DNA of 64,000 bases from Humidesulfovibrio sp. GTDB lineage: Bacteria > Desulfobacterota > Desulfovibrionia > Desulfovibrionales > Desulfovibrionaceae. Where the stretch lies: assembly GCF_031082295.1 (NCBI RefSeq), contig NZ_JAVHLD010000004.1, forward strand, positions 79,492 through 143,491, in the 5' to 3' direction. Under the pieces are notes generated by a model that saw only the letters and a program-made list of their open reading frames with translations, did not search any database and was not told the origin of the DNA. Positions 1 through 64,000 of the stretch are shown piece after piece; positions within the stretch are counted from its first letter, which is position 1; each line of letters starts with the position of its first letter. The position numbers and the translations under genes are program-made.

Positions 1-40
1 GAAAAGCCCCCTCTTCCGTCAGGAAGGGGGGGCTTCGTTT
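1..40 (-). terminator. Rho-independent terminator after secF
   Basis: A 14-bp stem (positions 4-17 with 22-35, one G-T wobble) closes on a 4-base loop. It is followed by T runs on both strands. It sits 18 bases past the secF stop and so ends the yajC-secDF transcript; it could also stop traffic from the other side. Confidence 0.8.
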
Positions 41-57
41 TGTGGAGCGGTCTCAGT

Positions 58-1152
58 CTACGCGGTTTTGATCTTGCCCTTGAGCGGCTTTGAGGGGGCG
101 GCGGGCGCCTCGGCCTCAGGCGGGGTCAGGCTGATGATGATCGGAGCGGCCACGTAGATGGAGGAATACGTTCCCACCACGATGCCGATGAGCATGGCCA
201 GGGCGAAGTCGTGAATGACCGCGCCACCGAACATGAACAGGCTGAAGACCGCCAGGAAAGCCAGGCCGGAGGTCATGATGGTGCGCGAGAGGGTCTGGTT
301 CACGCTGCGGTTGATGATAACCGGCAGGGGGTCGCCAGTCTTGAGGCCGCGGATCTCGCGGATGCGGTCATAGACGATGATGGTGTCATTGAGCGAGAAG
401 CCGATGAGGGTCAACAGCGCGGCAATGATCGTCAGGTCGAATTCCTTGTTCATGATGGAGAACAAGCCAACCGTGATGAGCACGTCGTGAATGAGGGCGA
501 CGATGGCCCCAAGTGCGTAGTTGAGTCTGAGCATGAAGCACAAGCCCAGGGTCAAGATCAGCGCCCCGAAAACGAGCCATACCTGCGGTGCGTGAAAGTA
601 CTGAAGGGTCGTGATGCCGGCGAAAAGGCCTGCTGCCATGATGCCGGCCGACATCCAGCGGTGCTCGAAACGTCCTGAGATGTAAATGGCGATGATCAGA
701 ATGGCGAAGTACATGGCTTCAAGAGCCTTGCCGCGCAAGTCCTCGCCGACCTTCGGGCCGACCATTTCAATTCGCTTGAAGTCATACTTGACGCCAGTGA
801 AGCTCTCGTCAAGGGCGGACGTGACCGCTTTATGGATGGCGGCGCTGGATTCGTCCGTCGTAGAGGTGCGGATCAGGAACTCATTGTCCTTGGCCTTGCC
901 CATCTGCTGGACGACCAGGCCGGGGAGGTTCTTGTCTTCCAGAACCTTTTTCAGCTTGTCGATTTCCACAGCGGCATCGAACTTGGTCTGGAGGATAACG
1001 CCGCCCGCAAAGTCGATGCCGTAGCGGGGGCCGCCCTTCATGCCCAGGGAGATGCCACCGATGATAATCATCACGGCGGACAACATGAAGGCAATCTTAC
1101 GCAGCCCGATGAAATCGATGTTCGTTTCGTGCTTGATGAAGGAAAAGCTCAT
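58..1152 (-). CDS. secF: Protein translocase subunit SecF
   Basis: The 364-residue product is the second half of the SecDF membrane complex, which uses the proton motive force to help pull exported proteins through SecYEG. The N-terminal transmembrane segment is followed by a short periplasmic region (about residues 40-135). Five membrane segments then follow, with the typical SecF signature around 'IGFSLNDTIIVYDRIRE'. It starts 9 bases after secD behind an AAGGAGA ribosome site. The C-terminal tail is Ala/Pro/Lys-rich and probably cytoplasmic. Identification is secure. Confidence 0.97.
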   Translation of the reverse strand: MSFSFIKHETNIDFIGLRKIAFMLSAVMIIIGGISLGMKGGPRYGIDFAGGVILQTKFDAAVEIDKLKKVLEDKNLPGLVVQQMGKAKDNEFLIRTSTTDESSAAIHKAVTSALDESFTGVKYDFKRIEMVGPKVGEDLRGKALEAMYFAILIIAIYISGRFEHRWMSAGIMAAGLFAGITTLQYFHAPQVWLVFGALILTLGLCFMLRLNYALGAIVALIHDVLITVGLFSIMNKEFDLTIIAALLTLIGFSLNDTIIVYDRIREIRGLKTGDPLPVIINRSVNQTLSRTIMTSGLAFLAVFSLFMFGGAVIHDFALAMLIGIVVGTYSSIYVAAPIIISLTPPEAEAPAAPSKPLKGKIKTA

Positions 1153-1161
1153 GACGTCTCC

Positions 1162-2769
1162 TTAGATGCTCACGGGCGCGTCGGCCTTACGTTTGGACAT
1201 GTACAGGTCGAACATGATGCGCGAGACGAAGATGGACGTGAACATGCTCATGATGATGCCAAGGACCAGGGTAACAGCAAAGCCGCGAATAGGACCGGTG
1301 CCGAACTGGTACAGGATGATCGCCACGATCACGTTGGTGGTATTGGAGTCGAGGATGGTCAGAGTGGCCTTCCCATATCCCTTGTCCACGGCCTCGCTCG
1401 GCTTGACGCCTTTGCGCAGCTCTTCTCGGATTCTTTCGTAAATGAGCACGTTGGCGTCGACCGCCATGGCTATGGTCAGGATGATGCCTGCGATGCCGGG
1501 CAGGGTCAGGGTCGCGCCAAACGCGGCCAAGCCGGCCATGGTCAGCACTATGTTCAAGAGCAGGACGAAGTCCGCGATGATGCCGGCCGTGCTGTAGTAG
1601 ATTGCCATGAATATGATGATGGCGATGGCGGCAATGCCGGTGGCCATGATGCCTGCGTCGATGGACTCCTGCCCGAGGGTGGGTCCGATGGTCCGCTGTT
1701 CCAGCACGTTGACCGGGGCGGGAAGCGCGCCAGCGCGCAGCACGATGGCAAGGTCGCGAGCTTCTTCCTGGCTGAAACGGCCAGTGATCTGGGCCTTGCC
1801 GCCAGCGATCTTGTCCTGAATAACGGGAGCGGAATAGCACTTGCCGTCGAGCACGATGGCAAGGCGCTTTTTGATGTTCTCAGCGGTGACGCGTTCGAAA
1901 ATACGGGCGCCACGCGAGTTGAAGGTCAAGCTGACGGAAAACTGGTTGTTATTTTGTTCAATGGTGGCGCGGGCGTCAGTGATGTTCTCGCCGGTGAGCA
2001 CGGCCTCTTTCTTGAGAACGATGGGGATGCCCTTGCCGTCGTTATTGGGCCCGTGCTGCATCATGTACGTCAGCTCAAGGCCAGGGCCGATCAAGCCGCC
2101 CTTGGCTGCGGCAAGGGGGTCAACGGTCTCGTCTACGATCTTGAACTCAAGGTGCGCGGTCTTGCCGATGACGGCGATGGCGCGCTCAGGATCGTTCAGT
2201 CCGGGCAGCTGCACCTGGATGCGATTGCCCTCCTGACGGCGGATATCGGGCTCGGCCACGCCGAACTGGTCAATGCGGTTGCGGATGGTCTTCACCGCTT
2301 GATCAAGGGTCAGCTTGGCAAGATACTTCTTGTAGTCGGTGGTCATGGAGAGCAGGTACTTGACGCGGTCTTCGGGCAGGTTCTCCTTGCCGTCAATGCG
2401 CAAGTTCGGGAACTGCTTGCTCAGAAGCTTCTCGAAAGCCTCCTGCTTGGTCGAGCCGACAAGCACGGCTTCCAGACGGACGCCAGGCAGCAGCGTAGGC
2501 TTGAGCACGGCGAGTTCGTCCTCGCGGGCGCTGGCCTTGATGTCCTCACCCATGGACGACATGTTGTTTTCGATGGCCTTGTCCACATCAACGCCAAGGG
2601 TCAGGAGAATGCCACCCTTGAGATCCAGGCCAAGGTTGATAACGGTGTCGGGCAAGACTTTACCCAACAATGTGTTCTTGATGCCAGGCACCGAGGGCAG
2701 GACCAGGCAGAGGGCCACGGTCATCACCACAAGCGTGACCACGACTCGCCAGCGCAGATTACGATTCAT
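1162..2769 (-). CDS. secD: Protein translocase subunit SecD
   Basis: This 535-residue protein is the larger SecDF partner. It has one N-terminal membrane helix (about 8-28), a large periplasmic P1 domain carrying the 'LGLDLKGGI' signature, and five C-terminal membrane helices with the conserved 'AMAVDANVLIYERIREE' segment that holds the proton-path Asp. Length matches stand-alone SecD rather than a SecDF fusion. It lies between yajC and secF, the standard order, with GGGAGAG ahead of the ATG. A hairpin sits in the 117-base gap upstream. Confidence 0.97.
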   Translation of the reverse strand: MNRNLRWRVVVTLVVMTVALCLVLPSVPGIKNTLLGKVLPDTVINLGLDLKGGILLTLGVDVDKAIENNMSSMGEDIKASAREDELAVLKPTLLPGVRLEAVLVGSTKQEAFEKLLSKQFPNLRIDGKENLPEDRVKYLLSMTTDYKKYLAKLTLDQAVKTIRNRIDQFGVAEPDIRRQEGNRIQVQLPGLNDPERAIAVIGKTAHLEFKIVDETVDPLAAAKGGLIGPGLELTYMMQHGPNNDGKGIPIVLKKEAVLTGENITDARATIEQNNNQFSVSLTFNSRGARIFERVTAENIKKRLAIVLDGKCYSAPVIQDKIAGGKAQITGRFSQEEARDLAIVLRAGALPAPVNVLEQRTIGPTLGQESIDAGIMATGIAAIAIIIFMAIYYSTAGIIADFVLLLNIVLTMAGLAAFGATLTLPGIAGIILTIAMAVDANVLIYERIREELRKGVKPSEAVDKGYGKATLTILDSNTTNVIVAIILYQFGTGPIRGFAVTLVLGIIMSMFTSIFVSRIMFDLYMSKRKADAPVSI

Positions 2770-2822
2770 GTACTCTCCCTTGACGGTAAGGCTTCACGAG
2801 GGAATATGGTGCTAAAGACAAG

Positions 2823-2852
2823 CGCGGACCCAGGCGCTTTCCCAGGTCCGCG
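2823..2852 (-). other. Inverted repeat between yajC and secD
   Basis: A perfect 8-bp inverted repeat (2823-2830 with 2845-2852) with a 14-base loop sits in the 117-base yajC-secD gap. It lacks a following T run, so it does not look like a terminator. It could be a processing site or a control structure in the secD leader; this is inference. Confidence 0.45.
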
Positions 2853-2886
2853 TATCTGCCTTTCGGCTGAAAATCAAAGGAAAAGT

Positions 2887-3237
2887 TTACTTGTCCTTCT
2901 TTTCTTTTTCCAGCTTGTCAAATGCGTCTGCCTTGTCGGCAACGGTATTGCGCAGCATTTCGATCTGAACCTTCTCGGCGATCTCAAGAACAATGGTGGT
3001 ATCCTTCATGCGCACGATGGTGCCATAGATGCCGCCATTGGTGACAATGCGGTCACCGATCTTGAGGTTTCCGATCATTTCCTTGTGCTGCTTGGCCTTT
3101 TTCTGCTGGGGGCGAATGAGAAGGAAATAGAAGATGGCGAACATGAGAATGAGCGGGACAAAAGCGCCCAGGGGGTTGCCCTGCGCACCGCCGCCACCAG
3201 CGGCTCCGCCCATAGCGAACGCGAGATTTTCAAACAT
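2887..3237 (-). CDS. yajC: Preprotein translocase subunit YajC
   Basis: The 116-residue protein has a single membrane helix (about 25-42, 'PLILMFAIFYFLLIRPQQKK') followed by a basic cytoplasmic domain. This is the usual YajC layout, including the RPQQKK motif after the helix. YajC associates with SecDF and YidC. A Gly/Ala-rich stretch precedes the helix. A GGAGGAATTAAGG sequence leads directly into the ATG. It is the first gene of the yajC-secD-secF operon and lies 53 bases downstream of the glutamate synthase cluster, with no terminator seen between. Confidence 0.95.
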   Translation of the reverse strand: MFENLAFAMGGAAGGGGAQGNPLGAFVPLILMFAIFYFLLIRPQQKKAKQHKEMIGNLKIGDRIVTNGGIYGTIVRMKDTTIVLEIAEKVQIEMLRNTVADKADAFDKLEKEKKDK

Positions 3238-3290
3238 CCTTAATTCCTCCTGAGTTTAGCGGGCGCAAATGCTGCGCCACCCTTCCCCGT

Positions 3291-4043
3291 CTACGCCGGA
3301 ACGTACAGGTTGCCGTAGGGACGGTGCGAGAAGGGCTTGATCTTGACGAAATCAGACGCAAGGATCGCCTTGGCGTCCAGCCCAAGCTCCTTGGCGTAGT
3401 CTTTCACTATGCCCTTGAGCACCAGCATGTCCGACTCGTCCAGAGGCTGAGTGGTCAGGCCGGGGCCGATCTGTTCCTTGGGAACGCTGCCACGGACGTA
3501 GATGACTCCACCGTGCATGCCCGTTCCGAGGCTCCGACCGGCAATGGGTTCGGATGGCTTATCAGAAAACATTCCAAGAAGCAAAATGATTCCGCCAGCC
3601 ATGTATTCACCCAGGAAGTCGCCAGCCTTGCCGCCGATGACAATGGTCGGGAGCTTTTCCATGTAGGCTTTCATGTGGATGCCCACGCGATAGCCCACAT
3701 CTCCCTTGATGTAGATCTTGCCGCCGCGCATGGCGTAGCCGACAACGTCACCGGCCAGGCCCTCGATAATTACGGTGCCATCATCCATGGTGTTGCCCAC
3801 GCCGTCCTGGGCGTTGGCCTTCACACGAATCTTGGGGCCGCGCATGAAGGAGCACATGTCCTGTCCGGGCACGCCCTGAATCTCGAAGTTCAGGTCGCCA
3901 GTCAGCGCACCGGCCAGATAGCGCTGGCCATTCACGTTCTTCAGCACGATGTCGGTGGCTCCACCGGCCACGGCCTCGCGGATCTGCTCATTGAGCTGGC
4001 GGTAGTAGATGCCGCTCGCGTCGATGGTGAGTTTCTTAGCCAT
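3291..4043 (-). CDS. Glutamate synthase GXGXG (alpha domain 3) subunit
   Basis: This 250-residue protein corresponds to the C-terminal beta-helix domain of the large glutamate synthase subunit, here as a separate polypeptide. Repeated Gly-rich turns are visible, such as 'GTVIIEGLAGDVVGYAMRGGKIYIKGDVGYRVG'. In the fused enzyme this domain is structural and joins the glutaminase and FMN domains. I chose the ATG giving MAKKLTIDAS, which lies 5 bases past the glutaminase stop; an upstream in-frame start would overlap that gene by about 50 bases. It is the last gene of the five-gene set. Confidence 0.9.
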   Translation of the reverse strand: MAKKLTIDASGIYYRQLNEQIREAVAGGATDIVLKNVNGQRYLAGALTGDLNFEIQGVPGQDMCSFMRGPKIRVKANAQDGVGNTMDDGTVIIEGLAGDVVGYAMRGGKIYIKGDVGYRVGIHMKAYMEKLPTIVIGGKAGDFLGEYMAGGIILLLGMFSDKPSEPIAGRSLGTGMHGGVIYVRGSVPKEQIGPGLTTQPLDESDMLVLKGIVKDYAKELGLDAKAILASDFVKIKPFSHRPYGNLYVPA

Positions 4044-4048
4044 TGTCC

Positions 4049-5146
4049 TTACGCCTCCAGGTGCACGATGACCGGTTCGCCAGCCTTGGGCATCCACACG
4101 CGGTCCAGCTCAGGCTGCACTTCACGGATGGAGCTCTCCTCGCTCGACATGAAGACCATGTCGTCCTTCTCGGCCACAACCAACGGCCGCAACTTGATGC
4201 GGTCGTTCAGGCCGAAGAGGCCGGTGCTGTCTGCCACGAGGATGGCGAAGGGGCCGTTCAGAAGCGCCTGTCCGTAGACCATGCGCAGAGCGGTGTAGGC
4301 CTCTTTTTCCTGCTTGGGCATGCGCTCGATCTCGTCCCAGAAGGGGGGCGCGAAGACCTTGCAGGCAAGCTCCTTGGAGAGACCATGCTTGCGGATGAGC
4401 AGGTCGAGCAGGTAGGCCACGACCTCGGTGTCGGTCATGAGCGTGCAGAGATAGTCGTGCTCGCACAGGTACCGGCGGTTGATTCCGTAGGACGAGATCT
4501 CGCCGTTATGGACGATGGACCAGTCGAGCAGCGTGAAGGGGTGCGCCCCGCCCCACCAGCCCGGCGTGTTCGTCGGGAAGCGGTTGTGCCCGGTCCAGAT
4601 GTAGCCGGAGTACTCCTCCAGGCGGAAGAAGTCGGCGATGTCCTCGGGAAAGCCGACGCCCTTGAAGGCGCCCATGTTCTTTCCGCTGGAGAAGACAAAG
4701 GCGCCGGCAACCTTGTGGTTGATGTGCATGACCGCACTGACCACGTAGTCCTGCTCGCCAAGCTCACGGCCCTCTTGAGGGCGGTCCTTCTTGGGGGTCA
4801 GGAAGTAGCGCGTCACGATGGGCGGGTTCTTGATGGCGAGAACCTTGCGGGTCGGAATAGGCTCGGCCAGGTGCACCGTGAAGTAGTGCTTGATCACCTC
4901 TTCGGCGCTGTCCAGGGCGGCCTGGGTGTCGCACATCAGGTGGAAGGCATACTTGTCTGCCAGCTCCGGGTAGATGCCGTAGGCCGCGAAACCGCCGCCC
5001 AGGCCGTTTCCACGGTCGTGCATGCAGGTCATGGCGCGAATGGGGATATCGCCGGGAATAAGCCCGCGGGTCTTGTGGATCACTCCAAAGACGCCGCAGC
5101 CGGAGATATCCTTCTGGAAGTCGTAGTAACGTTCAGGTGCTTTCAT
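4049..5146 (-). CDS. Glutamate synthase glutaminase (class II amidotransferase) subunit
   Basis: The 365-residue protein is the glutaminase part of a split glutamate synthase, releasing ammonia from glutamine. The N-terminal nucleophile motif 'CGVFGVI' begins at Cys17 instead of Cys2. This implies a 16-residue propeptide removed to expose the cysteine, as known for GltB and some PurF proteins. Other class II landmarks are '[15 protein letters not shown]' and a TD.E motif ('[12 protein letters not shown]'). The start has AGGAGC upstream. Longer in-frame starts give a low-complexity Ser/Arg peptide typical of an antisense frame. Confidence 0.92.
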
Positions 5147-5195
5147 CTGCTCATTGCTCCTGCGGAATATGTCGCCAGTCGCCGTACCGGCAGCC

Positions 5196-6521
5196 CTAGC
5201 GGGCGGCCTTGGCCGGAGCCGGGTTCCAGGTCTCGTCGAACAGCTTCTCAGGCCAGAGGAAGACCTCGGGGCCAGCGTTGATGAGCTTGTCCTTGGCTTC
5301 GCCAGCCAGCGCCATCTCAAACTTGATGAAGGCGGTGAACATGCCGGCCTTGTCGATGTCGCCCACGAGGACGTAGCCGACCAGCTTCTCGTCGCGGAAG
5401 ACGAGCTTGCGGTACGTTTCCTTGGCCTCGTCAAGGAGGGCGTGAACTTCAAAGTTCTTGTCGCCCTCGGGCGGGTTGACCACGCCGACCGAGATGGTGG
5501 GCAGGCCGTAGAAGCTGATGGAGTTCATGGGCAGGCCGCCCTGATAAGGCTCTTTGGCGCCTGCCATGTTGCGCCCGGAGGCGTAGCCCTGGTTGTAGGC
5601 GTTGGGCCAAATGGGCACGACGCGGTGCTCACCGGAGAGCTGATCCATGGCCTGGGCCACATCGCCTGCGGCGTACACGTCCTTGGCGTTGGTCATGAGC
5701 TTGGCGTCGACCATGATGCCTCGCTCGACCTTGATGCCCGCGTCCTTGGCGATGGCGCTGTGCGGCACCACGCCGATGGCCACGACAACCACGTCGGTCT
5801 CAAGGAAGCGGCCGTCAGTGAGCAGCACGCCCTTGACCCGGCCCTTCTTGTCGCGCTGGATCTCCTTGGCGGTAACGCCGCAGTTGACCTCGATGCCGAC
5901 CTTCTTCAGGCGGTTGGACGCCAGCGCACCGGCCTTCTCGTCAAAACCGGCGGAGAGGATGCGCGGGGCCAGCTCAACGATGGTCACGGCCACGCCGCGA
6001 TCATGCAGGCTCTCGGCAGCCTTGAGGCCGATAAGACCGCCACCGATGACAACCGCGCGCTTGATCTTGCTCGAAAGCTCGATGAGGGTCTGCGCGTGGG
6101 CCAGGGTGGTGAAGCTGTAGATGTCCTCGCCCTGCACGCCCGGGATGGGCGGGATGAACGGGATGCCGCCGGTGGCGATGAGCAGGCGGCCGTAGGCGAC
6201 GGTGTCGCCCTTGTCCGTGGTCACGGCCTTCTTGGCGGTGTCGATCTTGGTGACGGTGGTGCCGAGCTTCAGCTCCACGTTGTTCTTGACGTAGTAATCG
6301 TCGCCGCGCAGGGCCAGCTGGTTGGCGCCGATCTTCCCGGCCAGAAGGTAGGAGATGAGCGGACGGCCATAGGCGGCGGAATCTTCCGCGCCGATGACGA
6401 CGATCTTTCCCTTCTGGTCGTGCCGACGGATGCCCTCGATGGCGCCGATGGAGGCCACGCCGTTGCCGATGATCACGTAGGTCATAGCATCCTCATGAGC
6501 TTTGCGTTTCGTGACGGACAT
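5196..6521 (-). CDS. FAD-dependent NAD(P) oxidoreductase, glutamate synthase electron-input subunit
   Basis: This is a pyridine-nucleotide oxidoreductase of about 441 residues, placed like the GltD-type subunit of the cluster. It has an N-terminal FAD site ('[15 protein letters not shown]'), an NAD(P)H site ('[16 protein letters not shown]') and the second FAD motif ('[10 protein letters not shown]'). No redox-active CxxxxC is present, so it resembles rubredoxin/nitrite-reductase type reductases. It probably passes electrons to the ferredoxin subunit. The start at 6521 has TAGGAGAG; an alternative ATG at 6485 gives the family-like MTYVIIGNG. Confidence 0.88.
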
Positions 6522-6529
6522 TGCCTCTC

Positions 6530-6976
6530 CTAGCGTTCCTCTTGCTTGAGCGCCTGATTGGGGCAGGCAGCCACGCACGCCGGGCCGCCGGGGCGGTCAG
6601 CGCACAGGTCGCACTTGACGATCTTGTTCTCCAGCGGGTGCCGGGCGATGGCACCAAACGGGCACGCCATCAGGCAGGACCAGCAGCCAACGCACTTCTC
6701 ACGGTCATACGTGGTGCGGCCGGATTCGGAGTCCTTCTGCAGGGCGCCGGAGATGCAGGCGGCCACGCAGGCGGGCTCGTCGCAGTGACGGCAGGACAAG
6801 GCCACGCAGGTGGGGCCGCGCTCATGCACGTGCTTGCAGGAGGTCAGTCCCTCGCTGCCGCGCTCCACCGTGTAGGCAAGGATCAGGTCCTTGCTCTTGG
6901 AGTGTGCGGTGAGGCAGGCCAGCTCGCAGATGTGGCAGCCGATGCAGTAGTCTTTGTCGGGGTAGACGCGTTTCAT
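6530..6976 (-). CDS. 4Fe-4S ferredoxin, HycB-like electron-transfer subunit
   Basis: The 148-residue protein is rich in cysteine. CxxCxxxxC-type and CxxC motifs are visible at 'CIGCHICELAC', 'CRHCDEPACVAAC', 'CVGCWSCLMACP' and 'CDLC...CVAAC', enough for about four 4Fe-4S clusters as in HycB/DmsB-type subunits. It lies between the FMN and FAD subunits, which fits a wire carrying electrons between them. The ATG giving MKRVYPDKDYC is preceded by a G-rich ribosome site; longer in-frame starts run into the FMN gene. Confidence 0.9.
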   Translation of the reverse strand: MKRVYPDKDYCIGCHICELACLTAHSKSKDLILAYTVERGSEGLTSCKHVHERGPTCVALSCRHCDEPACVAACISGALQKDSESGRTTYDREKCVGCWSCLMACPFGAIARHPLENKIVKCDLCADRPGGPACVAACPNQALKQEER

Positions 6977-6993
6977 GATGTAGAGTCCCCCTT

Positions 6994-8520
6994 TTAGCGA
7001 CCGGCGTGCTTGACGCCGAGGATGTCCATCTCGGTATCGGAAAGGCCGACCGCGCGCAGCTTGTCGCGGTTGCCGCGCAGGCTTTCGATGGAGTTCAGGC
7101 CCATTCCGCCGAGCATTTCTTCGATCTCGTGACCCCAGGCATGCACCAGGTTGATCATCTTCTTCGCAGCGACGTCCGGGTTCTGGCGCTTGGCCAGCTT
7201 GGCGTCGTTGGTGGCGATGCCCCAGGGACACTTGCCGGTGTAGCACTTGCCGCAGAGCGTGCAGCCCACGGACAGGAGTGCGCCGGTGGCGAAGTAGCAA
7301 GCGTCGGCGCCGAGCGCGATGGCCTTGACGACGTCAGCGCTGCAGCGGATGCCGCCCGCGGCCACGATGGACGCGCGGTTGCGGATGCCTTCGTCGCGCA
7401 GGCGCTGGTCAACCTGGGCCAGGGCCAGCTCGATGGGGATGCCCACGTTGTCGCGGATCATGCCGGGAGCGGCGCCAGTGCCGCCGCGCATGCCGTCGAT
7501 GGCGACGATGTCCGCTCCGGCGCGAACGATGCCCGAAGCGATGGCCGCCACGTTGTGCACCGCGGCGATCTTCACGCTGACGGGCACGCGGTACTCGCTG
7601 GCCTCCTTCAAGGCGAAGATGAGCTGGAGGAGGTCTTCAATGGAATAGATGTCATGGTGCGGCGCAGGAGAGATGGCGTCGGAACCAAGCGGCACCATGC
7701 GGGTGACGGAGACCATCTCGTTGATCTTCTCGCCGGGCAGGTGGCCGCCGATGCCGGGCTTGGCGCCCTGGCCGACCTTGATCTCAATGCCCGCGCCCGC
7801 GTTCAGGTAGTCGCGGTGCACGCCGAAGCGGCCGGAAGCGACCTGGACGATGGTGTTCTTGCCGTACTGGTAAAGGGACTTGTGCAGTCCGCCCTCACCG
7901 GTGTTGTAGCAGATGCCGAGTTCGGTCGCGGCGCGCGCCATGGCGACGTGCAGGTTGAAGTTGATGGAGCCGAAGCTCATCGCCGAGAACATGAGCGGGT
8001 AATTCAGCTCAATGTTCGGGGTAAGCTTGGTCTTCAGCTTCGGGCTGCCGTCCTTGGTCTTCCCGAACTCGAGCTTCACCGGCTTGGCGCCAAGGAAGGT
8101 CTTGAGCTCCATGGGCTCGCGCAGGGGATCGATGGACGGGTTGGTGACCTGGCTGGCATCGAGCAGGAGTTTATCCCAGTAGACCGGGATATTCACCGGG
8201 CTGCCCATGCCGGTCAGGAGCACGCCACCGGAGTCGGCCTGCTTATAGATGTACTTGATGAACTCCGGCCGCCAGAGGGCATTGTCCCTGAAATCTGACT
8301 TTTTCTTCTGTATCAGAAGCGCGGAGGTGGGACAAAGCGCCTCGCAACGATGGCAGCCGACACACTTGGCGTTGTCGTGCATGACCTTCTGGCGGGTCTC
8401 ATCCCAGTAGTGCGCCTCGTAGGAACACTGCCGGATGCAGACCTTGCAGTTGATGCAGGCGTCCTTGTCTCGGACAATGGAGAAATCGTGGTAGTTTCGG
8501 TTGATCGGTTGGAAAAGCAA
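6994..8520 (-). CDS. Glutamate synthase FMN/FeS (alpha domain 2) subunit with N-terminal ferredoxin domain
   Basis: The 508-residue protein carries two 4Fe-4S motifs at its N-terminus (Cys22/25/28/32 and Cys53/56/59/63). The FMN-binding TIM barrel of glutamate synthase follows, with 'GGLHKSLYQYGKN', 'GQGAKPGIGGHLPG' and 'IDGMRGGTGAAP'. A C-terminal Cys cluster ('CTLCGKCYTGKCP') supplies the cluster next to FMN. The barrel makes glutamate from 2-oxoglutarate and ammonia. This archaeal-type architecture is ferredoxin-linked. It is the first gene of the split operon, and the DNA ahead of it is AT-rich with a palindrome. Confidence 0.93.
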   Translation of the reverse strand: MLFQPINRNYHDFSIVRDKDACINCKVCIRQCSYEAHYWDETRQKVMHDNAKCVGCHRCEALCPTSALLIQKKKSDFRDNALWRPEFIKYIYKQADSGGVLLTGMGSPVNIPVYWDKLLLDASQVTNPSIDPLREPMELKTFLGAKPVKLEFGKTKDGSPKLKTKLTPNIELNYPLMFSAMSFGSINFNLHVAMARAATELGICYNTGEGGLHKSLYQYGKNTIVQVASGRFGVHRDYLNAGAGIEIKVGQGAKPGIGGHLPGEKINEMVSVTRMVPLGSDAISPAPHHDIYSIEDLLQLIFALKEASEYRVPVSVKIAAVHNVAAIASGIVRAGADIVAIDGMRGGTGAAPGMIRDNVGIPIELALAQVDQRLRDEGIRNRASIVAAGGIRCSADVVKAIALGADACYFATGALLSVGCTLCGKCYTGKCPWGIATNDAKLAKRQNPDVAAKKMINLVHAWGHEIEEMLGGMGLNSIESLRGNRDKLRAVGLSDTEMDILGVKHAGR

Positions 8521-8637
8521 AACCGGTACCTCGCTCCAAATGGTTTGGCTGTGTTTGCCTGAAGATACATTTCCCTGCCCGAATTATTGCTGGGCAACAT
8601 GGAAATGGGTCGACAGAAAACCACAAGCTCAATTACC

Positions 8638-8675
8638 TGTCAACAAATCTTTCTGCAAAAACGTCAAAATTGACG
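8638..8675 (-). promoter_or_regulatory. Candidate operator/promoter of the glutamate synthase operon
   Basis: A perfect 6-2-6 palindrome (CGTCAA-AA-TTGACG, 8662-8675) lies about 140 bases ahead of the FMN subunit gene. A further TGTCAA half-site lies at 8638-8643; read on the minus strand this is TTGACA and could be a -35 box. The matching -10 (8615-8620) is poor. The whole 8521-8778 gap is AT-rich against its GC-rich surroundings. A regulator-binding site is inference. Confidence 0.4.
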
Positions 8676-8778
8676 AAATTGTGATGTGGGATGGTGAGAA
8701 CTATTGAAGATTACCGAATTTATGCTGCACAAACAGAATGTTACAAAAGAATAATTCCTGTTGAAAACCTGTAGACGA

Positions 8779-11346
8779 TTATTCTGCAGCCCAGTGCAGC
8801 AAGCCCAAGGCATGGGAATCAAGAAGCAGCGGGTGGTGCGGCAGTATGCGCACGGTGAAGCCGAAACGCCCCGCCTCCGCCGGAAGAACCTCACCACGGT
8901 ACAGGTGCCACCCCTCGCCAAGCTGCTTTTCAGGGACCATGACCGTCGTCTTGCGCTTGGTGAAGGAGGAATCCTGGGACACCGGCCCGTAGTAGATTTC
9001 GACCTGTACGTCGCGCGGGTTCAGTCCGTCGAGCTGCACATCCGCCTCCACAAGCACCGGCTCCTCCACGAAGACCTTGTCATGGGTTTCGCTGCGGATG
9101 TTGCGGATAGAGAGCTTGTTCCAACTGGTCATGAGGGTCATGCGCCACTGGGCCAGGTCTTTGGCGGCCGCGAAGTCGTCACGCACAAGGCTCTGATAGT
9201 TGCGGCAGGATGGCAGGTAGGCCTTTTCCGTGTAGTCCTCCACCATGCGGTGGGCGTTGTAGATAGGCCCCAGTTCGCGCAGGGCGCTCTTCATCTTGTG
9301 GATCCAGGCGCGTGGCAGGTTGCCGTGTCCCCGGTCGTAGAACTCGGTGAGCACGTCGTTTTCCAGGATATTAAAGAGGGTCTGGCTCTCCACAAAATCC
9401 TGGTACGAGCTGTCCTCGTACTCCTCGCCCCTGCCGATGGCCCAGCCCAGGCTGTTGTCGTGGCGATAGGCCTCGTCCCACCAGCCGTCCAGAGTGGACA
9501 GCTGAAGCACTCCGTTGGCCAAAGCCTTCATGCCGCTGGTGCCGCAGGCTTCAAGCGGTCGGCGCGGATTGTTCAGCCACACGTCGCAGCCCTGGACCAT
9601 GCGGCTGGCGATCTTCATGTCGTAATCTTCGAGGAACACCATGGACAGTCGGCAATCCTCCCTGCGGCAGAGCTGCACCAGGTCCTGAATGATCTTCTTG
9701 CCCTCGTTGTCGTTGGGGTGAGCCTTGCCGGCGAAGATAAACTGGACGCGGCGCTCCTTGTTGGTCAGCAGACGAACCAGGCGATCCTTGTCGAGCAGCA
9801 GCAGGTTGGCGCGTTTGTAGGTGGCGAAGCGCCGCGCAAAGCCGATGGTCAGGGCCTGCGGATCAAGCACCTCGTCGGCATGTTGCAGTTCCTTGTGCCG
9901 CGCGCCCTTGTCCATGAGCTGCTTGCGCAGGCGTTTACGCACGAAATCGACCAGCCGTTCGCGCAAGCGCTCGTGGGTGCGCCAGAGTTCGGCGTCGGGG
10001 ATGCCCTCGGCCTGGTTCCATACGCGTACGCAGTCCGAGTCCTCGCGCCAATTGCCGAGGTAGCGGTCATAGAGAATGGCCATGTCCGTGGCCACCCAGG
10101 TGGGGGTGTGAACGCCGTTGGTGATGGCCCCGATGGGCACGTCCTCCACCGGATTCTGAGGCCACACCTTCTGCCACATGTGACGGGAGACCTCTCCGTG
10201 AAGCTTGGACACGCCGTTTGAGAAGCGCGAGAGCCGCAACGCGAGAACGGTCATGCAGAACTGCTCGCCCTCGTCGCGCGGGTCCTCGCGGCCCAGTGCC
10301 ATGAACACCTTGAAGGCCAGCCCGAGCTTGCGCGAATACTCGTCGAAATAGGATTGCATGAGCTCGGGCGGGAAGCGGTCATTGCCCGCTGGCACCGGGG
10401 TGTGCGTGGTGAAGACGCTGGAAGAGGCTGTCAGCTCCGAGGCGGCCTCAAACGACAAGCCGTGGTCCTGCATGTATACCCGGATGCGCTCGAGGCCCGC
10501 GAAGGCGGAGTGCCCCTCGTTCATGTGGATCACCATGGGCTCGATGCCAAGGCAAGCCAGGGCGCGGATGCCGCCAATGCCGAGCAGGATCTCCTGCTGC
10601 AGGCGCATCTCCAGGCCGCCACCGTACAGGCGTGACGTGACGGCGCGCAGGTGTGGCGCGTTCTCCGGCACGTTGGAGTCCAGCAAATACAGACGCACCT
10701 TGCCGACGTGGACCTCCCAGACGCGCGCATGCAGCGGCTGCCCTTGCACGTCGACGCAGACGGTGCATGGTTTGCCGTTCACGTCCGTGGCAAGGCGCAT
10801 GGGCATCTGCTCGAACTCATGGTCCGGGTAGCGTTCCTGCTGCCAGGCGTCGGGGGTCATGTACTGACGGAAGTAGCCCTCGCGGTACAAGAGGCCCACG
10901 CCGACCAGGGGGATGTTCAGATCACTGGCGGACTTGAGGTGGTCGCCTGCGAGTATGCCAAGGCCGCCGGAATAGATGGGCAGGCACATGGCGATGCCGT
11001 ATTCCAGGCTGAAGTACGCAACGCTGGGCGAGGCCTCATGACCTACGGGAAACTTGAAGGCCGTGTGCTTCCGCGCGAGGTAGTGCTCAAGCGTTTTCTT
11101 GGCGTCGGCCAAACGCTGGATGAAGAAATCGTCCCGCGCCAGTTCCTCGATGCGGCGCTGAGGCAGGCGATTGAGAAGCAGCACCGGATTCTGCTGGCAA
11201 CTTACCCAGAGATTATGGTCAATGGTGGTGAAGATGTTCGTCAGGTCATTGTTCCAGGAGAACCAAAGATTGTTGGCAATGTCCCAAAGAGGCTCAAGTT
11301 TTGGGGGCAGTTTCGGGACAACGCTGAACACGCGCAAGGCCTGCAT
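8779..11346 (-). CDS. glgP: Alpha-glucan (glycogen/maltodextrin) phosphorylase
   Basis: The 855-residue protein releases glucose 1-phosphate from storage glucan and belongs to the short GT35 type. The PLP-lysine region 'EACGTSGMKALANGVLQLSTLDGWWDE' is present, as are 'VIHMNEGHSAF' and 'YLDSN/RAVTSRLYGGG'-like segments. The C-terminal part is longer than the core and may bind glucan. The start chosen (MQALRVFSVVPK) has AAGGAG six bases upstream; a longer in-frame start is possible. It stands alone, divergent from dut, and no clear terminator is seen. Confidence 0.94.
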   Translation of the reverse strand: MQALRVFSVVPKLPPKLEPLWDIANNLWFSWNNDLTNIFTTIDHNLWVSCQQNPVLLLNRLPQRRIEELARDDFFIQRLADAKKTLEHYLARKHTAFKFPVGHEASPSVAYFSLEYGIAMCLPIYSGGLGILAGDHLKSASDLNIPLVGVGLLYREGYFRQYMTPDAWQQERYPDHEFEQMPMRLATDVNGKPCTVCVDVQGQPLHARVWEVHVGKVRLYLLDSNVPENAPHLRAVTSRLYGGGLEMRLQQEILLGIGGIRALACLGIEPMVIHMNEGHSAFAGLERIRVYMQDHGLSFEAASELTASSSVFTTHTPVPAGNDRFPPELMQSYFDEYSRKLGLAFKVFMALGREDPRDEGEQFCMTVLALRLSRFSNGVSKLHGEVSRHMWQKVWPQNPVEDVPIGAITNGVHTPTWVATDMAILYDRYLGNWREDSDCVRVWNQAEGIPDAELWRTHERLRERLVDFVRKRLRKQLMDKGARHKELQHADEVLDPQALTIGFARRFATYKRANLLLLDKDRLVRLLTNKERRVQFIFAGKAHPNDNEGKKIIQDLVQLCRREDCRLSMVFLEDYDMKIASRMVQGCDVWLNNPRRPLEACGTSGMKALANGVLQLSTLDGWWDEAYRHDNSLGWAIGRGEEYEDSSYQDFVESQTLFNILENDVLTEFYDRGHGNLPRAWIHKMKSALRELGPIYNAHRMVEDYTEKAYLPSCRNYQSLVRDDFAAAKDLAQWRMTLMTSWNKLSIRNIRSETHDKVFVEEPVLVEADVQLDGLNPRDVQVEIYYGPVSQDSSFTKRKTTVMVPEKQLGEGWHLYRGEVLPAEAGRFGFTVRILPHHPLLLDSHALGLLHWAAE

Positions 11347-11522
11347 TGGAACTCCTTGATGGATCGGGGGGTGGCTTTTCAAGCTTGTAGCGTATAAAGG
11401 CTTCGGGAAAATAGCAAGTACTCCCACCAGCCATCTCCAGGCGCCATCAGAGCCCTTTGCCGCATTGACAGGATTGGTATTTCAAGAGAAAGGAAGGCTC
11501 TTTGAATGCTGGAGGAAGACGC

Positions 11523-12005
11523 ATGACAACAGCTGATGAAAAAGCCGCGAAGCACATTGATGTGCGCGTGCGTTTTCTGCACCCCGTCTGGGACGAGCAC
11601 ACGCTCGCCTATGCCACGGACCACTCCGCCGGGCTTGATCTTCGTGCCTGCATCGACGCTGAGCGCCTGGACATTCCTGCGGGTGGGCGCGCTGCAATCC
11701 CGGTCGGTGTCGCCATCGAAATCTGCGAGCCTGGCGTAGCCGGGTTCATCTTCTCACGCAGCGGCCTGGGCACCAAGGAAGGCCTCACCGTGAGCCAGGG
11801 AGTGGGCGTTATTGACCCGGACTACCGGGGCCAACTCATCGTGTCGCTGCTGAACACTTCCGGACAGGCGCGAAGCGTGGAACGCGGGCAGCGCATTGCG
11901 CAGCTCGTGTTCCTTCCCTGCTACACCGCGCGTCTCATTGCCGCCGAGGAGCTTGGCGCCACCGAACGTGGCGCAGGCGGTTTCGGCCATACGGGAAAGA
12001 TTTAG
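11523..12005 (+). CDS. dut: dUTP diphosphatase
   Basis: This 160-residue trimeric dUTPase hydrolyses dUTP to dUMP and diphosphate, keeping uracil out of DNA and feeding dTMP synthesis. All five family motifs are visible in order: DHSAGLDL, RSGLGTKEG, GVIDPDYRG, RGQRIAQLV and RGAGGFGHTG near the C-terminus. The ATG follows GGAGGAAG. argD starts 22 bases after the stop, so the two are probably cotranscribed. Confidence 0.96.
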   Translation: MTTADEKAAKHIDVRVRFLHPVWDEHTLAYATDHSAGLDLRACIDAERLDIPAGGRAAIPVGVAIEICEPGVAGFIFSRSGLGTKEGLTVSQGVGVIDPDYRGQLIVSLLNTSGQARSVERGQRIAQLVFLPCYTARLIAAEELGATERGAGGFGHTGKI

Positions 12006-12027
12006 CTTATATATTAAGGAGAGCGTC

Positions 12028-13245
12028 ATGACCAAGGCTCCAAGCCCCGCATACAACAGCCTCGTCAGCCGGGACAAGAAGGTGATGTGCCAGACCTACG
12101 GCCGCTACCCCCTGGCTTTTGAAAAGGCTGTGGGCTCGCGCCTGTATGATCTGGACGGCCGGGAATACGTGGACCTGCTTTCGGGCATCGCCGTGGCCAA
12201 CCTGGGCCACAGCCACCCCGAACTGCTTGAGGTCATGTCCAGCCAGGCCCAGGACCTCATTCACATCAGCAATCTGTTCTTCCAGCCCAGACAGGTGGAG
12301 CTTGCCGAAAAGCTGCTCTCCACCTGCGCCTGCGACAGGGTGTTCTTCTGCAATTCCGGGGCTGAGGCCAACGAGGCCGCGATCAAGCTCGCCCGGCGGT
12401 TCATGCGCACCGTTCGCTACAAGGACGCTTACGAGATCATCACACTGTCCGGTTCCTTCCACGGACGCACCCTGGCGACCCTGACGGCCACAGGGCAGCA
12501 TGGACGGATCAAGGAAGGCTTCGAGCCGTTGCCCGAGGGCTTCGTCACGGTGCCTTTCGGCGACATCGAGGCCATGAGGGCCGCCATCGGCCCCAAGACC
12601 GCCGCCGTGCTCATCGAGATGGTCCAGGGCGAGGGCGGGGTGCTGCCCCTTCCCGAGGCCTACGTCCGGCAGGTGCAGGACCTCTGCCGCGAGGCCAACT
12701 GCCTCTTCATGGTTGATGAGATCCAGACCGGCCTGTGCCGCACCGGACGCTTCTGGGCGCATCAGCACTTCGGACTTGCGCCGGACGTGTTCACCACGGC
12801 CAAAGGGCTTGCCAACGGCCTGCCCATGGGCGCCATGCTGGCCAAGGAGCATGTGGCCCGGGGCTTTGCGCCCGGGTGCCACGCAACGACCTTTGGCGGC
12901 GGCGGCGTGCTCTCAGCGGTGGCCTCCAAGGTCGTGGACATCATGCTTCGCGACAACCTGGCTGGTCGTGCCCAAGAGCTGGGAACGCTCGCCGTGGATG
13001 CCTTCCGGAAAATCCAGGCCGCCCTGCCGCACAAGATTACAACCGTGCGCGGCCTGGGCCTGATGATCGGCATCGAGCTGGCTGAACCGGGCGATGCCGT
13101 GCACGCGGAGCTGCGCGAGCGCGGTTTCGTCTGCAACCTGGCCCATGGCAAGGTGTTGCGGCTTCTGCCGCCGCTCACCATTGCGGCTGATGATCTGCTT
13201 GCCTTTGCCGCTGCTCTGGAGGATATTCTGAGGCAGAACAACTAG
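12028..13245 (+). CDS. argD: Acetylornithine (succinyl-diaminopimelate) aminotransferase
   Basis: The 405-residue PLP-dependent class III aminotransferase acts in arginine synthesis, and often in lysine synthesis too. It shows 'GIAVANLGHSHPEL', 'FFCNSGAEANEAAIKLAR', 'GSFHGRTLATLTATGQ', 'EMVQGEGG', 'DEIQTGLCRTGRFWAH' and the PLP-lysine segment 'TTAKGLANGLPMGAM'. The ATG has AAGGAGAG upstream; longer in-frame starts run back into dut. dapA and dapB also lie in this window but far away. Confidence 0.94.
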   Translation: MTKAPSPAYNSLVSRDKKVMCQTYGRYPLAFEKAVGSRLYDLDGREYVDLLSGIAVANLGHSHPELLEVMSSQAQDLIHISNLFFQPRQVELAEKLLSTCACDRVFFCNSGAEANEAAIKLARRFMRTVRYKDAYEIITLSGSFHGRTLATLTATGQHGRIKEGFEPLPEGFVTVPFGDIEAMRAAIGPKTAAVLIEMVQGEGGVLPLPEAYVRQVQDLCREANCLFMVDEIQTGLCRTGRFWAHQHFGLAPDVFTTAKGLANGLPMGAMLAKEHVARGFAPGCHATTFGGGGVLSAVASKVVDIMLRDNLAGRAQELGTLAVDAFRKIQAALPHKITTVRGLGLMIGIELAEPGDAVHAELRERGFVCNLAHGKVLRLLPPLTIAADDLLAFAAALEDILRQNN

Positions 13246-13274
13246 GGAACATCAACCGAGCGCAGGAGCAGGCC

Positions 13275-13526
13275 ATGACCGTGGTCGATCCAATAAATCC
13301 GCAGCCGCAAATGCAAAACGTGGAGCAGCGCCCCCAGGGGTTGCCCCCGGAACCGCATCTTCCTGCCGGAAAGCCCCTGCGCTCGGTCCAGACCATGCCG
13401 TTGCCGCTCATCAATCCACGCGAAATGCCCAAGGACCCGCAGGACGAGCAGGCCCTGCACAGGCAGGTTGCCATGAATCGAGCCGGGATCACCGGCACTG
13501 GGCTCATCGTGGACACCATCGCCTGA
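13275..13526 (+). CDS. Small proline-rich protein of unknown function
   Basis: This 83-residue product is rich in Pro, Gln and Met and has no Cys, no membrane helix and no motif I recognise. AGGAG lies 6 bases before the ATG. The gene sits between argD (29 bases upstream) and prmA in the same direction, which supports it being real. The C-terminal 'NRAGITGTGLIVDTIA' looks ordered while the rest looks disordered. Antisense frames overlap it but have no ribosome site. Function is unknown. Confidence 0.55.
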   Translation: MTVVDPINPQPQMQNVEQRPQGLPPEPHLPAGKPLRSVQTMPLPLINPREMPKDPQDEQALHRQVAMNRAGITGTGLIVDTIA

Positions 13527-13575
13527 GGCCTTGCATCACGACAACACTCCAACACACAATGGAACCGCACCTGAT

Positions 13576-14454
13576 ATGACCACGTCCCTGCTCAAGATCG
13601 AGTTTTCGCTGCCCCCTGCTGACTACGACGATGCTGTTGTCTATCTTTCCGGCGCCATACAGCACGGCTGGGAAGAATCCCAGGCCGTCGACGGCACAAC
13701 GCACTTCAGCACCTACCTGGAAAACCATGACGCCGGGCATGAAGTCGCGCGCCGGATCAAGGAACTCTGGCCTGACTCGGGCATACGCACCGAGGAGAGT
13801 GAAAGCCAGGACTGGGGCCAGTCGTGGCGAGAGTTCTTCACGCCCATCGAGTGCGGCGGGCGTTTCGAAATCCTGCCGCCCTGGCTGTCCGATGAAGGGC
13901 ACGACAACCTGACCCCCATCATCATCGAACCCAAGATGGCCTTCGGCACCGGGCACCACCCCACAACGGCCCTTTGCCTGTCCTGCCTGGCCGACCTGTT
14001 CCGCAACGGTCATCTTTCCAAGGACATGGAATTCCTCGACCTCGGCACCGGCTCCGGCATCCTGGGCATTGGCCTGGCCAAGCTTGGCCTCAAGGGCCTT
14101 GGCCTGGACATCGACCCCCAGGCCATCGCCTGCGCCGACGAGAACGCCCGCATCAACAACGTGGAGGAAAGCTTCCGCGTCGCAGTGGGCGGCATCAACG
14201 CGGTTCCCGAAGGCAAAACGTTCAAGGCACTGGTGGCCAACATTCTTTCCAAACCGCTCATCTTCATGGCCGCTGACATCGTGCGCCGCATCGAACCCGG
14301 CGGATGCCTCGCCCTTTCCGGAATCCTGGTGGAACAGGCGCCGGACGTGATACGGGCATACGTGCTCCTGGGCCTGCCAGAGCCGGAATTGCGCGTGAGC
14401 GGCGACTGGTGCGCCCTGCTCTGGACGTCACTGCCCGACATAGCGAGAAGCTGA
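13576..14454 (+). CDS. prmA: Ribosomal protein L11 methyltransferase
   Basis: The 292-residue protein matches PrmA in length and layout: an N-terminal substrate-recognition domain, then a Rossmann methyltransferase with the SAM motif 'DLGTGSGILGIGLAKLG', the acidic loop 'GLDIDPQAI' and 'LVANILSKPL'. It trimethylates L11. I chose the ATG giving MTTSLLKIEF because it matches the family start; its ribosome site is weak, and a TTG at 13531 behind TGAGG is a credible longer start. The stop overlaps the next gene's ATG. Confidence 0.92.
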   Translation: MTTSLLKIEFSLPPADYDDAVVYLSGAIQHGWEESQAVDGTTHFSTYLENHDAGHEVARRIKELWPDSGIRTEESESQDWGQSWREFFTPIECGGRFEILPPWLSDEGHDNLTPIIIEPKMAFGTGHHPTTALCLSCLADLFRNGHLSKDMEFLDLGTGSGILGIGLAKLGLKGLGLDIDPQAIACADENARINNVEESFRVAVGGINAVPEGKTFKALVANILSKPLIFMAADIVRRIEPGGCLALSGILVEQAPDVIRAYVLLGLPEPELRVSGDWCALLWTSLPDIARS

Positions 14455-15128
14455 TGGGCAAGCGCGCCGACACCATCCAAGGGCTTTACCAGGCCTTCGC
14501 CGAAGCGCTCGGTCCGAGCCATTGGTGGCCCGGCGATACGCCCTTCGAGGTGGCTGTCGGCGCCATCCTGACCCAGAACACCAACTGGAAGAACGTCGAG
14601 AAGGCCATCGCCAACCTGAAGGCCGCGGACGCTTTGACGGCCAAAGGCCTGCGCGCCCTGCCTCCAGCCAGGCTGGAGGAACTGATTCGACCTGCCGGGT
14701 ATTTTCGCATCAAAACCAAAAGGTTAAATGATTTTCTCGACTTTCTTGAAGGCGAGTCTGGACTTGAGATCGAGCATTTGGCGGGTCAACAGCTTGACCA
14801 GTTGCGGCCTAAGCTCCTGTCCGTGCGTGGGATCGGCCCGGAAACAGCCGATTCCATCCTGCTTTATGCCCTGAACAAGCCCACCTTCGTTGTGGACGCT
14901 TACACTGTGCGCATGTTCTCCCGCCACGGACTCATACCAGAAGTAACCGACTACCATGAGGTGCAGGACATCGCCCAGTCGGCCATTTCACCCGATGTGC
15001 AGGACTACAACGAGTTCCATGCGCTCATCGTTCGTGCAGCCAAGGAGTGGTGTCGCAAGACCAAACCGCTGTGCACGCTCTGCCCTGCCCGCGCGCTGCT
15101 GCCAAACCCTGACGAGTTGCCGGCATGA
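14454..15128 (+). CDS. Endonuclease III-like HhH-GPD DNA glycosylase
   Basis: The 224-residue protein has the helix-hairpin-helix and GPD region 'LLSVRGIGPETADSILLYAL...VVDAYT'. The catalytic Asp is present, but Glu replaces the Lys that makes endonuclease III a bifunctional lyase. This resembles MagIII-type glycosylases that remove alkylated bases. The C-terminal iron-sulfur motif is incomplete: C-x6-C-x2-C is present, but the fourth position is Leu. It overlaps prmA by one base and the next gene by four. Glycosylase identity is firm; the substrate is uncertain. Confidence 0.85.
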   Translation: MGKRADTIQGLYQAFAEALGPSHWWPGDTPFEVAVGAILTQNTNWKNVEKAIANLKAADALTAKGLRALPPARLEELIRPAGYFRIKTKRLNDFLDFLEGESGLEIEHLAGQQLDQLRPKLLSVRGIGPETADSILLYALNKPTFVVDAYTVRMFSRHGLIPEVTDYHEVQDIAQSAISPDVQDYNEFHALIVRAAKEWCRKTKPLCTLCPARALLPNPDELPA

Positions 15129-16240
15129 GCCTGTCGATCCGCAAATCGCGCCTTATGCTGGCCATCCTGCTGGCGACCAGCCTTGTTCCGGTCGCCCTGG
15201 CGGAACCGGGACAGATTGAGAAAGCCCTGCAGCGTGAGCATCATAAGGCTGCGGAGCACAAGGGCGTTGTGCGACAACTGGCTGAGCGCGAAAAGGCCCT
15301 GGCAAACCGTCTCGGCGCCATCGAAGCCCGCATGCAGGCCGCCGAGGCTCGCATCGAGAAACAAGAAGCGGAGCTCGCCGTCATCCGCAAGGAAGAAGCC
15401 CACTACGCCGAGCTGTACGACGCAGTCCGCGTTAAACGAGAGAAAGCTGCCCGCGAGCTCCGCAGACTGCTCGACCTGCTCTGGCCCATCAGCGCGCAGG
15501 GCATGCACGAAGGTTCGCGCTCTGCCGACAGCTGGGATTCTGCTGACCGCCGCTTCCAGTGGACGGGCTCTGTCTATGCCAAGGTCCGCGCGGCGCTGGA
15601 GGTCGTTCGTCGTCAGGAACAGGAGCTGGCCGGCGTGCTCGCGCGCCAAAAGGAGCTGGAGCTCCAGGTGGACCAGCAGCTGGCGGTCATCAACGCCGAC
15701 AAGGATGCGCTCCTGCGCGACCGGTTGTCACTGAATGCGCGCATTGGCCAGGTGAGCACCCAGCGCCAGGACCTGGAGGGCGAACTCCAGAACATCCTCA
15801 AAGCGATCCAGCAGCTCAACTATCAACTCGTCAACCAGCGCAGCCGCAAGTTCGATTCCTACAAGGCCATACTGCCATGGCCCGTTGCTGGTCGGGTGGT
15901 CACGCAGTTCAATCCGGAGGGCCGACCATCCCGCCGGGGCATCGGCATCGCCACGGGCGAGGGGTCCACGGTTCGCAGCGTCTTTTGGGGCAAGGTCGTG
16001 CACAATGACGTGCTGCGCGGCCTTGGCAAGGTCGTCATACTGTTTCACGGCGGGGACTACTACAGCCTGTATGCCTATCTGTCCGATGTGACGGTGCAGC
16101 CAGGCCAGGAAGTTGAAAAGGACGAACCCCTCGGCCATGCCGGGTACTACCCGGAAGCCCACGGCAACGGGGTCTATTTCGAATTGCGTTTCCACCAGAA
16201 ACCTATTAATCCCCTGCTGTGGCTCATGCCCGCCCAGTAG
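15125..16240 (+). CDS. EnvC-like murein hydrolase activator (degenerate M23/LytM protein)
   Basis: The 371-residue exported protein has a signal peptide (about 1-26), long coiled coils (about 28-110 and 160-240) and a C-terminal LytM/M23 fold. The zinc-binding residues are missing: the usual HxxxD site reads 'RRGIGIA', and the HxH site reads 'YYSLYAYL'. In E. coli EnvC such a domain is inactive and instead activates amidases at the septum, so a similar role is likely. It is followed by a Ctp protease and a YibQ-like deacetylase, a common envelope cluster. Confidence 0.85.
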   Translation: MSLSIRKSRLMLAILLATSLVPVALAEPGQIEKALQREHHKAAEHKGVVRQLAEREKALANRLGAIEARMQAAEARIEKQEAELAVIRKEEAHYAELYDAVRVKREKAARELRRLLDLLWPISAQGMHEGSRSADSWDSADRRFQWTGSVYAKVRAALEVVRRQEQELAGVLARQKELELQVDQQLAVINADKDALLRDRLSLNARIGQVSTQRQDLEGELQNILKAIQQLNYQLVNQRSRKFDSYKAILPWPVAGRVVTQFNPEGRPSRRGIGIATGEGSTVRSVFWGKVVHNDVLRGLGKVVILFHGGDYYSLYAYLSDVTVQPGQEVEKDEPLGHAGYYPEAHGNGVYFELRFHQKPINPLLWLMPAQ

Positions 16241-16280
16241 ACGCCAAATCGTACGGCGTTTACGGCTTCACGGAGGAATT

Positions 16281-17588
16281 ATGCGCACTGGCATCTGGTT
16301 TGTCTGTTTTGTTCTGCTTCTGTCCTTGACCATCGCGCCCGCTCCCGTTGGTGCCGCGCCCGGCAAGGACGACCAGTTTGAGGCCCTGCGCAGGTTCAGC
16401 CAGGTCGTCGACATGGTGGAGACCCACTACGTCAAGAAAGTCACCAAAGCAGAGCTTATCCAGAACTCCATCAAAGGCATGCTTGAGCAGCTTGATCCCC
16501 ACTCGGCCTTTTTGCCCGCCGATGACTTCAAGGAGCTGCAAGTCTCCTCCAGCGGAGCGTTCCACGGCATCGGCATCGAAATCAGCTCCGAGAACGGACG
16601 CCTTATCGTTGTCTCTCCCATTGAGGACACGCCCGCCTTCAAGGCCGGCCTCAAGAGCGGCGACATCATCCTTGAGATCGACGGCGAATCCACCATGGAG
16701 CTTGGCCTGAACGAAGCCGTGAAGAAGATTCGCGGCCCGCAAGGCACCACCGTTGTCCTGACGATCCTGCACAAGGGCGCCCAACAGCCTATCGATGTGT
16801 CCATCGCGCGCGGCACCATTCCCATCGTCAGCGTCAAGACCCAGGAGCTCGAAAAGGGCTACCTCATGTGCCGCATCACGCGCTTCAACGAGCACACCAC
16901 CAAGGAACTGCGCGACAAGATTTCGGAATACACCAAGAAGAATCCCATCCAGGGCATCGTGCTTGACCTGCGCAACAACCCGGGTGGCCTGCTCGACCAG
17001 GCGGTGAGCGTCTCCGACACCTTCCTGCCCGACGGCCTCATCGTCTACATCCAGGGCAAGGATCCGCAGTCGCGCCGCGACTTCAAGGGCCGCAAGGAAA
17101 CCGATGATCTGGTCGACGTGCCCATCGTCACGCTCATCAACGCCGGGTCCGCCTCGGCAGCGGAGATCGTGGCCGGAGCCCTGCAGGACCGCAAGCGCTC
17201 GCTCCTCATCGGAGAGAAGACTTTCGGCAAGGGATCGGTGCAGACCGTCGTTTCCCTGCCTGACGGTTCGGGCATCAAGCTGACCACCGCGCTCTACTAC
17301 ACTCCCAACGGCCGCTCCATCCAGGCTGAGGGCATCGTCCCCGACCTTGAGATTCCATTTGTGGCTCCGCCTTCGGATGAAGACAAAAATCTCAAGGACC
17401 GCTTCACCTTCCGTGAGAAGGACCTGAACCGCCACCTTGAGAACGGCAGCGCCAAGAAGGGCAAGAAATCCGGCAAGTCGACCGCGGCGTCTGATGAAAC
17501 AGCGCAGAAGATGATCGAGAAGGACAACCAGATGCGCCTGGCCCTGGAAATGGTCAAGACGCTGCCCAAGATCAGGGAAATCCGCTAG
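16281..17588 (+). CDS. ctpA: Carboxyl-terminal processing protease, S41 family
   Basis: The 435-residue periplasmic serine protease has a signal peptide (about 1-25), a PDZ domain (about 85-170, 'GIGIEISSENGRLIVVSPIEDTPA') and the S41 domain. The catalytic Ser is predicted at 292 (GSASAAE) and the Lys at 317 (EKTFGKGS), spaced 25 residues as in E. coli Prc. A Lys/Ser-rich tail ends the protein. GGAGG precedes the ATG. Such proteases trim periplasmic proteins and peptidoglycan hydrolases, which fits the EnvC-like neighbour. Confidence 0.93.
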   Translation: MRTGIWFVCFVLLLSLTIAPAPVGAAPGKDDQFEALRRFSQVVDMVETHYVKKVTKAELIQNSIKGMLEQLDPHSAFLPADDFKELQVSSSGAFHGIGIEISSENGRLIVVSPIEDTPAFKAGLKSGDIILEIDGESTMELGLNEAVKKIRGPQGTTVVLTILHKGAQQPIDVSIARGTIPIVSVKTQELEKGYLMCRITRFNEHTTKELRDKISEYTKKNPIQGIVLDLRNNPGGLLDQAVSVSDTFLPDGLIVYIQGKDPQSRRDFKGRKETDDLVDVPIVTLINAGSASAAEIVAGALQDRKRSLLIGEKTFGKGSVQTVVSLPDGSGIKLTTALYYTPNGRSIQAEGIVPDLEIPFVAPPSDEDKNLKDRFTFREKDLNRHLENGSAKKGKKSGKSTAASDETAQKMIEKDNQMRLALEMVKTLPKIREIR

Positions 17589-17600
17589 CCGGGCAACAAC

Positions 17601-18836
17601 ATGTGCGCCAAGCAGACCGACGACGAGCGGGCCGGTTCACCCCGGCCCGTTTTTTTCACCCAACTGGCAGAGCACCTGCGCAACCTACCTGTTGGCGTAT
17701 GGATTGGGCTGGCCCTTGTGCTGGGAGTGCTCATCGGCGTGTTCTTCGCGCGCCAGTTCCCGGGCCGCGGTCCGTCCGCCCCCGTGCAGCAGCAGGTCAA
17801 CGCCACCACCTACGAGGAATATCACGCTGGAGCGCTGGAAAATCGCATCAAGCTGGTTGATAGCGCCATCTTCGGCAGCCTGCGCGCGGTCAAGCCCGAC
17901 GCTGACCGGCTTCAGGTCCAGTCGGTGGAAGGTAGCAAGCACGGCGATCGCGAATACTACCACCAAACCATTCGGCTCTCTATTCCCGCTGCCGACAGGC
18001 CAGTCTTCATCCGGCACCTGACCAAGGAATTGGCCATCCTGGTGCCGGGAGCGCAGCTTTCCCAGCCAACGCCGCTTGAATGGGTCCTCACCATCGACGG
18101 CATCCCCACGCACAAGCTGATGCTTCACGCCGATGCGGAGAAACCAGTGCAACCGCCTCGGCATCAGGCCGGGAAAGGCCGCATGGCCATCGTCATCGAC
18201 GACATGGGCGAGGATGTGGGCCTTGCGCAAGGCTTGGCCGCCCTGGAAGTGCCTGTCGCCTTCTCCATCTGGCCCGACAGTGGCAACCGCGAAGCCGTGC
18301 TCAAGATCGCGAAATCGAAAAACCGCGAGATCCTCATCCATCTTCCCATGCAGCCCAAGGGCTATCCCAAGGTCGAACCGGGCAAGCATGCCCTGCTGGT
18401 AAGCATGACCGCCGAGCAGGTGCAGGCCACGGTGCGCCGAGCCATTGAGCGCATTCCCGGGGCCATCGGCCTGAACAACCACATGGGCTCCCAATTCACG
18501 GAGAACCCCTTTGGCATGCACGCCGCCTTGCAAGCCATCAAGGACAAGGGCCTCTTCTTCCTCGACAGCCGCACCACGGCAGATACCGTCGGCGAGCGCG
18601 AATCCCTGCGCATCGGTCTGCGTTTCTACAAGCGCGACGTGTTTCTGGACAACGAGCAGAACGTCTCGGCAATCCTTCTTCAACTCCGCAAGGCCGAGGC
18701 CCTGGCGCGCACTCGCGGCAACGCCATCGCCATCGGCCACCCGCACCGCGAAACTCTGCAAGCCATCAAGCAGTGGCTGAAGGACAAGGACGACAGCGTC
18801 AACGTCGTCCCCTTGACCGGCCTGAGCTTGTACTAG
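17601..18836 (+). CDS. Divergent polysaccharide deacetylase (YibQ-like)
   Basis: The 411-residue protein has one membrane helix (about 32-52), a linker domain, and a C-terminal divergent polysaccharide deacetylase domain. This begins at 'GRMAIVIDDMGEDVG' and includes 'EILIHLPMQPKGYP', 'GAIGLNNHMGSQFT' and 'IAIGHPHRETLQAI', the metal-binding Asp/His set of the family. It likely acts on an envelope glycan. It closes the EnvC-Ctp-deacetylase run, 12 bases after ctpA. The ATG has only a weak ribosome site. Confidence 0.85.
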   Translation: MCAKQTDDERAGSPRPVFFTQLAEHLRNLPVGVWIGLALVLGVLIGVFFARQFPGRGPSAPVQQQVNATTYEEYHAGALENRIKLVDSAIFGSLRAVKPDADRLQVQSVEGSKHGDREYYHQTIRLSIPAADRPVFIRHLTKELAILVPGAQLSQPTPLEWVLTIDGIPTHKLMLHADAEKPVQPPRHQAGKGRMAIVIDDMGEDVGLAQGLAALEVPVAFSIWPDSGNREAVLKIAKSKNREILIHLPMQPKGYPKVEPGKHALLVSMTAEQVQATVRRAIERIPGAIGLNNHMGSQFTENPFGMHAALQAIKDKGLFFLDSRTTADTVGERESLRIGLRFYKRDVFLDNEQNVSAILLQLRKAEALARTRGNAIAIGHPHRETLQAIKQWLKDKDDSVNVVPLTGLSLY

Positions 18837-18927
18837 GCTCTGCGCGCCTTCGGCTTGGACTTGCCAAGGGGCAGGCAAAGGCTGTACTCTTTCTTAACGA
18901 TCATGCGCACTAAAGCCTTGGCCGCTT

Positions 18928-18943
18928 CGGTCCGATTCTTGCT
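18928..18943 (+). promoter_or_regulatory. Candidate sigma-54 promoter of fliM
   Basis: CGGTCCG-ATTC-TTGCT matches the -24/-12 consensus TGGCACG-N4-TTGCW with GG and GC exactly 10 bases apart. It lies in the 170-base gap between the deacetylase gene and fliM, so transcription would start near 18954, about 50 bases before the ATG. Sigma-54 control of flagellar genes is well known, and rpoN itself lies at 47.9-49.3 kb. Confidence 0.45.
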
Positions 18944-19006
18944 TTAGGCACCACGGGCGGCGCTTTTGCTCCCAGAGTGACACATTTCTGGCAAGGAAAC
19001 GCTGAC

Positions 19007-19984
19007 ATGAGCAAAATTCTTGAACAAGATGAAGTCGATGCGTTGTTGCGCGGTCTTTCCGGCGGCGAGGTGGAAACCACGCCGGACCTGCCCGAGGACG
19101 ACTCCGGCATTGTCCCCTTTGACCTGACCAACCAGGACCGCATCATTCGCGGCCGCATGCCGGTCCTGGAAATCGTCAACGACCGCTTCGCCAGACTCTG
19201 CACCAACGCGCTTGCCAACACCATGCGCAAACGCGTGGACATCAACCCCATCTCCATCGACATGAGCAAGTTCGGCGATTTCATGCGCTCCTTGCCCGTG
19301 CCCACCAGCATCTCCATTTTCAAGATGGAGCCCTTGCGCGGCAACGCCCTGCTCGTCGTCGACTCGCGCCTTGTTTTCGCTCTGGTTGAAAACTTTTTCG
19401 GCGGCGCCGGCTCTCAGCCCAAGGTGGAAGGCCGCGACTTCACGCCCATTGAGCAGGCCATCGTTGACAAGGTGGTCAAGGTCTGCCTGGCCAACATGGA
19501 GGAATCCTGGAAGCCGGTACACGAGGTGCACATCGAGGTCGTGCGCTCCGAAGTCAACCCGCAGTTCGCGGCCATCGTTCCGCCAAGCGACGTTGTCATC
19601 GTCATCACCTTCGAAGTGGAGCTTGAGAACGCCATTGGCTCGCTCATCTGCTGCCTGCCCTACGCCACCATGGAGCCCATCCGCTCCAAACTGCACGCCT
19701 CCTTCCAGTCCGAGCGCCTGGAAGTGGACCATGTCTGGATCAACCGCTTCAAGGAGCGCCTGTTCGAGACGCCGGTGGAATTCCTGGTACGCCTTGGCAA
19801 CACGCGCATCACAGGCCGCCAGTTGCTGAACCTTGAGATCGGCGACATCATGATGCTTGATACCGACGCTGAAGACCTGCTCGAAGTCGACATTGAGGGC
19901 GTCCGCAAGTTCTACGGCACCCCAGGAAGGGTCAAGGGCAACAAGAGCTTCAAGATCATCAGGGACGAGCAGATTCACTTCTAG
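19007..19984 (+). CDS. fliM: Flagellar motor switch protein FliM
   Basis: The 325-residue protein is the C-ring component that binds CheY-phosphate and sets the direction of flagellar rotation. The N-terminal 'LEQDEVDALLRG' corresponds to the CheY-binding segment. The middle domain (about 45-230) and the C-terminal SpoA-like domain ('VRLGNTRITGRQLLNLEIGDIM') follow. It is isolated from other flagellar genes here and has its own terminator. The ATG lies behind AAGGAA. A possible sigma-54 promoter is upstream. Confidence 0.95.
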   Translation: MSKILEQDEVDALLRGLSGGEVETTPDLPEDDSGIVPFDLTNQDRIIRGRMPVLEIVNDRFARLCTNALANTMRKRVDINPISIDMSKFGDFMRSLPVPTSISIFKMEPLRGNALLVVDSRLVFALVENFFGGAGSQPKVEGRDFTPIEQAIVDKVVKVCLANMEESWKPVHEVHIEVVRSEVNPQFAAIVPPSDVVIVITFEVELENAIGSLICCLPYATMEPIRSKLHASFQSERLEVDHVWINRFKERLFETPVEFLVRLGNTRITGRQLLNLEIGDIMMLDTDAEDLLEVDIEGVRKFYGTPGRVKGNKSFKIIRDEQIHF

Positions 19985-20005
19985 TTCACTGTGATGAAAG
20001 TACTT

Positions 20006-20035
20006 AAAGGGCCGCCCAGCGCGGCCCTTTTTATT
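20006..20035 (+). terminator. Terminator after fliM
   Basis: A perfect 10-bp stem (20006-20015 with 20021-20030) with a 5-base loop is followed by a T run. It lies 22 bases after the fliM stop, making fliM a single transcript unit. Confidence 0.88.
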
Positions 20036-20143
20036 GTTGCCCCTTGACTTCAAAGCTGATTCGGGTGATTTGCCCTGCACGCGCGGAACCGTCGCCAATG
20101 TGCGGCAACACCGCGCCACCAAACCTTTTGGAGGATGAGATCA

Positions 20144-20563
20144 ATGAGCGAACGTACTTTTTCCATCATCAAACCTGACGCCGTGGCCGCCAAGCAGACC
20201 GGCGCCATCATCCAGATGATCCTCGACGCCGGCCTGACCGTTAAGGCCATGAAGATGATCCGCCTGACCCGCGAGCAGGCTGAAGGCTTCTACGCCGTGC
20301 ACAGCGCCCGCCCCTTCTTCAAGGACCTGGTTGAGTACATGATCTCCGGCCCGGTGGTCGTGTCCTGCCTGGAAGGCGACAACGCCATCGCCAAGTATCG
20401 CGACCTCATGGGCGCCACCGACCCGGCCAAGGCCGCCGAGGGCACCATCCGCAAGAAGTTCGGCAAGAGCATCGAGGCCAACGCCTGCCACGGCTCCGAC
20501 GGCCCCGACACCGCCAAGGTTGAAGTGGCGTACTTCTTCAGCTCGCTTGAAATCGTGGGGTAG
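20144..20563 (+). CDS. ndk: Nucleoside diphosphate kinase
   Basis: This 139-residue enzyme moves the gamma phosphate from ATP to other nucleoside diphosphates through a phosphohistidine. The active His116 is in 'NACHGSDG', and the N-terminal '[12 protein letters not shown]' is canonical. Length is standard. The start chosen has GGAGG 10 bases upstream; an ATG nine bases earlier would overlap that ribosome site. proC starts 4 bases after the stop. Confidence 0.97.
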
Positions 20564-20567
20564 AAAC

Positions 20568-21362
20568 ATGAACAGGAGCGTCGGCTTCATCGGCGTCGGC
20601 AACATGGGCACGGCCATCATCAAGGGCCTTGCCGCGCAGAAGCTTGCCGTGCACGGATGCGACCTGAACAAGGCCAACCTTGAGGTCCTGGCCGCAGAGG
20701 TGGGCCTGAAGACCGCGCCTTCTCCCAAGGATCTTGTGCGCGCATGCCGCTACGTGATCCTGGCGGTAAAGCCGCAGCATCTGGCCGCCGTGGTGGAAGA
20801 AATCGCCCCGGAGCTGACCCCTGAGCATTGCCTTATGTCCATCGCCGCCGGCGTGACCCAGGACCGCCTGCGCAGCCTCTCTGGCAATCGCTGCCCGGTG
20901 GTGCGCATCATGCCCAACACTCCGGCTCTTGTCGGCGCTGGTGTGTTCGCCCTGTGCTTCGACGACCAGAAACTGGACGACGAGCGCAAGGACTTCATCC
21001 GCGCCATGCACAAGCCTTTGGGCCAGGTTCACGAGCTGCCTGAGAAGCTCTTCGACGCCTTCACCAGCGTAGCGGGCTGCGGCCCGGCCTACGTTTTCTA
21101 CGTCATGGACGCCATCGTTGAGGCCGGGGTCAACCTTGGTCTGCCCAGGGCGCAGTCGACGCAGATCGTGAAGGCGCTGTTCAGCGGCTCGGCCAAGCTG
21201 GCCGAGGAGTCGCCCCTGCACCTCTCAGAACTCCGCGAAATGGTCTCCTCTCCCGCAGGGTCCACCATCCGCGCCATCATCCACATGGACCGCACAGCGG
21301 TTCGCGGCAACATCGTTGACGCTGTCGGCGAGGCCTATGACCGCAACGTGGAGCTGGGATAG
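20568..21362 (+). CDS. proC: Pyrroline-5-carboxylate reductase
   Basis: The 264-residue enzyme reduces pyrroline-5-carboxylate to proline. The N-terminal NAD(P) site 'GFIGVGNMGTAIIKGL' and the C-terminal family signature region ('LREMVSSPAGSTIRAI') are clear. It follows ndk within 4 bases, and its ribosome site lies inside the ndk end. A terminator shared with the opposite-strand cbiB gene follows. Confidence 0.96.
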   Translation: MNRSVGFIGVGNMGTAIIKGLAAQKLAVHGCDLNKANLEVLAAEVGLKTAPSPKDLVRACRYVILAVKPQHLAAVVEEIAPELTPEHCLMSIAAGVTQDRLRSLSGNRCPVVRIMPNTPALVGAGVFALCFDDQKLDDERKDFIRAMHKPLGQVHELPEKLFDAFTSVAGCGPAYVFYVMDAIVEAGVNLGLPRAQSTQIVKALFSGSAKLAEESPLHLSELREMVSSPAGSTIRAIIHMDRTAVRGNIVDAVGEAYDRNVELG

Positions 21363-21390
21363 GCCCAACGACGACTAATCGCAGCAAAAA

Positions 21391-21436
21391 ACAAGGCCGC
21401 CTGGAGCAGAATCGAAGCTCCGGGCGGCCTTTTCCA
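21391..21436. terminator. Bidirectional terminator between proC and cbiB
   Basis: A 15-bp stem with one mismatch (21393-21407 with 21417-21431) has A-rich sequence on its left and T-rich sequence on its right. It can therefore end both the plus-strand proC and the minus-strand cbiB transcripts, whose stop codons face it. Confidence 0.82.
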
Positions 21437-21462
21437 TTGCAGCATGAAGCGAGCCTGATCCC

Positions 21463-22410
21463 CTAAAGTGTAATGGCCACCTTAACGCCCTGGAAGACAA
21501 ATATGGCCAGGAAGGCAGCATACACCATGAGTCTAAAGATTCTCTTGAGTTTCTCTACACTCCAATCCCGCCCCTTCGGACCCAGTTCCGGCTTCATCTT
21601 GGCCTCACCGAAGTAGACGGCTGGCCCACCCATGGAGCCTTCAAGGAGCCAGGCCACAGCGCTCATGGGCCAGCCAGCGTTGGGGCTTTCCATGGTCCTG
21701 GCCTCGGTCGGAACGTGCTTCCAGGCCTCGCGCCAGGGTAGGCGCATGATCGCCCCCGCACCAAGCAGCATCAGGGCAGTCAGCCGCGCGGGAATATAGG
21801 CAAAGAGGTCGTCTGCCTTGGCCGCGGCCCAGCCGAGCTCGCGGTATTGCTCGGTCTTGTAGCCCCACATGGAGTCCATGGTGCTCACCGCCTTGTACGC
21901 CCACAGGAGCGCCGGTCCGCCCAGGACAAGGTAGAACAGCGGCGCAACGTACCCATCGCAGAGGTTCTCGCTCAGGGTTTCAGCCAATGTCTTGCGAAGC
22001 TCGGGCTCTTCCATGTTCGAAGTGTCGCGGCTAACGAGCATTCCCACGGCCTCGCGAGCCTCCTCGAGATTGCCCTCCTCCATGAGTTCCAGCGCGTCGC
22101 GCCCCTCGTCCAGAAGCTCGCCAAGGGCAAGGCCGGCATACGCGAAGTAGAGGGATGCCAGCATGCCCAGATAGCTCAGCCCAGTAAGGAACTCGACTAC
22201 TGCCCAGCTCGCTCCGGCGTTGAGAAGAACGCAGAGCACACCGGAAAGGCGCAAGCCCAGCACCCACTGGCGGGCGTGCCCTTCCAGCCAGTCCAGCCAG
22301 CGGCCGATGAGCCGCACTGGATGCGGCAATCGGCTCGGATCGCCGAGCAGCAGGTCGAGGACGGTGGCAATGACTGGGAGGCTGAACACGGTAAGGACCA
22401 GGATCTTCAT
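21463..22410 (-). CDS. cbiB: Adenosylcobinamide-phosphate synthase
   Basis: The 315-residue integral membrane protein (CbiB/CobD) joins aminopropanol phosphate to adenosylcobyric acid in cobalamin synthesis. Family marks are 'LDLLLGDPSRLPHPVRLIGR', 'SENLCDGYVAPLFYL', 'KAVSTMDSMWGYKTEQYRELGWAAAKADD' and 'PNAGWPMSAVAWLL'. It has several membrane helices. It follows rpoD by 69 bases, but a strong terminator lies between, so it may have limited read-through or its own promoter. No cobalamin riboswitch is visible in that short gap. Confidence 0.94.
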   Translation of the reverse strand: MKILVLTVFSLPVIATVLDLLLGDPSRLPHPVRLIGRWLDWLEGHARQWVLGLRLSGVLCVLLNAGASWAVVEFLTGLSYLGMLASLYFAYAGLALGELLDEGRDALELMEEGNLEEAREAVGMLVSRDTSNMEEPELRKTLAETLSENLCDGYVAPLFYLVLGGPALLWAYKAVSTMDSMWGYKTEQYRELGWAAAKADDLFAYIPARLTALMLLGAGAIMRLPWREAWKHVPTEARTMESPNAGWPMSAVAWLLEGSMGGPAVYFGEAKMKPELGPKGRDWSVEKLKRIFRLMVYAAFLAIFVFQGVKVAITL

Positions 22411-22428
22411 GATGTGCTCCCGGCGAAA

Positions 22429-22466
22429 TGAAAAAGGCGGGGACAGCAGTGACGCCGTCCCCGCCA
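22429..22466 (-). terminator. Terminator after rpoD
   Basis: A 9-bp GC stem (22436-22444 with 22457-22465) is followed on the minus strand by five Ts. It closes the rpsU-dnaG-rpoD operon and separates it from cbiB. Confidence 0.82.
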
Positions 22467-22479
22467 GGGAATGTGTCTT

Positions 22480-24236
<1,757 letters not shown>

Positions 24237-24240
<4 letters not shown>

Positions 24241-26006
24241 TCTTCCTCCCTGCTGGGGGCATTCAGTGCTTGAATCGCCATTTGCACTTTCTTCACTTCC
24301 GAAACATCACCTGCCATGCTCAACTCAGCGAGGCGATGCATAAGTTCCCTGCGTCTGACGTCCTTATGCTGCTTTTCTATCCAGGTGCACAGGCTCGCCC
24401 AATGGTCTGCCAGTTCATCCCCGGTCAGCTGGGGATGCTTTTCGAGTGCATCACGCCACAGCCTGGCATCTTCTTCGCCAAGGCCGTTTGCGACCTCCTC
24501 AAAACGTTGCAGCGACAAACGCTGCCACATGTGTCTGCCCCAATCAGTGGAGAGGACATTCCCAAGCCCTCGTTTTGCGAGATGCGGGATATAGTCCGGA
24601 TACTGGATCGAAAACTCAATGAACTTGCGGTCGTTGGCATCATCACTGCCAACGGGCCGCCTGGTCCTGCCGGACGGCTGAACGTTATTGCCCGCCTCAT
24701 GGCGAACGTTTTGCCGCCCTGCTCCACTGGCATAAGATCCACCGCTCTGCGATCCGCCCTGGCGCCGCAAGTCCATCTCGGAAAGGCCCAGGCCGTCGGC
24801 CAGTCGCGGCAAGTAATATGCACGCAAAGCATTATCGGACAATTGTCCCAAAAATCCAGTGGCCCAGGCCACAATTTCTCTTGGCGCAAAATTTTCGCGG
24901 ATCGTGTCCAGGCAGTAATCAAGGCCGTCCGCCGCCTTTTCGAAGCAGGCATCCAGGCCCTCACGCCCCTGCTTGTGCAGCAGGCTGTCCACGTCCTCGC
25001 CGTCAGGCATCAGCAGTACCCGGCAGGCAACCCCCTGATGCAGAATCATTTCGGCGCTGCGAAGCGCCGCCTTGCGGCCCGCGCCGTCGCCGTCAAAGAT
25101 CAGGTCGATGCGCGAGCAGAATCCGGACAGGCGTTTCACCTGCTCCTGGGTCAGCGCGGTCCCCAGCACCCCGCAGGAGTCGGCATAGCCGAACTGTGCG
25201 AGGGACAGCACGTCCATATACCCCTCGGTCAAGATCGCCCGCTTGCTGCGGGTCATGGCCTGCCTGGCCTGATGCAGTCCGTAGAGGTGCTCGCCTTTCT
25301 TGTAGATTGGCGTGTCGCTGCTGTTCAGGTACTTGGGTTCACCCTCTGTAATTATTCTTCCGCCAAAAGCAATAACCTGACCTGATAAATTCTGTATGGG
25401 AAAGATCAATCTTCCACGGAACCGATCGTAGATATTCCCTTTATCATTTTTCGACAAGAGGCCCGCCAGAACCCCCTGCTCCGGGCTAAAGCCCCTGGAA
25501 ACAAGGTGGTTCAGGAGCCCGTGCCAGTCGTCAGGGCTGGCGCCAAGCCCGAAAGCGGCGGAAATTTCCGGGCTCGTGCCGCGCTTGCGCAAATAGGACC
25601 TGGCCGCATCGCCAGTGACCTGGTTCAGGTTGCGCCGGTAGTACTCCTGGGCCTGCTCGTGCATTTCCAGGCACTGCCTCTTGAGCTTCTGCCGTTCGTC
25701 ATACTCCGGGTCGGGCCGAAATTCGTTGAGCTCGATGCCCGCTTCCTCGGCCAGTTGCCGGAGCGCGTCCTTGAACTCCAACCCGTTGATGCGCATGTAA
25801 AAATCAAGAACGTCGCCACCAGCCTGGCAGCCAAAACAGTAGTAAAACCCTTCGACTTCATTGACGCTGAAGGACGCCGTCTTTTCCTGGTGGAAAGGAC
25901 ACAGGCCCATGTGACGCCCCGAGGCAGGCCGCAGGGCAACGTAGCGACCTACCACGTCGACGATGTTCACCCGCTGCTTGAGCGTCTGTATGACCTGATT
26001 ATCCAT
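24237..26006 (-). CDS. dnaG: DNA primase
   Basis: The 589-residue primase makes RNA primers at the replication fork. The CHC2 zinc finger uses Cys36, His39, Cys57 and Cys60. The Toprim catalytic core ('[17 protein letters not shown]', '[14 protein letters not shown]') follows, then a C-terminal helicase-interaction region of about 150 residues. A Ser/Gly-rich linker (about 415-450) separates the core and tail. It lies between mutS2 and rpoD in the macromolecular synthesis operon. Confidence 0.96.
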
Positions 26007-26028
26007 GAATCCCCTGCCGTCCTCGGGC

Positions 26029-28329
26029 TTACTTGAGCGTCACCTCGGTCATTCCGTCACCGCCCCGGTCCTCGTTGGCCAGGGTGAATGAGGCCACAGG
26101 AGGCGCTGTGCGCAGATACGCGTGGATCTCCTTGCGCAGGGCTCCGGTGCCTCGGCCATGTATGATCTCAAGGGTGTTGGCCCCGCGCAAAAGCGAGGCG
26201 TCGAGAAAACTCGCGAGTTCGGCCAGGGCCTCGTCAGCCCGGCGCCCTCTCAGGTCCAGGCGCGGCGAGAAGCCCAGGTCAGCGTCGATGCCCTTGGTTT
26301 GCTTCTCCGGTTTGCGCGGTGCGCGCCCGTCAAGCGACAGCTCGGTGAAAGCCACCCACATTGCAACGCCGTCGAAGTCGACCTTTACCTGGCCTTTACG
26401 CTCGTCCTTCTCCACCACACAACCGGTCTTGTTCCAGGCCTTGTAGGCAACGCGCTGGCCCGGCTTGATCTCGGAGAGTTCGAGGGCCGGTGCGGCAGGG
26501 GCTGCCTCAGCGTCGAGCACAGGCTCCAGGCGTTCACGGGCGTCCGCCAGCTTCTTCAGTGCCTGCTTGCGGCCAACGCGCTCGGCCTTCCAGTCACGCA
26601 GAACGCCTTGGGCAAGCTCACGAACCTCGGTCAGCACGCGGGTGCGTTCCTTGTCGAAGCGGGCTTCCAGGGTGTCACGTTTCTTCCGCAGTGCCTTGCG
26701 TTCATCTTCGAGTGCGTCGTTTTCACGCTCGCGCTGCACTGCCAAGGAGTTCAGCCTGTCCAGAACAGCGCTGGTGTCTGTGCCGTCAAGCAGCAGATAC
26801 TGCTCGGCGCGCGAAAGAATGGTGCGCGGCAGCCCGTGCTCACGGGCTACGTCCAGCGCAATGCTGGCCCCAACCTGATCGTAGGCCAGGCGGTAGAGCG
26901 GCTTCTTGGTCTTGGGATCAAAGAGCACACTGGCGGCGCGCACCTTGTCCGTGGCCAGGGCGTAGGCTTTCAGCGCCGGAAAATGCGTTGCCGCGAAGGT
27001 GCTTGCTCCACGCTCCAGCAGTCCATCAATGACAGCCTGCGCCAAGGCGGCGCCCTGAGTCGGGTCCGTTCCGGCGCCGAACTCATCGAGCAGGAACAAG
27101 GTCTGCCCGTCCACACGCTCCCACACACGCGAAAGGTACTGGATCTGCGCGGTGAAAGTGCTCACGTGCTCCTCGATGCTCTGCTCATCACCCAAAACAA
27201 CGAAAATTTCCGTCCACAGCGGTAACGAGCTGCCCTCCGCCACGGGCACAGGCAGGCCAGAAAATGCCATGAGCGCGATGAGCCCCAGAGTCTTGAGGCA
27301 CACGGTCTTGCCGCCCGCGTTGCCACCGCTGACAATCAAAGCCAGCTGCCCCTCGCGCAGCTTGATGTCCAGCGGTTGCGTGGCGCCGTCCTGCAAGGCC
27401 AAAAGCGGATGCCTGGCCTGAATGAGACGTGCGGGAAAATCTTGGCCCACATCCAGCGGACGGGCCTGGGTAGCCTCGGCCAATTTCGCCTTGGCCATGA
27501 GCAGGTCAAGCTGCACAAGACCGCGGTAGCTGGCCTCGATGCCGTCACGCTCCTGGCGCACAAGATCTGTCAGGTATTCAAGAACCTTGCGCTCCTCAAC
27601 CCGCTCCTCGCGTTTGAGTTCCTGCAAGCTGTTATTGATCTCAACCAGGAACATGGGCTCGAAGTAGCAGGTCTCGCCGGTCTGGGAGTAATCATGGATG
27701 ATGCCGGGGAAGCGGTTCTTAAAGTTGACCTTGAGGGGCAGCACGTAACGGTCTGAAGACACAGTGACATAATCGTCCTGAAGGTAATGGGCGATGTTCT
27801 CCGACAGGACGAAATCCTTGACGCGCTTGGTGCACTTTTGATGTATGGCGCGGATTTCCTGGCGCACACTGAACAGGCCTGGCGAGCTTTCGTCCTTGAG
27901 GTGGCCATCCTGGTCAAGGCAACGCTTGAGCGCAGACCAAGTGGATGCGGGCCAAGGCGCGCCGCTGACCGCCGCGTAGAGCTCATCCCAGCCACGATCC
28001 AGATAGGGTGTCAGCAGGTCGCGGGCGATGCGGCCCTGCTCAAGAGTGGCGGAAAGAGCGAACAGAGCGTCAAGGTCGAGAATGCGGTGCGGGATGTCCA
28101 GCACCGGAAAGAAGCCGCCGAAATCAGGGAAGGCGTTCAGCTTGAAGCCGGATTCGCGAACCCAGCGCAAGGCTTGTTCAAGAAGGGTCAACTGAAGCCG
28201 CACGGACAGCGGGTCGGCGAACGGATGCACCTGTAGACAGGCCGTGGCTCCGGGTTCGGATACGGCGAATCCCGACAGTTCCTTAAGGATCTTCGGGAAC
28301 TCCAGCAGATGCAGGGTTCTCGGTTCCAT
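26029..28329 (-). CDS. mutS2: Endonuclease MutS2 with Smr domain
   Basis: The 766-residue protein has the MutS core and ATPase (Walker A 'VSGGNAGGKTV', 'FLLDEFGAGTDPTQGAAL') but lacks the mismatch-recognition domain. A coiled coil (about 520-620) and a C-terminal Smr nuclease domain ('LDLRGRRADEALAEL...IIHGRGTGALR') follow. MutS2 is linked to suppression of recombination and to rescue of collided ribosomes. Its location between yqeY and dnaG adds a ribosome or DNA quality factor to the operon. The ribosome site is weak. Confidence 0.94.
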   Translation of the reverse strand: MEPRTLHLLEFPKILKELSGFAVSEPGATACLQVHPFADPLSVRLQLTLLEQALRWVRESGFKLNAFPDFGGFFPVLDIPHRILDLDALFALSATLEQGRIARDLLTPYLDRGWDELYAAVSGAPWPASTWSALKRCLDQDGHLKDESSPGLFSVRQEIRAIHQKCTKRVKDFVLSENIAHYLQDDYVTVSSDRYVLPLKVNFKNRFPGIIHDYSQTGETCYFEPMFLVEINNSLQELKREERVEERKVLEYLTDLVRQERDGIEASYRGLVQLDLLMAKAKLAEATQARPLDVGQDFPARLIQARHPLLALQDGATQPLDIKLREGQLALIVSGGNAGGKTVCLKTLGLIALMAFSGLPVPVAEGSSLPLWTEIFVVLGDEQSIEEHVSTFTAQIQYLSRVWERVDGQTLFLLDEFGAGTDPTQGAALAQAVIDGLLERGASTFAATHFPALKAYALATDKVRAASVLFDPKTKKPLYRLAYDQVGASIALDVAREHGLPRTILSRAEQYLLLDGTDTSAVLDRLNSLAVQRERENDALEDERKALRKKRDTLEARFDKERTRVLTEVRELAQGVLRDWKAERVGRKQALKKLADARERLEPVLDAEAAPAAPALELSEIKPGQRVAYKAWNKTGCVVEKDERKGQVKVDFDGVAMWVAFTELSLDGRAPRKPEKQTKGIDADLGFSPRLDLRGRRADEALAELASFLDASLLRGANTLEIIHGRGTGALRKEIHAYLRTAPPVASFTLANEDRGGDGMTEVTLK

Positions 28330-28342
28330 GAACTGCCGTTTG

Positions 28343-28789
28343 TTAGGAGGACAATCTGGAGCGGACGGCCTCGCTGGCCTTCTTGCCGTCGTAGCGCCCC
28401 TTGTAGCCGATGGTCAGGGCCTGCATGACCTTGCCCATGTCCTTGGGACCGCTTGCGCCCGTCTCGACCACAAGACGATCAATGGCCTGAGCCAGTTCGC
28501 CTTCGGTGAGGGGTTGAGGCATGTAGTCCACAAGCACGTCGTATTCGGCAATCTCAACAGCGGCGAGATCGGCGCGACCATGCTTCTCGTATTGCTCGAT
28601 GGAGTCTTTGCGCTGCTTGATCTGCTTGGAGACGAGGTCAAGCATGTCGTCATCGGTGAGCGGGCGCATGAGTTCAACCTCACGGTTTTTGGCTGCTGTC
28701 TTGAGATGCCTCAAGACAGCAAGCCGAACCGTGTCTTTGGCCTTGTAGGCCACTATGAAGTCGGACTCGATGCGTCCCTGGATGCTCAT
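28343..28789 (-). CDS. yqeY: GatB/YqeY domain protein
   Basis: This 148-residue stand-alone YqeY protein resembles the C-terminal tail domain of the amidotransferase subunit GatB. It is helical ('VAYKAKDTVRLAVLRHLKTAAKNREVEL', 'DMGKVMQALTIGYKGRYDGKKASEAVRSRL'). Its exact role is not established. The start codon shares a base with the rpsU stop (TAATG), so it is coupled to rpsU. The rpsU-yqeY pair is common in many bacteria. Confidence 0.92.
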   Translation of the reverse strand: MSIQGRIESDFIVAYKAKDTVRLAVLRHLKTAAKNREVELMRPLTDDDMLDLVSKQIKQRKDSIEQYEKHGRADLAAVEIAEYDVLVDYMPQPLTEGELAQAIDRLVVETGASGPKDMGKVMQALTIGYKGRYDGKKASEAVRSRLSS

Positions 28790-28989
28790 TAATCGACCCT
28801 GGACTTGCGCATCTTTTTGATAAGGCGCTTCTTGGCAGCTGCCTTCTTTTTCTTTTCCTGGACGCTGGGCTTCTCGTAGTGCTGACGCTTCTTCAGTTCG
28901 GAGAGGACCCCGGCCTTTTCGACCTGCTTCTTGAAACGACGCAGGGCAATCTCGAAGTTGTCACTTTCATCCAACAGAATACCGGGCAA
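28789..28989 (-). CDS. rpsU: 30S ribosomal protein S21
   Basis: The 66-residue basic protein carries the S21 core '[33 protein letters not shown]' and a Lys-rich tail. I chose a TTG start because it gives the family N-terminus MPGILLD. It also lies exactly 5 bases after GGAGGTGA (28995-29002), a full match to the anti-Shine-Dalgarno. A GTG at 28998 would overlap that site and add three residues. It begins the rpsU-yqeY-mutS2-dnaG-rpoD operon. Confidence 0.93.
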
Positions 28990-29084
28990 TGAAATCACCT
29001 CCCCTCAAGGAAATCAGCTAAACAGAAAAGTGTCCCTACCCCAAGCACCTGCGGATTGCAAGCATGGATAAGAGGGAAGAATAC

Positions 29085-29114
29085 GGACCCACCCAGATTA
29101 CTCTGGATGGGTCC
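29085..29114 (-). terminator. Terminator-like hairpin after the small membrane protein gene
   Basis: A 13-bp stem with one wobble pair (29085-29097 with 29102-29114) and a 4-base loop sits between the small membrane protein gene and rpsU. The following minus-strand sequence is only moderately T-rich, so termination may be partial. Confidence 0.65.
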
Positions 29115-29143
29115 GCCTTGATCATGCTCTTGTCGTGAGTCGT

Positions 29144-29323
29144 CTAGTGGCCCGCGTGCGAATCGTCGCGGCAGTCCCACAAGGACTTCATCACACAGTA
29201 TCCCATGCCGATGCTGATGACAAACAGCACGATGTAGAGGACGCCAAAGAAGATGGCGTGGTCCGCCTGAAACCAGGGCAGATCCTGTGGCAAGGGACTA
29301 TGAACGGTTTCGCCGTGCAGCAT
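29144..29323 (-). CDS. Small single-pass membrane protein
   Basis: The 59-residue protein has one hydrophobic helix (about 24-43, from 'IFFGVLYIVLFVISIGMG') and a charged, His-rich C-terminus that contains a second Cys. GGAGG lies 6 bases before the ATG. The N-terminal part 'LPQDLPWFQADHAIFFGVLY' looks conserved in type. It lies 15 bases after the HU gene on the same strand and ends before a hairpin. No function is known to me; it may be an accessory subunit of a membrane complex. Confidence 0.7.
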   Translation of the reverse strand: MLHGETVHSPLPQDLPWFQADHAIFFGVLYIVLFVISIGMGYCVMKSLWDCRDDSHAGH

Positions 29324-29338
29324 TGGAAGCCTCCAGAT

Positions 29339-29611
29339 TTACTTTACGGCGTCCTTCAGGAGCTTGCCAGGACGGAACTTGACGACCTTGGTGGCCGGAA
29401 TCTTGATCTCTTTGCCGGTGCGGGGATTGCGGCCCACACGCGCCTTGCGCTTCTCAACCTGGAAGGTACCGAAGCCAGTGAGGGTGAGCTTGCCTTCCTT
29501 CACCAGGACGTCCTCGACGGCACCGATGAAAGCGTTCAAAGCGCGCTCAGCATTGGCCTTGGTCAGGTTGGCCTTCTCTGCGATTTTGACAACCAGCTCA
29601 GCCTTCGTCAT
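29339..29611 (-). CDS. hup: HU family DNA-binding protein
   Basis: This 90-residue histone-like protein bends and compacts DNA as a dimer. The family arm region '[38 protein letters not shown]' is intact. AGGAGGAAGG precedes the ATG. It lies downstream of rsmA on the same strand, with a possible promoter of its own at the rsmA end. A second HU/IHF-type gene is at 41.05 kb with a different arm sequence. Confidence 0.96.
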
Positions 29612-29792
29612 GTTTCCTTCCTCCTCATTGGTGAGTCACTGTTTGCTTCTCGGTCATCCGAACTTGCGATGAAATTCTGTCTGCGAGCTTTCGCCGGCTG
29701 ACCGTCTGAAGCTCTCCTGCCAGTACCCGCACTCGCGGTTTCATGGCGCCCACGAAAATCTTCATGGCCACCTTGATCTGCAACTGAACCTC

Positions 29793-29821
29793 GATAAACA
29801 CCAAAGCAAAACCCAAGTCAA
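29793..29821 (-). promoter_or_regulatory. Candidate promoter of hup
   Basis: On the minus strand TTGACT and TTTATC are 17 bases apart, at the very end of rsmA and about 180 bases before the hup ATG. The -10 is weak. A long untranslated leader would follow. Confidence 0.3.
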
Positions 29822-30633
29822 GAGCCAAATTGGTTTTGCAGACGATTTGATAGCTCCAGAAACTGTTCCGGCGCAAGCGTCTCCGGCCTTTGGGACGGCT
29901 CAACACCAATCCCGGCAAGGAGGTCTACAATGCCGCCAATTCCTTTTGATTTCAATATTGTAGACAACTGCTTGCGGCGCTGCTGAAAGCACATATGAAG
30001 TGTCTCAGCAAGGGCCTTGGACGCTTTTGCCTCAAAAGTGTTGGGGCGCAAAATAAATCGCATGACTGCGGAAGTGACCTTGGGTTGGGGGTGAAATACC
30101 TGCGGCGGCACCTTGAAAAGCAGATCGACAAGGGCATGGCTCTGCACCCACACGCTCAGCGCGCCATAGTCCCTCCCCCCCGATGGAGCCCGCAACCGCT
30201 GCCCGACCTCAAGCTGCACCATGAACACCGCGCAAGCGAAACGCGACTGGCTCACGATGTCCCACATCAGCGGCGAGGCAATATTATAGGGAAGGTTGCC
30301 GACGATCTTCCAGCCGTCCTCAGGCGCGAGCGAATTCCAGGGGAAGGCCAAGGCGTCGCCTTGCACGATCTCAATGGAAGGATACTGCTCGGACAAGACG
30401 GCCGCCAACTCGTCATCTTTTTCAAGAACCATGAAACGTCCAGGCTGGCGGTCAAGAATATGTCGTGTCAAGGCTCCGCGCCCAGGGCCGATTTCAAGAA
30501 CATTGTCTCCTGGCTGGATGCCAAGGGCGTCGACAATCTTCCGGGCGATATTGGCGTCCTTGAGAAAATTTTGCCCAAGGCTCCGCTTGGCGGGCTTGAA
30601 CCGCCCTCTGCCCTCTGGCCTGTTCACGGACAT
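29818..30633 (-). CDS. rsmA: 16S rRNA dimethyladenosine transferase
   Basis: The 271-residue enzyme (KsgA) dimethylates two adjacent adenines in the 3' end of 16S rRNA, a late step of 30S assembly. Motifs are 'LGQNFLKDANIARKIVDAL', the SAM site 'VLEIGPGRGALTRHIL' and the catalytic 'VGNLPYNIASPLM'. The C-terminal helical domain is normal. It is divergent from apt, with about 100 bases between the starts. Confidence 0.95.
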   Translation of the reverse strand: MSVNRPEGRGRFKPAKRSLGQNFLKDANIARKIVDALGIQPGDNVLEIGPGRGALTRHILDRQPGRFMVLEKDDELAAVLSEQYPSIEIVQGDALAFPWNSLAPEDGWKIVGNLPYNIASPLMWDIVSQSRFACAVFMVQLEVGQRLRAPSGGRDYGALSVWVQSHALVDLLFKVPPQVFHPQPKVTSAVMRFILRPNTFEAKASKALAETLHMCFQQRRKQLSTILKSKGIGGIVDLLAGIGVEPSQRPETLAPEQFLELSNRLQNQFGS

Positions 30634-30678
30634 GTGCTTGTTCCTGTCATGCCGTTAAGGTAGCAAGCGCAATGACGG

Positions 30679-30708
30679 TTGACAACTGCTTTGCAGACTC
30701 AGTAGAAC
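30679..30708 (+). promoter_or_regulatory. Candidate sigma-70 promoter of apt
   Basis: TTGACA (30679-30684) and TAGAAC (30703-30708) are separated by 18 bases, 30 bases ahead of the apt start. The -35 is perfect and the -10 matches 4 of 6. Confidence 0.55.
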
Positions 30709-30737
30709 CTCGCATCATTGAATAAGGAGTCTGAATT

Positions 30738-31247
30738 ATGGATCTGCGTAAATACATTCGCGATGTCATGGACTTCAAGCCCGGCATCACCTTCTTCGAC
30801 ATCACGCCGCTCCTGGCCGATCCGAAGGCCTTCAGCTATTCCATCGACGCCCTGGCTGAGCGCTACAAGGATTCCGGCGCCAACAAGATCGTGGCCGCCG
30901 AAGCGCGCGGCTTCATCTTCGGCGCCCCCCTGGCGTATAAAATGAACATCGGCTTCATCCCGGTTCGCAAGCCCGGCAAGCTGCCGTACAAGACCACTTC
31001 CGTCACCTATGAACTTGAATACGGCACTGACACCCTGTGCATGCACGTGGACGCCGTCTCGCCTGGCGACAAGATCCTCATCATTGACGACCTGCTGGCC
31101 ACCGGCGGCACCACCGGCGGCATGATCCAGCTGGTGAAGCAGAACGGCGGAGACATCGCCGGCATAGGCTTCCTTCTTGAGCTTGGTTTCCTTGACGGCC
31201 CAAGCAAGCTCGATGGCATCCCTCACGAATACATTCTGAAGCTCTAG
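30738..31247 (+). CDS. apt: Adenine phosphoribosyltransferase
   Basis: The 169-residue purine salvage enzyme makes AMP from adenine and PRPP. The PRPP-binding motif 'ILIIDDLLATGGTTGG' and the adenine-site region 'ARGFIFGAPLAYKM' are clear. It sits 14 bases ahead of mtnP, whose product releases adenine from methylthioadenosine, so the pair forms a logical salvage unit. AAGGAG lies upstream of the ATG. Confidence 0.96.
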   Translation: MDLRKYIRDVMDFKPGITFFDITPLLADPKAFSYSIDALAERYKDSGANKIVAAEARGFIFGAPLAYKMNIGFIPVRKPGKLPYKTTSVTYELEYGTDTLCMHVDAVSPGDKILIIDDLLATGGTTGGMIQLVKQNGGDIAGIGFLLELGFLDGPSKLDGIPHEYILKL

Positions 31248-31261
31248 GAACGGGCACACGC

Positions 31262-32011
31262 ATGGCGAACATAGGCATCATCGGCGGCAGCGGCCTGGAC
31301 AACCCGGACATCCTGCACGGCCCGAAGGATATCCAGGTCACGACGATTTATGGTTCATCGACCTCTCCGGTGCGCACAGGCAGCATCGGCAAGCACAATA
31401 TTTTCCTGCTTGCTCGCCACGGAAGGGACCACACGACGCCCCCTTCCCAGGTCAACTATCGGGCCAAGATTGAGACCCTGAAGAGCCTCGAGTGCGATTA
31501 TATTCTGACGACCACGGCCGTGGGCTCCCTGCGCGAGGAAATCGGCCGGGGCGACCTTGTGGTGCTGGACCAGTTCATAGATTTCACGCGTCACCGCTCC
31601 ATCACATTCCATGAGAAATTTGCACCGCACGACCCTATCCATACCCCAATGGCCGACCCGTTCTCCGAGGAGCTGCGCACCCTTCTTAATGACTCCTGCG
31701 AGGAATTGGGCATCCGGCACCACAAGAAAGGGACGGTGATAACCATAGAGGGCCCCCGCTTCTCCACCCGTGCGGAGTCAAACATGTTCCGCATCTGGGG
31801 TGCGGACGTCATCAACATGAGCATCGCTCCCGAGGTCATCCTGGCCAACGAGGCGCGCATACCCTACGCCTCTGTAGCCATGTCCACGGATTATGACTGC
31901 TGGAAGACCGACGAAGCTCCCGTCACCTGGGATGATATCCTGCATATTTTCAAGCAGAACGCCAAGAAGGTGACGGACGTCCTCATCAAGACCATCAACA
32001 AGATTCCCTAG
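31262..32011 (+). CDS. mtnP: S-methyl-5'-thioadenosine phosphorylase
   Basis: The 249-residue phosphorylase splits methylthioadenosine into adenine and methylthioribose 1-phosphate. The N-terminal 'IGIIGGSGLDNPDIL', phosphate-binding 'LARHGRDHTTPPSQVNYRA' and 'EGPRFSTRAESNMFRIWGADVINMS' are family features. 'STDYDCWK' near the C-terminus favours methylthioadenosine over guanosine-type substrates. The adenine can pass to the apt product encoded just upstream. Confidence 0.94.
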   Translation: MANIGIIGGSGLDNPDILHGPKDIQVTTIYGSSTSPVRTGSIGKHNIFLLARHGRDHTTPPSQVNYRAKIETLKSLECDYILTTTAVGSLREEIGRGDLVVLDQFIDFTRHRSITFHEKFAPHDPIHTPMADPFSEELRTLLNDSCEELGIRHHKKGTVITIEGPRFSTRAESNMFRIWGADVINMSIAPEVILANEARIPYASVAMSTDYDCWKTDEAPVTWDDILHIFKQNAKKVTDVLIKTINKIP

Positions 32012-32050
32012 AAGCTTTGTCTCACAGCGACATGAAGCAAAAGCGGACTT

Positions 32051-32078
32051 GACAAACATGCCCCCGTATGCATAAAGA
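32051..32078 (+). promoter_or_regulatory. Candidate sigma-70 promoter of the PxxKW gene
   Basis: TTGACA (32051-32056) and CATAAA (32073-32078) are 16 bases apart, about 70 bases before the next start codon. The surrounding 60 bases are AT-richer than the genes. Confidence 0.5.
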
Positions 32079-32146
32079 GCCGCTCTCTATTTTTTACGAT
32101 GACACCCTGGCAGCGACACCCGCGCCAGGCAAGGAGGAAGATTCCC

Positions 32147-32437
32147 ATGGCAGAAGAAAAGAAGAAAGCAAGCGCACTGGACGGCGCGGTCATGACCGCT
32201 GAAGGCCTGTCCTTCAAGGGCGTCATCATGAACGCAGTGGTTGAGAACTGCACCGGCTGCGACCGCATCGCCGAGTTCGACAACGTGAGCTACTGCCCGA
32301 GCTACGCTCAGCCCGCGGCCAAGTGGTCTCGCGGCATCTGCAACTTCGCCACGCACGTCAAGGGCACCCTTGACAAGCAGGGCAAGGCCAAGGTCAACCC
32401 GCTGAAGGCGTCCAAGCGCGCTGCCAGGGGCCGCTAG
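32147..32437 (+). CDS. PxxKW-type cysteine-rich protein
   Basis: The 96-residue protein has the cysteine pattern 'CTGCDR...YCPSYAQPAAKWSRGICNFATH' with the PxxKW element (PAAKW) that names this small family in sulfate reducers and relatives. Four cysteines could bind a metal or form a redox centre; the function is unknown. The C-terminus is strongly basic. AAGGAGGAAG precedes the ATG. It has its own promoter-like sequence and its own terminator, so it is probably a well-expressed single gene. Confidence 0.85.
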   Translation: MAEEKKKASALDGAVMTAEGLSFKGVIMNAVVENCTGCDRIAEFDNVSYCPSYAQPAAKWSRGICNFATHVKGTLDKQGKAKVNPLKASKRAARGR

Positions 32438-32450
32438 ACCGACGACAAGA

Positions 32451-32480
32451 AAAGGCGGGGGCAACCCCGCCTTTTTTGTT
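32451..32480 (+). terminator. Terminator after the PxxKW gene
   Basis: A perfect 10-bp stem (32451-32460 with 32465-32474) with a GCAA tetraloop is followed by a T run, 13 bases after the stop codon. Confidence 0.9.
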
Positions 32481-32528
32481 TCAAGCGCCAGCGCGCGCCA
32501 ACCCTCTTCCGCCCAAACGGAGCCCATC

Positions 32529-33752
32529 ATGCTCGCCGAGATCCACCGGCACCTCGAAGCGCAGTCCCAGACGATCATCGACCTGCAACGCGCCCTGGTG
32601 GCCATCCCGGCCCTTGGCCCCATGAACGGCGGCCCCGGTGAAAAGGACAAAACCGAGTTCCTCAAGGGCTACCTGAGGGACATGGGCTTCGCGAAAGTTC
32701 GCGAGCTCCGCGCGCCGGACCCAGCGGTGCCCTGCGGCTATCGCCCGAGCCTGGCCGCCGTCGTGCCCGGCGAGAATACGTCCAAGACCCTCTGGGTCAT
32801 CTCGCACACGGACATCGTGCCCCCCGGCGACCTCGCCCTCTGGCACTCCGACCCTTACACGCTCAAGGTCGACGGCGACATCATCATCGGTCGCGGCGTG
32901 GAGGACAACCACCAGGGCATCGTCTGCTCACTGCTGGTGTCCAAGGCCTTGCTCGACCTGGGCCTCACTCCGCCCATGAACTACGGAGTGCTCCTGGTTG
33001 CCGACGAAGAGACCGGCAGCAAGTACGGCCTCGACTATGTTGTCAAACAGCACGCCGACCTCTTCGGGCCGGATGACCTGTTCCTTGTGCCGGACTTTGG
33101 CGAGCCTACAAGCGAAATGATTGAAATCGCGGAAAAAAGCATGTTCTGGCTCAAAGTCGTGGTGGAGGGCAAGCAGTGCCACGCCTCCACGCCCGAGGTC
33201 GGCATCAACTCCCTGCTGGCCGCATCGGCGCTCATCGTGCAGATTCCAAAGCTGCACCAGATTTTCGACCGCACCGATCCCCTGTTCAATCCGCCCCACT
33301 CCACGTTCCAGGCCACCAAAAAGGAAGCCAACGTGGAGAACATCAACACAATTCCCGGACGCGACGTGTTCTATCTGGACTGCCGCGTCATGCCCGGCTA
33401 CGACCTGAACGACGTGCTCAGCGCGATCAAAGGCTTTGGCGATCAGGTTGAGCGTGATCACGGCGTGAGCATCAGCTACGAATTCGTCCAGTGCGAACAG
33501 GCCGCCCCGCCCACCCCGGCGGACAGCGAGGTCGTGACCCGCCTCATGCGCAGCGTGAAGTCCGTCTTCGGCAACCAGCCGAAGGTCAAAGGCATCGGCG
33601 GCGGCACCGTGGCCGCTTACCTGCGCCGCGCCGGTCACAAGGCCGCGGTATGGGGCACGCTCATGCACAACGCCCACCAGCCAAACGAGCGCTCTTCCAT
33701 CAAGAACAGCATCAAGGACGCCAAGGTCATGGCGGCCATGCTTTTCGACTAG
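32529..33752 (+). CDS. M20 family metallopeptidase (ArgE/DapE-like)
   Basis: The 407-residue zinc hydrolase has the metal-ligand segments 'VISHTDIVPPGD', 'VEDNHQG', 'DEETGSKYGL' and a C-terminal 'LMHNAHQPNE' His, with the dimerisation domain inserted between. This fold covers acetylornithine deacetylase, succinyl-diaminopimelate desuccinylase and peptidases; the sequence alone does not decide. Lysine and arginine genes are elsewhere in the window, but its direct neighbour is mnmG. GGAG lies 7 bases ahead of the ATG. Confidence 0.85.
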   Translation: MLAEIHRHLEAQSQTIIDLQRALVAIPALGPMNGGPGEKDKTEFLKGYLRDMGFAKVRELRAPDPAVPCGYRPSLAAVVPGENTSKTLWVISHTDIVPPGDLALWHSDPYTLKVDGDIIIGRGVEDNHQGIVCSLLVSKALLDLGLTPPMNYGVLLVADEETGSKYGLDYVVKQHADLFGPDDLFLVPDFGEPTSEMIEIAEKSMFWLKVVVEGKQCHASTPEVGINSLLAASALIVQIPKLHQIFDRTDPLFNPPHSTFQATKKEANVENINTIPGRDVFYLDCRVMPGYDLNDVLSAIKGFGDQVERDHGVSISYEFVQCEQAAPPTPADSEVVTRLMRSVKSVFGNQPKVKGIGGGTVAAYLRRAGHKAAVWGTLMHNAHQPNERSSIKNSIKDAKVMAAMLFD

Positions 33753-33770
33753 CAAACCGCCGAGGCCTCA

Positions 33771-35687
33771 ATGCAGCGCAGGCCAGATGCCCCACGTCGC
33801 TCCTTTCCGGAGCGTTTCGACCTCGTCATCGTTGGCGCTGGGCATGCTGGTTGCGAGGCCGCCATGGCCTCGGCCCGGCTTGGTCTCGAAACCCTGCTGC
33901 TGACGATCAACATTGACCGCATCGGCCATCTTTCGTGCAATCCGGCCATCGGCGGACTGGCCAAGGGCCACATGGTCCGCGAGATCGACGCTCTTGGCGG
34001 CAGCATGGGCCTCTGGGCAGATGCAGCGGGCATCCAGTTCCGCCAGTTGAACATGAGCAAGGGCCCAGCGGTACGCTCAAGCCGCGCCCAGATCGACCGC
34101 GCCGAGTACCTTCGCGTGGTCCAGCGCGACCTTTTCGCTCAACCCAACCTCTGGATTTGTCAAGACATGGCCGAAGCCGTGCTGGCCGAGAACGGTCATG
34201 CCTGCGGCGTGCGGACCCGGTTGGGCCAGGAATTTCGCTCCCGCGCCGTGCTGCTGACCACCGGCACCTTCCTTGCCGGCCTGATGCACATCGGCCTGAC
34301 GCATTTCCCCGGCGGACGCCTCGGAGATCCGCCGTCCGAGGGCTTGTCGCCCTGCCTGCGTGAGCTCGGCTTCGAGTTGGGCCGCCTCAAGACAGGCACG
34401 CCGCCGCGCCTGCTCAAGTCGAGCATCGATTATTCCGTGATGGAGGAACAGCCCGGCGACGACCCGCCCAGGCCCTTCAGTTTCCTGAACCGGGACGTCC
34501 CTCTCCCGCAGGTTCCCTGCCACCTGACCTACACCAACGCCGCCACCCACGAAGCCATCCGTAGCGGGTTTTCCCGCTCGCCGCTGTATTCCGGCGTCAT
34601 TCAGGGCACCGGGGCGCGCTACTGTCCGTCGGTGGAGGACAAGGTCGCCCGCTTCCCGGACAAGGATCGGCACCAGATCTTCATCGAGCCCGAGGGGCTG
34701 GACAGCCCGGAGGTTTACCCCAACGGCATCTCCACCAGCCTCCCCCTGGACATCCAGAAGCTTCTGTTGACCACTGTTCCGGGACTAGAGCAGGCTCAGA
34801 TCGTTCGCCCCGGCTATGCCATCGAATACGACTTCGCACCGCCCACGCAGCTGCTGCCGACGCTCGAGGCCAAACCCCTGCCTGGCCTGTATCTGGCCGG
34901 ACAGATCAACGGCACCTCAGGGTATGAGGAAGCGGCAGCCCAAGGGCTGTGGGCCGCCCTGAACGTCTTCTGCGCGCAACGCGGTCTGCCGCCCTTCATC
35001 CTGCGGCGCGATCAGGCCTACATGGCCGTGCTTGTGGACGACCTGGTAACCCGAGGCACCCTTGAGCCCTATCGCATGTTCACCTCCCGCGCCGAGCACC
35101 GCCTGCTTCTGCGTGAGGGCAACGCAGACGAACGCCTGACCCCCATCGGACACGACCTTGGCCTTGTGGACGACCGGAGACAGTCGTTGTTCGAAACGAA
35201 GCAGGCCAATCTCGCCAAGGTTCTCGACGCCTTCAACACCATCCACGTGCGGCCGGACGCACCCACTCGTGAGATATTGACCGCCATCGGCGCGAGCATT
35301 CCCGGTAAAAGCGTCACCCTTGCAGCGCTGCTGCGCCAACCGCAGGTCGACATCAAGGCCTTGGCGCCTTTCTGGCCGGAGTTGACGCAAGTGGACGGCG
35401 TGGTGCTGGAAGAGGCCGAAACGCGCATTCGCTACGCCAGCTACCTGGAACGCGAATACGAGCTCGTTGAACGTAGCCGGGGCCTCGAGGACACGGCGCT
35501 GCCTTCCGGGCTCGACTTCTCGGCCGTCTCCGGCCTCACGCGCGAGGCAGTCGAGAAGCTGGCACGCGTACAGCCCGCGACCCTGGGTCAAGCAGGTCGC
35601 ATTTCCGGCATCACTCCGGCGGCAGTTACCTGCCTGGAAATCCACCTTCGCAAGCTCGGCCTGTTGCTTATGCCCAAGCAGGACTGA
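33771..35687 (+). CDS. mnmG: tRNA uridine-5-carboxymethylaminomethyl modification enzyme MnmG
   Basis: The 638-residue FAD enzyme (GidA) works with MnmE to modify the wobble uridine of several tRNAs. The FAD site '[20 protein letters not shown]', the signature '[22 protein letters not shown]' and the catalytic-Cys region '[14 protein letters not shown]' are all present, as is the C-terminal helical domain. It is preceded by GAGG five bases before the ATG. mnmE is not in this window. Confidence 0.96.
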
Positions 35688-35712
35688 ACCGACGGGGAAC
35701 CTCTGCGCAGCC

Positions 35713-35741
35713 TTGACATTGCCCCTGCCCCGAAATATCTT
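35713..35741 (+). promoter_or_regulatory. Candidate sigma-70 promoter of the CBS-domain gene
   Basis: A perfect TTGACA (35713-35718) and TATCTT (35736-35741) are spaced by 17 bases. It lies just after mnmG and about 68 bases before the TTG start of the next gene. Confidence 0.6.
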
Positions 35742-35808
35742 TAGATTTTGCGTAGACAAACATAACGCGCACATTTCAGCCGCAACCCCCTCCGCAGGAG
35801 CAGACATT

Positions 35809-36624
35809 TTGGACGAAGGCTCACCCGGCAGTATACTCACAGCTTTCCGCAACCTTTTCCGCAAGTCAGACACCCCTCTGGAAGAATGCCTTCGGGAAGC
35901 CTTGGACGAAGGCGACATCCCCATAGAGGACATCCGCATACTGACCAACGTGCTGGAACTGGAAGACAAGTTCGCCAGCGAGGTCATGGTCCCCCGGCCA
36001 GACATGATCAGCATCGAAATGGACAGCCCGCTCACCGAGGCCGCGGAACTCATCGTCCAGCACGGCCATTCCCGCATTCCGGTCTACCGTGAGAATCGCG
36101 ACCACATTGTCGGCGTGCTTCACGCGAAGGACATTGTCGGGCCGCTCCTGCTTCCAAAAGAAGAGCACCCCTCCCTCGCGAGCCTGATCCGGCCGACCTA
36201 CTTCGTCCCCGAAACGGCCAACCTGAAGAACCTTCTGCACGACATGCAGACCAGGAAAAGCCATCTGGTCATCGTCACCGACGAATACGGCGGTACGGCG
36301 GGCATGTTGACCCTTGAAAACGTGCTTGAGGAGATCGTCGGCGAGATCGGCGATGAGCATGACGCCATGCGGCCCGAGGACGTGCAGGTGCTGCCCGACG
36401 GCAGCCAGCTCATCTCCGGGCGGCTTACCTTGGACGAAGTCAACGAACGCTTCGGCCTGGAACTTGATTCGGAACAGGTGGAGACAATCGGCGGGCTCAT
36501 CTGCGAGATCGCGGGCAGCATCCCCCCCGTGGGCGAGTCTTTCACGCTCGGCACATGGCGTTTTCTTGTCCATGAGGCCGACCCCAAGCACATCGAGACC
36601 CTGCGCGTGGAGCGCGCCGAGTAG
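35809..36624 (+). CDS. CBS-domain protein with CorC/HlyC transporter-associated domain
   Basis: The 271-residue soluble protein has two CBS motifs ('VMVPRPDMISIEMDSPLTEAAELIVQHGHSRIPVYRENRDHIVGVLHAKDI' type, and 'SHLVIVTDEYGGTAGMLTLENVLEEIVGEI') followed by the CorC_HlyC domain. It lacks the DUF21 membrane part, as in E. coli CorC/YbeX. I chose a TTG start with AGGAG upstream because no ATG fits before the conserved region. It precedes lnt, the same order as ybeX-lnt in E. coli. Proposed roles include divalent-cation efflux or ribosome maturation. Confidence 0.88.
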   Translation: MDEGSPGSILTAFRNLFRKSDTPLEECLREALDEGDIPIEDIRILTNVLELEDKFASEVMVPRPDMISIEMDSPLTEAAELIVQHGHSRIPVYRENRDHIVGVLHAKDIVGPLLLPKEEHPSLASLIRPTYFVPETANLKNLLHDMQTRKSHLVIVTDEYGGTAGMLTLENVLEEIVGEIGDEHDAMRPEDVQVLPDGSQLISGRLTLDEVNERFGLELDSEQVETIGGLICEIAGSIPPVGESFTLGTWRFLVHEADPKHIETLRVERAE

Positions 36625-36629
36625 CGCCG

Positions 36630-38153
36630 GTGCAGCCCAGGCATTATTTTATCCTGGCCACGGCGGTCGGCACCTGGCTCGGCCACGCCAACCCGTTGGC
36701 GCAGCTCCCCCTGGCCGCCCTGCTCCTGCCTGCCGGACTCATGGTTCTTGGTCACAATGCCGAGTTAAGACGCGACGCCTTTCGCCAGTCCTGGATCGCC
36801 GGTTCTTTGGCCGCACTGGGCTGCCTGTACTGGGTGTACTGGCCCGTGGAGCACTTCGGCGGGGTGAACTGGATTCTGGCCCTGCCGGTTCCAGTGCTCT
36901 TAAGCCTGGCCATGGGGGCCTACTATGGTGTTTTCGGCCTTCTCGCGCACATGGCTTTGCGACGCCTGCCGGAACTCACGGCCCTTGTCTTTCTTGGCGT
37001 GTCCTGGACGCTCATGGAGATGTGCATCGCCACCCTGCTCTCCGGCTTCCCCTGGCTGACCCTGAGCGCAGCTTTCGTGCCCTGGACCGTCGTGGCGCTT
37101 CCGGCTGCGTACATCGGGGCCTACGGCCTGTCCGGCGTGTTGGCGTTCATCGCCTGCGGGGCCGTGCTTGGACGTGCCTCGCGCCTTTGCGCCGTGGCAA
37201 GCGCCCTTGGCGCCATCCTTGTGCTCGGCCTGGGCTTCGCGCATCTGCGCGCCTATTCCGAGGACACCGCGCCAAAAACGGTCGCCATCGTCCAGGGCAA
37301 CATCGACCAGAGCGTCAAATGGGATGCCTCGTACCAGGCGTCCACCGTCGCACGCTACGTGGATCTGTCCCGCAAGGTGCAGATCACGGCCAATCCTTCC
37401 CTCATCGTCTGGCCAGAGACGTCCATGCCCTTCTACTTTCAGGACGACACCCCGCTGCGCAAACCGGTGCTCGACTTCCTGGCCAGCACCAATGCGACCC
37501 TGCTCCTTGGAGCCCCGGCGTACAGCCTGGGCGCTGGCAGCTACACCCTGTTCAACCGGGCCTTTCTGATAGACGGCAGCGGAAAGAGGCCCACCTGGTA
37601 CGACAAGGAACACCTGGTGCCCTTTGGCGAGTACATGCCCCTGCCGAGTTGGCTGCCGCTGGAAAAACTCGTGCATGGCGTGGGCGATTTCGCTCCCGGC
37701 CAGGACCAGAAACCGCTGCGCGCAGGCGACCTTGCGATGGGGATGCTCGTCTGCTATGAAGCAATCTTTCCGGGGCTGGCGCAGGAACGTGTGTCCCAGG
37801 GCGCGAACCTCATCGTCATCATCAGCAACGACGCATGGTTCGGAGCCACGTCAGCTCCCATGCAGCACCTGAATCTGACCGCGCTTCGGGCAATTGAGCA
37901 GGGCCGCTGGATCGTGCGCAGCACCAACACCGGCATATCGGCCTTCATCGATCCGCTGGGGCGCATCCACCGCGCCGGACCGCAATTCGAACCGCTTGCA
38001 GCGGCCTGGCAGGTGCATCCGAGGTCGCAAGCGACTGTGTACCATCGAATGTACGGCCAGCTGCTGGTCCTTGCGGGTCTGCTCGCCGCAGTATTCGCGG
38101 TGCTGCTCTACCTGGGCGGCAAGAGCCGTCTCGACAAGAATTCCAAGAACTAA
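36630..38153 (+). CDS. lnt: Apolipoprotein N-acyltransferase
   Basis: The 507-residue inner-membrane enzyme adds the third acyl chain to lipoproteins. About six N-terminal membrane helices (1-200) precede the periplasmic nitrilase domain. The catalytic triad is visible as Glu in 'VWPETSMPFYF', Lys in the 'YDKEHLVPFGEYMPLP' to 'FAPGQ' stretch, and Cys in 'VCYEAIFPG'. A final membrane helix (about 477-497) closes it. GTG is the only fitting start, 6 bases after the previous stop. Confidence 0.95.
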   Translation: MQPRHYFILATAVGTWLGHANPLAQLPLAALLLPAGLMVLGHNAELRRDAFRQSWIAGSLAALGCLYWVYWPVEHFGGVNWILALPVPVLLSLAMGAYYGVFGLLAHMALRRLPELTALVFLGVSWTLMEMCIATLLSGFPWLTLSAAFVPWTVVALPAAYIGAYGLSGVLAFIACGAVLGRASRLCAVASALGAILVLGLGFAHLRAYSEDTAPKTVAIVQGNIDQSVKWDASYQASTVARYVDLSRKVQITANPSLIVWPETSMPFYFQDDTPLRKPVLDFLASTNATLLLGAPAYSLGAGSYTLFNRAFLIDGSGKRPTWYDKEHLVPFGEYMPLPSWLPLEKLVHGVGDFAPGQDQKPLRAGDLAMGMLVCYEAIFPGLAQERVSQGANLIVIISNDAWFGATSAPMQHLNLTALRAIEQGRWIVRSTNTGISAFIDPLGRIHRAGPQFEPLAAAWQVHPRSQATVYHRMYGQLLVLAGLLAAVFAVLLYLGGKSRLDKNSKN

Positions 38154-38173
38154 CCAAAGAGACCTGAACGACA

Positions 38174-39293
38174 ATGCTTCAATTCGCTGATCTCAAAACC
38201 CAGGGCGTGGCCCTGCTGGAACAATTCGAAACCCTCTGGGGGCGCCTTTGACTATGACGAGTCAAGCGAGCGCCTGCGCGAAATAGAGAGCGTCCTTTCC
38301 AAGCCTGGCGCCTGGGACAAGCCCGAACTATTGACCCCTGTCCTGCGCGAGAAAAGCGTCCTTGAGCTGCGCCTTGGCACCTACGACACCCTTGCCCAGG
38401 CCAAGACCGACGTGGATGACCTGCTTGTACTCGCCCAGGAAGATCAAGCCCAGGAAGCTCTGGAGGCCCTGGAGGAGTATCTGGCCGTTTTCCAGGCGCG
38501 TCTAGACGAGACAGAGCTGTCCATCCTGCTTTCTGGCCCGGACGACAGCAGCGCCGCCATTCTGGAAATTCACCCCGGTGCTGGCGGCGTTGACGCCCAG
38601 GACTGGGCCGAGATGCTCCTGCGCATGTATCTGCGCTGGGCTGAGTATCGCAGTTTCCAGGTGGAGGAGCTTGACCGGCTCTATGGTGACGAGGCGGGCA
38701 TCAAGAGCGTCACTCTGCAGATTACCGGCCCCTATGCCTTCGGCCTGCTCAAGGGCGAGTCGGGCATCCACCGCCTTATCCGCATCTCCCCGTTCGACGC
38801 CTCCGGCCGCAGGCACACCGCCTTTGCCTCGGTGGACGTGTACCCGGACATCGACACCAACATCGAAATCGACGTCAAGGAAGAGGACCTGCGCATTGAT
38901 GTGTTCCGCGCCAGCGGCCCCGGCGGCCAGCACGTGAACCGAACCAACTCCGCCGTGCGCATCACCCACCTGCCCACGAACATAGTCGTGCAGTGCCAGA
39001 ACGAGAAGTCGCAGCTCAAGAACAAGCTGCACGCCATGAAGGTCTTGAAGGCGCGCCTGTACGAGCGCGAGATCAAGGAGCTGGAGGCAGGCAAGAAGGC
39101 CGACTACGCCAGCAAGGAGGCCATCGCCTTTGGCAGCCAGATCCGCACCTACACCCTGCAGCCTTACCGGCTGGTGAAGGACCATCGCACCGGGCACGAG
39201 GACAGTGGCGTGGACGCTGTGCTGGACGGTCGCCTGGACGATTTCCTGCGCGCAACCCTGCTCTTCAGCCATGCCGAAAAGAAATCCGCCTAA
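38174..39293 (+). CDS. prfB: Peptide chain release factor 2, with programmed +1 frameshift
   Basis: The reading frame begins at ATG 38174 and runs 25 codons to CTT-TGA (38246-38251). The ribosome must shift +1 there, reading GAC from 38250, to continue to 39293, giving about 372 residues. A G-rich stretch (38238-38242) upstream of the site can act as the stimulating Shine-Dalgarno. The downstream part has the RF2 anticodon-like 'SPF' motif in 'RISPFDASGRRHTAF' and the catalytic GGQ ('SGPGGQHVNRT'). This is the classic RF2 autoregulatory frameshift on a UGA codon. Confidence 0.96.
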
Positions 39294-39357
39294 ACCGGAC
39301 ATCTCGCCGCTGCTGGAGGAAATCCGCAGCATAGAGACGAGCGCCCAGGAGGAGCCA

Positions 39358-40065
39358 ATGCACGACGCCGAGTCCCTGTGTGTGCTTCGCGTGGTCCCAG
39401 GGCTCGACGGGCCGGCCTGGGCTTCCCTGAGCGCGAGCCACGGCCTTGAGCACTGGTGCGCCGTGCCCCTCGGCCAGTCCGCCCCTCAGGCCGACATTCT
39501 GGCCCAGGCCATCGGTCAGATTGCTGCTGCCCCATCGGAGCCTCTCCTTCATGACGTCCTGCGCACGGAAATCGAGCGTTCCCGCGCCTGTAACGTGCCC
39601 CTGGCCCTGGCCCTCATCCAGCCTGATGGCCCGCGCAGCGCAGTGAAACGGTTGGGCGCTTTGCTGGACCTGGTCCTTGGCCTGAAGCGCTGCTTCGACC
39701 ACGCCTCAATGCTGGGTGGCGATCAATTGGCGATCGTCTTTTCCGGAGCGTCCCTGACCGAAGCTGAACGCTTTGTTGGCGCCATTCTCCGTCGAATTCG
39801 CGCAAACGGCGTGGACAAGTCCGCACCGGCGGCCGAGGGCCTGCTCTGCTCGGCTGGCTTGGCCGGGTACGGCGGTTGCGTGGAGCTCACACCGGACGAA
39901 CTCATCAACAGCGCGGGTTTGGCCTTGCAGGATGCCCGCAACCTGGGCGGCAACCGCCTGGAAGTGGCGGCCCCTGTTGACGTCTGCCTGGCCTCGCGTG
40001 ACACGCTGGTGCACGCCAACGAAAAACATTTCCTCTTTACCGGCAAGAAAGCGGGGGACAAATGA
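39358..40065 (+). CDS. Degenerate GGDEF-domain protein
   Basis: The 235-residue protein has a GGDEF-like C-terminal half. The signature reads 'LGGDQLAIVF' (119-128), with Gln-Leu in place of Glu-Phe, so cyclase activity is doubtful. The N-terminal 60 residues are not recognised. The chosen start has AGGAGG five bases upstream; an in-frame ATG at 39271 overlapping prfB lacks a ribosome site. The stop overlaps the start of a MinD/FlhG-like ATPase gene (ATGA), suggesting that the two proteins work together, perhaps in polar or flagellar positioning. Confidence 0.72.
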   Translation: MHDAESLCVLRVVPGLDGPAWASLSASHGLEHWCAVPLGQSAPQADILAQAIGQIAAAPSEPLLHDVLRTEIERSRACNVPLALALIQPDGPRSAVKRLGALLDLVLGLKRCFDHASMLGGDQLAIVFSGASLTEAERFVGAILRRIRANGVDKSAPAAEGLLCSAGLAGYGGCVELTPDELINSAGLALQDARNLGGNRLEVAAPVDVCLASRDTLVHANEKHFLFTGKKAGDK

Positions 40066-40952
40066 CCGACACCAACCCTGAGATCACCGCAGGGGCGACT
40101 CCGGACGAGCAAAGCGCCACTGCCGCGGTGAACCCCGGCAGCACGGTGAGCCTGTGCATAATGAGCGGCAAAGGCGGCGTGGGAAAAACCAACCTCTCGC
40201 TGAACCTGGGCCTGGTGCTGCGTGACATGGGCCACAAGCTCTTGCTCATGGACTGCGACCTTGGCCTGGCCAATCTTGACGTTCTGCTCGGCCTGACGCC
40301 GGAGAAGAACATGCAGGATTTACTTTCCGGCGATGTGCGGCCTGAAGATGTGCTGCTGCATGTGGAGGAGGGCCTTGACATTCTGCCGGCAGCCAGCGGC
40401 GTCCCGGAGCTGGTGGAAATGGATCAGAACCAGCGCGACGAACTGTTCGAGACGCTCACGGACATGATCAAGGGCTACGAATTCCTGCTGCTCGACCTGG
40501 GTGCGGGCATCAGCGGCACGGTGCTGGCCCTGGCACGCATGGCACAGATGCGTGTGGTGCTGGTGACGCCGGAGCCGACCTCGCTCACCGACGGCTATGC
40601 CATCATCAAGGTTCTCAACGCCAAGTACGGAGTGCGCGACTTCTGCGTGGTGGTGAACCAGGCAACCGCAAAGGAAGCCAGCGAAACTTTTCAACGTTTG
40701 AACATGGCATGCAAAACTTTTCTTGGTTTCGACCTCGTCAACCTGGGCCATGTTCGCCTTGACCGCACTCTCACACAGGCCGTCATCGACCAGACGCCGC
40801 TGGCGAGGTTCGCCCCGGAATGCCCAGCCATCAAGGACATTCGAGTCATCGCGCAACGCGTCTCCAGCTATCGCAAGCAGAACATGGAAACCATCTCCGG
40901 CCGAAAAGCCCTCAAGGAATTTCTTCCCACTGCAACCTCACGAAACCCTTGA
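40062..40952 (+). CDS. MinD/ParA family ATPase, FlhG-like
   Basis: The 296-residue P-loop ATPase has a deviant Walker A 'SGKGGVGKTN' (35-44), 'LLMDCDLGLANLDVLLGL' and 'LLLDLGAGISGTVLALA', where the latter Asp is in the MinD/FlhG pattern. Its length and 'NLDVLLG' segment resemble FlhG (YlxH), which controls flagellar number. A 30-residue flexible N-terminus precedes the P loop. No membrane-targeting helix of MinD type is obvious at the C-terminus. It is coupled to the degenerate GGDEF gene. Confidence 0.85.
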   Translation: MTDTNPEITAGATPDEQSATAAVNPGSTVSLCIMSGKGGVGKTNLSLNLGLVLRDMGHKLLLMDCDLGLANLDVLLGLTPEKNMQDLLSGDVRPEDVLLHVEEGLDILPAASGVPELVEMDQNQRDELFETLTDMIKGYEFLLLDLGAGISGTVLALARMAQMRVVLVTPEPTSLTDGYAIIKVLNAKYGVRDFCVVVNQATAKEASETFQRLNMACKTFLGFDLVNLGHVRLDRTLTQAVIDQTPLARFAPECPAIKDIRVIAQRVSSYRKQNMETISGRKALKEFLPTATSRNP

Positions 40953-41053
40953 CGGAATGCCTGGATTTTAGGCATATGGACAGTATAAGTGATGAAGTCC
41001 ATGCCCTCGGCGGGGTGCCCACCCCACCAAACAGGCCAACAAACGGAGCGGAC

Positions 41054-41329
41054 ATGAACAAGAGCGAGCTCATAAAGGCGCTGGCCGAAGAGAAGAAACT
41101 GCACATCGACGATGCCACCAAGATTGTTGGAGCATTCTTCGACTCCATCAAGGACGCGCTTGTCGCAGGCGACAGGGTTGAAGTGCGTGGTTTCGGCAGC
41201 TTCAAGGTCAAAGACTACAATGGGTACACCGGCCGCAATCCCAAGACTGGAACAGTTGTTCAGGTCCAGCCCAAACGCCTGCCCTTCTTCCGTCCAGGCA
41301 AAGAGCTCAAGGAATTCATCAACGACTAG
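41054..41329 (+). CDS. HU/IHF family DNA-binding protein
   Basis: This 91-residue protein has the family fold with 'VEVRGFGSFKVKDYNGYTGRNPKTGTVVQVQPKRLPFFRPGKELKE'. The 'PKRLPFFRPGKEL' ending resembles IHF subunits more than the HU protein at 29.4 kb, whose arm reads '[12 protein letters not shown]'. GGAG lies upstream of the ATG. The next gene starts one base after its stop, so the putative selenoprotein is cotranscribed with it. Confidence 0.93.
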   Translation: MNKSELIKALAEEKKLHIDDATKIVGAFFDSIKDALVAGDRVEVRGFGSFKVKDYNGYTGRNPKTGTVVQVQPKRLPFFRPGKELKEFIND

Positions 41330-41330
41330 T

Positions 41331-42215
41331 ATGTTGCGCATCCTCACGCTTCTGCTTTTTGCAGTACTGGCCTTTGCGACGGATGTACACGCTGGTGCGG
41401 CAAAGCTCACCTTGCTCTTCAGCGGTAACACGGAAGCAGAAGCTCGTCCCTGCCCGTCCTGAGGCGGGAAGACCGTAGGCGGACTGGCCCGGCGGGCCAC
41501 GTTGCAGAATGCGCTTCGACAGAGCGCGCCCAAAGAGGCACCGGTGCTTGTTCTCGCCGGTGCCTATGAATTCGCCCAGTTCCAGGCGCAAAAGCCCCCA
41601 ACGCGCAAGCGGCTTGAGTTCATGGTCAAGGCCTTCGATCTCCTGCGCAATGACCTGGTCTATGTCACGCCCTATGAACGCGGGATACTCACCCAGGCAG
41701 GTGTTCAGCCAAGCAAACTCTGGCGTGGCTCCAATCGCCTTGAACAGCACATGCTTGGCAAGGACTCGGCGCACAGAGTCGGCGTGCTTCTTCTCCCACC
41801 CCTTCCCGATGGCGCGAAAACCCTCCCACTGGCACTTGTCCAGCAGATTGAGGGCGCGGTACGCACGCTCAGGGCCAAGGCACGCCTCATCGTGGCCATG
41901 AGCCCTTGGGGCTACTCGCTGGAGCAGGAACTGCTCAAGTCGGATGGCCCCTTGCCCGACGTGCTGCTCGGTTCCGGTGTCGGCATAGGCCTTGTTGGCA
42001 ACATCTCGCCAAAGGGAAAAACTCTCTGGATACGCGCCTTCACCCAGGGCAAGTCCATGAGTCGCATCGACATTCTTGCCTGGCCCGACCACGCCGACGC
42101 CAATTTCAAATGGACGGAAGAGCAAAATGTTCGTATGACCCTACTCGGGTTGACTGATCATTACATGGAAGATTCGCATATGCTCTCGCTCATGCAGAAC
42201 ATGGGCACGGACTAG
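41331..42215 (+). CDS. Putative UshA-like selenoprotein (in-frame UGA as Sec44)
   Basis: Reading through the UGA at 41460-41462 gives a 294-residue exported protein: signal peptide (about 1-21), then 'LTLLFSGNTEAEARPCPS', Sec44, then 'GGKTVGGLARR' and an intact downstream frame. The UGA falls in a C-P-S-U (CxxU) redox-type motif. The fold resembles the start of UshA/5'-nucleotidase-like proteins ('...C.CGG..GGLARRA'), but the metal-binding Asp/His are not seen, so nucleotidase activity is unlikely. A hairpin follows the UGA. A nonsense mutation is the alternative; the intact rest argues against decay. Confidence 0.8.
41483..41502 (+). promoter_or_regulatory. Candidate bacterial SECIS element
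   Basis: A 6-bp perfect stem (41485-41490 with 41494-41499), extendable by two pairs with one bulge, closes on the loop GGC (41491-41493). The loop begins 29 bases after the last base of the UGA and starts with G. This fits the known bacterial SECIS rules of a short distance (about 16-37 bases) and a G in the first loop positions. It lies inside the coding frame, as expected in bacteria. Confidence 0.65.
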
Positions 42216-42248
42216 CCTGACCGCAGAGAGTCGGTCAGAGGAGGAAGG

Positions 42249-43127
42249 ATGCAGTTGCGCGGCGCGTTTACCGCACTGGTGACGCCGTTCAAGAACGGCG
42301 CCGTGGACGAGGAGGCCTACAGGGCTTTCATCGAATGGCAGATCGAACAGGGAATCAACGGCGTTGTGCCCTGCGGCACCACCGGCGAGGCCGCTACCCT
42401 CTCTCATGCGGAACAGGGGCAGGTCATCCGTATCTGTGTCGATCAGGTAAAGGGGCGCGTCCCGGTCATAGCCGGAGCTGGCTCCAACAACACCCTGGAA
42501 GCCATCGAGTTGACCAGCATGGCCAAAAAGGCCGGGGCTGACGCAGCACTCATCATCACCCCCTACTACAACAAACCCACGCCTGACGGCTTGGTGGCGC
42601 ACTTCAAGGCCATCGCCGCCGAGGCCTCCATGCCGTTCATACTGTACAACGTGCCTGGCCGCACTGGACAGAACGTCCTGCCCAAGACCATAGCGCGCAT
42701 CGTCAAAGAAGTGCCAGAGGTCATCGGCTGCAAAGAAGCCACGGGTGACATCAAGCAGGGGTCGGAGCTGTGCGAGATCATGGGCAAGGAGTTCGTGGTC
42801 CTGTCCGGTGACGACTTCACCGTGCTGCCCTTGCTCTCCGTAGGCGGATGCGGAACCATCTCGGTCACCTCCAACGTCATGCCCGCCAAGATGTCCGGCA
42901 TGATTGACGCCTACTTCAAGCGCGACATCGTTCGCGCCCAGGCGCTGCATATGGAGATGAACCCGGTGAACAGGGCCATGTTCCTTGAGACGAACCCCAT
43001 CCCGGTCAAGACGGCACTGTCGCTCATGGGCAAGATGGGCGTCGAGTTCCGGTTGCCTCTTGTTCCCATTGAGCCAGCCAACCTGGCCAAGCTCACCGAA
43101 GTCCTCAAGACCAGCGGGCTTCTGTAA
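42249..43127 (+). CDS. dapA: 4-hydroxy-tetrahydrodipicolinate synthase
   Basis: The 292-residue TIM-barrel aldolase condenses pyruvate and aspartate semialdehyde in lysine and diaminopimelate synthesis. The Schiff-base Lys is K162 in 'GCKEATGD', and the catalytic Tyr is Y133 in 'ILYNVPGRTG'. 'GTTGEAATL' binds pyruvate's carboxylate. GAGGAAGG precedes the ATG, 33 bases after the selenoprotein gene. dapB, which uses its product, is at 63 kb. Confidence 0.96.
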   Translation: MQLRGAFTALVTPFKNGAVDEEAYRAFIEWQIEQGINGVVPCGTTGEAATLSHAEQGQVIRICVDQVKGRVPVIAGAGSNNTLEAIELTSMAKKAGADAALIITPYYNKPTPDGLVAHFKAIAAEASMPFILYNVPGRTGQNVLPKTIARIVKEVPEVIGCKEATGDIKQGSELCEIMGKEFVVLSGDDFTVLPLLSVGGCGTISVTSNVMPAKMSGMIDAYFKRDIVRAQALHMEMNPVNRAMFLETNPIPVKTALSLMGKMGVEFRLPLVPIEPANLAKLTEVLKTSGLL

Positions 43128-43151
43128 AGCTCTCTACCGAAGATTCACAAG

Positions 43152-43190
43152 GAACGCCCTGGCAGCAGTTGTTGCCAGGGCGTTCTGCTT
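43152..43190 (+). terminator. Terminator after dapA
   Basis: A perfect 13-bp stem (43152-43164 with 43173-43185) with an 8-base loop lies 24 bases after dapA. The T tract that follows is short, but the stem is strong. Confidence 0.75.
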
Positions 43191-43202
43191 TGCGATGCGC
43201 CA

Positions 43203-43234
43203 CAAAAAAGGCGGGCTCCCGAAGGAACCCGCCT
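43203..43234 (-). terminator. Terminator after ppaC
   Basis: An 11-bp stem with one mismatch (43209-43219 with 43224-43234) has a 4-base TTCG loop on the minus strand and is followed there by six Ts. It stops the ppaC transcript and faces the dapA terminator. Confidence 0.88.
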
Positions 43235-43265
43235 GTGGAGTCAGATCAGCTTGTCGTTGCTTGGA

Positions 43266-44189
43266 CTAAGCGAAAGCCTTTTCCATGGGGGGCACGACCT
43301 GCTTCTTGCGGCTCATGCAGCCGTCAACCCACATGGAGTTGAGCGCGCCGCCGACCTTGCCGCCGAAGGCCTTCTCGACCAGGGAGGCGTCCTGGGAGAC
43401 CACGAGGATCTCGGAGCCTTCCTTCATGATGTCGGTGAGGAGCAGCATGACGGTGTGACGGCCGTCGGCCTGCAGCTTCTTGCACTCTTCAACCAGAGCG
43501 GGCTTGATCTTGTCGAGCAGGCCGAGGTCAAGAACCTCAACCTGGCCGATGCCGACCTTCTTGCCACCCATGTTGAAGTCCTTGTAGTCGCGGTTCATCA
43601 GGTCGACGGCGGGGATGCCCTCAACGGAACCCTTGATCTTCAGCATGTCCATGCCCAGGGACTTGTAGTCGGCCACGCCGGCGATCTTGGCCAGAGCCTC
43701 GACGGCCTTCTTGTCGGCGTCGGTGCAGGTGGGGGACTTGAACAGAACGGTGTCGTTCAGGATGGCGAGCATGATGGCGCCGGCGATGTTCTTGGGGATC
43801 TCGATGCCGTAGAACTCGTACATGGCCTTGATCACGGTGCCGGTGCAGCCCACGGGCCAAACCCACATCTCGAGGGGGTTGGAGGTGGTCACGTCGCCCA
43901 GCTTGTGGTGGTCAACGACGACAACGACCTTGCCCTTGTCAAGGTTGTCCAGGGCCTGGGACAGTTCGGTGGTGTCGACCAGGGCGACGTCCTTGCCGGT
44001 GGCGTCGGTCTCGATGGCGGGAGCGGCCAGACCAAAAGTCTTCAACACGAACTCGGTGTCCGGGGTGCAGGGGCCCTGGGCCACGGCCACAGCTTCCATG
44101 CCGCGCTTGCTCAGCAGATCGGCAACGGCGATGGCGGCGGTGATGGTATCGCAATCCGGATTTTTGTGACCAGCAACGATAATAGCCAT
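43266..44189 (-). CDS. ppaC: Manganese-dependent inorganic pyrophosphatase
   Basis: The 307-residue DHH-family enzyme splits pyrophosphate. In sulfate reducers this pulls sulfate activation by ATP sulfurylase forward. Metal ligands His8, Asp12 and Asp14 ('GHKNPDCDT') and the 'VVVVDHHKLGD' motif are visible, and the C-terminal 'SRKKQVVPP' binds pyrophosphate. TAGGAGG precedes the ATG. It follows the PTS IIC gene but probably has its own promoter and has its own terminator. Confidence 0.96.
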   Translation of the reverse strand: MAIIVAGHKNPDCDTITAAIAVADLLSKRGMEAVAVAQGPCTPDTEFVLKTFGLAAPAIETDATGKDVALVDTTELSQALDNLDKGKVVVVVDHHKLGDVTTSNPLEMWVWPVGCTGTVIKAMYEFYGIEIPKNIAGAIMLAILNDTVLFKSPTCTDADKKAVEALAKIAGVADYKSLGMDMLKIKGSVEGIPAVDLMNRDYKDFNMGGKKVGIGQVEVLDLGLLDKIKPALVEECKKLQADGRHTVMLLLTDIMKEGSEILVVSQDASLVEKAFGGKVGGALNSMWVDGCMSRKKQVVPPMEKAFA

Positions 44190-44252
44190 GAAAGTCCTCC
44201 TAAAAATTATTGTTATTGCCTAGGATTGTCCTTTCCGTTTGGACGATTGTTC

Positions 44253-44281
44253 CATTTATCACAAAGATCGCGGCTTGCCAA
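44253..44281 (-). promoter_or_regulatory. Candidate promoter of ppaC
   Basis: On the minus strand TTGGCA and TAAATG are 17 bases apart, directly after the IIC stop and about 64 bases ahead of the ppaC start. The -10 match is modest. Confidence 0.35.
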
Positions 44282-44282
44282 G

Positions 44283-44989
44283 CTAGAAGATGCCCGCAAG
44301 GCGGAAAAAACCGAGGACAACTGCGCCAACGCCAACGGAAAGATACAGACTGCGCAGACGTAGTGACAGAAGCCCGCCAAGGCTCGCCGCGATGAGGAAA
44401 TGGCTCCACTTCAGGTCGAGGTCGAAGAAAAAGCCGGAATACTGGTTGAGCACGAAACGCAGAAGCACAGCCAGCACCCCCGCCCCGACAACAAAGAAGA
44501 GCCAGGACAGAAGCAGTTTGCCAAACAGCGTCCGCGCGATAAGCTTGGCGGGAATGTCGTCACCGGAAGGTCTGCGCACCCAATGCAGGATGGAGCTGTA
44601 TGAGCGGTTCAAGCGGTCGCGAAGGTTCCGGTCTAGCTTCGCCCCAAGCCATGCCATGGGAAGTCCGAAGATGAGCGCGAGGAACACAAGCGGCGGCGCA
44701 TCCAGCCCAAAGTACGTCGCCAGGGCAAGTCCGGTAAAGGCGGCTGCTGTCATGTGCGGCGGAATGAAGGTTCCCACCGGAATGAAGTCGAGCCAGAGCA
44801 GCTCGTAGAAGATGGCGATGTAGAGGCAGGAGGTCAGATTCCCAAACACAAGCCCCCAACAGAGGCCGATGACCAGCGGTCGTTCAAGGAGTCCCAGGCT
44901 TATCGAGAAGCGGCACAGGGCGAACAGGGCAAAAAAAAACCGACTGCGGCAAACCACGCTGGTCCGGTCAAGGGAAGATCGATCATCAT
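44283..44989 (-). CDS. PTS mannose-family IIC component, frame broken at a nine-base homopolymer
   Basis: The membrane protein has the mannose/fructose/sorbose-family IIC features, including 'GLLERPLVIGLCWGLVFGN' and 'DFIPVGTFIPPHMTAAAF', and about six helices. The natural start is ATG 44989, overlapping the IIB stop as ATGA and preceded by GAGG. From there the frame hits a stop after 29 codons unless one base is gained in the run of nine A (44931-44939; T on the coding strand). The remaining frame is intact to 44283. A GTG at 44957 could start it in frame but has no ribosome site and loses the N-terminus. Confidence 0.8.
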
Positions 44990-45447
44990 GAGAACCTCAC
45001 GTGCACGGGGTCGTTTGGAACGCAGCGGAAATCCAGCTCCACACCGTTACCCAAAAGGTAGCGCAGGCAGGCCTCGTCGTCTGGGCCGAGGGAAACGCTC
45101 GGCGAGAGCTGTCGTTTCCCGTTGGCGTAATGCAGGTTGCCCACGTTCAGGGTGTCGAGCTGAAGCCCCTTCTCGACTGCACGCCGCACATCAAGGCATG
45201 AGGAAAAGAGCAGCAGCGTCGCATCACGAGAAGCCCCGGTCATGCGCGGGTCTCGCACCAGCTGGTCGATGCTCAGGAAGGCACTGTCGACGGCTCTCGG
45301 GATGGCCAAGGCCATTATCTCCTGCTGAAGCTCGTCCTGGGCCAGATCGTCATTGCCGACGATGATGCAGCGCGCGCCGATATGGGGAACCCACGCCTCC
45401 ACCACCTGACCGTGGATTAGTCTGTTGTCCACACGCACCCAAAACAT
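44986..45447 (-). CDS. PTS mannose-family IIB component
   Basis: The 153-residue cytoplasmic IIB protein has the phosphate-accepting His12 in 'RVDNRLIHGQVVEAWV', the signature of the mannose/fructose/sorbose family. It takes phosphate from the IIA protein encoded just upstream (3 bases between genes) and would pass it to sugar bound by IIC. Its stop overlaps the IIC start. No HPr, enzyme I or IID gene is nearby, so whether it serves transport or only signalling is open. Confidence 0.93.
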   Translation of the reverse strand: MFWVRVDNRLIHGQVVEAWVPHIGARCIIVGNDDLAQDELQQEIMALAIPRAVDSAFLSIDQLVRDPRMTGASRDATLLLFSSCLDVRRAVEKGLQLDTLNVGNLHYANGKRQLSPSVSLGPDDEACLRYLLGNGVELDFRCVPNDPVHVRFS

Positions 45448-45450
45448 TGC

Positions 45451-45897
45451 TCAACTCCCGGCAGGCTTCTTACGCAACATCTCGCCAGGCACCTTGATGC
45501 CGTCCTGCCCGGCCGCTTTCGCCTGGGAAGCGAGTTCCGGCAACTTCATCTGGCGACCTTGCAAAACCTTGAGCAGCATGGGCAGGTTCACGCCGGACAC
45601 GACCTCAAGATTTCCCCCCTTGAGCAGGGACAGGCTCAAGGTGGTGGGCGTGCCGCCAAAAAGATCGGTGAGGACCATGACTCCCATGCCGCTGTCCAGA
45701 TTGGCGACCCCGGCCTTCAACGCCACGACGATCTCGTCCACACCCTTGGACACAAGGACGCTGACGGAGTCAACGCCAAGCTGCGGCCCGAGAATCATCT
45801 GTGCGGCTTCAAGCAAGGCGGCCCCAAAGGAGCCGTGTGTCACCACAAGCACGCCAACCTGCTTGGGGGGGGATTGGACTTCAGTATTCTCGGTCAT
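45451..45897 (-). CDS. PTS mannose-family IIA component
   Basis: The 148-residue IIA protein carries the active His21 in 'VLVVTHGSFGAALLEA' and the family 'VMVLTDLFGGTPTTLSL' segment. It has an 11-residue N-terminal extension and a 20-residue Lys-rich tail. It follows rapZ in an operon with two regulatory PTS genes, which suggests a role in control as well as sugar uptake. Confidence 0.92.
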   Translation of the reverse strand: MTENTEVQSPPKQVGVLVVTHGSFGAALLEAAQMILGPQLGVDSVSVLVSKGVDEIVVALKAGVANLDSGMGVMVLTDLFGGTPTTLSLSLLKGGNLEVVSGVNLPMLLKVLQGRQMKLPELASQAKAAGQDGIKVPGEMLRKKPAGS

Positions 45898-45953
45898 TTC
45901 CTCGCCTGCCGTGCACGGTTCATCACCGCGGCTGGTTCTGGCATTTTTCCCGT

Positions 45954-46835
45954 TCAGCCGAGATCAAAATGCCGATGCTCAACGGTTACGGAATACCCGC
46001 TGTCGCGCAGGGTGGCAAGCAGATGCTCGGCCATGGCCACGGAACGGTGCCTTCCCCCTGTGCAGCCCACGGCGAGCGCGATTCTATAGCGGCCTTCAGC
46101 GGCGTAGAGCGGGAGGAGGTAGAGCAGAAACGCCTGAAGCTTCTGCCGGAAAGTCGCACCCGGCTCGCTCTTGTAGACGTAGTCGGACACGGCCTGATCT
46201 TTGCCGGACAAAGCCCGCAGCTCCGGCACGAAGTATGGGTTTGGCAAAAAGCGCAGATCAAAGACAAGGTCTGCCTCCGCCGGAACCCCGTACTTGAAGC
46301 CGAAGGAAAGCACATGCACCCGCATGCCGTGACCGGATGTTTCCGTACTGGCAAAGCGCTCTTGTATCATGCGGCGCAAATCGTGAATGGAATACTCGCT
46401 GGTGTCGATGACAAGCTCAGCGTCCTTGCGAAGAGGGGAAAGCATGGCCCGCTCACGGGTCAGTGCCTGTTCAAGGCCAAGGCTCGCGCTCTCGAGGGGA
46501 TGCGGTCGACGCGTGGTGGCGTAGCGCCGCATCAGGGTGGAGTCCTTGGCCTCCACAAAGAGCACGCGCACGAATATGCCGCGAGCCGACAGTTCTTGGA
46601 GCGCATCGTTCCATTGATCCAGGAAGTCATGCTGCCGGAGGTCCATGCCCAGGGCCAACCCACGGTGCTTGGAGTCCTTTCCGAGAAACAGCGTGACGAG
46701 TTTGGGCAGCATGGCCGCCGGCAAGCCGTCCACGCAGAAGTAGCCCAGGTCTTCAAAGACGTTCAGCGCAGTGCTTTTCCCAGAGCCGGAGAGGCCAGTC
46801 ACCACGACCACGGAAATAGAATCAGTCGTGCCCAT
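45954..46835 (-). CDS. rapZ: RNase adapter protein RapZ
   Basis: The 293-residue nucleotide-binding protein (YvcJ/RapZ) has the P loop 'GLSGSGKST' (14-22), a second motif 'FVEAKDSTLMRRYATTRRPHPL' and the C-terminal 'GCTGGRHRSVAMAEHL'. In E. coli it directs RNase E to the GlmZ small RNA and so controls amino-sugar synthesis; in other phyla it has less defined roles. The rpoN-hpf-ptsN-rapZ order seen here matches the E. coli module. Confidence 0.94.
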   Translation of the reverse strand: MGTTDSISVVVVTGLSGSGKSTALNVFEDLGYFCVDGLPAAMLPKLVTLFLGKDSKHRGLALGMDLRQHDFLDQWNDALQELSARGIFVRVLFVEAKDSTLMRRYATTRRPHPLESASLGLEQALTRERAMLSPLRKDAELVIDTSEYSIHDLRRMIQERFASTETSGHGMRVHVLSFGFKYGVPAEADLVFDLRFLPNPYFVPELRALSGKDQAVSDYVYKSEPGATFRQKLQAFLLYLLPLYAAEGRYRIALAVGCTGGRHRSVAMAEHLLATLRDSGYSVTVEHRHFDLG

Positions 46836-46850
46836 GGCCTCACCCGGACC

Positions 46851-47300
46851 CTAGTATGCCTGCAGCAACGCGAAAAGCGCGTCGCGATCTTTGGCGTCAA
46901 AGAAATCCTTGCGGAAGTGGTCGTCTTTCAGAAGACGCGAGATGTGCGCAAGAATGCGCAGGTGAATGCCGGTCATTTGTTCCGGTGCGAGGACAAGGAA
47001 GAATATTGTGCAAGGCTTGAAGTCGAGCGACTCGAAATTCACACCTGTCTTGCTTCTTCCAACGCACAATATGATGCGGTCAAGGGAGGCGAGCTTGCCG
47101 TGAGGAATGGCGACGCCTTCGCCGATGCCGGTGGTGCCCAACCCCTCGCGGTCCAGAAGAACCGCGAGGGCAAGGCCAGCATCCACGCCCGCGTGATGCG
47201 CGGCCAAGGCCTCGGTGAGCTCGCGCAATACCTCGGCCTTGCCCGTGGACGCCAAGTCAGGGAGCACCAGCTCCTTGTCGATGTATTCGCCCAGCCGCAT
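46851..47300 (-). CDS. ptsN: PTS nitrogen regulatory IIA protein
   Basis: This 149-residue EIIA-Ntr protein has its phosphorylatable His67 in 'GVAIPHGKL'. It links carbon, nitrogen and potassium status in other bacteria, receiving phosphate from NPr. It starts 3 bases after the hpf stop and precedes rapZ by 15 bases. The nitrogen enzyme I (ptsP) is not in this window. Confidence 0.94.
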   Translation of the reverse strand: MRLGEYIDKELVLPDLASTGKAEVLRELTEALAAHHAGVDAGLALAVLLDREGLGTTGIGEGVAIPHGKLASLDRIILCVGRSKTGVNFESLDFKPCTIFFLVLAPEQMTGIHLRILAHISRLLKDDHFRKDFFDAKDRDALFALLQAY

Positions 47301-47302
47301 TA

Positions 47303-47851
47303 CTAGTTTCCAGGGTCGATGAGACCGAAGTCACCGGTCTTGGTGCGATACAGGACGTTTACCCGACCGGAGTCGGCATCGCGGAACACCATGAACTCAT
47401 GCTTCAAGGCTTCAAGCTGCATGGCCGCCTCGTCAACGCTCATGGGCTTGGGCTCAAACATGTCGGATTCCTTGATGATGGGCGAACGTTCAGCCTTGTC
47501 CTGAGAGAAGCTGATGACGTCCATGCGGGCGCTGCGCGGTGTGCCGCCATGGCGGCGCTCCTTGTGGCGCTCGCGCATGCGCTTGAGCTGGACTTCAAGC
47601 TTGTCCAGCACCAGATCGATGGTGGAATACATGTCCTCGGACTCTTCGTAGGCCGAGATGTGCAGGTCGTCCGCGTTCAGGATGACTTCAGCCTGGTGCC
47701 GGAACTTCTCGACAGACAGGTTGATCTGCAGGTCGGTTTCAATGGTGTCGCCGATGAACTTGCCCATCTTCTCGAAACGGGAAGCGGCATATTCCTTCAA
47801 GTGGTCGGAAGGATCGAAGTTCTTGAAGGCGTAGGATATGTTCATTCGCAA
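47303..47851 (-). CDS. hpf: Ribosome hibernation-promoting factor, long form
   Basis: The 182-residue protein has the N-terminal ribosome-binding domain ('YAFKNFDPSDHLKEYAASRFEKM', 1-100) and a C-terminal dimerisation domain ('PKPMSVDEAAMQLEALKHEFMVFRDADSGRVNVLYRTKTGDFGLI'). It therefore makes 100S dimers by itself, as in most non-enteric bacteria. AGGAGG precedes the ATG. It lies between rpoN and ptsN. Confidence 0.95.
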   Translation of the reverse strand: MRMNISYAFKNFDPSDHLKEYAASRFEKMGKFIGDTIETDLQINLSVEKFRHQAEVILNADDLHISAYEESEDMYSTIDLVLDKLEVQLKRMRERHKERRHGGTPRSARMDVISFSQDKAERSPIIKESDMFEPKPMSVDEAAMQLEALKHEFMVFRDADSGRVNVLYRTKTGDFGLIDPGN

Positions 47852-47880
47852 CCTCCTGGGATGTGGCGGGCGACGCCGGT

Positions 47881-49335
47881 TTAGAAAATCTGCTTGCGCT
47901 TGGAGGAGGACTCAATGTTCATGGCCGTGCGATACTTGGCCACAGTGCGTCGTGCGATGTTCACCTCCAGCTTCTGCTTAAGGATCTCGCCAATCTGCTC
48001 ATCGCTCAAAGGACGCTTGGGATTCTCGTCGCCAATGAGCTGCTTGATGAGCGCCTTGACCGACTCGGAGCCAACCTGTGTGCCATCGTCCAAATCAAGC
48101 GCACTGTTGAAGAAGAACTTGAGTTCGTAGATGCCATGCGGCGTCGCCACATACTTGCTTGTGGTAATGCGGCTTACCGTGGACTCATGCATGCTGATGT
48201 CCTCAGCCACCTCCTTGAGGATCAGCGGCCTTAAGCGGGTCACGCCTTCTTCAAAGAACTCGCGCTGGAAACGGACGATGCTCTCCATAACCTTATACAG
48301 GGTCCGCTGGCGCTGGTACAGACTCTTCATGAGCCATTCGGCGCTGCGGATCTTGTCTTGAAAATAGTCCTTCTCCGTCGATGTCTTGGCCTTGACGTCC
48401 TCGACATAATAGGAATTCAGCTGCAAGCGCGGCATGCCGTCCTCGTTCAGCATAATGACGAAGTCTTCGCCATTCTTAAAAACGAAAACGTCCGGGCTGA
48501 CGTACTGCGGTTCGCCGCTGAAAAAATTCGCACCCGGCATGGGCTCCAGGGTCTGCAGCAGATCCAGGTATTCCTTCAGCCCGTCCATGCTGATCTTGAA
48601 CTTCTTGGTCAGCGGCTTGTAGCGATGCTTTTCAAGGTCTTCCAGGTGATCGCGCACGAGGGATACGAGGATCGGATCGGTGAGGCCAAGGACTTCCATC
48701 TGCACCAGCAGGCATTCCTGCACGGTACGCGCGCCAACGCCGACAGGATCCAGTCGCATGATGCGCTGAATGACGGACTCGATAGCCTCGGGGCTGACGC
48801 CATTGAGGAGAGTCTGCAACTCCTCGACAGAGGCCTGCAGATAGCCGCGTGAATCCAAGTTGCCGATGATGACATCGCCTATGTCGAGCTCTTCCTCGCT
48901 GAAACGGGAGAGGCGCATCTGCCATAACAGGTGGCCTTCAAGGGTGGGACGGCTGGTCAGCCTGGCCTCAAGCGAAAGCCCCTCTTCCGGCACTTCCAGT
49001 TCTCGGCCCATGGCCTGCTTGGTGACGCTGGAAAACTCGCCGAGGTAGTTTTCCCAGTCGGCAGTGCGCATGCTCTCTTCGTTGGCCTGGCTCTCGGCAG
49101 TGTTGTGAGCGCCCTCGTAGTCATCGAGACTATCAGTGCTGGGGGCCGTGTCCGCGACGTCCGCGTCAAGCTCCTCAAGAAAGGGATTCTCCATCAACTC
49201 CTGCTGGATCGACTCCACAAGCTCCAGCCGCGAGAGCTGCAGGAGCTTGATGGCCTGCTGCAGCTGGGGCGTCATGACCAGTTGCTGCGACAGCTTGAGT
49301 TGTTGGCGAAGCTCCAAACCCATACGAGAAACCAT
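47881..49335 (-). CDS. rpoN: RNA polymerase sigma-54 factor
   Basis: The roughly 484-residue sigma-54 protein has the Gln-rich activator region I ('LELRQQLKLSQQLVMTPQLQQAIKLLQLSRLEL'), an acidic region II, the core-binding domain and the C-terminal RpoN box, here 'ARRTVAKYRTAMNI'. It recognises -24/-12 promoters, one of which may drive fliM in this window. The start is uncertain: 49335 and 49323 both compete for the GGAGG at the wrong distances; 49323 best matches the family. Confidence 0.94.
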   Translation of the reverse strand: MVSRMGLELRQQLKLSQQLVMTPQLQQAIKLLQLSRLELVESIQQELMENPFLEELDADVADTAPSTDSLDDYEGAHNTAESQANEESMRTADWENYLGEFSSVTKQAMGRELEVPEEGLSLEARLTSRPTLEGHLLWQMRLSRFSEEELDIGDVIIGNLDSRGYLQASVEELQTLLNGVSPEAIESVIQRIMRLDPVGVGARTVQECLLVQMEVLGLTDPILVSLVRDHLEDLEKHRYKPLTKKFKISMDGLKEYLDLLQTLEPMPGANFFSGEPQYVSPDVFVFKNGEDFVIMLNEDGMPRLQLNSYYVEDVKAKTSTEKDYFQDKIRSAEWLMKSLYQRQRTLYKVMESIVRFQREFFEEGVTRLRPLILKEVAEDISMHESTVSRITTSKYVATPHGIYELKFFFNSALDLDDGTQVGSESVKALIKQLIGDENPKRPLSDEQIGEILKQKLEVNIARRTVAKYRTAMNIESSSKRKQIF

Positions 49336-49510
49336 TGCCTCCAAAAACGTTGCGTCAAATGTTCGATAAATCCGAATCGGGTGTGCTCACCCGTGCATCT
49401 TCACTGTGCCACAGGCCCAGATCATCCGCAAGTCAAAAAGGGTAACCCCTCAATGATACGTACTATTTCCATAATTTATTTCTCTCATGAAAAAAGTGTA
49501 CCAACCTTCA

Positions 49511-49534
49511 CGAACTGTGTAAATCCACAATTCG
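49511..49534. repeat. Inverted repeat upstream of rpoN
   Basis: A 9-6-9 inverted repeat (CGAACTGTG and CACAATTCG, one mismatch) lies in the AT-rich 268-base gap between lptB and rpoN. It may be an operator or a weak stem-loop. No strong terminator or other gene is seen in this gap. Confidence 0.4.
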
Positions 49535-49603
49535 AGAAGGAAGACTTGAAGATGATGCTTTCTGAAACAGATATGTCTTTGAATACGGTAGGTTGTGGCT
49601 ATA

Positions 49604-50326
49604 TCAGAGGCTGAAGGACTCACCCAGATAGAGCTTGCGGGCCTTGCTGCTTTGCACGATCTCCGTCGGGCTGCCTTCAAGGATGACCATGCCTTCGTAA
49701 ACAAGATAGGCACGATCACAGATGTTCAGGGTCTCGCGAACGTTATGGTCGGAGATGAGGATGCCGATGCCCATGTTTTTGAGCACGGCTATGATCTCCT
49801 GGATATCGATGACAGCGATGGGATCGATGCCGGCAAAAGGCTCGTCGAGCAGGATGAACTTGGGGTTGAGGATAAGCGCGCGGGCGATCTCAAGGCGTCT
49901 GCGTTCTCCACCGGAGAGAAACATTGCAGGCTGCTGCGCCAGCTTGGTGATGTTGAACATCTCCAGGAGTTCTTGCGCGCGTGCTTCGCACTGGGCGCGG
50001 CTCATGCCCGTGTTCTCAAGAATAATGTCCAGATTCTTGCGTACGGACAGCTTCTTGAAGATGGAGCTTTCCTGGGGCAGGTAGGACAGCCCGAGGCGTG
50101 CGCGTTCATGCAGAGGCAGCTCGGTGACATCGACGCCATCGAGCACGACGTTGCCCGTGGTCGGGTTGACCACGCCCACAAGCATGTAGAATGTCGTCGT
50201 TTTGCCCGCGCCGTTTGGTCCAAGCAGACCGACCACTTCCTTGTCGCGCAGGGTTACGTTGATGTGCCTCACGACCTCGCGGTCGCCATAGCGCTTTGAC
50301 AGATTGGTGGCGACGAGTTCGGCCAT
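49604..50326 (-). CDS. lptB: LPS export ABC transporter ATPase LptB
   Basis: The 240-residue ATPase powers extraction of lipopolysaccharide from the inner membrane. Walker A 'GLLGPNGAGKTTTFYMLVG', the signature 'LSGGERRRLEIARAL' and Walker B 'FILLDEPFAGIDP' are complete, with the LptB-like 'DHNVRETLNICDRAYL' switch. AGGAG precedes the ATG. It follows lptA by 3 bases. The membrane partners LptF and LptG are not in the window. Confidence 0.96.
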   Translation of the reverse strand: MAELVATNLSKRYGDREVVRHINVTLRDKEVVGLLGPNGAGKTTTFYMLVGVVNPTTGNVVLDGVDVTELPLHERARLGLSYLPQESSIFKKLSVRKNLDIILENTGMSRAQCEARAQELLEMFNITKLAQQPAMFLSGGERRRLEIARALILNPKFILLDEPFAGIDPIAVIDIQEIIAVLKNMGIGILISDHNVRETLNICDRAYLVYEGMVILEGSPTEIVQSSKARKLYLGESFSL

Positions 50327-50329
50327 CTC

Positions 50330-51580
50330 CTACTTTCCCTCTCCCTTGGGCGTAAAGAAAATCGCCTCCACCCTGCGCTGCGAGCCGCTCAGGACCTCGC
50401 TTCGATTTTCACGGATGTAGAACTTGATGCTTTCGCCGCGGATGGTGTTCTGGCCTTCGCGCAAGATGGGGTTGCCGTCCATGCGGATGACGGCCTCCTG
50501 GACTTCGTAGGTGAGCTTCGCGCAGGCGCCCTCATTCTTGTTGGCGACAAGGCGCACGTTGCCCTCGGCCACGATGCGTTCAATGCTGTCGCCGAAGTCC
50601 CCTGCTCCCTTGTCCTGACCCTTGGCGTCCTTGGACTTCTTCTTATCGGCGAAATAGGCGGTGATGCGCTCGGCCCAGATGGCCATGTCGGTGTGGGTGC
50701 CGTGCACGTTGCCCAGGAACATGACGGAATTCTCAGCCTGATTGTAGACCATCTTGTCCGAAGTGATGCGCACTGGCGCCTGCTTTGACAGCGAAGGCTG
50801 ATTTCCCAACAGCGCCGGGCTGCTCTTGACCGCGCCCTTCACCTCGGGCGCAGGTGTCGAGGTGGCCTGGGCAGCCTGTTGCGCTGGCTTGTTCGGCTCG
50901 GCGGCCTTGCCAGAAGTCGATTGCGTCGCAGATGCGGATCCGGCTGCGGCTGGCGGCGGCGCCTTGACCATGCCCTGGGGCACGAAGCCAACGGCAGTCC
51001 CTTCATTGGTGCCTGGATCGTTCAGCCGGAACACGGCCAGAAACCCGTCACGCGGAAAACCTGTCTGCACGCGTTCGCCGGGAGCAAGCACAGCCACTAC
51101 CGCGGACTTGAGCGAGCGCTCCTTGTGGACTTCAGTGCGGGCCTCAACAAGGCGGATCTGGGCGGGTTCCGCATGGGTCAAAGCTCTGGAAGCAACGGCA
51201 GGCTGTGCGCTCACGGTCTTGGCGGCAACGGCCTTGGAGTCGGCTGGCTTTGCCTCGGCGGCAGCGGCATCTGCGGGCTTGAGCAGACGGACATCAGCGA
51301 ACCCGAGGGCCTTGGTTTCATCGCGTTGCGTCTCACCAAGCTCAAAAATTGTGCCCCAGCCAGAGGGACGCACGAAATCGACGCGCACCTTTTCGCCGGG
51401 CTTCAGAGTGCGAACAATTGGCGAATTGGGGTCTCGCTGCTGGCGAACGTTGACCGGTGTCTCAACAATCCGCACCTCGCCCCAGCCCTCGGCCAGGGCC
51501 ATAACGGCGGAGAGGACGACCAGGGCCAACGCCTGAACCAGGCAGAGGGCAAGCCGGAGCGTGCTGCGCTCAGTGCTCAA
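50330..51580 (-). CDS. lptA: LptA-like LPS transport protein with N-terminal SH3-like extension
   Basis: The 416-residue exported protein has a signal peptide (about 1-31). Two SH3-like stretches follow (about 33-100, 'NVRQQRDPNSPIVRTLKPGEKVRV', and about 140-205), then an Ala/Pro/Thr-rich linker, and finally the OstA/LptA domain (about 265-416, 'ITSDKMVYNQAENSVMFLGNVHG'). Normal LptA is about 180 residues, so this is a fusion. A TTG start behind AAGGAG overlaps the lptC stop as TTGA. The extension may anchor the LPS bridge to peptidoglycan. Confidence 0.88.
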   Translation of the reverse strand: MSTERSTLRLALCLVQALALVVLSAVMALAEGWGEVRIVETPVNVRQQRDPNSPIVRTLKPGEKVRVDFVRPSGWGTIFELGETQRDETKALGFADVRLLKPADAAAAEAKPADSKAVAAKTVSAQPAVASRALTHAEPAQIRLVEARTEVHKERSLKSAVVAVLAPGERVQTGFPRDGFLAVFRLNDPGTNEGTAVGFVPQGMVKAPPPAAAGSASATQSTSGKAAEPNKPAQQAAQATSTPAPEVKGAVKSSPALLGNQPSLSKQAPVRITSDKMVYNQAENSVMFLGNVHGTHTDMAIWAERITAYFADKKKSKDAKGQDKGAGDFGDSIERIVAEGNVRLVANKNEGACAKLTYEVQEAVIRMDGNPILREGQNTIRGESIKFYIRENRSEVLSGSQRRVEAIFFTPKGEGK

Positions 51581-52161
51581 TTCTTCTTCTCCTTCTTCAA
51601 TGAGTCCAGGGCAGCCGGAAGGAGTTCCGCGGTGACGCCCCCTGCTGCGGTGAGCTCACGCGTGTCCAGGTTTATCTCGACAGTGGTGGCGTTGACGGAG
51701 AAGTCCGGTCTGCTCACTGAAACCTGGCCTTTGAGATAAATTTTCTTCATGGCCCCGATGTAGTCTAACACATCCGAGGTCAGTACAAATTCGCCGAATC
51801 TGCCGGTGATATTGTCGCGCAAGGTCATGGTGTTGCCCTGCTGGTTCACCTCGCCCGTGTCGGACTTGATGAAGACCTCCTGGCGATCCGCGCCAACGTA
51901 GGCCGTCAGCTGCGGCCCAAGGACCTGCACGATGCGCTGGTCCATGCGGTACTGGGCGGATTTCGCTCGAACGCGCCAAAGCACTTTGCCATCCGCGCCC
52001 TGGACGAGCTCAAGATCCTCGGCCATGACATCAGGTTCGGGAGCCTTGGCGACGGGCTTGTCCGGGGCGGCGTTACGCCCGTTGCGCTGCTCGTTGACGA
52101 CCAGGCCGATGGCCAGGCCGAACACGAAGATCAGCACCACATACACCAAGGACTTGCGCAT
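51577..52161 (-). CDS. lptC: LPS export protein LptC
   Basis: The 194-residue protein has one N-terminal membrane helix (about 5-23) and a periplasmic domain with the LptC/OstA-like pattern ('GKVLWRVRAKSAQYRMDQRIVQVLGPQLTAY', 'DVLDYIGAMKKIYLKGQVSV'). It receives lipopolysaccharide from the transporter and hands it to LptA. TGGAG lies upstream. The gene sits between kdsC and lptA, the same order as in enteric bacteria. Confidence 0.9.
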   Translation of the reverse strand: MRKSLVYVVLIFVFGLAIGLVVNEQRNGRNAAPDKPVAKAPEPDVMAEDLELVQGADGKVLWRVRAKSAQYRMDQRIVQVLGPQLTAYVGADRQEVFIKSDTGEVNQQGNTMTLRDNITGRFGEFVLTSDVLDYIGAMKKIYLKGQVSVSRPDFSVNATTVEINLDTRELTAAGGVTAELLPAALDSLKKEKKN

Positions 52162-52164
52162 TCA

Positions 52165-52707
52165 TCAGCTCCACTTCTCCCAGGCTGCGTCAAATTGACC
52201 GCGACAGCGCAGGAGGAACATGATGGCCTCTCGGACCGCTCCCTGACCGCCTTGCAACCGGGACACCCATTTCGCCAGCCGCAGGATCTCCGGCTGAGCG
52301 TTGGCTACGGCCATGGGCAGGCCGACCGCCTGCATCACGCCCGCATCCACCCAGTCATCGCCCAGGTAGGCGACCTGGCCATGTTCGCAGCCGATGCGGC
52401 TGCAAATCCCCTCCATCAAGGGCACCTTGTCCACATGGCCTGCATGGTACTCTTCGATGCCCAGCTCGCGCACGCGCTTCTCAACGGCCCCATGTTTCAG
52501 GCCAGTGATGACGGCTATGCCAAGCCCAAGGGATTGTGCAATCTTTATTCCAAGTCCGTCCTGAACGTGGAAGCGCTTGGAGACGTTGCCTTCGTGGTCA
52601 TAGATGAGGCCGCCATCGGTAAGCACCCCGTCAACGTCAAGAATCAAGAGTTTGACGTCGCGGGCCAGCGCTTCGACAGCGGGGTCGAGCTTGGAGTCAA
52701 CCGGCAC
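52165..52707 (-). CDS. kdsC: 3-deoxy-D-manno-octulosonate-8-phosphate phosphatase
   Basis: The 180-residue HAD phosphatase makes Kdo for lipopolysaccharide. The nucleophile and acid/base are Asp24 and Asp26 ('[15 protein letters not shown]'); '[19 protein letters not shown]' and '[14 protein letters not shown]' complete the HAD motifs. It starts at a GTG inside the end of kdsA (11-base overlap), with GGAG upstream. Longer in-frame versions only read antisense-like kdsA sequence. Confidence 0.93.
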
Positions 52708-53515
52708 TGGGTACGCTCCATAGGGCCAAAAGCCGCGTGAGCAGGACCTCGACCTTGGACAGGGCGATGGAATTGGGGCCGTCGCACAGGGCGTTATCCG
52801 GATCCGGGTGGACCTCGAGGAACACGCCGCTTGCACCTGCCGCCACGGCTGCGGAAGCCAGGGCCGGCACGAACTCGCGCTGGCCGCCGGACATGCCGCC
52901 CTGCCCGCCCGGCAACTGCACCGAATGGGTGGCGTCAAAGACCACCGGCGCGCCAAGCCCGCGCATGATTGAAAGGGAGCGCATGTCGACCACAAGGTTG
53001 TTGTAGCCGAAACAAGAGCCGCGCTCCGTGAGCCAGAAGCGTCCATTGCCAGCGCTGCGTAGCTTGTCGGCGGCGTTCTTCATGTCCCAGGGGGCAAGGA
53101 ACTGCCCTTTTTTCACGTTGACGATCTTCCCTGTCTCGGCCGCCGCGACAAGCAGGTCGGTCTGCCGACAGAGAAAAGCCGGAATCTGTAGCACATCGGC
53201 CACCTCGGCCACGCGCTCGGCCTGCTCCGGCAGGTGTATGTCCGTGACCACAGGCAGGCCTGTGGCCTCCCGCACCTCGGCCAGCCAGGCGAGTCCCATG
53301 TCCAGGCCGGGACCGCGGAAGCTTGTGGCGGCGGTGCGGTTGGCCTTGTCGTAGGAGCTCTTGAACACCAGCGTCAGCTCCAGGCGCTGGGCGATGGCCG
53401 AAAGCTCCCTGGCGACATCAAGCGCCATCTGCCTGCTCTCCAGCACGCACGGACCAGCCAGGACGAAAGGTCCCGTCAGGCTTTTGGCGTAGAGCGCTGC
53501 GGAATCGTTCGACAT
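52697..53515 (-). CDS. kdsA: 3-deoxy-8-phosphooctulonate synthase
   Basis: The 272-residue enzyme condenses phosphoenolpyruvate with arabinose 5-phosphate to give Kdo 8-phosphate. Family segments '[14 protein letters not shown]', '[11 protein letters not shown]', '[34 protein letters not shown]' and '[18 protein letters not shown]' are clear. Cys and His metal ligands suggest a metal-dependent form, though the sequence alone does not prove it. It starts 1 base after the pyrG stop. Confidence 0.95.
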
Positions 53516-53516
53516 G

Positions 53517-55304
<1,788 letters not shown>

Positions 55305-55306
55305 TC

Positions 55307-56116
55307 ATGGCCCGCGTCAAAGCACTAGTTCTTACCGGATACGGCACCAATTGTGAACAGGAATCAGCACACGCCGCCCGGGAATCCGGGGCTGACGAAG
55401 CCACGATAGCCTACTTTTCCGATATCGCCTCCGGCCACCTGCGCATGGAGGATTTCAATTTTCTCATTTTTCCCGGTGGCTTCCTGGACGGCGACGATCT
55501 TGGTTCGGCCCAGGCAGCAGCTTTGCGCTGGCGTTTCGCCAAAACGAACAGCGGTGAACACGTGCTTGACCAGCTCAAGGCGTTCTTCGATGCAGGCGGG
55601 CTCATCCTGGGCATCTGCAATGGCTTTCAACTCCTGGTGAAGCTTGGACTTTTGCCCGCACTCGGGGGCCGCTACTTCGAGCGCCAGGTTTCGCTTTCGC
55701 ACAACGACTCTGCCCGCTACGAGGACCGCTGGGTGACCCTGCGCGCCAACTCGGCCTCCCCTTGCGTGTTCACCAAGGATATCGACATACTTGAGGCCCC
55801 GGTTCGCCACGGCGAGGGCAAGATCGTACCGCAGGACCAGGAGACGCTGGACGCCCTTGAGGCCGCCAACCTCGTCGCGCTACGCTACATCGATCCGGTC
55901 AGCGGCGTGGCAACCATGCAGTTCCCGCAGAACCCCAACGGTTCCGCCAACGCCATCGCCGGCCTCACCGATCCGTCGGGCCGCATCCTGGGTCTCATGC
56001 CCCACCCCGAGGCCTACAACCACCCCTGCAACCACCCGGCTTGGACCCGCGGCGAAACCTCGCCCCTGGGCCTGACCCTGCTCGCTGGCGGGGTGCGCTA
56101 CCTCAAGGCCCTGTAG
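55307..56116 (+). CDS. purQ: Phosphoribosylformylglycinamidine synthase, glutaminase subunit
   Basis: The 269-residue class I glutaminase supplies ammonia for the fourth step of purine synthesis. The nucleophile Cys is in 'LGICNGFQLLVKLGLLPAL', and the His-Glu pair in 'LGLMPHPEAYNHP'. 'FPGGFLDGDDLG' is typical of PurQ. At this length it is longer than the ~225-residue Bacillus form and nearer to the glutaminase part of large PurL. GGAGG leads the ATG. tadA follows by 6 bases. Confidence 0.92.
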   Translation: MARVKALVLTGYGTNCEQESAHAARESGADEATIAYFSDIASGHLRMEDFNFLIFPGGFLDGDDLGSAQAAALRWRFAKTNSGEHVLDQLKAFFDAGGLILGICNGFQLLVKLGLLPALGGRYFERQVSLSHNDSARYEDRWVTLRANSASPCVFTKDIDILEAPVRHGEGKIVPQDQETLDALEAANLVALRYIDPVSGVATMQFPQNPNGSANAIAGLTDPSGRILGLMPHPEAYNHPCNHPAWTRGETSPLGLTLLAGGVRYLKAL

Positions 56117-56122
56117 CTGGCC

Positions 56123-56620
56123 ATGAACCGTTCCGTACCGCCTGAGCGCCCGCCTGGATACGACTCCTGGCGGGCGCTCATGTCCTTGGCCTTTGACGAG
56201 GCCTGCCTGGCCGCGCAGCATGACGAGGCGCCGGTCGGCGCCGTGCTCCTGGCGGCGGACGGCTCGATACTGGCCAAGGCCCACAACAGCAACATCGCCC
56301 TCAAGGATCCCACAGCCCACGCAGAGGTCTTGTGCCTGCGCGAGGCAGGACAAAAGCTCGGCAACCACCGCCTCACCGGGTCCATCCTGGCCGTGACGCT
56401 TGAGCCGTGCCTCATGTGCGTAGGCGCGCTTGTGCACGCCAGGGTTGCTGGTGTCGTCTTCGCCGCCGCCGACCCCAAGGCCGGGGCGCTTGTGTCGAAC
56501 CTCGACGCCCGCACCCTGCCCTTCTTGAACCACCGGCCCTGGGTCCTCCAGGGCGTCATGGCCGAGGAATGCGGCGCGATGCTCAAGCGCTTTTTCCTGG
56601 CCCGCCGCAAGCCCGGCTAG
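56123..56620 (+). CDS. tadA: tRNA-specific adenosine deaminase
   Basis: The 165-residue enzyme converts the wobble adenosine of tRNA-Arg(ACG) to inosine. The zinc site is His66-x-Glu68 ('PTAHAEVLCL') and Cys96/Cys99 ('LEPCLMCVGAL'). 'MSLAFDEACLAAQHDEAPVGAVLL' is the usual N-terminal part. It follows purQ closely. The ribosome site is weak, and translation may be coupled to purQ. Confidence 0.94.
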   Translation: MNRSVPPERPPGYDSWRALMSLAFDEACLAAQHDEAPVGAVLLAADGSILAKAHNSNIALKDPTAHAEVLCLREAGQKLGNHRLTGSILAVTLEPCLMCVGALVHARVAGVVFAAADPKAGALVSNLDARTLPFLNHRPWVLQGVMAEECGAMLKRFFLARRKPG

Positions 56621-56675
56621 CCCATCACCAAGTCCCTCCGTGTCCACACGACGCACAGTATGCTGTCATCTCGGT

Positions 56676-56703
56676 ACTAGAGAAAATCATGACTTTCTCT
56701 AGT
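56676..56703. repeat. Perfect inverted repeat downstream of tadA
   Basis: Arms ACTAGAGAAA (56676-56685) and TTTCTCTAGT (56694-56703) are perfectly complementary around an 8-base loop. The AT-rich stem and poor T tail make it a weak terminator candidate for tadA; it could also be a protein-binding site. The surrounding 56621-56746 DNA is AT-rich and noncoding. Confidence 0.5.
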
Positions 56704-56746
56704 TGTTGATTTACATACTTAATCAATAATTCCTTAAAACGGAAAC

Positions 56747-56774
56747 GGCCCAGACGTTACGCGACGCCTGGGCC
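56747..56774 (-). terminator. Terminator after the zinc-ribbon gene
   Basis: An 11-bp stem with one wobble pair (56747-56757 with 56764-56774) is followed on the minus strand by GTTTCCGTTTT. It lies 27 bases past the zinc-ribbon gene and closes the SLC13-rsfS-gpmI side of the strand. Confidence 0.75.
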
Positions 56775-56801
56775 ATGTTCATTGGGCAGAATGATGTGTG
56801 G

Positions 56802-57035
56802 CTACAGGAAATCAGGGTCGATGGCGGCCTTGCCGCCGTTCAGCATGACCTTGAAGTACCGCAGCGTGCGGTCATCCACGGGTACGATGGGGAAGTTTTT
56901 GCGGCAGGCGTCGCACTGGGCCATGGACGGCCGGGTCGGCGCAATGAGCGTCACCTCGCGGGCGCAATGCGGGCAGGGGTAGAGGAAGACGATCTCCATG
57001 CCCATCGGGCGCACGGGAGTCAGCGGCTTGGTCAT
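56802..57035 (-). CDS. Small zinc-ribbon protein
   Basis: The 77-residue protein has two CxxC pairs ('CPHC' and 'CDAC'), 19 residues apart, typical of a zinc ribbon. The rest ('VDDRTLRYFKVMLNGGKAAIDPDFL') is not known to me. AGGAA precedes the ATG, and the gene lies 3 bases after gpmI, so it is cotranscribed with it. Its function is unknown. Confidence 0.75.
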   Translation of the reverse strand: MTKPLTPVRPMGMEIVFLYPCPHCAREVTLIAPTRPSMAQCDACRKNFPIVPVDDRTLRYFKVMLNGGKAAIDPDFL

Positions 57036-57038
57036 AAG

Positions 57039-58574
57039 CTATTCCTCGAACAGGCTTGCGCCTGTCATGGTTTCAGGCTTGGGCTGGCCCCAGGAGGCCA
57101 GAATGGTGGGAGCGATGTCGCCCAGTTTGCCAGGCTTGAGCGCGCGCCCTCCCCTGGGGTCGATATGCACAAGGGGCACGGGGTTGAGGCTGTGGGCCGT
57201 CTGCGTGTTCCCCAGCGCATCAATCATTTCCTCGGCGTTGCCGTGGTCCGCCGTCAAGAACACCTGCCCGCCGTCGGCCAGAAAGGCCTCCACGATGCGC
57301 CCCACGCATTCGTCTACGGTCTCGCAAGCTGTGATGACAGCGGGGATGATTCCGGTGTGGCCCACCATGTCCAGATTGGCCAGGTTGCAAACGCAGAGGT
57401 CGAACTCGCGCCTGCGCGCCAGCAAGGCCTCTGTGACAGCGCGAGCGCTCATCTCAGGCTTCAGGTCGTAGGTGGCGACCTCGCGCGGGGAGGGAATCAG
57501 CACACGCTCCTCGCCAGGCACGGGGTCTTCAAGCCCGCAGTTGAGGAAGTATGTCACGTGGGCGTACTTCTCCGTCTCGGCGATGCGCAACTGCTTCAAC
57601 CCCAGACCGCTCACCACTTCGCCCAGGAATCCGTCCAGGGACTGCGGCGGCGAGGCCACAGGCAGAGGGAAGGTGGACTCGTAGCGCGTCATGCTGGCAA
57701 ACCCGGAGAGCTTGGGGCGCAAGGGCCGCTGGAATTCCTTAAAGTCATCGTCGAAGAAAGCGCGGCTAATCTGCCGTGCGCGATCCGCGCGGAAATTGAA
57801 GAAGAACAGGCCATCGCCGTCGCCTATGGTGCCAACAGGCTTGCCGTCGGCGCCGGCCACCAGGCAGGGCTTGACGAACTCGTCGGTCTCGCCGCTGGCG
57901 TAGGCGCTTTCCACTGCTTCCGAGGCCGAGCCCACCGCCCTGCCCTGTCCGCAAGCCAGGGCCAGATAGGCCGGCTCGTTGCGCTCGTAGTGCTTGTCGC
58001 GGTCCATGGCGTAGTAGCGGCCCATGACCGTGGCCACGCGCCCGAGGCCAAGTTCGGCCAGCTTGGCCTCCAGCTGCTGCACATAGCCCAGGCCGCTGGA
58101 GGGCGGGGTATCGCGTCCGTCCAGAAAGGCGTGGACGAACACCTCGCGCACGCCCTGGGCCTTGGCCAGCTCGACAAGGGCATGGATGTGGTTTTGGTGG
58201 CTGTGCACGCCGCCGTCGGACACCAGGCCCATGAGGTGCAGGCGGCCGCTCCCGGCCTTGGCCTTGGCGCAGAGGTCGAGCAAAACCGGGTTCTCAAAGA
58301 AGCTCCGGTCCTCGATGGTGATGTCGATGCGCGTCATGTCCTGGTAGACGATGCGCCCGGCGCCGATATTCATGTGCCCGACCTCGGAGTTGCCCATGAA
58401 ACCGTCCGGCAGGCCCACGGCGCGACCGGAACAGGCCAGCTGCGTGTTCGGGTAGCGCGCGATCAGGCTGTCGAGGTTCGGCGTCCGTGCCAGGAAGGTC
58501 GCGTTCCCCGGACCGTTCGGCGCGATGCCGAAGCCGTCCAGAATCAGCAACAGCGTCGGGGTGACGGATTTCAT
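57039..58574 (-). CDS. gpmI: 2,3-bisphosphoglycerate-independent phosphoglycerate mutase
   Basis: The 511-residue manganese enzyme interconverts 3- and 2-phosphoglycerate. The phosphoserine region 'GFMGNSEVGHMNIGAGR' and metal-binding parts 'LLILDGFGIAP', 'DMVGHTG' and 'VFLTADHGNAEEM' are all seen. Its start overlaps the rsfS stop by 4 bases. I rejected a longer in-frame start that reads into rsfS. Confidence 0.96.
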   Translation of the reverse strand: MKSVTPTLLLILDGFGIAPNGPGNATFLARTPNLDSLIARYPNTQLACSGRAVGLPDGFMGNSEVGHMNIGAGRIVYQDMTRIDITIEDRSFFENPVLLDLCAKAKAGSGRLHLMGLVSDGGVHSHQNHIHALVELAKAQGVREVFVHAFLDGRDTPPSSGLGYVQQLEAKLAELGLGRVATVMGRYYAMDRDKHYERNEPAYLALACGQGRAVGSASEAVESAYASGETDEFVKPCLVAGADGKPVGTIGDGDGLFFFNFRADRARQISRAFFDDDFKEFQRPLRPKLSGFASMTRYESTFPLPVASPPQSLDGFLGEVVSGLGLKQLRIAETEKYAHVTYFLNCGLEDPVPGEERVLIPSPREVATYDLKPEMSARAVTEALLARRREFDLCVCNLANLDMVGHTGIIPAVITACETVDECVGRIVEAFLADGGQVFLTADHGNAEEMIDALGNTQTAHSLNPVPLVHIDPRGGRALKPGKLGDIAPTILASWGQPKPETMTGASLFEE

Positions 58575-58969
58575 TGGGCGTCCTTCGGCCCTGTGCTCCA
58601 GTCCACGCGCCTGCCTTCGGACCACAGCCCTTCGATGTTGTAGAAGCTGCGCAGGTCATCCTGAAACACATGCACGATGACATCGTTGAAATCCAAAAGG
58701 ATCCAACTCCCTGTCTGGTAGCCCTCGACGCCAAGGGAAGCGATGTTGCGCTCCTTGGCCAAGTGCAACAGGGCGTCGGCCAGGGCCTGGACGTGACGCT
58801 GCCCCTTGCCGGTGACCATGATGATCTGCTCGGCGATGGGACACACGCCGTTCACGTCGAGCAAAACGATCTCCTCGCCCTGCTTTTCATCAAGCAGGCG
58901 GGCCAGAAGCAGTCCCTTCTCGTCGGTCGAGAGGCCGGGCGTCATTGGCAATTGCTGTTTCTTCTTCAT
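58571..58969 (-). CDS. rsfS: Ribosomal silencing factor RsfS
   Basis: The 132-residue protein binds L14 and blocks subunit joining when nutrients are short. The family core 'VLLDVNGVCPIAEQIIMVTGKGQRHVQALADAL' and 'VEGYQTGSWILLDFNDVIVHVFQDDLRSFYNIEGLW' is complete. The chosen start (MKKKQQ) has GGGGGAAC upstream. It overlaps gpmI and lies 81 bases after the transporter gene. Confidence 0.95.
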   Translation of the reverse strand: MKKKQQLPMTPGLSTDEKGLLLARLLDEKQGEEIVLLDVNGVCPIAEQIIMVTGKGQRHVQALADALLHLAKERNIASLGVEGYQTGSWILLDFNDVIVHVFQDDLRSFYNIEGLWSEGRRVDWSTGPKDAQ

Positions 58970-59050
58970 GTTCCCCCGTTCACGCGGATTGTCGCGTGCT
59001 TCCGGCCTTGTAATGGAAACGCTGAGGCAGCGCAATGCAGGGACAGGCTC

Positions 59051-60283
59051 TCAGCGCGCCACGAGAAGTTCGCCCCAGGAGAGCCACAACCAGAGCGCAC
59101 TGACGGCGAAGGTGCAGAGCGTCACCGGCAGGCCCAGTCGCAAATGCGAGCGCCAGGTTATGTATACGCCGAGGCGGGCGGCCTGCTCGGCGACGATGAG
59201 ATTGGCAATGCTGCCAAGCAGGAAGAGGTTTCCGGCCAGAGTACTTGAGAGCGACAAAAGAAGTCTGTCTTGAGGCGTGTGGGCCACAGGCAGAAGCAGC
59301 ATCACCGCAGGCACATTGGAGATGAGGTTCGACAAAAGGGCCGAGGCACCGAAGAGCCAACCAGGTTGTGAAAGATCAACGCCCAGGGCGCGCACGCCGC
59401 CGTACAACGCCTCCAGCAGTCCCGCGGCGGCCAGGGCGTGGTTGACCACGAACAGCCCCAGGAACAACAGGAGCAGCTCCCAGTCCACAAGCTCAAACAC
59501 ACGGCGCGACAGCGTGCGACGGCTCACCAGCACCAGCGCACCGGCCCCAAGGGCCAGCACCTCGCGCGGGATGGACGTGAACAAAAAGCCTGCAAGCGCG
59601 GCAAGCAGCAACAGGCAGCCCTTGAGGGTCGGCCAGAGGCTGTGCTCCACCACGGCAACCGGCGCAACGCTGCGTTCAAGCAGCCAGTCCCGGCGCGACA
59701 AGGCCACGATGACGGCCCAGGACAGGAGCAGTCCGCCCAGCACCGGTGGCAGCGCGTCCAGTGTGAAGGCAGCGAATGGAAGCCCGCCAACCTGACCGAT
59801 GAGCATGTTCTGCGGGTTGCCGATGAGCGTCGCGGCGGAGCCGATGTTGGCCGCGCAGGCCAGGCCGATGAGAAACGGCACTGGGTTCAGCCCACGGCGC
59901 AGGCAGCCCTCGGCCAGGATGGGCGTCAGCGCCAGGCAGACGATGTCGTTCACAAGCAGCGCCGACAGACCGGCTCCGGCAGCCATGACAAGCAGGAGCA
60001 AGCGCCGTGGGGAGGCCTCCGCGGACGCGATGCGCCGCGCCAGCACGTCGTAGAAGCCGCTCAGGCGGAGCTGGGCCGACACAAGCATCAGTCCAAACAG
60101 CAGGCTCATTGTGGGCATGTCGACCGCCGCCCAGGCCTGGCCGGAGCTCACGACGCCGCCTGCCAACAGCGCGATGGCCCCCAGCAGAGCGACGGCTGTG
60201 CGGTTAAGTGCAAGCCCAGGCAAACCACCGAAGATCATGCCCGCGTAGACAAGGGCGAAAACCACGGCAACATACTGCTGCAT
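59051..60283 (-). CDS. SLC13/ArsB-type anion permease
   Basis: The 410-residue integral membrane protein has about ten to eleven helices. The ArsB/SLC13-like motif 'LLVNDIVCLALTPIL' is followed by 'ANIGSAATLIGNPQNMLIG', typical of the ion-transporter superfamily that includes arsenite pumps, NhaD antiporters and anion carriers. The substrate is unknown; no ars operon genes are next to it. The chosen ATG (MQQYVAVVF) has AAGGAGA upstream and fits the first helix. Confidence 0.85.
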   Translation of the reverse strand: MQQYVAVVFALVYAGMIFGGLPGLALNRTAVALLGAIALLAGGVVSSGQAWAAVDMPTMSLLFGLMLVSAQLRLSGFYDVLARRIASAEASPRRLLLLVMAAGAGLSALLVNDIVCLALTPILAEGCLRRGLNPVPFLIGLACAANIGSAATLIGNPQNMLIGQVGGLPFAAFTLDALPPVLGGLLLSWAVIVALSRRDWLLERSVAPVAVVEHSLWPTLKGCLLLLAALAGFLFTSIPREVLALGAGALVLVSRRTLSRRVFELVDWELLLLFLGLFVVNHALAAAGLLEALYGGVRALGVDLSQPGWLFGASALLSNLISNVPAVMLLLPVAHTPQDRLLLSLSSTLAGNLFLLGSIANLIVAEQAARLGVYITWRSHLRLGLPVTLCTFAVSALWLWLSWGELLVAR

Positions 60284-60583
60284 GTGCGGAATCTCCTTCG
60301 TGGGGAGCGATACTCCCGCTTGGAGGCAATGACAAGAACCGGCGCGCAACCTTGACGCAGCGCAGTGTTTCAGGCATGCACGACACATGCTGAGCGAAGT
60401 CCTCGGCCGACTCTGCTTAATGGAAGCATGGTTCTTCCGGCAAGGAACAGACGGCGCAGGATAAGCACTGGGCGAACCGGCTGATTCTTGGCCACGGCGC
60501 AAGCCAGTGGCCGTTTTATTGTGGGATTAGCCGTCCGGCCCCAGCGCCAGCATCCGCTTCGCACCACCCCAGGAGGACGACTC
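60284..60583 (+). other. 300-base gap with structured leader ahead of paaK
   Basis: This divergent gap between the permease and paaK genes holds no gene that I can support. The right part contains two mutually exclusive small stems (60422-60426 with 60434-60438, or 60431-60436 with 60443-60448) and then a strong terminator-like hairpin at 60489-60520. That arrangement suggests a regulated leader or a small RNA. I cannot match it to a known riboswitch class. Confidence 0.45.
60489..60520 (+). terminator. Leader terminator/attenuator before paaK
   Basis: Stem 60489-60498 pairs with 60503-60513 (one bulged A; G-T closure at the base), closing on a GCAA tetraloop, and is followed by TTTT. It lies 64 bases before the paaK ATG with no gene directly upstream on the strand, so it points to attenuation or to a small RNA end. 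Confidence 0.65.
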
Positions 60584-61891
60584 ATGATATTCGACATGGA
60601 AAACGAGACACTGCCCAGGGAGGACCTGCAAAAACTCCAGTTGCGCAGGCTCCAGGACCTTGTGGCGCGCGTGTACGAGAACGTGCCCTTCTACCGCAAA
60701 AAGCTCGATGAACGCGGCGTGAAGCCTGAGCACATCCAGAGCCTTTCCGATGTCTCGCTTCTGCCCTTCACCGAAAAGCAGGACCTGCGCAACCACTATC
60801 CCTTCGGCCTCTTTGCCGTCTCGCGCGAGAACATCGTGCGCATCCACTCGTCCTCCGGCACCACGGGCAAGGCCACGGTCGTTGGCTACACCCGCCGCGA
60901 CATCCACACCTGGGCCAAGCTCTGCGCCCGCAGCCTGGCCGCGGCTGGCGCCCACAGCGGCGATTTCGTTCACAATGCCTATGGCTACGGCCTGTTCACC
61001 GGCGGGCTTGGCGTACACTACGGGGCCGAGGAACTGGGAGCCACGGTGATCCCGGTTTCCGGCGGCGGCACCCGTCGCCAGGCCATGCTCCTGCGCGACT
61101 TCGGCGCAACGGTGCTCACCTGCACGCCCTCCTACGCCTTGCACCTGTACGAGGCCGCCAAGGAAATGGGCATCGACTTCAAGGAACTGCCCCTGCGCAT
61201 AGGCATCCACGGCGCAGAGCCCTGGACCGAATCCATGCGCACAGAGATCGAAAACAAGCTCGGCATCACCGCCATAGACATCTACGGCCTGTCGGAGATC
61301 ATGGGGCCTGGCGTGGCCATAGAATGCGCAAAGGTCAAGAAAGGCCTGCACATCCAGGAGGACCACTTCCTGGCCGAGATCATCGACCCGGAAACCGGCG
61401 AACCCAGGAAACCGGGCGAGGTCGGCGAGCTGGTCTTCACCACCCTGACCAAGGAAGGCATCCCGCTTTTGCGCTACCGCACCCGCGACTTAAGCCGCCT
61501 GAACACCGCCCCCTGCCGTTGCGGCCGCACCACGGCGCGCATGGAGAGGGTCACCGGCCGCAGCGACGACATGCTCATCATCCGCGGCGTCAACGTGTTC
61601 CCCTCGCAGATCGAGAGCATCCTGCTTGAGACCGAGGGCCTGGCCCCGCACTACCAGCTCATCGTCACCCGCTCGGGCAACCTGGACAACATGGAGGTCC
61701 GCGTCGAGGTCGACGAGGCCGCCTTCTCCGACCAGATCAAGAATTTACAACGTCTCGAATCCAAGATAGAAAAGAACATCAAGGAGTTCCTGGGCGTCAC
61801 CGCCAAGTGCAAGCTGGTGGAGCCCAAGGGCATCGAACGCAGCGAAGGCAAGGCCAAGCGCATCATCGACATGCGCAAGGAACAGGCCTGA
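60584..61891 (+). CDS. paaK: Phenylacetate-CoA ligase
   Basis: The 435-residue adenylate-forming enzyme has the AMP/phosphate motif '[17 protein letters not shown]' and '[17 protein letters not shown]', and the C-terminal domain '[20 protein letters not shown]'. In anaerobes, PaaK-type ligases with an ACT-domain partner often handle arylacetates formed by indolepyruvate ferredoxin oxidoreductase. AGGAGGACG precedes the ATG. It is followed by the ACT gene, 40 bases away. Confidence 0.95.
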
Positions 61892-61931
61892 TCAAACGAA
61901 CCCTGTGCCACCACATCAAGCGAGGAATATC

Positions 61932-62363
61932 ATGAAGGTCGATCAACTCTCCATCTTCCTGGAAAACCGCGCCGGCAGGCTGGCCGAGGTCACGCGCATC
62001 CTGGCCGAGTCCGGCGTGAACATCCGTGCCCTGTCCCTGGCGGACACCTCGGACTTCGGCATCCTGAGGCTCATCGTCTCCGACTTTGACAAGGCCAAGG
62101 AGAACCTCAAGGCCGGCGGCTTCACGGTCGGCCGCACCACGGTCGTCGCCGTTGAGGTGTCGGACAAGCCGGGCGGCCTGCACGCCATCCTCGAGATGCT
62201 GCGCGAGGCCAAGGTCAACGTCGAGTACATGTACGCCTTCGTCAACCAGACCGGCTCGCACGCGGTCATCATCTTCCGCTTCGACCGCACAGACCAGGCC
62301 ATCGAGCTGCTCCAGAAGAACAACATCACCATCGTGCCCGGCGAAAAGCTGTACAAGATGTAG
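61932..62363 (+). CDS. Tandem ACT-domain protein
   Basis: The 143-residue protein has two ACT domains ('[32 protein letters not shown]', and '[33 protein letters not shown]'). ACT domains bind amino acids. The gene commonly accompanies paaK and indolepyruvate oxidoreductase in anaerobes, so it may sense an aromatic amino acid and control the ligase; that is inference. A strong terminator follows. Confidence 0.92.
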
Positions 62364-62373
62364 CGCCCATTTC

Positions 62374-62415
62374 AGCCGGGGGGAGGACGCAAAGCCCTCT
62401 CCCCGGCTTGTTTTC
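62374..62415 (+). terminator. Terminator after the paaK-ACT pair
   Basis: A GC-rich stem of about 13 bp (62374-62386 with 62395-62408, slightly imperfect) is followed by GTTTT, 10 bases after the ACT gene stop. Confidence 0.8.
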
Positions 62416-62492
62416 GCCTCATTTGGCAGAGCCACCACACGCCACTCCGACTCAAGGACTGAGCCGCCCCGGACATCTAACCGGAGAACGCC

Positions 62493-62888
62493 GTGACCGA
62501 TCCTTCCGACACAGCTTCCACTTCCGGCCAATGTTCACAGAACGCCCCGCGCACGCCCATCAACGACGCCTGGCTCACGCGCATGCGCACAACAAAGCCT
62601 GAGTTTCTGGCCAGGCTCTTTGAAGCGTTCCTTGCGGATGAGCCGAAGCGTATGGCCACCCTGGGTGACGCCGTGTGCCGTGGCGACCTGGAAATGGTCC
62701 GCTATCTGGCGCACTCCATTAAGGGCGCGGCGGCGACGCTTGGCATGGAGCCCCTGCGCGACACCGCCCGGGAGCTTGAGTTCGCTGCGCGCGATGGCCA
62801 GGCAGAAGCCTTGGCGCAGCAATACGCGACAATGCTGGGCGAGATGGAGCGTGTGTTCGAGATCATGCGGGGCGATACGCAAGCCTAG
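62493..62888 (+). CDS. Histidine phosphotransfer (HPt) domain protein
   Basis: The 131-residue protein is a four-helix HPt domain with the phospho-accepting His74 in 'RYLAHSIKGAAATLGM'. It would relay phosphate in a multistep phosphorelay, but no kinase or response regulator is beside it. The GTG start has GGAGA five bases upstream. A 25-residue disordered N-terminus precedes the helices. It is transcribed alone, between two terminators. Confidence 0.88.
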   Translation: MTDPSDTASTSGQCSQNAPRTPINDAWLTRMRTTKPEFLARLFEAFLADEPKRMATLGDAVCRGDLEMVRYLAHSIKGAAATLGMEPLRDTARELEFAARDGQAEALAQQYATMLGEMERVFEIMRGDTQA

Positions 62889-62910
62889 CCACCACCGCCA
62901 GCAGACGAGA

Positions 62911-62946
62911 AAACGCCGGACCCATGCGAGCCCGGCGTTTCTTTTT
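62911..62946. terminator. Bidirectional terminator between the HPt gene and dapB
   Basis: A 9-bp stem (62911-62919 with 62932-62940), extendable, is followed by CTTTTT on the plus strand and by TTTTC on the minus strand. It separates the converging HPt and dapB genes. Confidence 0.8.
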
Positions 62947-62961
62947 GGTGTCGGACTGTTC

Positions 62962-63738
62962 CTAAAACAGGTCGGCCATGCCGTAGAGGCGGCCCGGCTG
63001 CTGCTTGGCCAGCCACTTGGCTGCGCGCAGCGCGCCCTGGGCAAAAGTCTCGCGCGAATGCGCCCGGTGCGTCACCTCAATGCGCTCGCCGGGTCCGAAG
63101 AAGTAGGCCGTGTGGTCGCCCACCACATCGCCGCCACGCAGGGCCATGACACCGACTTCCTTCTGCGGGCGCTCGCCGATGATGCCGTCGCGGCAGTGGC
63201 GCTTGACCTCGTCGTACACCCAGCCACGCGCCTCGGCCATGCATTCGGCGAGCTTCAAGGCCGTGCCACTGGGGGAGTCTTTCTTGCGTCCGTGGTGGAT
63301 CTCCACCATTTCCATGTCGTAGGCCGAGCCGAGCATCTGCACCAGCTGCGGCAGGATTTTCAAGAGGACGTTGACGCCCACGCTCATGTTCGGGGCCAGG
63401 AGCAATGGCACATCCTTGGCGGCCGCGGCCATCTGCTCCACCTGCTCGGGCTTGAGCCCCGTGGTGCCGACAACCATCGGGTTGCCGTGCTTGCGGCAGA
63501 TGCGCACATGCTCAAGGGTCGCCTCCGGCGAGGTGAACTCCACAACCACGGCGCGAGGGGTCTTGGCCAGAACCTCGTCGAGGTCGCTCGACACGACGCA
63601 GTCCAGGGTTTCCAGTTCGTCCAGGCGCTCGGCGCGCTCCACGACAGCCTTGACCTCCAGCTCAGAATCCTGCTGGGAAAGGCGAATCAGGGTTGCGCCC
63701 ATGCGGCCACAGCCGCCCATGATGATGACGTCTGTCAT
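62962..63738 (-). CDS. dapB: 4-hydroxy-tetrahydrodipicolinate reductase
   Basis: The 258-residue reductase follows DapA in lysine synthesis. The NAD(P) site '[17 protein letters not shown]', '[10 protein letters not shown]', and the catalytic '[15 protein letters not shown]' are clear. Its ATG overlaps the ligA stop (ATGA), so the pair is cotranscribed. Confidence 0.96.
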
Positions 63739-64000
63739 GATGATTTCTCCGTGTTATGTGTGCCGCTTGTGTCCGGCTCGAGTCCATGCTGCTGCAGCAT
63801 AGCCAAAAATTGCGGAAAGTCCAATATCCTGAGGCCAAGGTCCCTGGCTTTGGCGAGCTTGCTCCCGGCCTCCTCGCCAGCGACCACAACGTCCACCTTG
63901 CGCGACACCGAGCCGGAGCAGCTCGCGCCCAACCGCTCAACCAAGGCCTGGGCCTGGGGTCGGCTCATGCCCGGCAGCCCTCCGGTAAAGACAAACGTCT
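63735..64000 (-). CDS. ligA: NAD-dependent DNA ligase, C-terminal end (partial)
   Basis: The frame is open to the right edge of the window; only about 88 residues are visible. They form a BRCT domain ('[25 protein letters not shown]...[26 protein letters not shown]') as found at the end of LigA. A tail of about 20 residues ends in 'TGHNTEKSS'-like polar sequence. The ligase core lies beyond the window. The internal ATG at 63968 is not the real start. Confidence 0.85.

Follow-up and report, generated by a model that had tools for sequence, protein, structure and literature searches.

A family 2 UshA-like selenoprotein gene of Humidesulfovibrio sp. with replaced metal-site motifs and a proposed periplasmic redox role

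Locus and reading frame

The window, the whole stretch of DNA analysed, is 64,000 nucleotides long and belongs to Humidesulfovibrio sp. It carries a gene of a UshA-like (seleno)protein between genes of an HU-type DNA-binding protein and DapA. The following features are recognised.

41331..42215, + strand: UshA-like (seleno)protein family 2 gene, 294 residues including Sec44, stop codon TAG at 42213-42215.
41331..41396, + strand: probable Sec-type signal peptide, residues 1-22, cleavage near VHA-G; translation read by eye.
41451..41453, + strand: TGC codon of Cys41, proposed resolving thiol, conserved in at least 90% of 51 rows.
41460..41462, + strand: UGA codon, predicted selenocysteine 44; column invariantly Sec or Cys in 51 rows.
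41478..41495, + strand: GGLARR motif, common to 5'-nucleotidases; from the family alignment and profile alignments.
41485..41499, + strand: putative bSECIS hairpin, stem TGGCCC/GGGCCA, loop GGC at 41491-41493; from folding and comparison.
41054..41329, + strand: HU-type DNA-binding protein (PF00216), upstream neighbour, context only.
42249..43127, + strand: DapA (PF00701), downstream neighbour, context only.

The frame 41331-42215 opens with ATG at 41331, closes with TAG at 42213-42215 and is interrupted by the TGA at 41460-41462 alone, as the sequence-only reading had described. One base separates the stop codon of the HU gene from this ATG. With the TGA translated as selenocysteine the product has 294 residues, and the frame is intact for the 250 codons 3' of the UGA. 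The motif C41-P-S-U44 reported from the sequence is present in the translation. Cys41 and Sec44 are the sole Cys or Sec residues of the 294-residue protein. Standard ORF calling splits the gene, as had been foreseen, into ORFs of 116 aa, up to the UGA, and 237 aa, starting with TTG 41502. No tRNA genes (ARAGORN) and no matches to Rfam families were found in the 64-kb window. The gene very probably encodes a real selenium-containing exported protein.

Family membership

A named family of UshA-like (seleno)proteins, as mentioned in the sequence-only reading, does exist. It is NCBIfam NF049981, "UshA-like (seleno)protein family 2", matched by the window protein at 297.2 bits (cut-off 140) over model positions 1-262 of 262 and by 51 of 51 aligned members. 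The full-length match and the CxxU motif are in common, and nothing essential is different. The gene is thus an ordinary member of a known family, apparently uncharacterised. Family 2 appears in the selenoprotein table of a 2026 review, GenBank-annotated and with CxxU (PMC13188914); UshA-like selenoproteins are also covered in PMC2398784, PMC9312934 and PMC7435645, and PMC2398784 distinguishes them from families whose redox motifs are Cys-based. The survey passages on UshA-like selenoproteins in these four sources contain no tested function. Among the papers listed by full-text literature searches there was no functional study of UshA-like (seleno)proteins.

Family 1 is NF041198, UshA-like (seleno)protein, with PCGU and CxU, described as COG0737-like in passages of PMC2398784 and PMC9312934. 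The window protein reaches 41 bits against its cut-off of 275 bits. The N-terminal part is homologous (E 9.4e-11, best stretch residues 6-91) and Sec lies in the same loop. It differs from the three scanned proteins over the NF041198 cut-off, L155, L159 and L169, in the position of the Cys, which is at -3 from Sec instead of -2, and from L159 and L169 in the absence of a C-terminal domain with four CxxCH motifs.

Family 2 members were taken from 119 phmmer hits; removal of 5 short fragments and of identical proteins left 109 members. Their loci were recognised by GG-x-x-R/K-R preceded by a Cys or Sec codon, and relatives without that motif lie outside the list. None of the located hits was without both Cys and Sec. 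A set of 117 rows consists of the 109 members and 8 from later loci; L134, a Cys gene with the hairpin kept, was read separately. A set of 141 rows consists of these 117 and 24 loci among the best matches listed.

Selenocysteine and its exchange with cysteine

The proposed selenoprotein is accompanied in the host genome by selA, selB, tRNA-Sec (selC) and selD. The tRNA-Sec match scores 80.9 bits, the next best 45.6. SelB is present, with the SelA gene one gene away. SelD is matched at 327 bits and itself contains one in-frame TGA, as does a second family 2 gene of the same genome.

Alignment of homologs supports Sec at position 44. The column is invariantly Sec or Cys in 51 rows; among the 117 members read it is Sec in 98 and Cys in 19, with at least 6 changes between the two on the 117-row tree. 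Other invariant positions in the 51 rows are P40, G50, G51, R54, R55, P156, G216 and G240. The UGA recurs at the matching codon of other genomes, eight public MAG records among them, which makes an isolated sequencing error very unlikely. Of the three conditions that the sequence-only reading gave for its refutation, absence of selB/selC and homologs with neither Cys nor Sec were examined directly and a wrong base indirectly, and none spoke against it.

Of 297 genomes sampled from the order, 166 contain a family 2 match, which exceeds the cut-off in 161, and SelB is present in 255. Seven genomes with family 2 genes are regarded as machinery-less, being outside the SelB matches and having no tRNA-Sec match above 48 bits (strong matches: 77-86). 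All seven (G208, G209, G229, G232, G255, G248, G070) have Cys. In three of them a match clears the tRNA-Sec gathering score (47) by under 1 bit; matches near this score also occur as extras in genomes with a strong tRNA-Sec. Genomes of other combinations are G064, G067, G104 and G251 (Sec genes and strong tRNA-Sec, outside the SelB matches), G295 (82% complete; Sec gene and SelB, strong tRNA-Sec not found), G215, G082 and G267 (Cys genes despite SelB and tRNA-Sec) and G247 (Cys gene, SelB match marginal).

At L054, L055, L056 and L057, all in genus g6, a Cys copy and a Sec copy are paired in tandem.

SECIS hairpin

The hairpin TGGCCC-GGC-GGGCCA has 6 bp and occupies the L-A-R-R-A codons. Its loop starts 28 nt 3' of the UGA. 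The folding energy of the isolated hairpin is -10.2 kcal/mol, and the hairpin belongs to the minimum-energy structure of a 53-nt stretch. The bSECIS rules given in a passage of PMC13188914 are a spacing of 16-37 nt, G in loop positions 1-2 and an energy of at most -7.5 kcal/mol. The agreement with the distance and loop rules claimed from the sequence therefore holds (28 nt, GGC loop, -10.2 kcal/mol).

Folding energy of the single sequence was rejected as proof of a SECIS element: the window hairpin is within chance against shuffles (z = -0.94), and the six pairs are also formed by 2930 of 20000 synonymous recodings of the peptide. About 4.7% of 2000 synonymous recodings are at least as stable as the window hairpin. 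A free-energy scan with free hairpin placement, also rejected, left Sec and Cys genes unseparated (mean -16.7 for 68 Sec genes vs -17.4 for 12 Cys genes); its motif filter also left members out.

The significance of the hairpin comes instead from the comparison between Sec and Cys genes. Only fixed-position pairing and codon choice, of the approaches tried, separate the two. In the 109-member set the inner five pairs are formed in 90 of 96 Sec genes and in 0 of 13 Cys genes; six Sec genes are without at least one inner pair. In the 117-row set 92 of 98 Sec genes and 1 of 19 Cys genes retain the hairpin, or 2 of 20 Cys genes with L134 added; the Cys genes still with the hairpin are L129 and L134. 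In four Sec genes with fewer than five of the six pairs, other hairpins fold instead. The second Arg codon ends in GG in 92/96 Sec genes and 4/13 Cys genes; elsewhere in these Sec genes, 463 of 1418 Arg codons have this ending. The GG motif lies 6 codons from the UGA in 96/96 Sec genes; the corresponding distance is the same in 8/13 Cys genes. A tree-controlled test of the hairpin has 5 supported pairs, with the same direction in 4.7 on average (median p 0.0625), and falls short of significance because independent events are too few. Reading of UGA 41460 as selenocysteine, with the in-frame hairpin 41485-41499 as the predicted bSECIS, is well supported by this comparison.

Fold and metal site

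The window protein alone has zero matches in Pfam or PDB. A profile of 51 members matches 5'-nucleotidases (E 0.0013 to 0.0095) and SoxB (E 0.064) in PDB, and the NCBIfam SoxB model is matched by 2 of the 51 at E < 0.001. An AF2 model built on 8 sequences has middling quality (pLDDT 60.8, pTM 0.62); residues 35-49, the site of Cys41 and Sec44, are modelled poorly. The model superposes on SoxB with Z 11.7 (192 residues, rmsd 3.9) and on E. coli UshA with Z 10.8 (203 residues, rmsd 4.1); the top structural match, Z 11.8, is an integrative model of YunD. Foldseek alone ranks purple acid phosphatase and Mre11 first (E about 1e-4, TM about 0.35).

Profile alignment places N-D-T-H of a 5'-nucleotidase against A-n-t-y in family 2, S-H-N-G of SoxB against S-p-W-G, and G-H-T-H against a G-s-G-e-G stretch. 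The residues of the ND.H, SHNG and GH.H/GHTH motifs are those that we take to be metal ligands. Since the aligned motifs are replaced, the catalytic metal site is very probably gone from family 2. With E limited to 1, none of the 51 members matches Pfam Metallophos. The C-terminal nucleotidase domain is absent: the 294-residue protein aligns from residue 22 and with the first domain only. The earlier description of a UshA-like protein without its metal ligands is thus supported, the fold by profile and AF2 model and the lost ligands by the aligned motifs.

In comparison with the thiosulfohydrolase SoxB and the 5'-nucleotidases UshA and CD73, the fold (Z 10-12) and the GGLARR segment are in common. 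The family 2 protein differs in the replaced metal motifs, the missing C-terminal domain and the added CxxU. By alignment for the motifs, and by profile and a middling model for the fold, the protein is a stand-alone UshA/SoxB-type metallophosphoesterase domain with replaced metal-site motifs.

A distant relative, L163:753-1964, is a Sec CxxU protein that retains the metal motif SNDTHG. It lies under both NCBIfam cut-offs (232 of 275 bits and 123 of 140 bits) and is perhaps an intermediate.

Partner thiol

Cys is found at -3 in all family 2 members read except three. Among the matches listed, five of 141 rows have no Cys at -2 or -3: L083 and L079 (sisters) and L121 in family 2, and two below the cut-off, L165 and L167. 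All of these (5/5) have a Cys among their last 8 residues, as do 2/136 of the other matches listed, in which Sec has a neighbouring Cys; both exceptions bear CxxCH motifs. In four of the five cases the C-terminal tail is Ser/Gly-Cys-Gly-Gln/His. The contrast, noticed on inspection and therefore post hoc, gives a Fisher value of 5e-8 with kinship ignored over the 141 rows among the matches listed. It weakens with wider tails yet stays (15/136 for the last 50 residues, among the matches listed). On the tree the pattern requires at least 4 changes, with only 3 supported independent pairs; with so few independent events a sign test is unable to reach 0.05, and the tree draws no distinction between loss and gain of the thiol.

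The presence of a C-terminal Cys in 5/5 relatives from which the Cys beside Sec is missing suggests that Sec works with a resolving thiol. The C-terminal Cys may be read, post hoc, as this thiol relocated. New here is the apparent coupling, likewise post hoc, between absence of the neighbouring Cys and presence of the C-terminal one.

Genomic context

An HU homolog lies near the gene on the same strand at 95/109 loci, directly upstream at 78/109. Also near the gene are a MinD-like gene (91/109 loci) and a DapA homolog (82/109). The HU and DapA context is uninformative on a redox role.

The second family 2 gene of the host genome, at L051:3620-4546 (G000:C37:3644-4438), adjoins genes of CcmF, a TPR protein and a P-type ATPase. 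At 5/5 loci of its clade the family 2 gene is preceded by CcmF and TPR genes and followed by a P-type ATPase gene, the Pfam assignments being those of L051. The family 1 proteins L159 and L169 carry four CxxCH motifs after the domain and match Cytochrome_C554. In L160 and L161 the Cys positions agree with those of L159, and both proteins probably share the fusion to a four-CxxCH haem domain. The Cys copies L138-L141 are situated among pilin-like and type II/IV secretion genes, as assigned by Pfam in L138 and L140. The common trait of these contexts is exported products bearing cysteine or haem, which fits a periplasmic thiol role.

At G234:C2:107100-107877 a second copy is split in two overlapping pieces, decayed or frameshifted.

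Proposed function and alternatives

The gene is proposed to encode an exported NF049981 selenoprotein, with Sec44 inserted by SelA/SelB/SelC/SelD and a bSECIS, consisting of a metal-free UshA/SoxB-type domain and acting as a periplasmic selenol/thiol redox protein with a Sec44-Cys41 couple. The probability of this reading as a whole is put at roughly 0.6. The UGA at 41460 would be decoded by the host machinery with the hairpin 41485-41499. Sec44 would be the attacking residue, and Cys41 would resolve it through a selenenylsulfide. The electron partner would probably be another thiol, or else a c-type cytochrome system, the latter by analogy with the haem-fused family 1 proteins and the CcmF-linked paralog. 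The redox role, which the sequence-only reading had preferred to a nucleotidase, is better supported now than it was there, and we infer it from the comparisons above.

In an alternative with perhaps one chance in five, the Cys/Sec pair binds a ligand (haem, sulfane sulfur or a soft metal ion), which would make the protein a carrier or chaperone of the periplasm and not a redox enzyme. The CcmF, TPR and P-type ATPase genes beside one clade (5/5 loci) and the haem-domain fusions of some sister-family proteins agree with such a carrier, and a C-terminal Cys could still act as a ligand. Exchange of Sec for Cys and a pair of one Sec and one Cys are, however, as expected of redox pairs, and the commonest context, HU and DapA, has no recognised metal or haem gene.

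Improbable, more so than the carrier, is a metal-dependent hydrolase (a nucleotidase or a SoxB-like thiosulfohydrolase) with Sec as metal ligand or nucleophile. The UshA/SoxB-like fold, the GGLARR motif and the Sec beside an intact SNDTHG in L163 speak for it, but the metal-site motifs, as aligned, have been replaced in family 2, Pfam Metallophos is unmatched by the 51 members even at E up to 1, and the C-terminal 5'-nucleotidase domain is absent from the 294-residue protein.

A pseudogene or sequencing error, with the UGA a real stop or a wrong base, and general readthrough or reassignment of UGA to another amino acid are rejected as hardly credible: the former has in its favour the split frame of a plain ORF list and a hairpin that by itself is within chance, the latter the open frame and nothing more. 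Against the former stand the UGA shared by 98 of the 117 members read, with Cys in the others, and hairpin codons conserved together with Sec; against the latter stands Cys as the only alternative residue in the 51-row alignment; and against both stand tRNA-Sec, SelA, SelB and SelD in the genome.

Beyond the selenol/thiol redox protein preferred here, a wider evolutionary scenario is offered tentatively. The C-terminal Cys arm of SoxY enters the active site of SoxB. In a similar manner, a dead metallophosphoesterase/SoxB scaffold may have been rebuilt as a selenol redox protein with a fixed Sec and a mobile resolving thiol. From its place beside Sec, kept in most members read, the thiol would have shifted on about four occasions to a flexible tail at the C terminus, and this tail may swing into the former active site. 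In view of the haem fusions of the sister family and the CcmF-linked copy, the protein would serve periplasmic sulfur or cytochrome thiol chemistry. As a whole this scenario is less likely than not.

Significance

The sequence history suggests thiol chemistry on a phosphatase-like scaffold with a lost metal site. The mechanism proposed here, a redox couple of Sec and Cys on a UshA/SoxB scaffold free of metal, gains new comparative support. UshA-like selenoproteins are known from selenoproteome surveys; the coupled Cys pattern, the haem-fused sisters and the CcmF-linked copy make the Sec-Cys couple directly testable.
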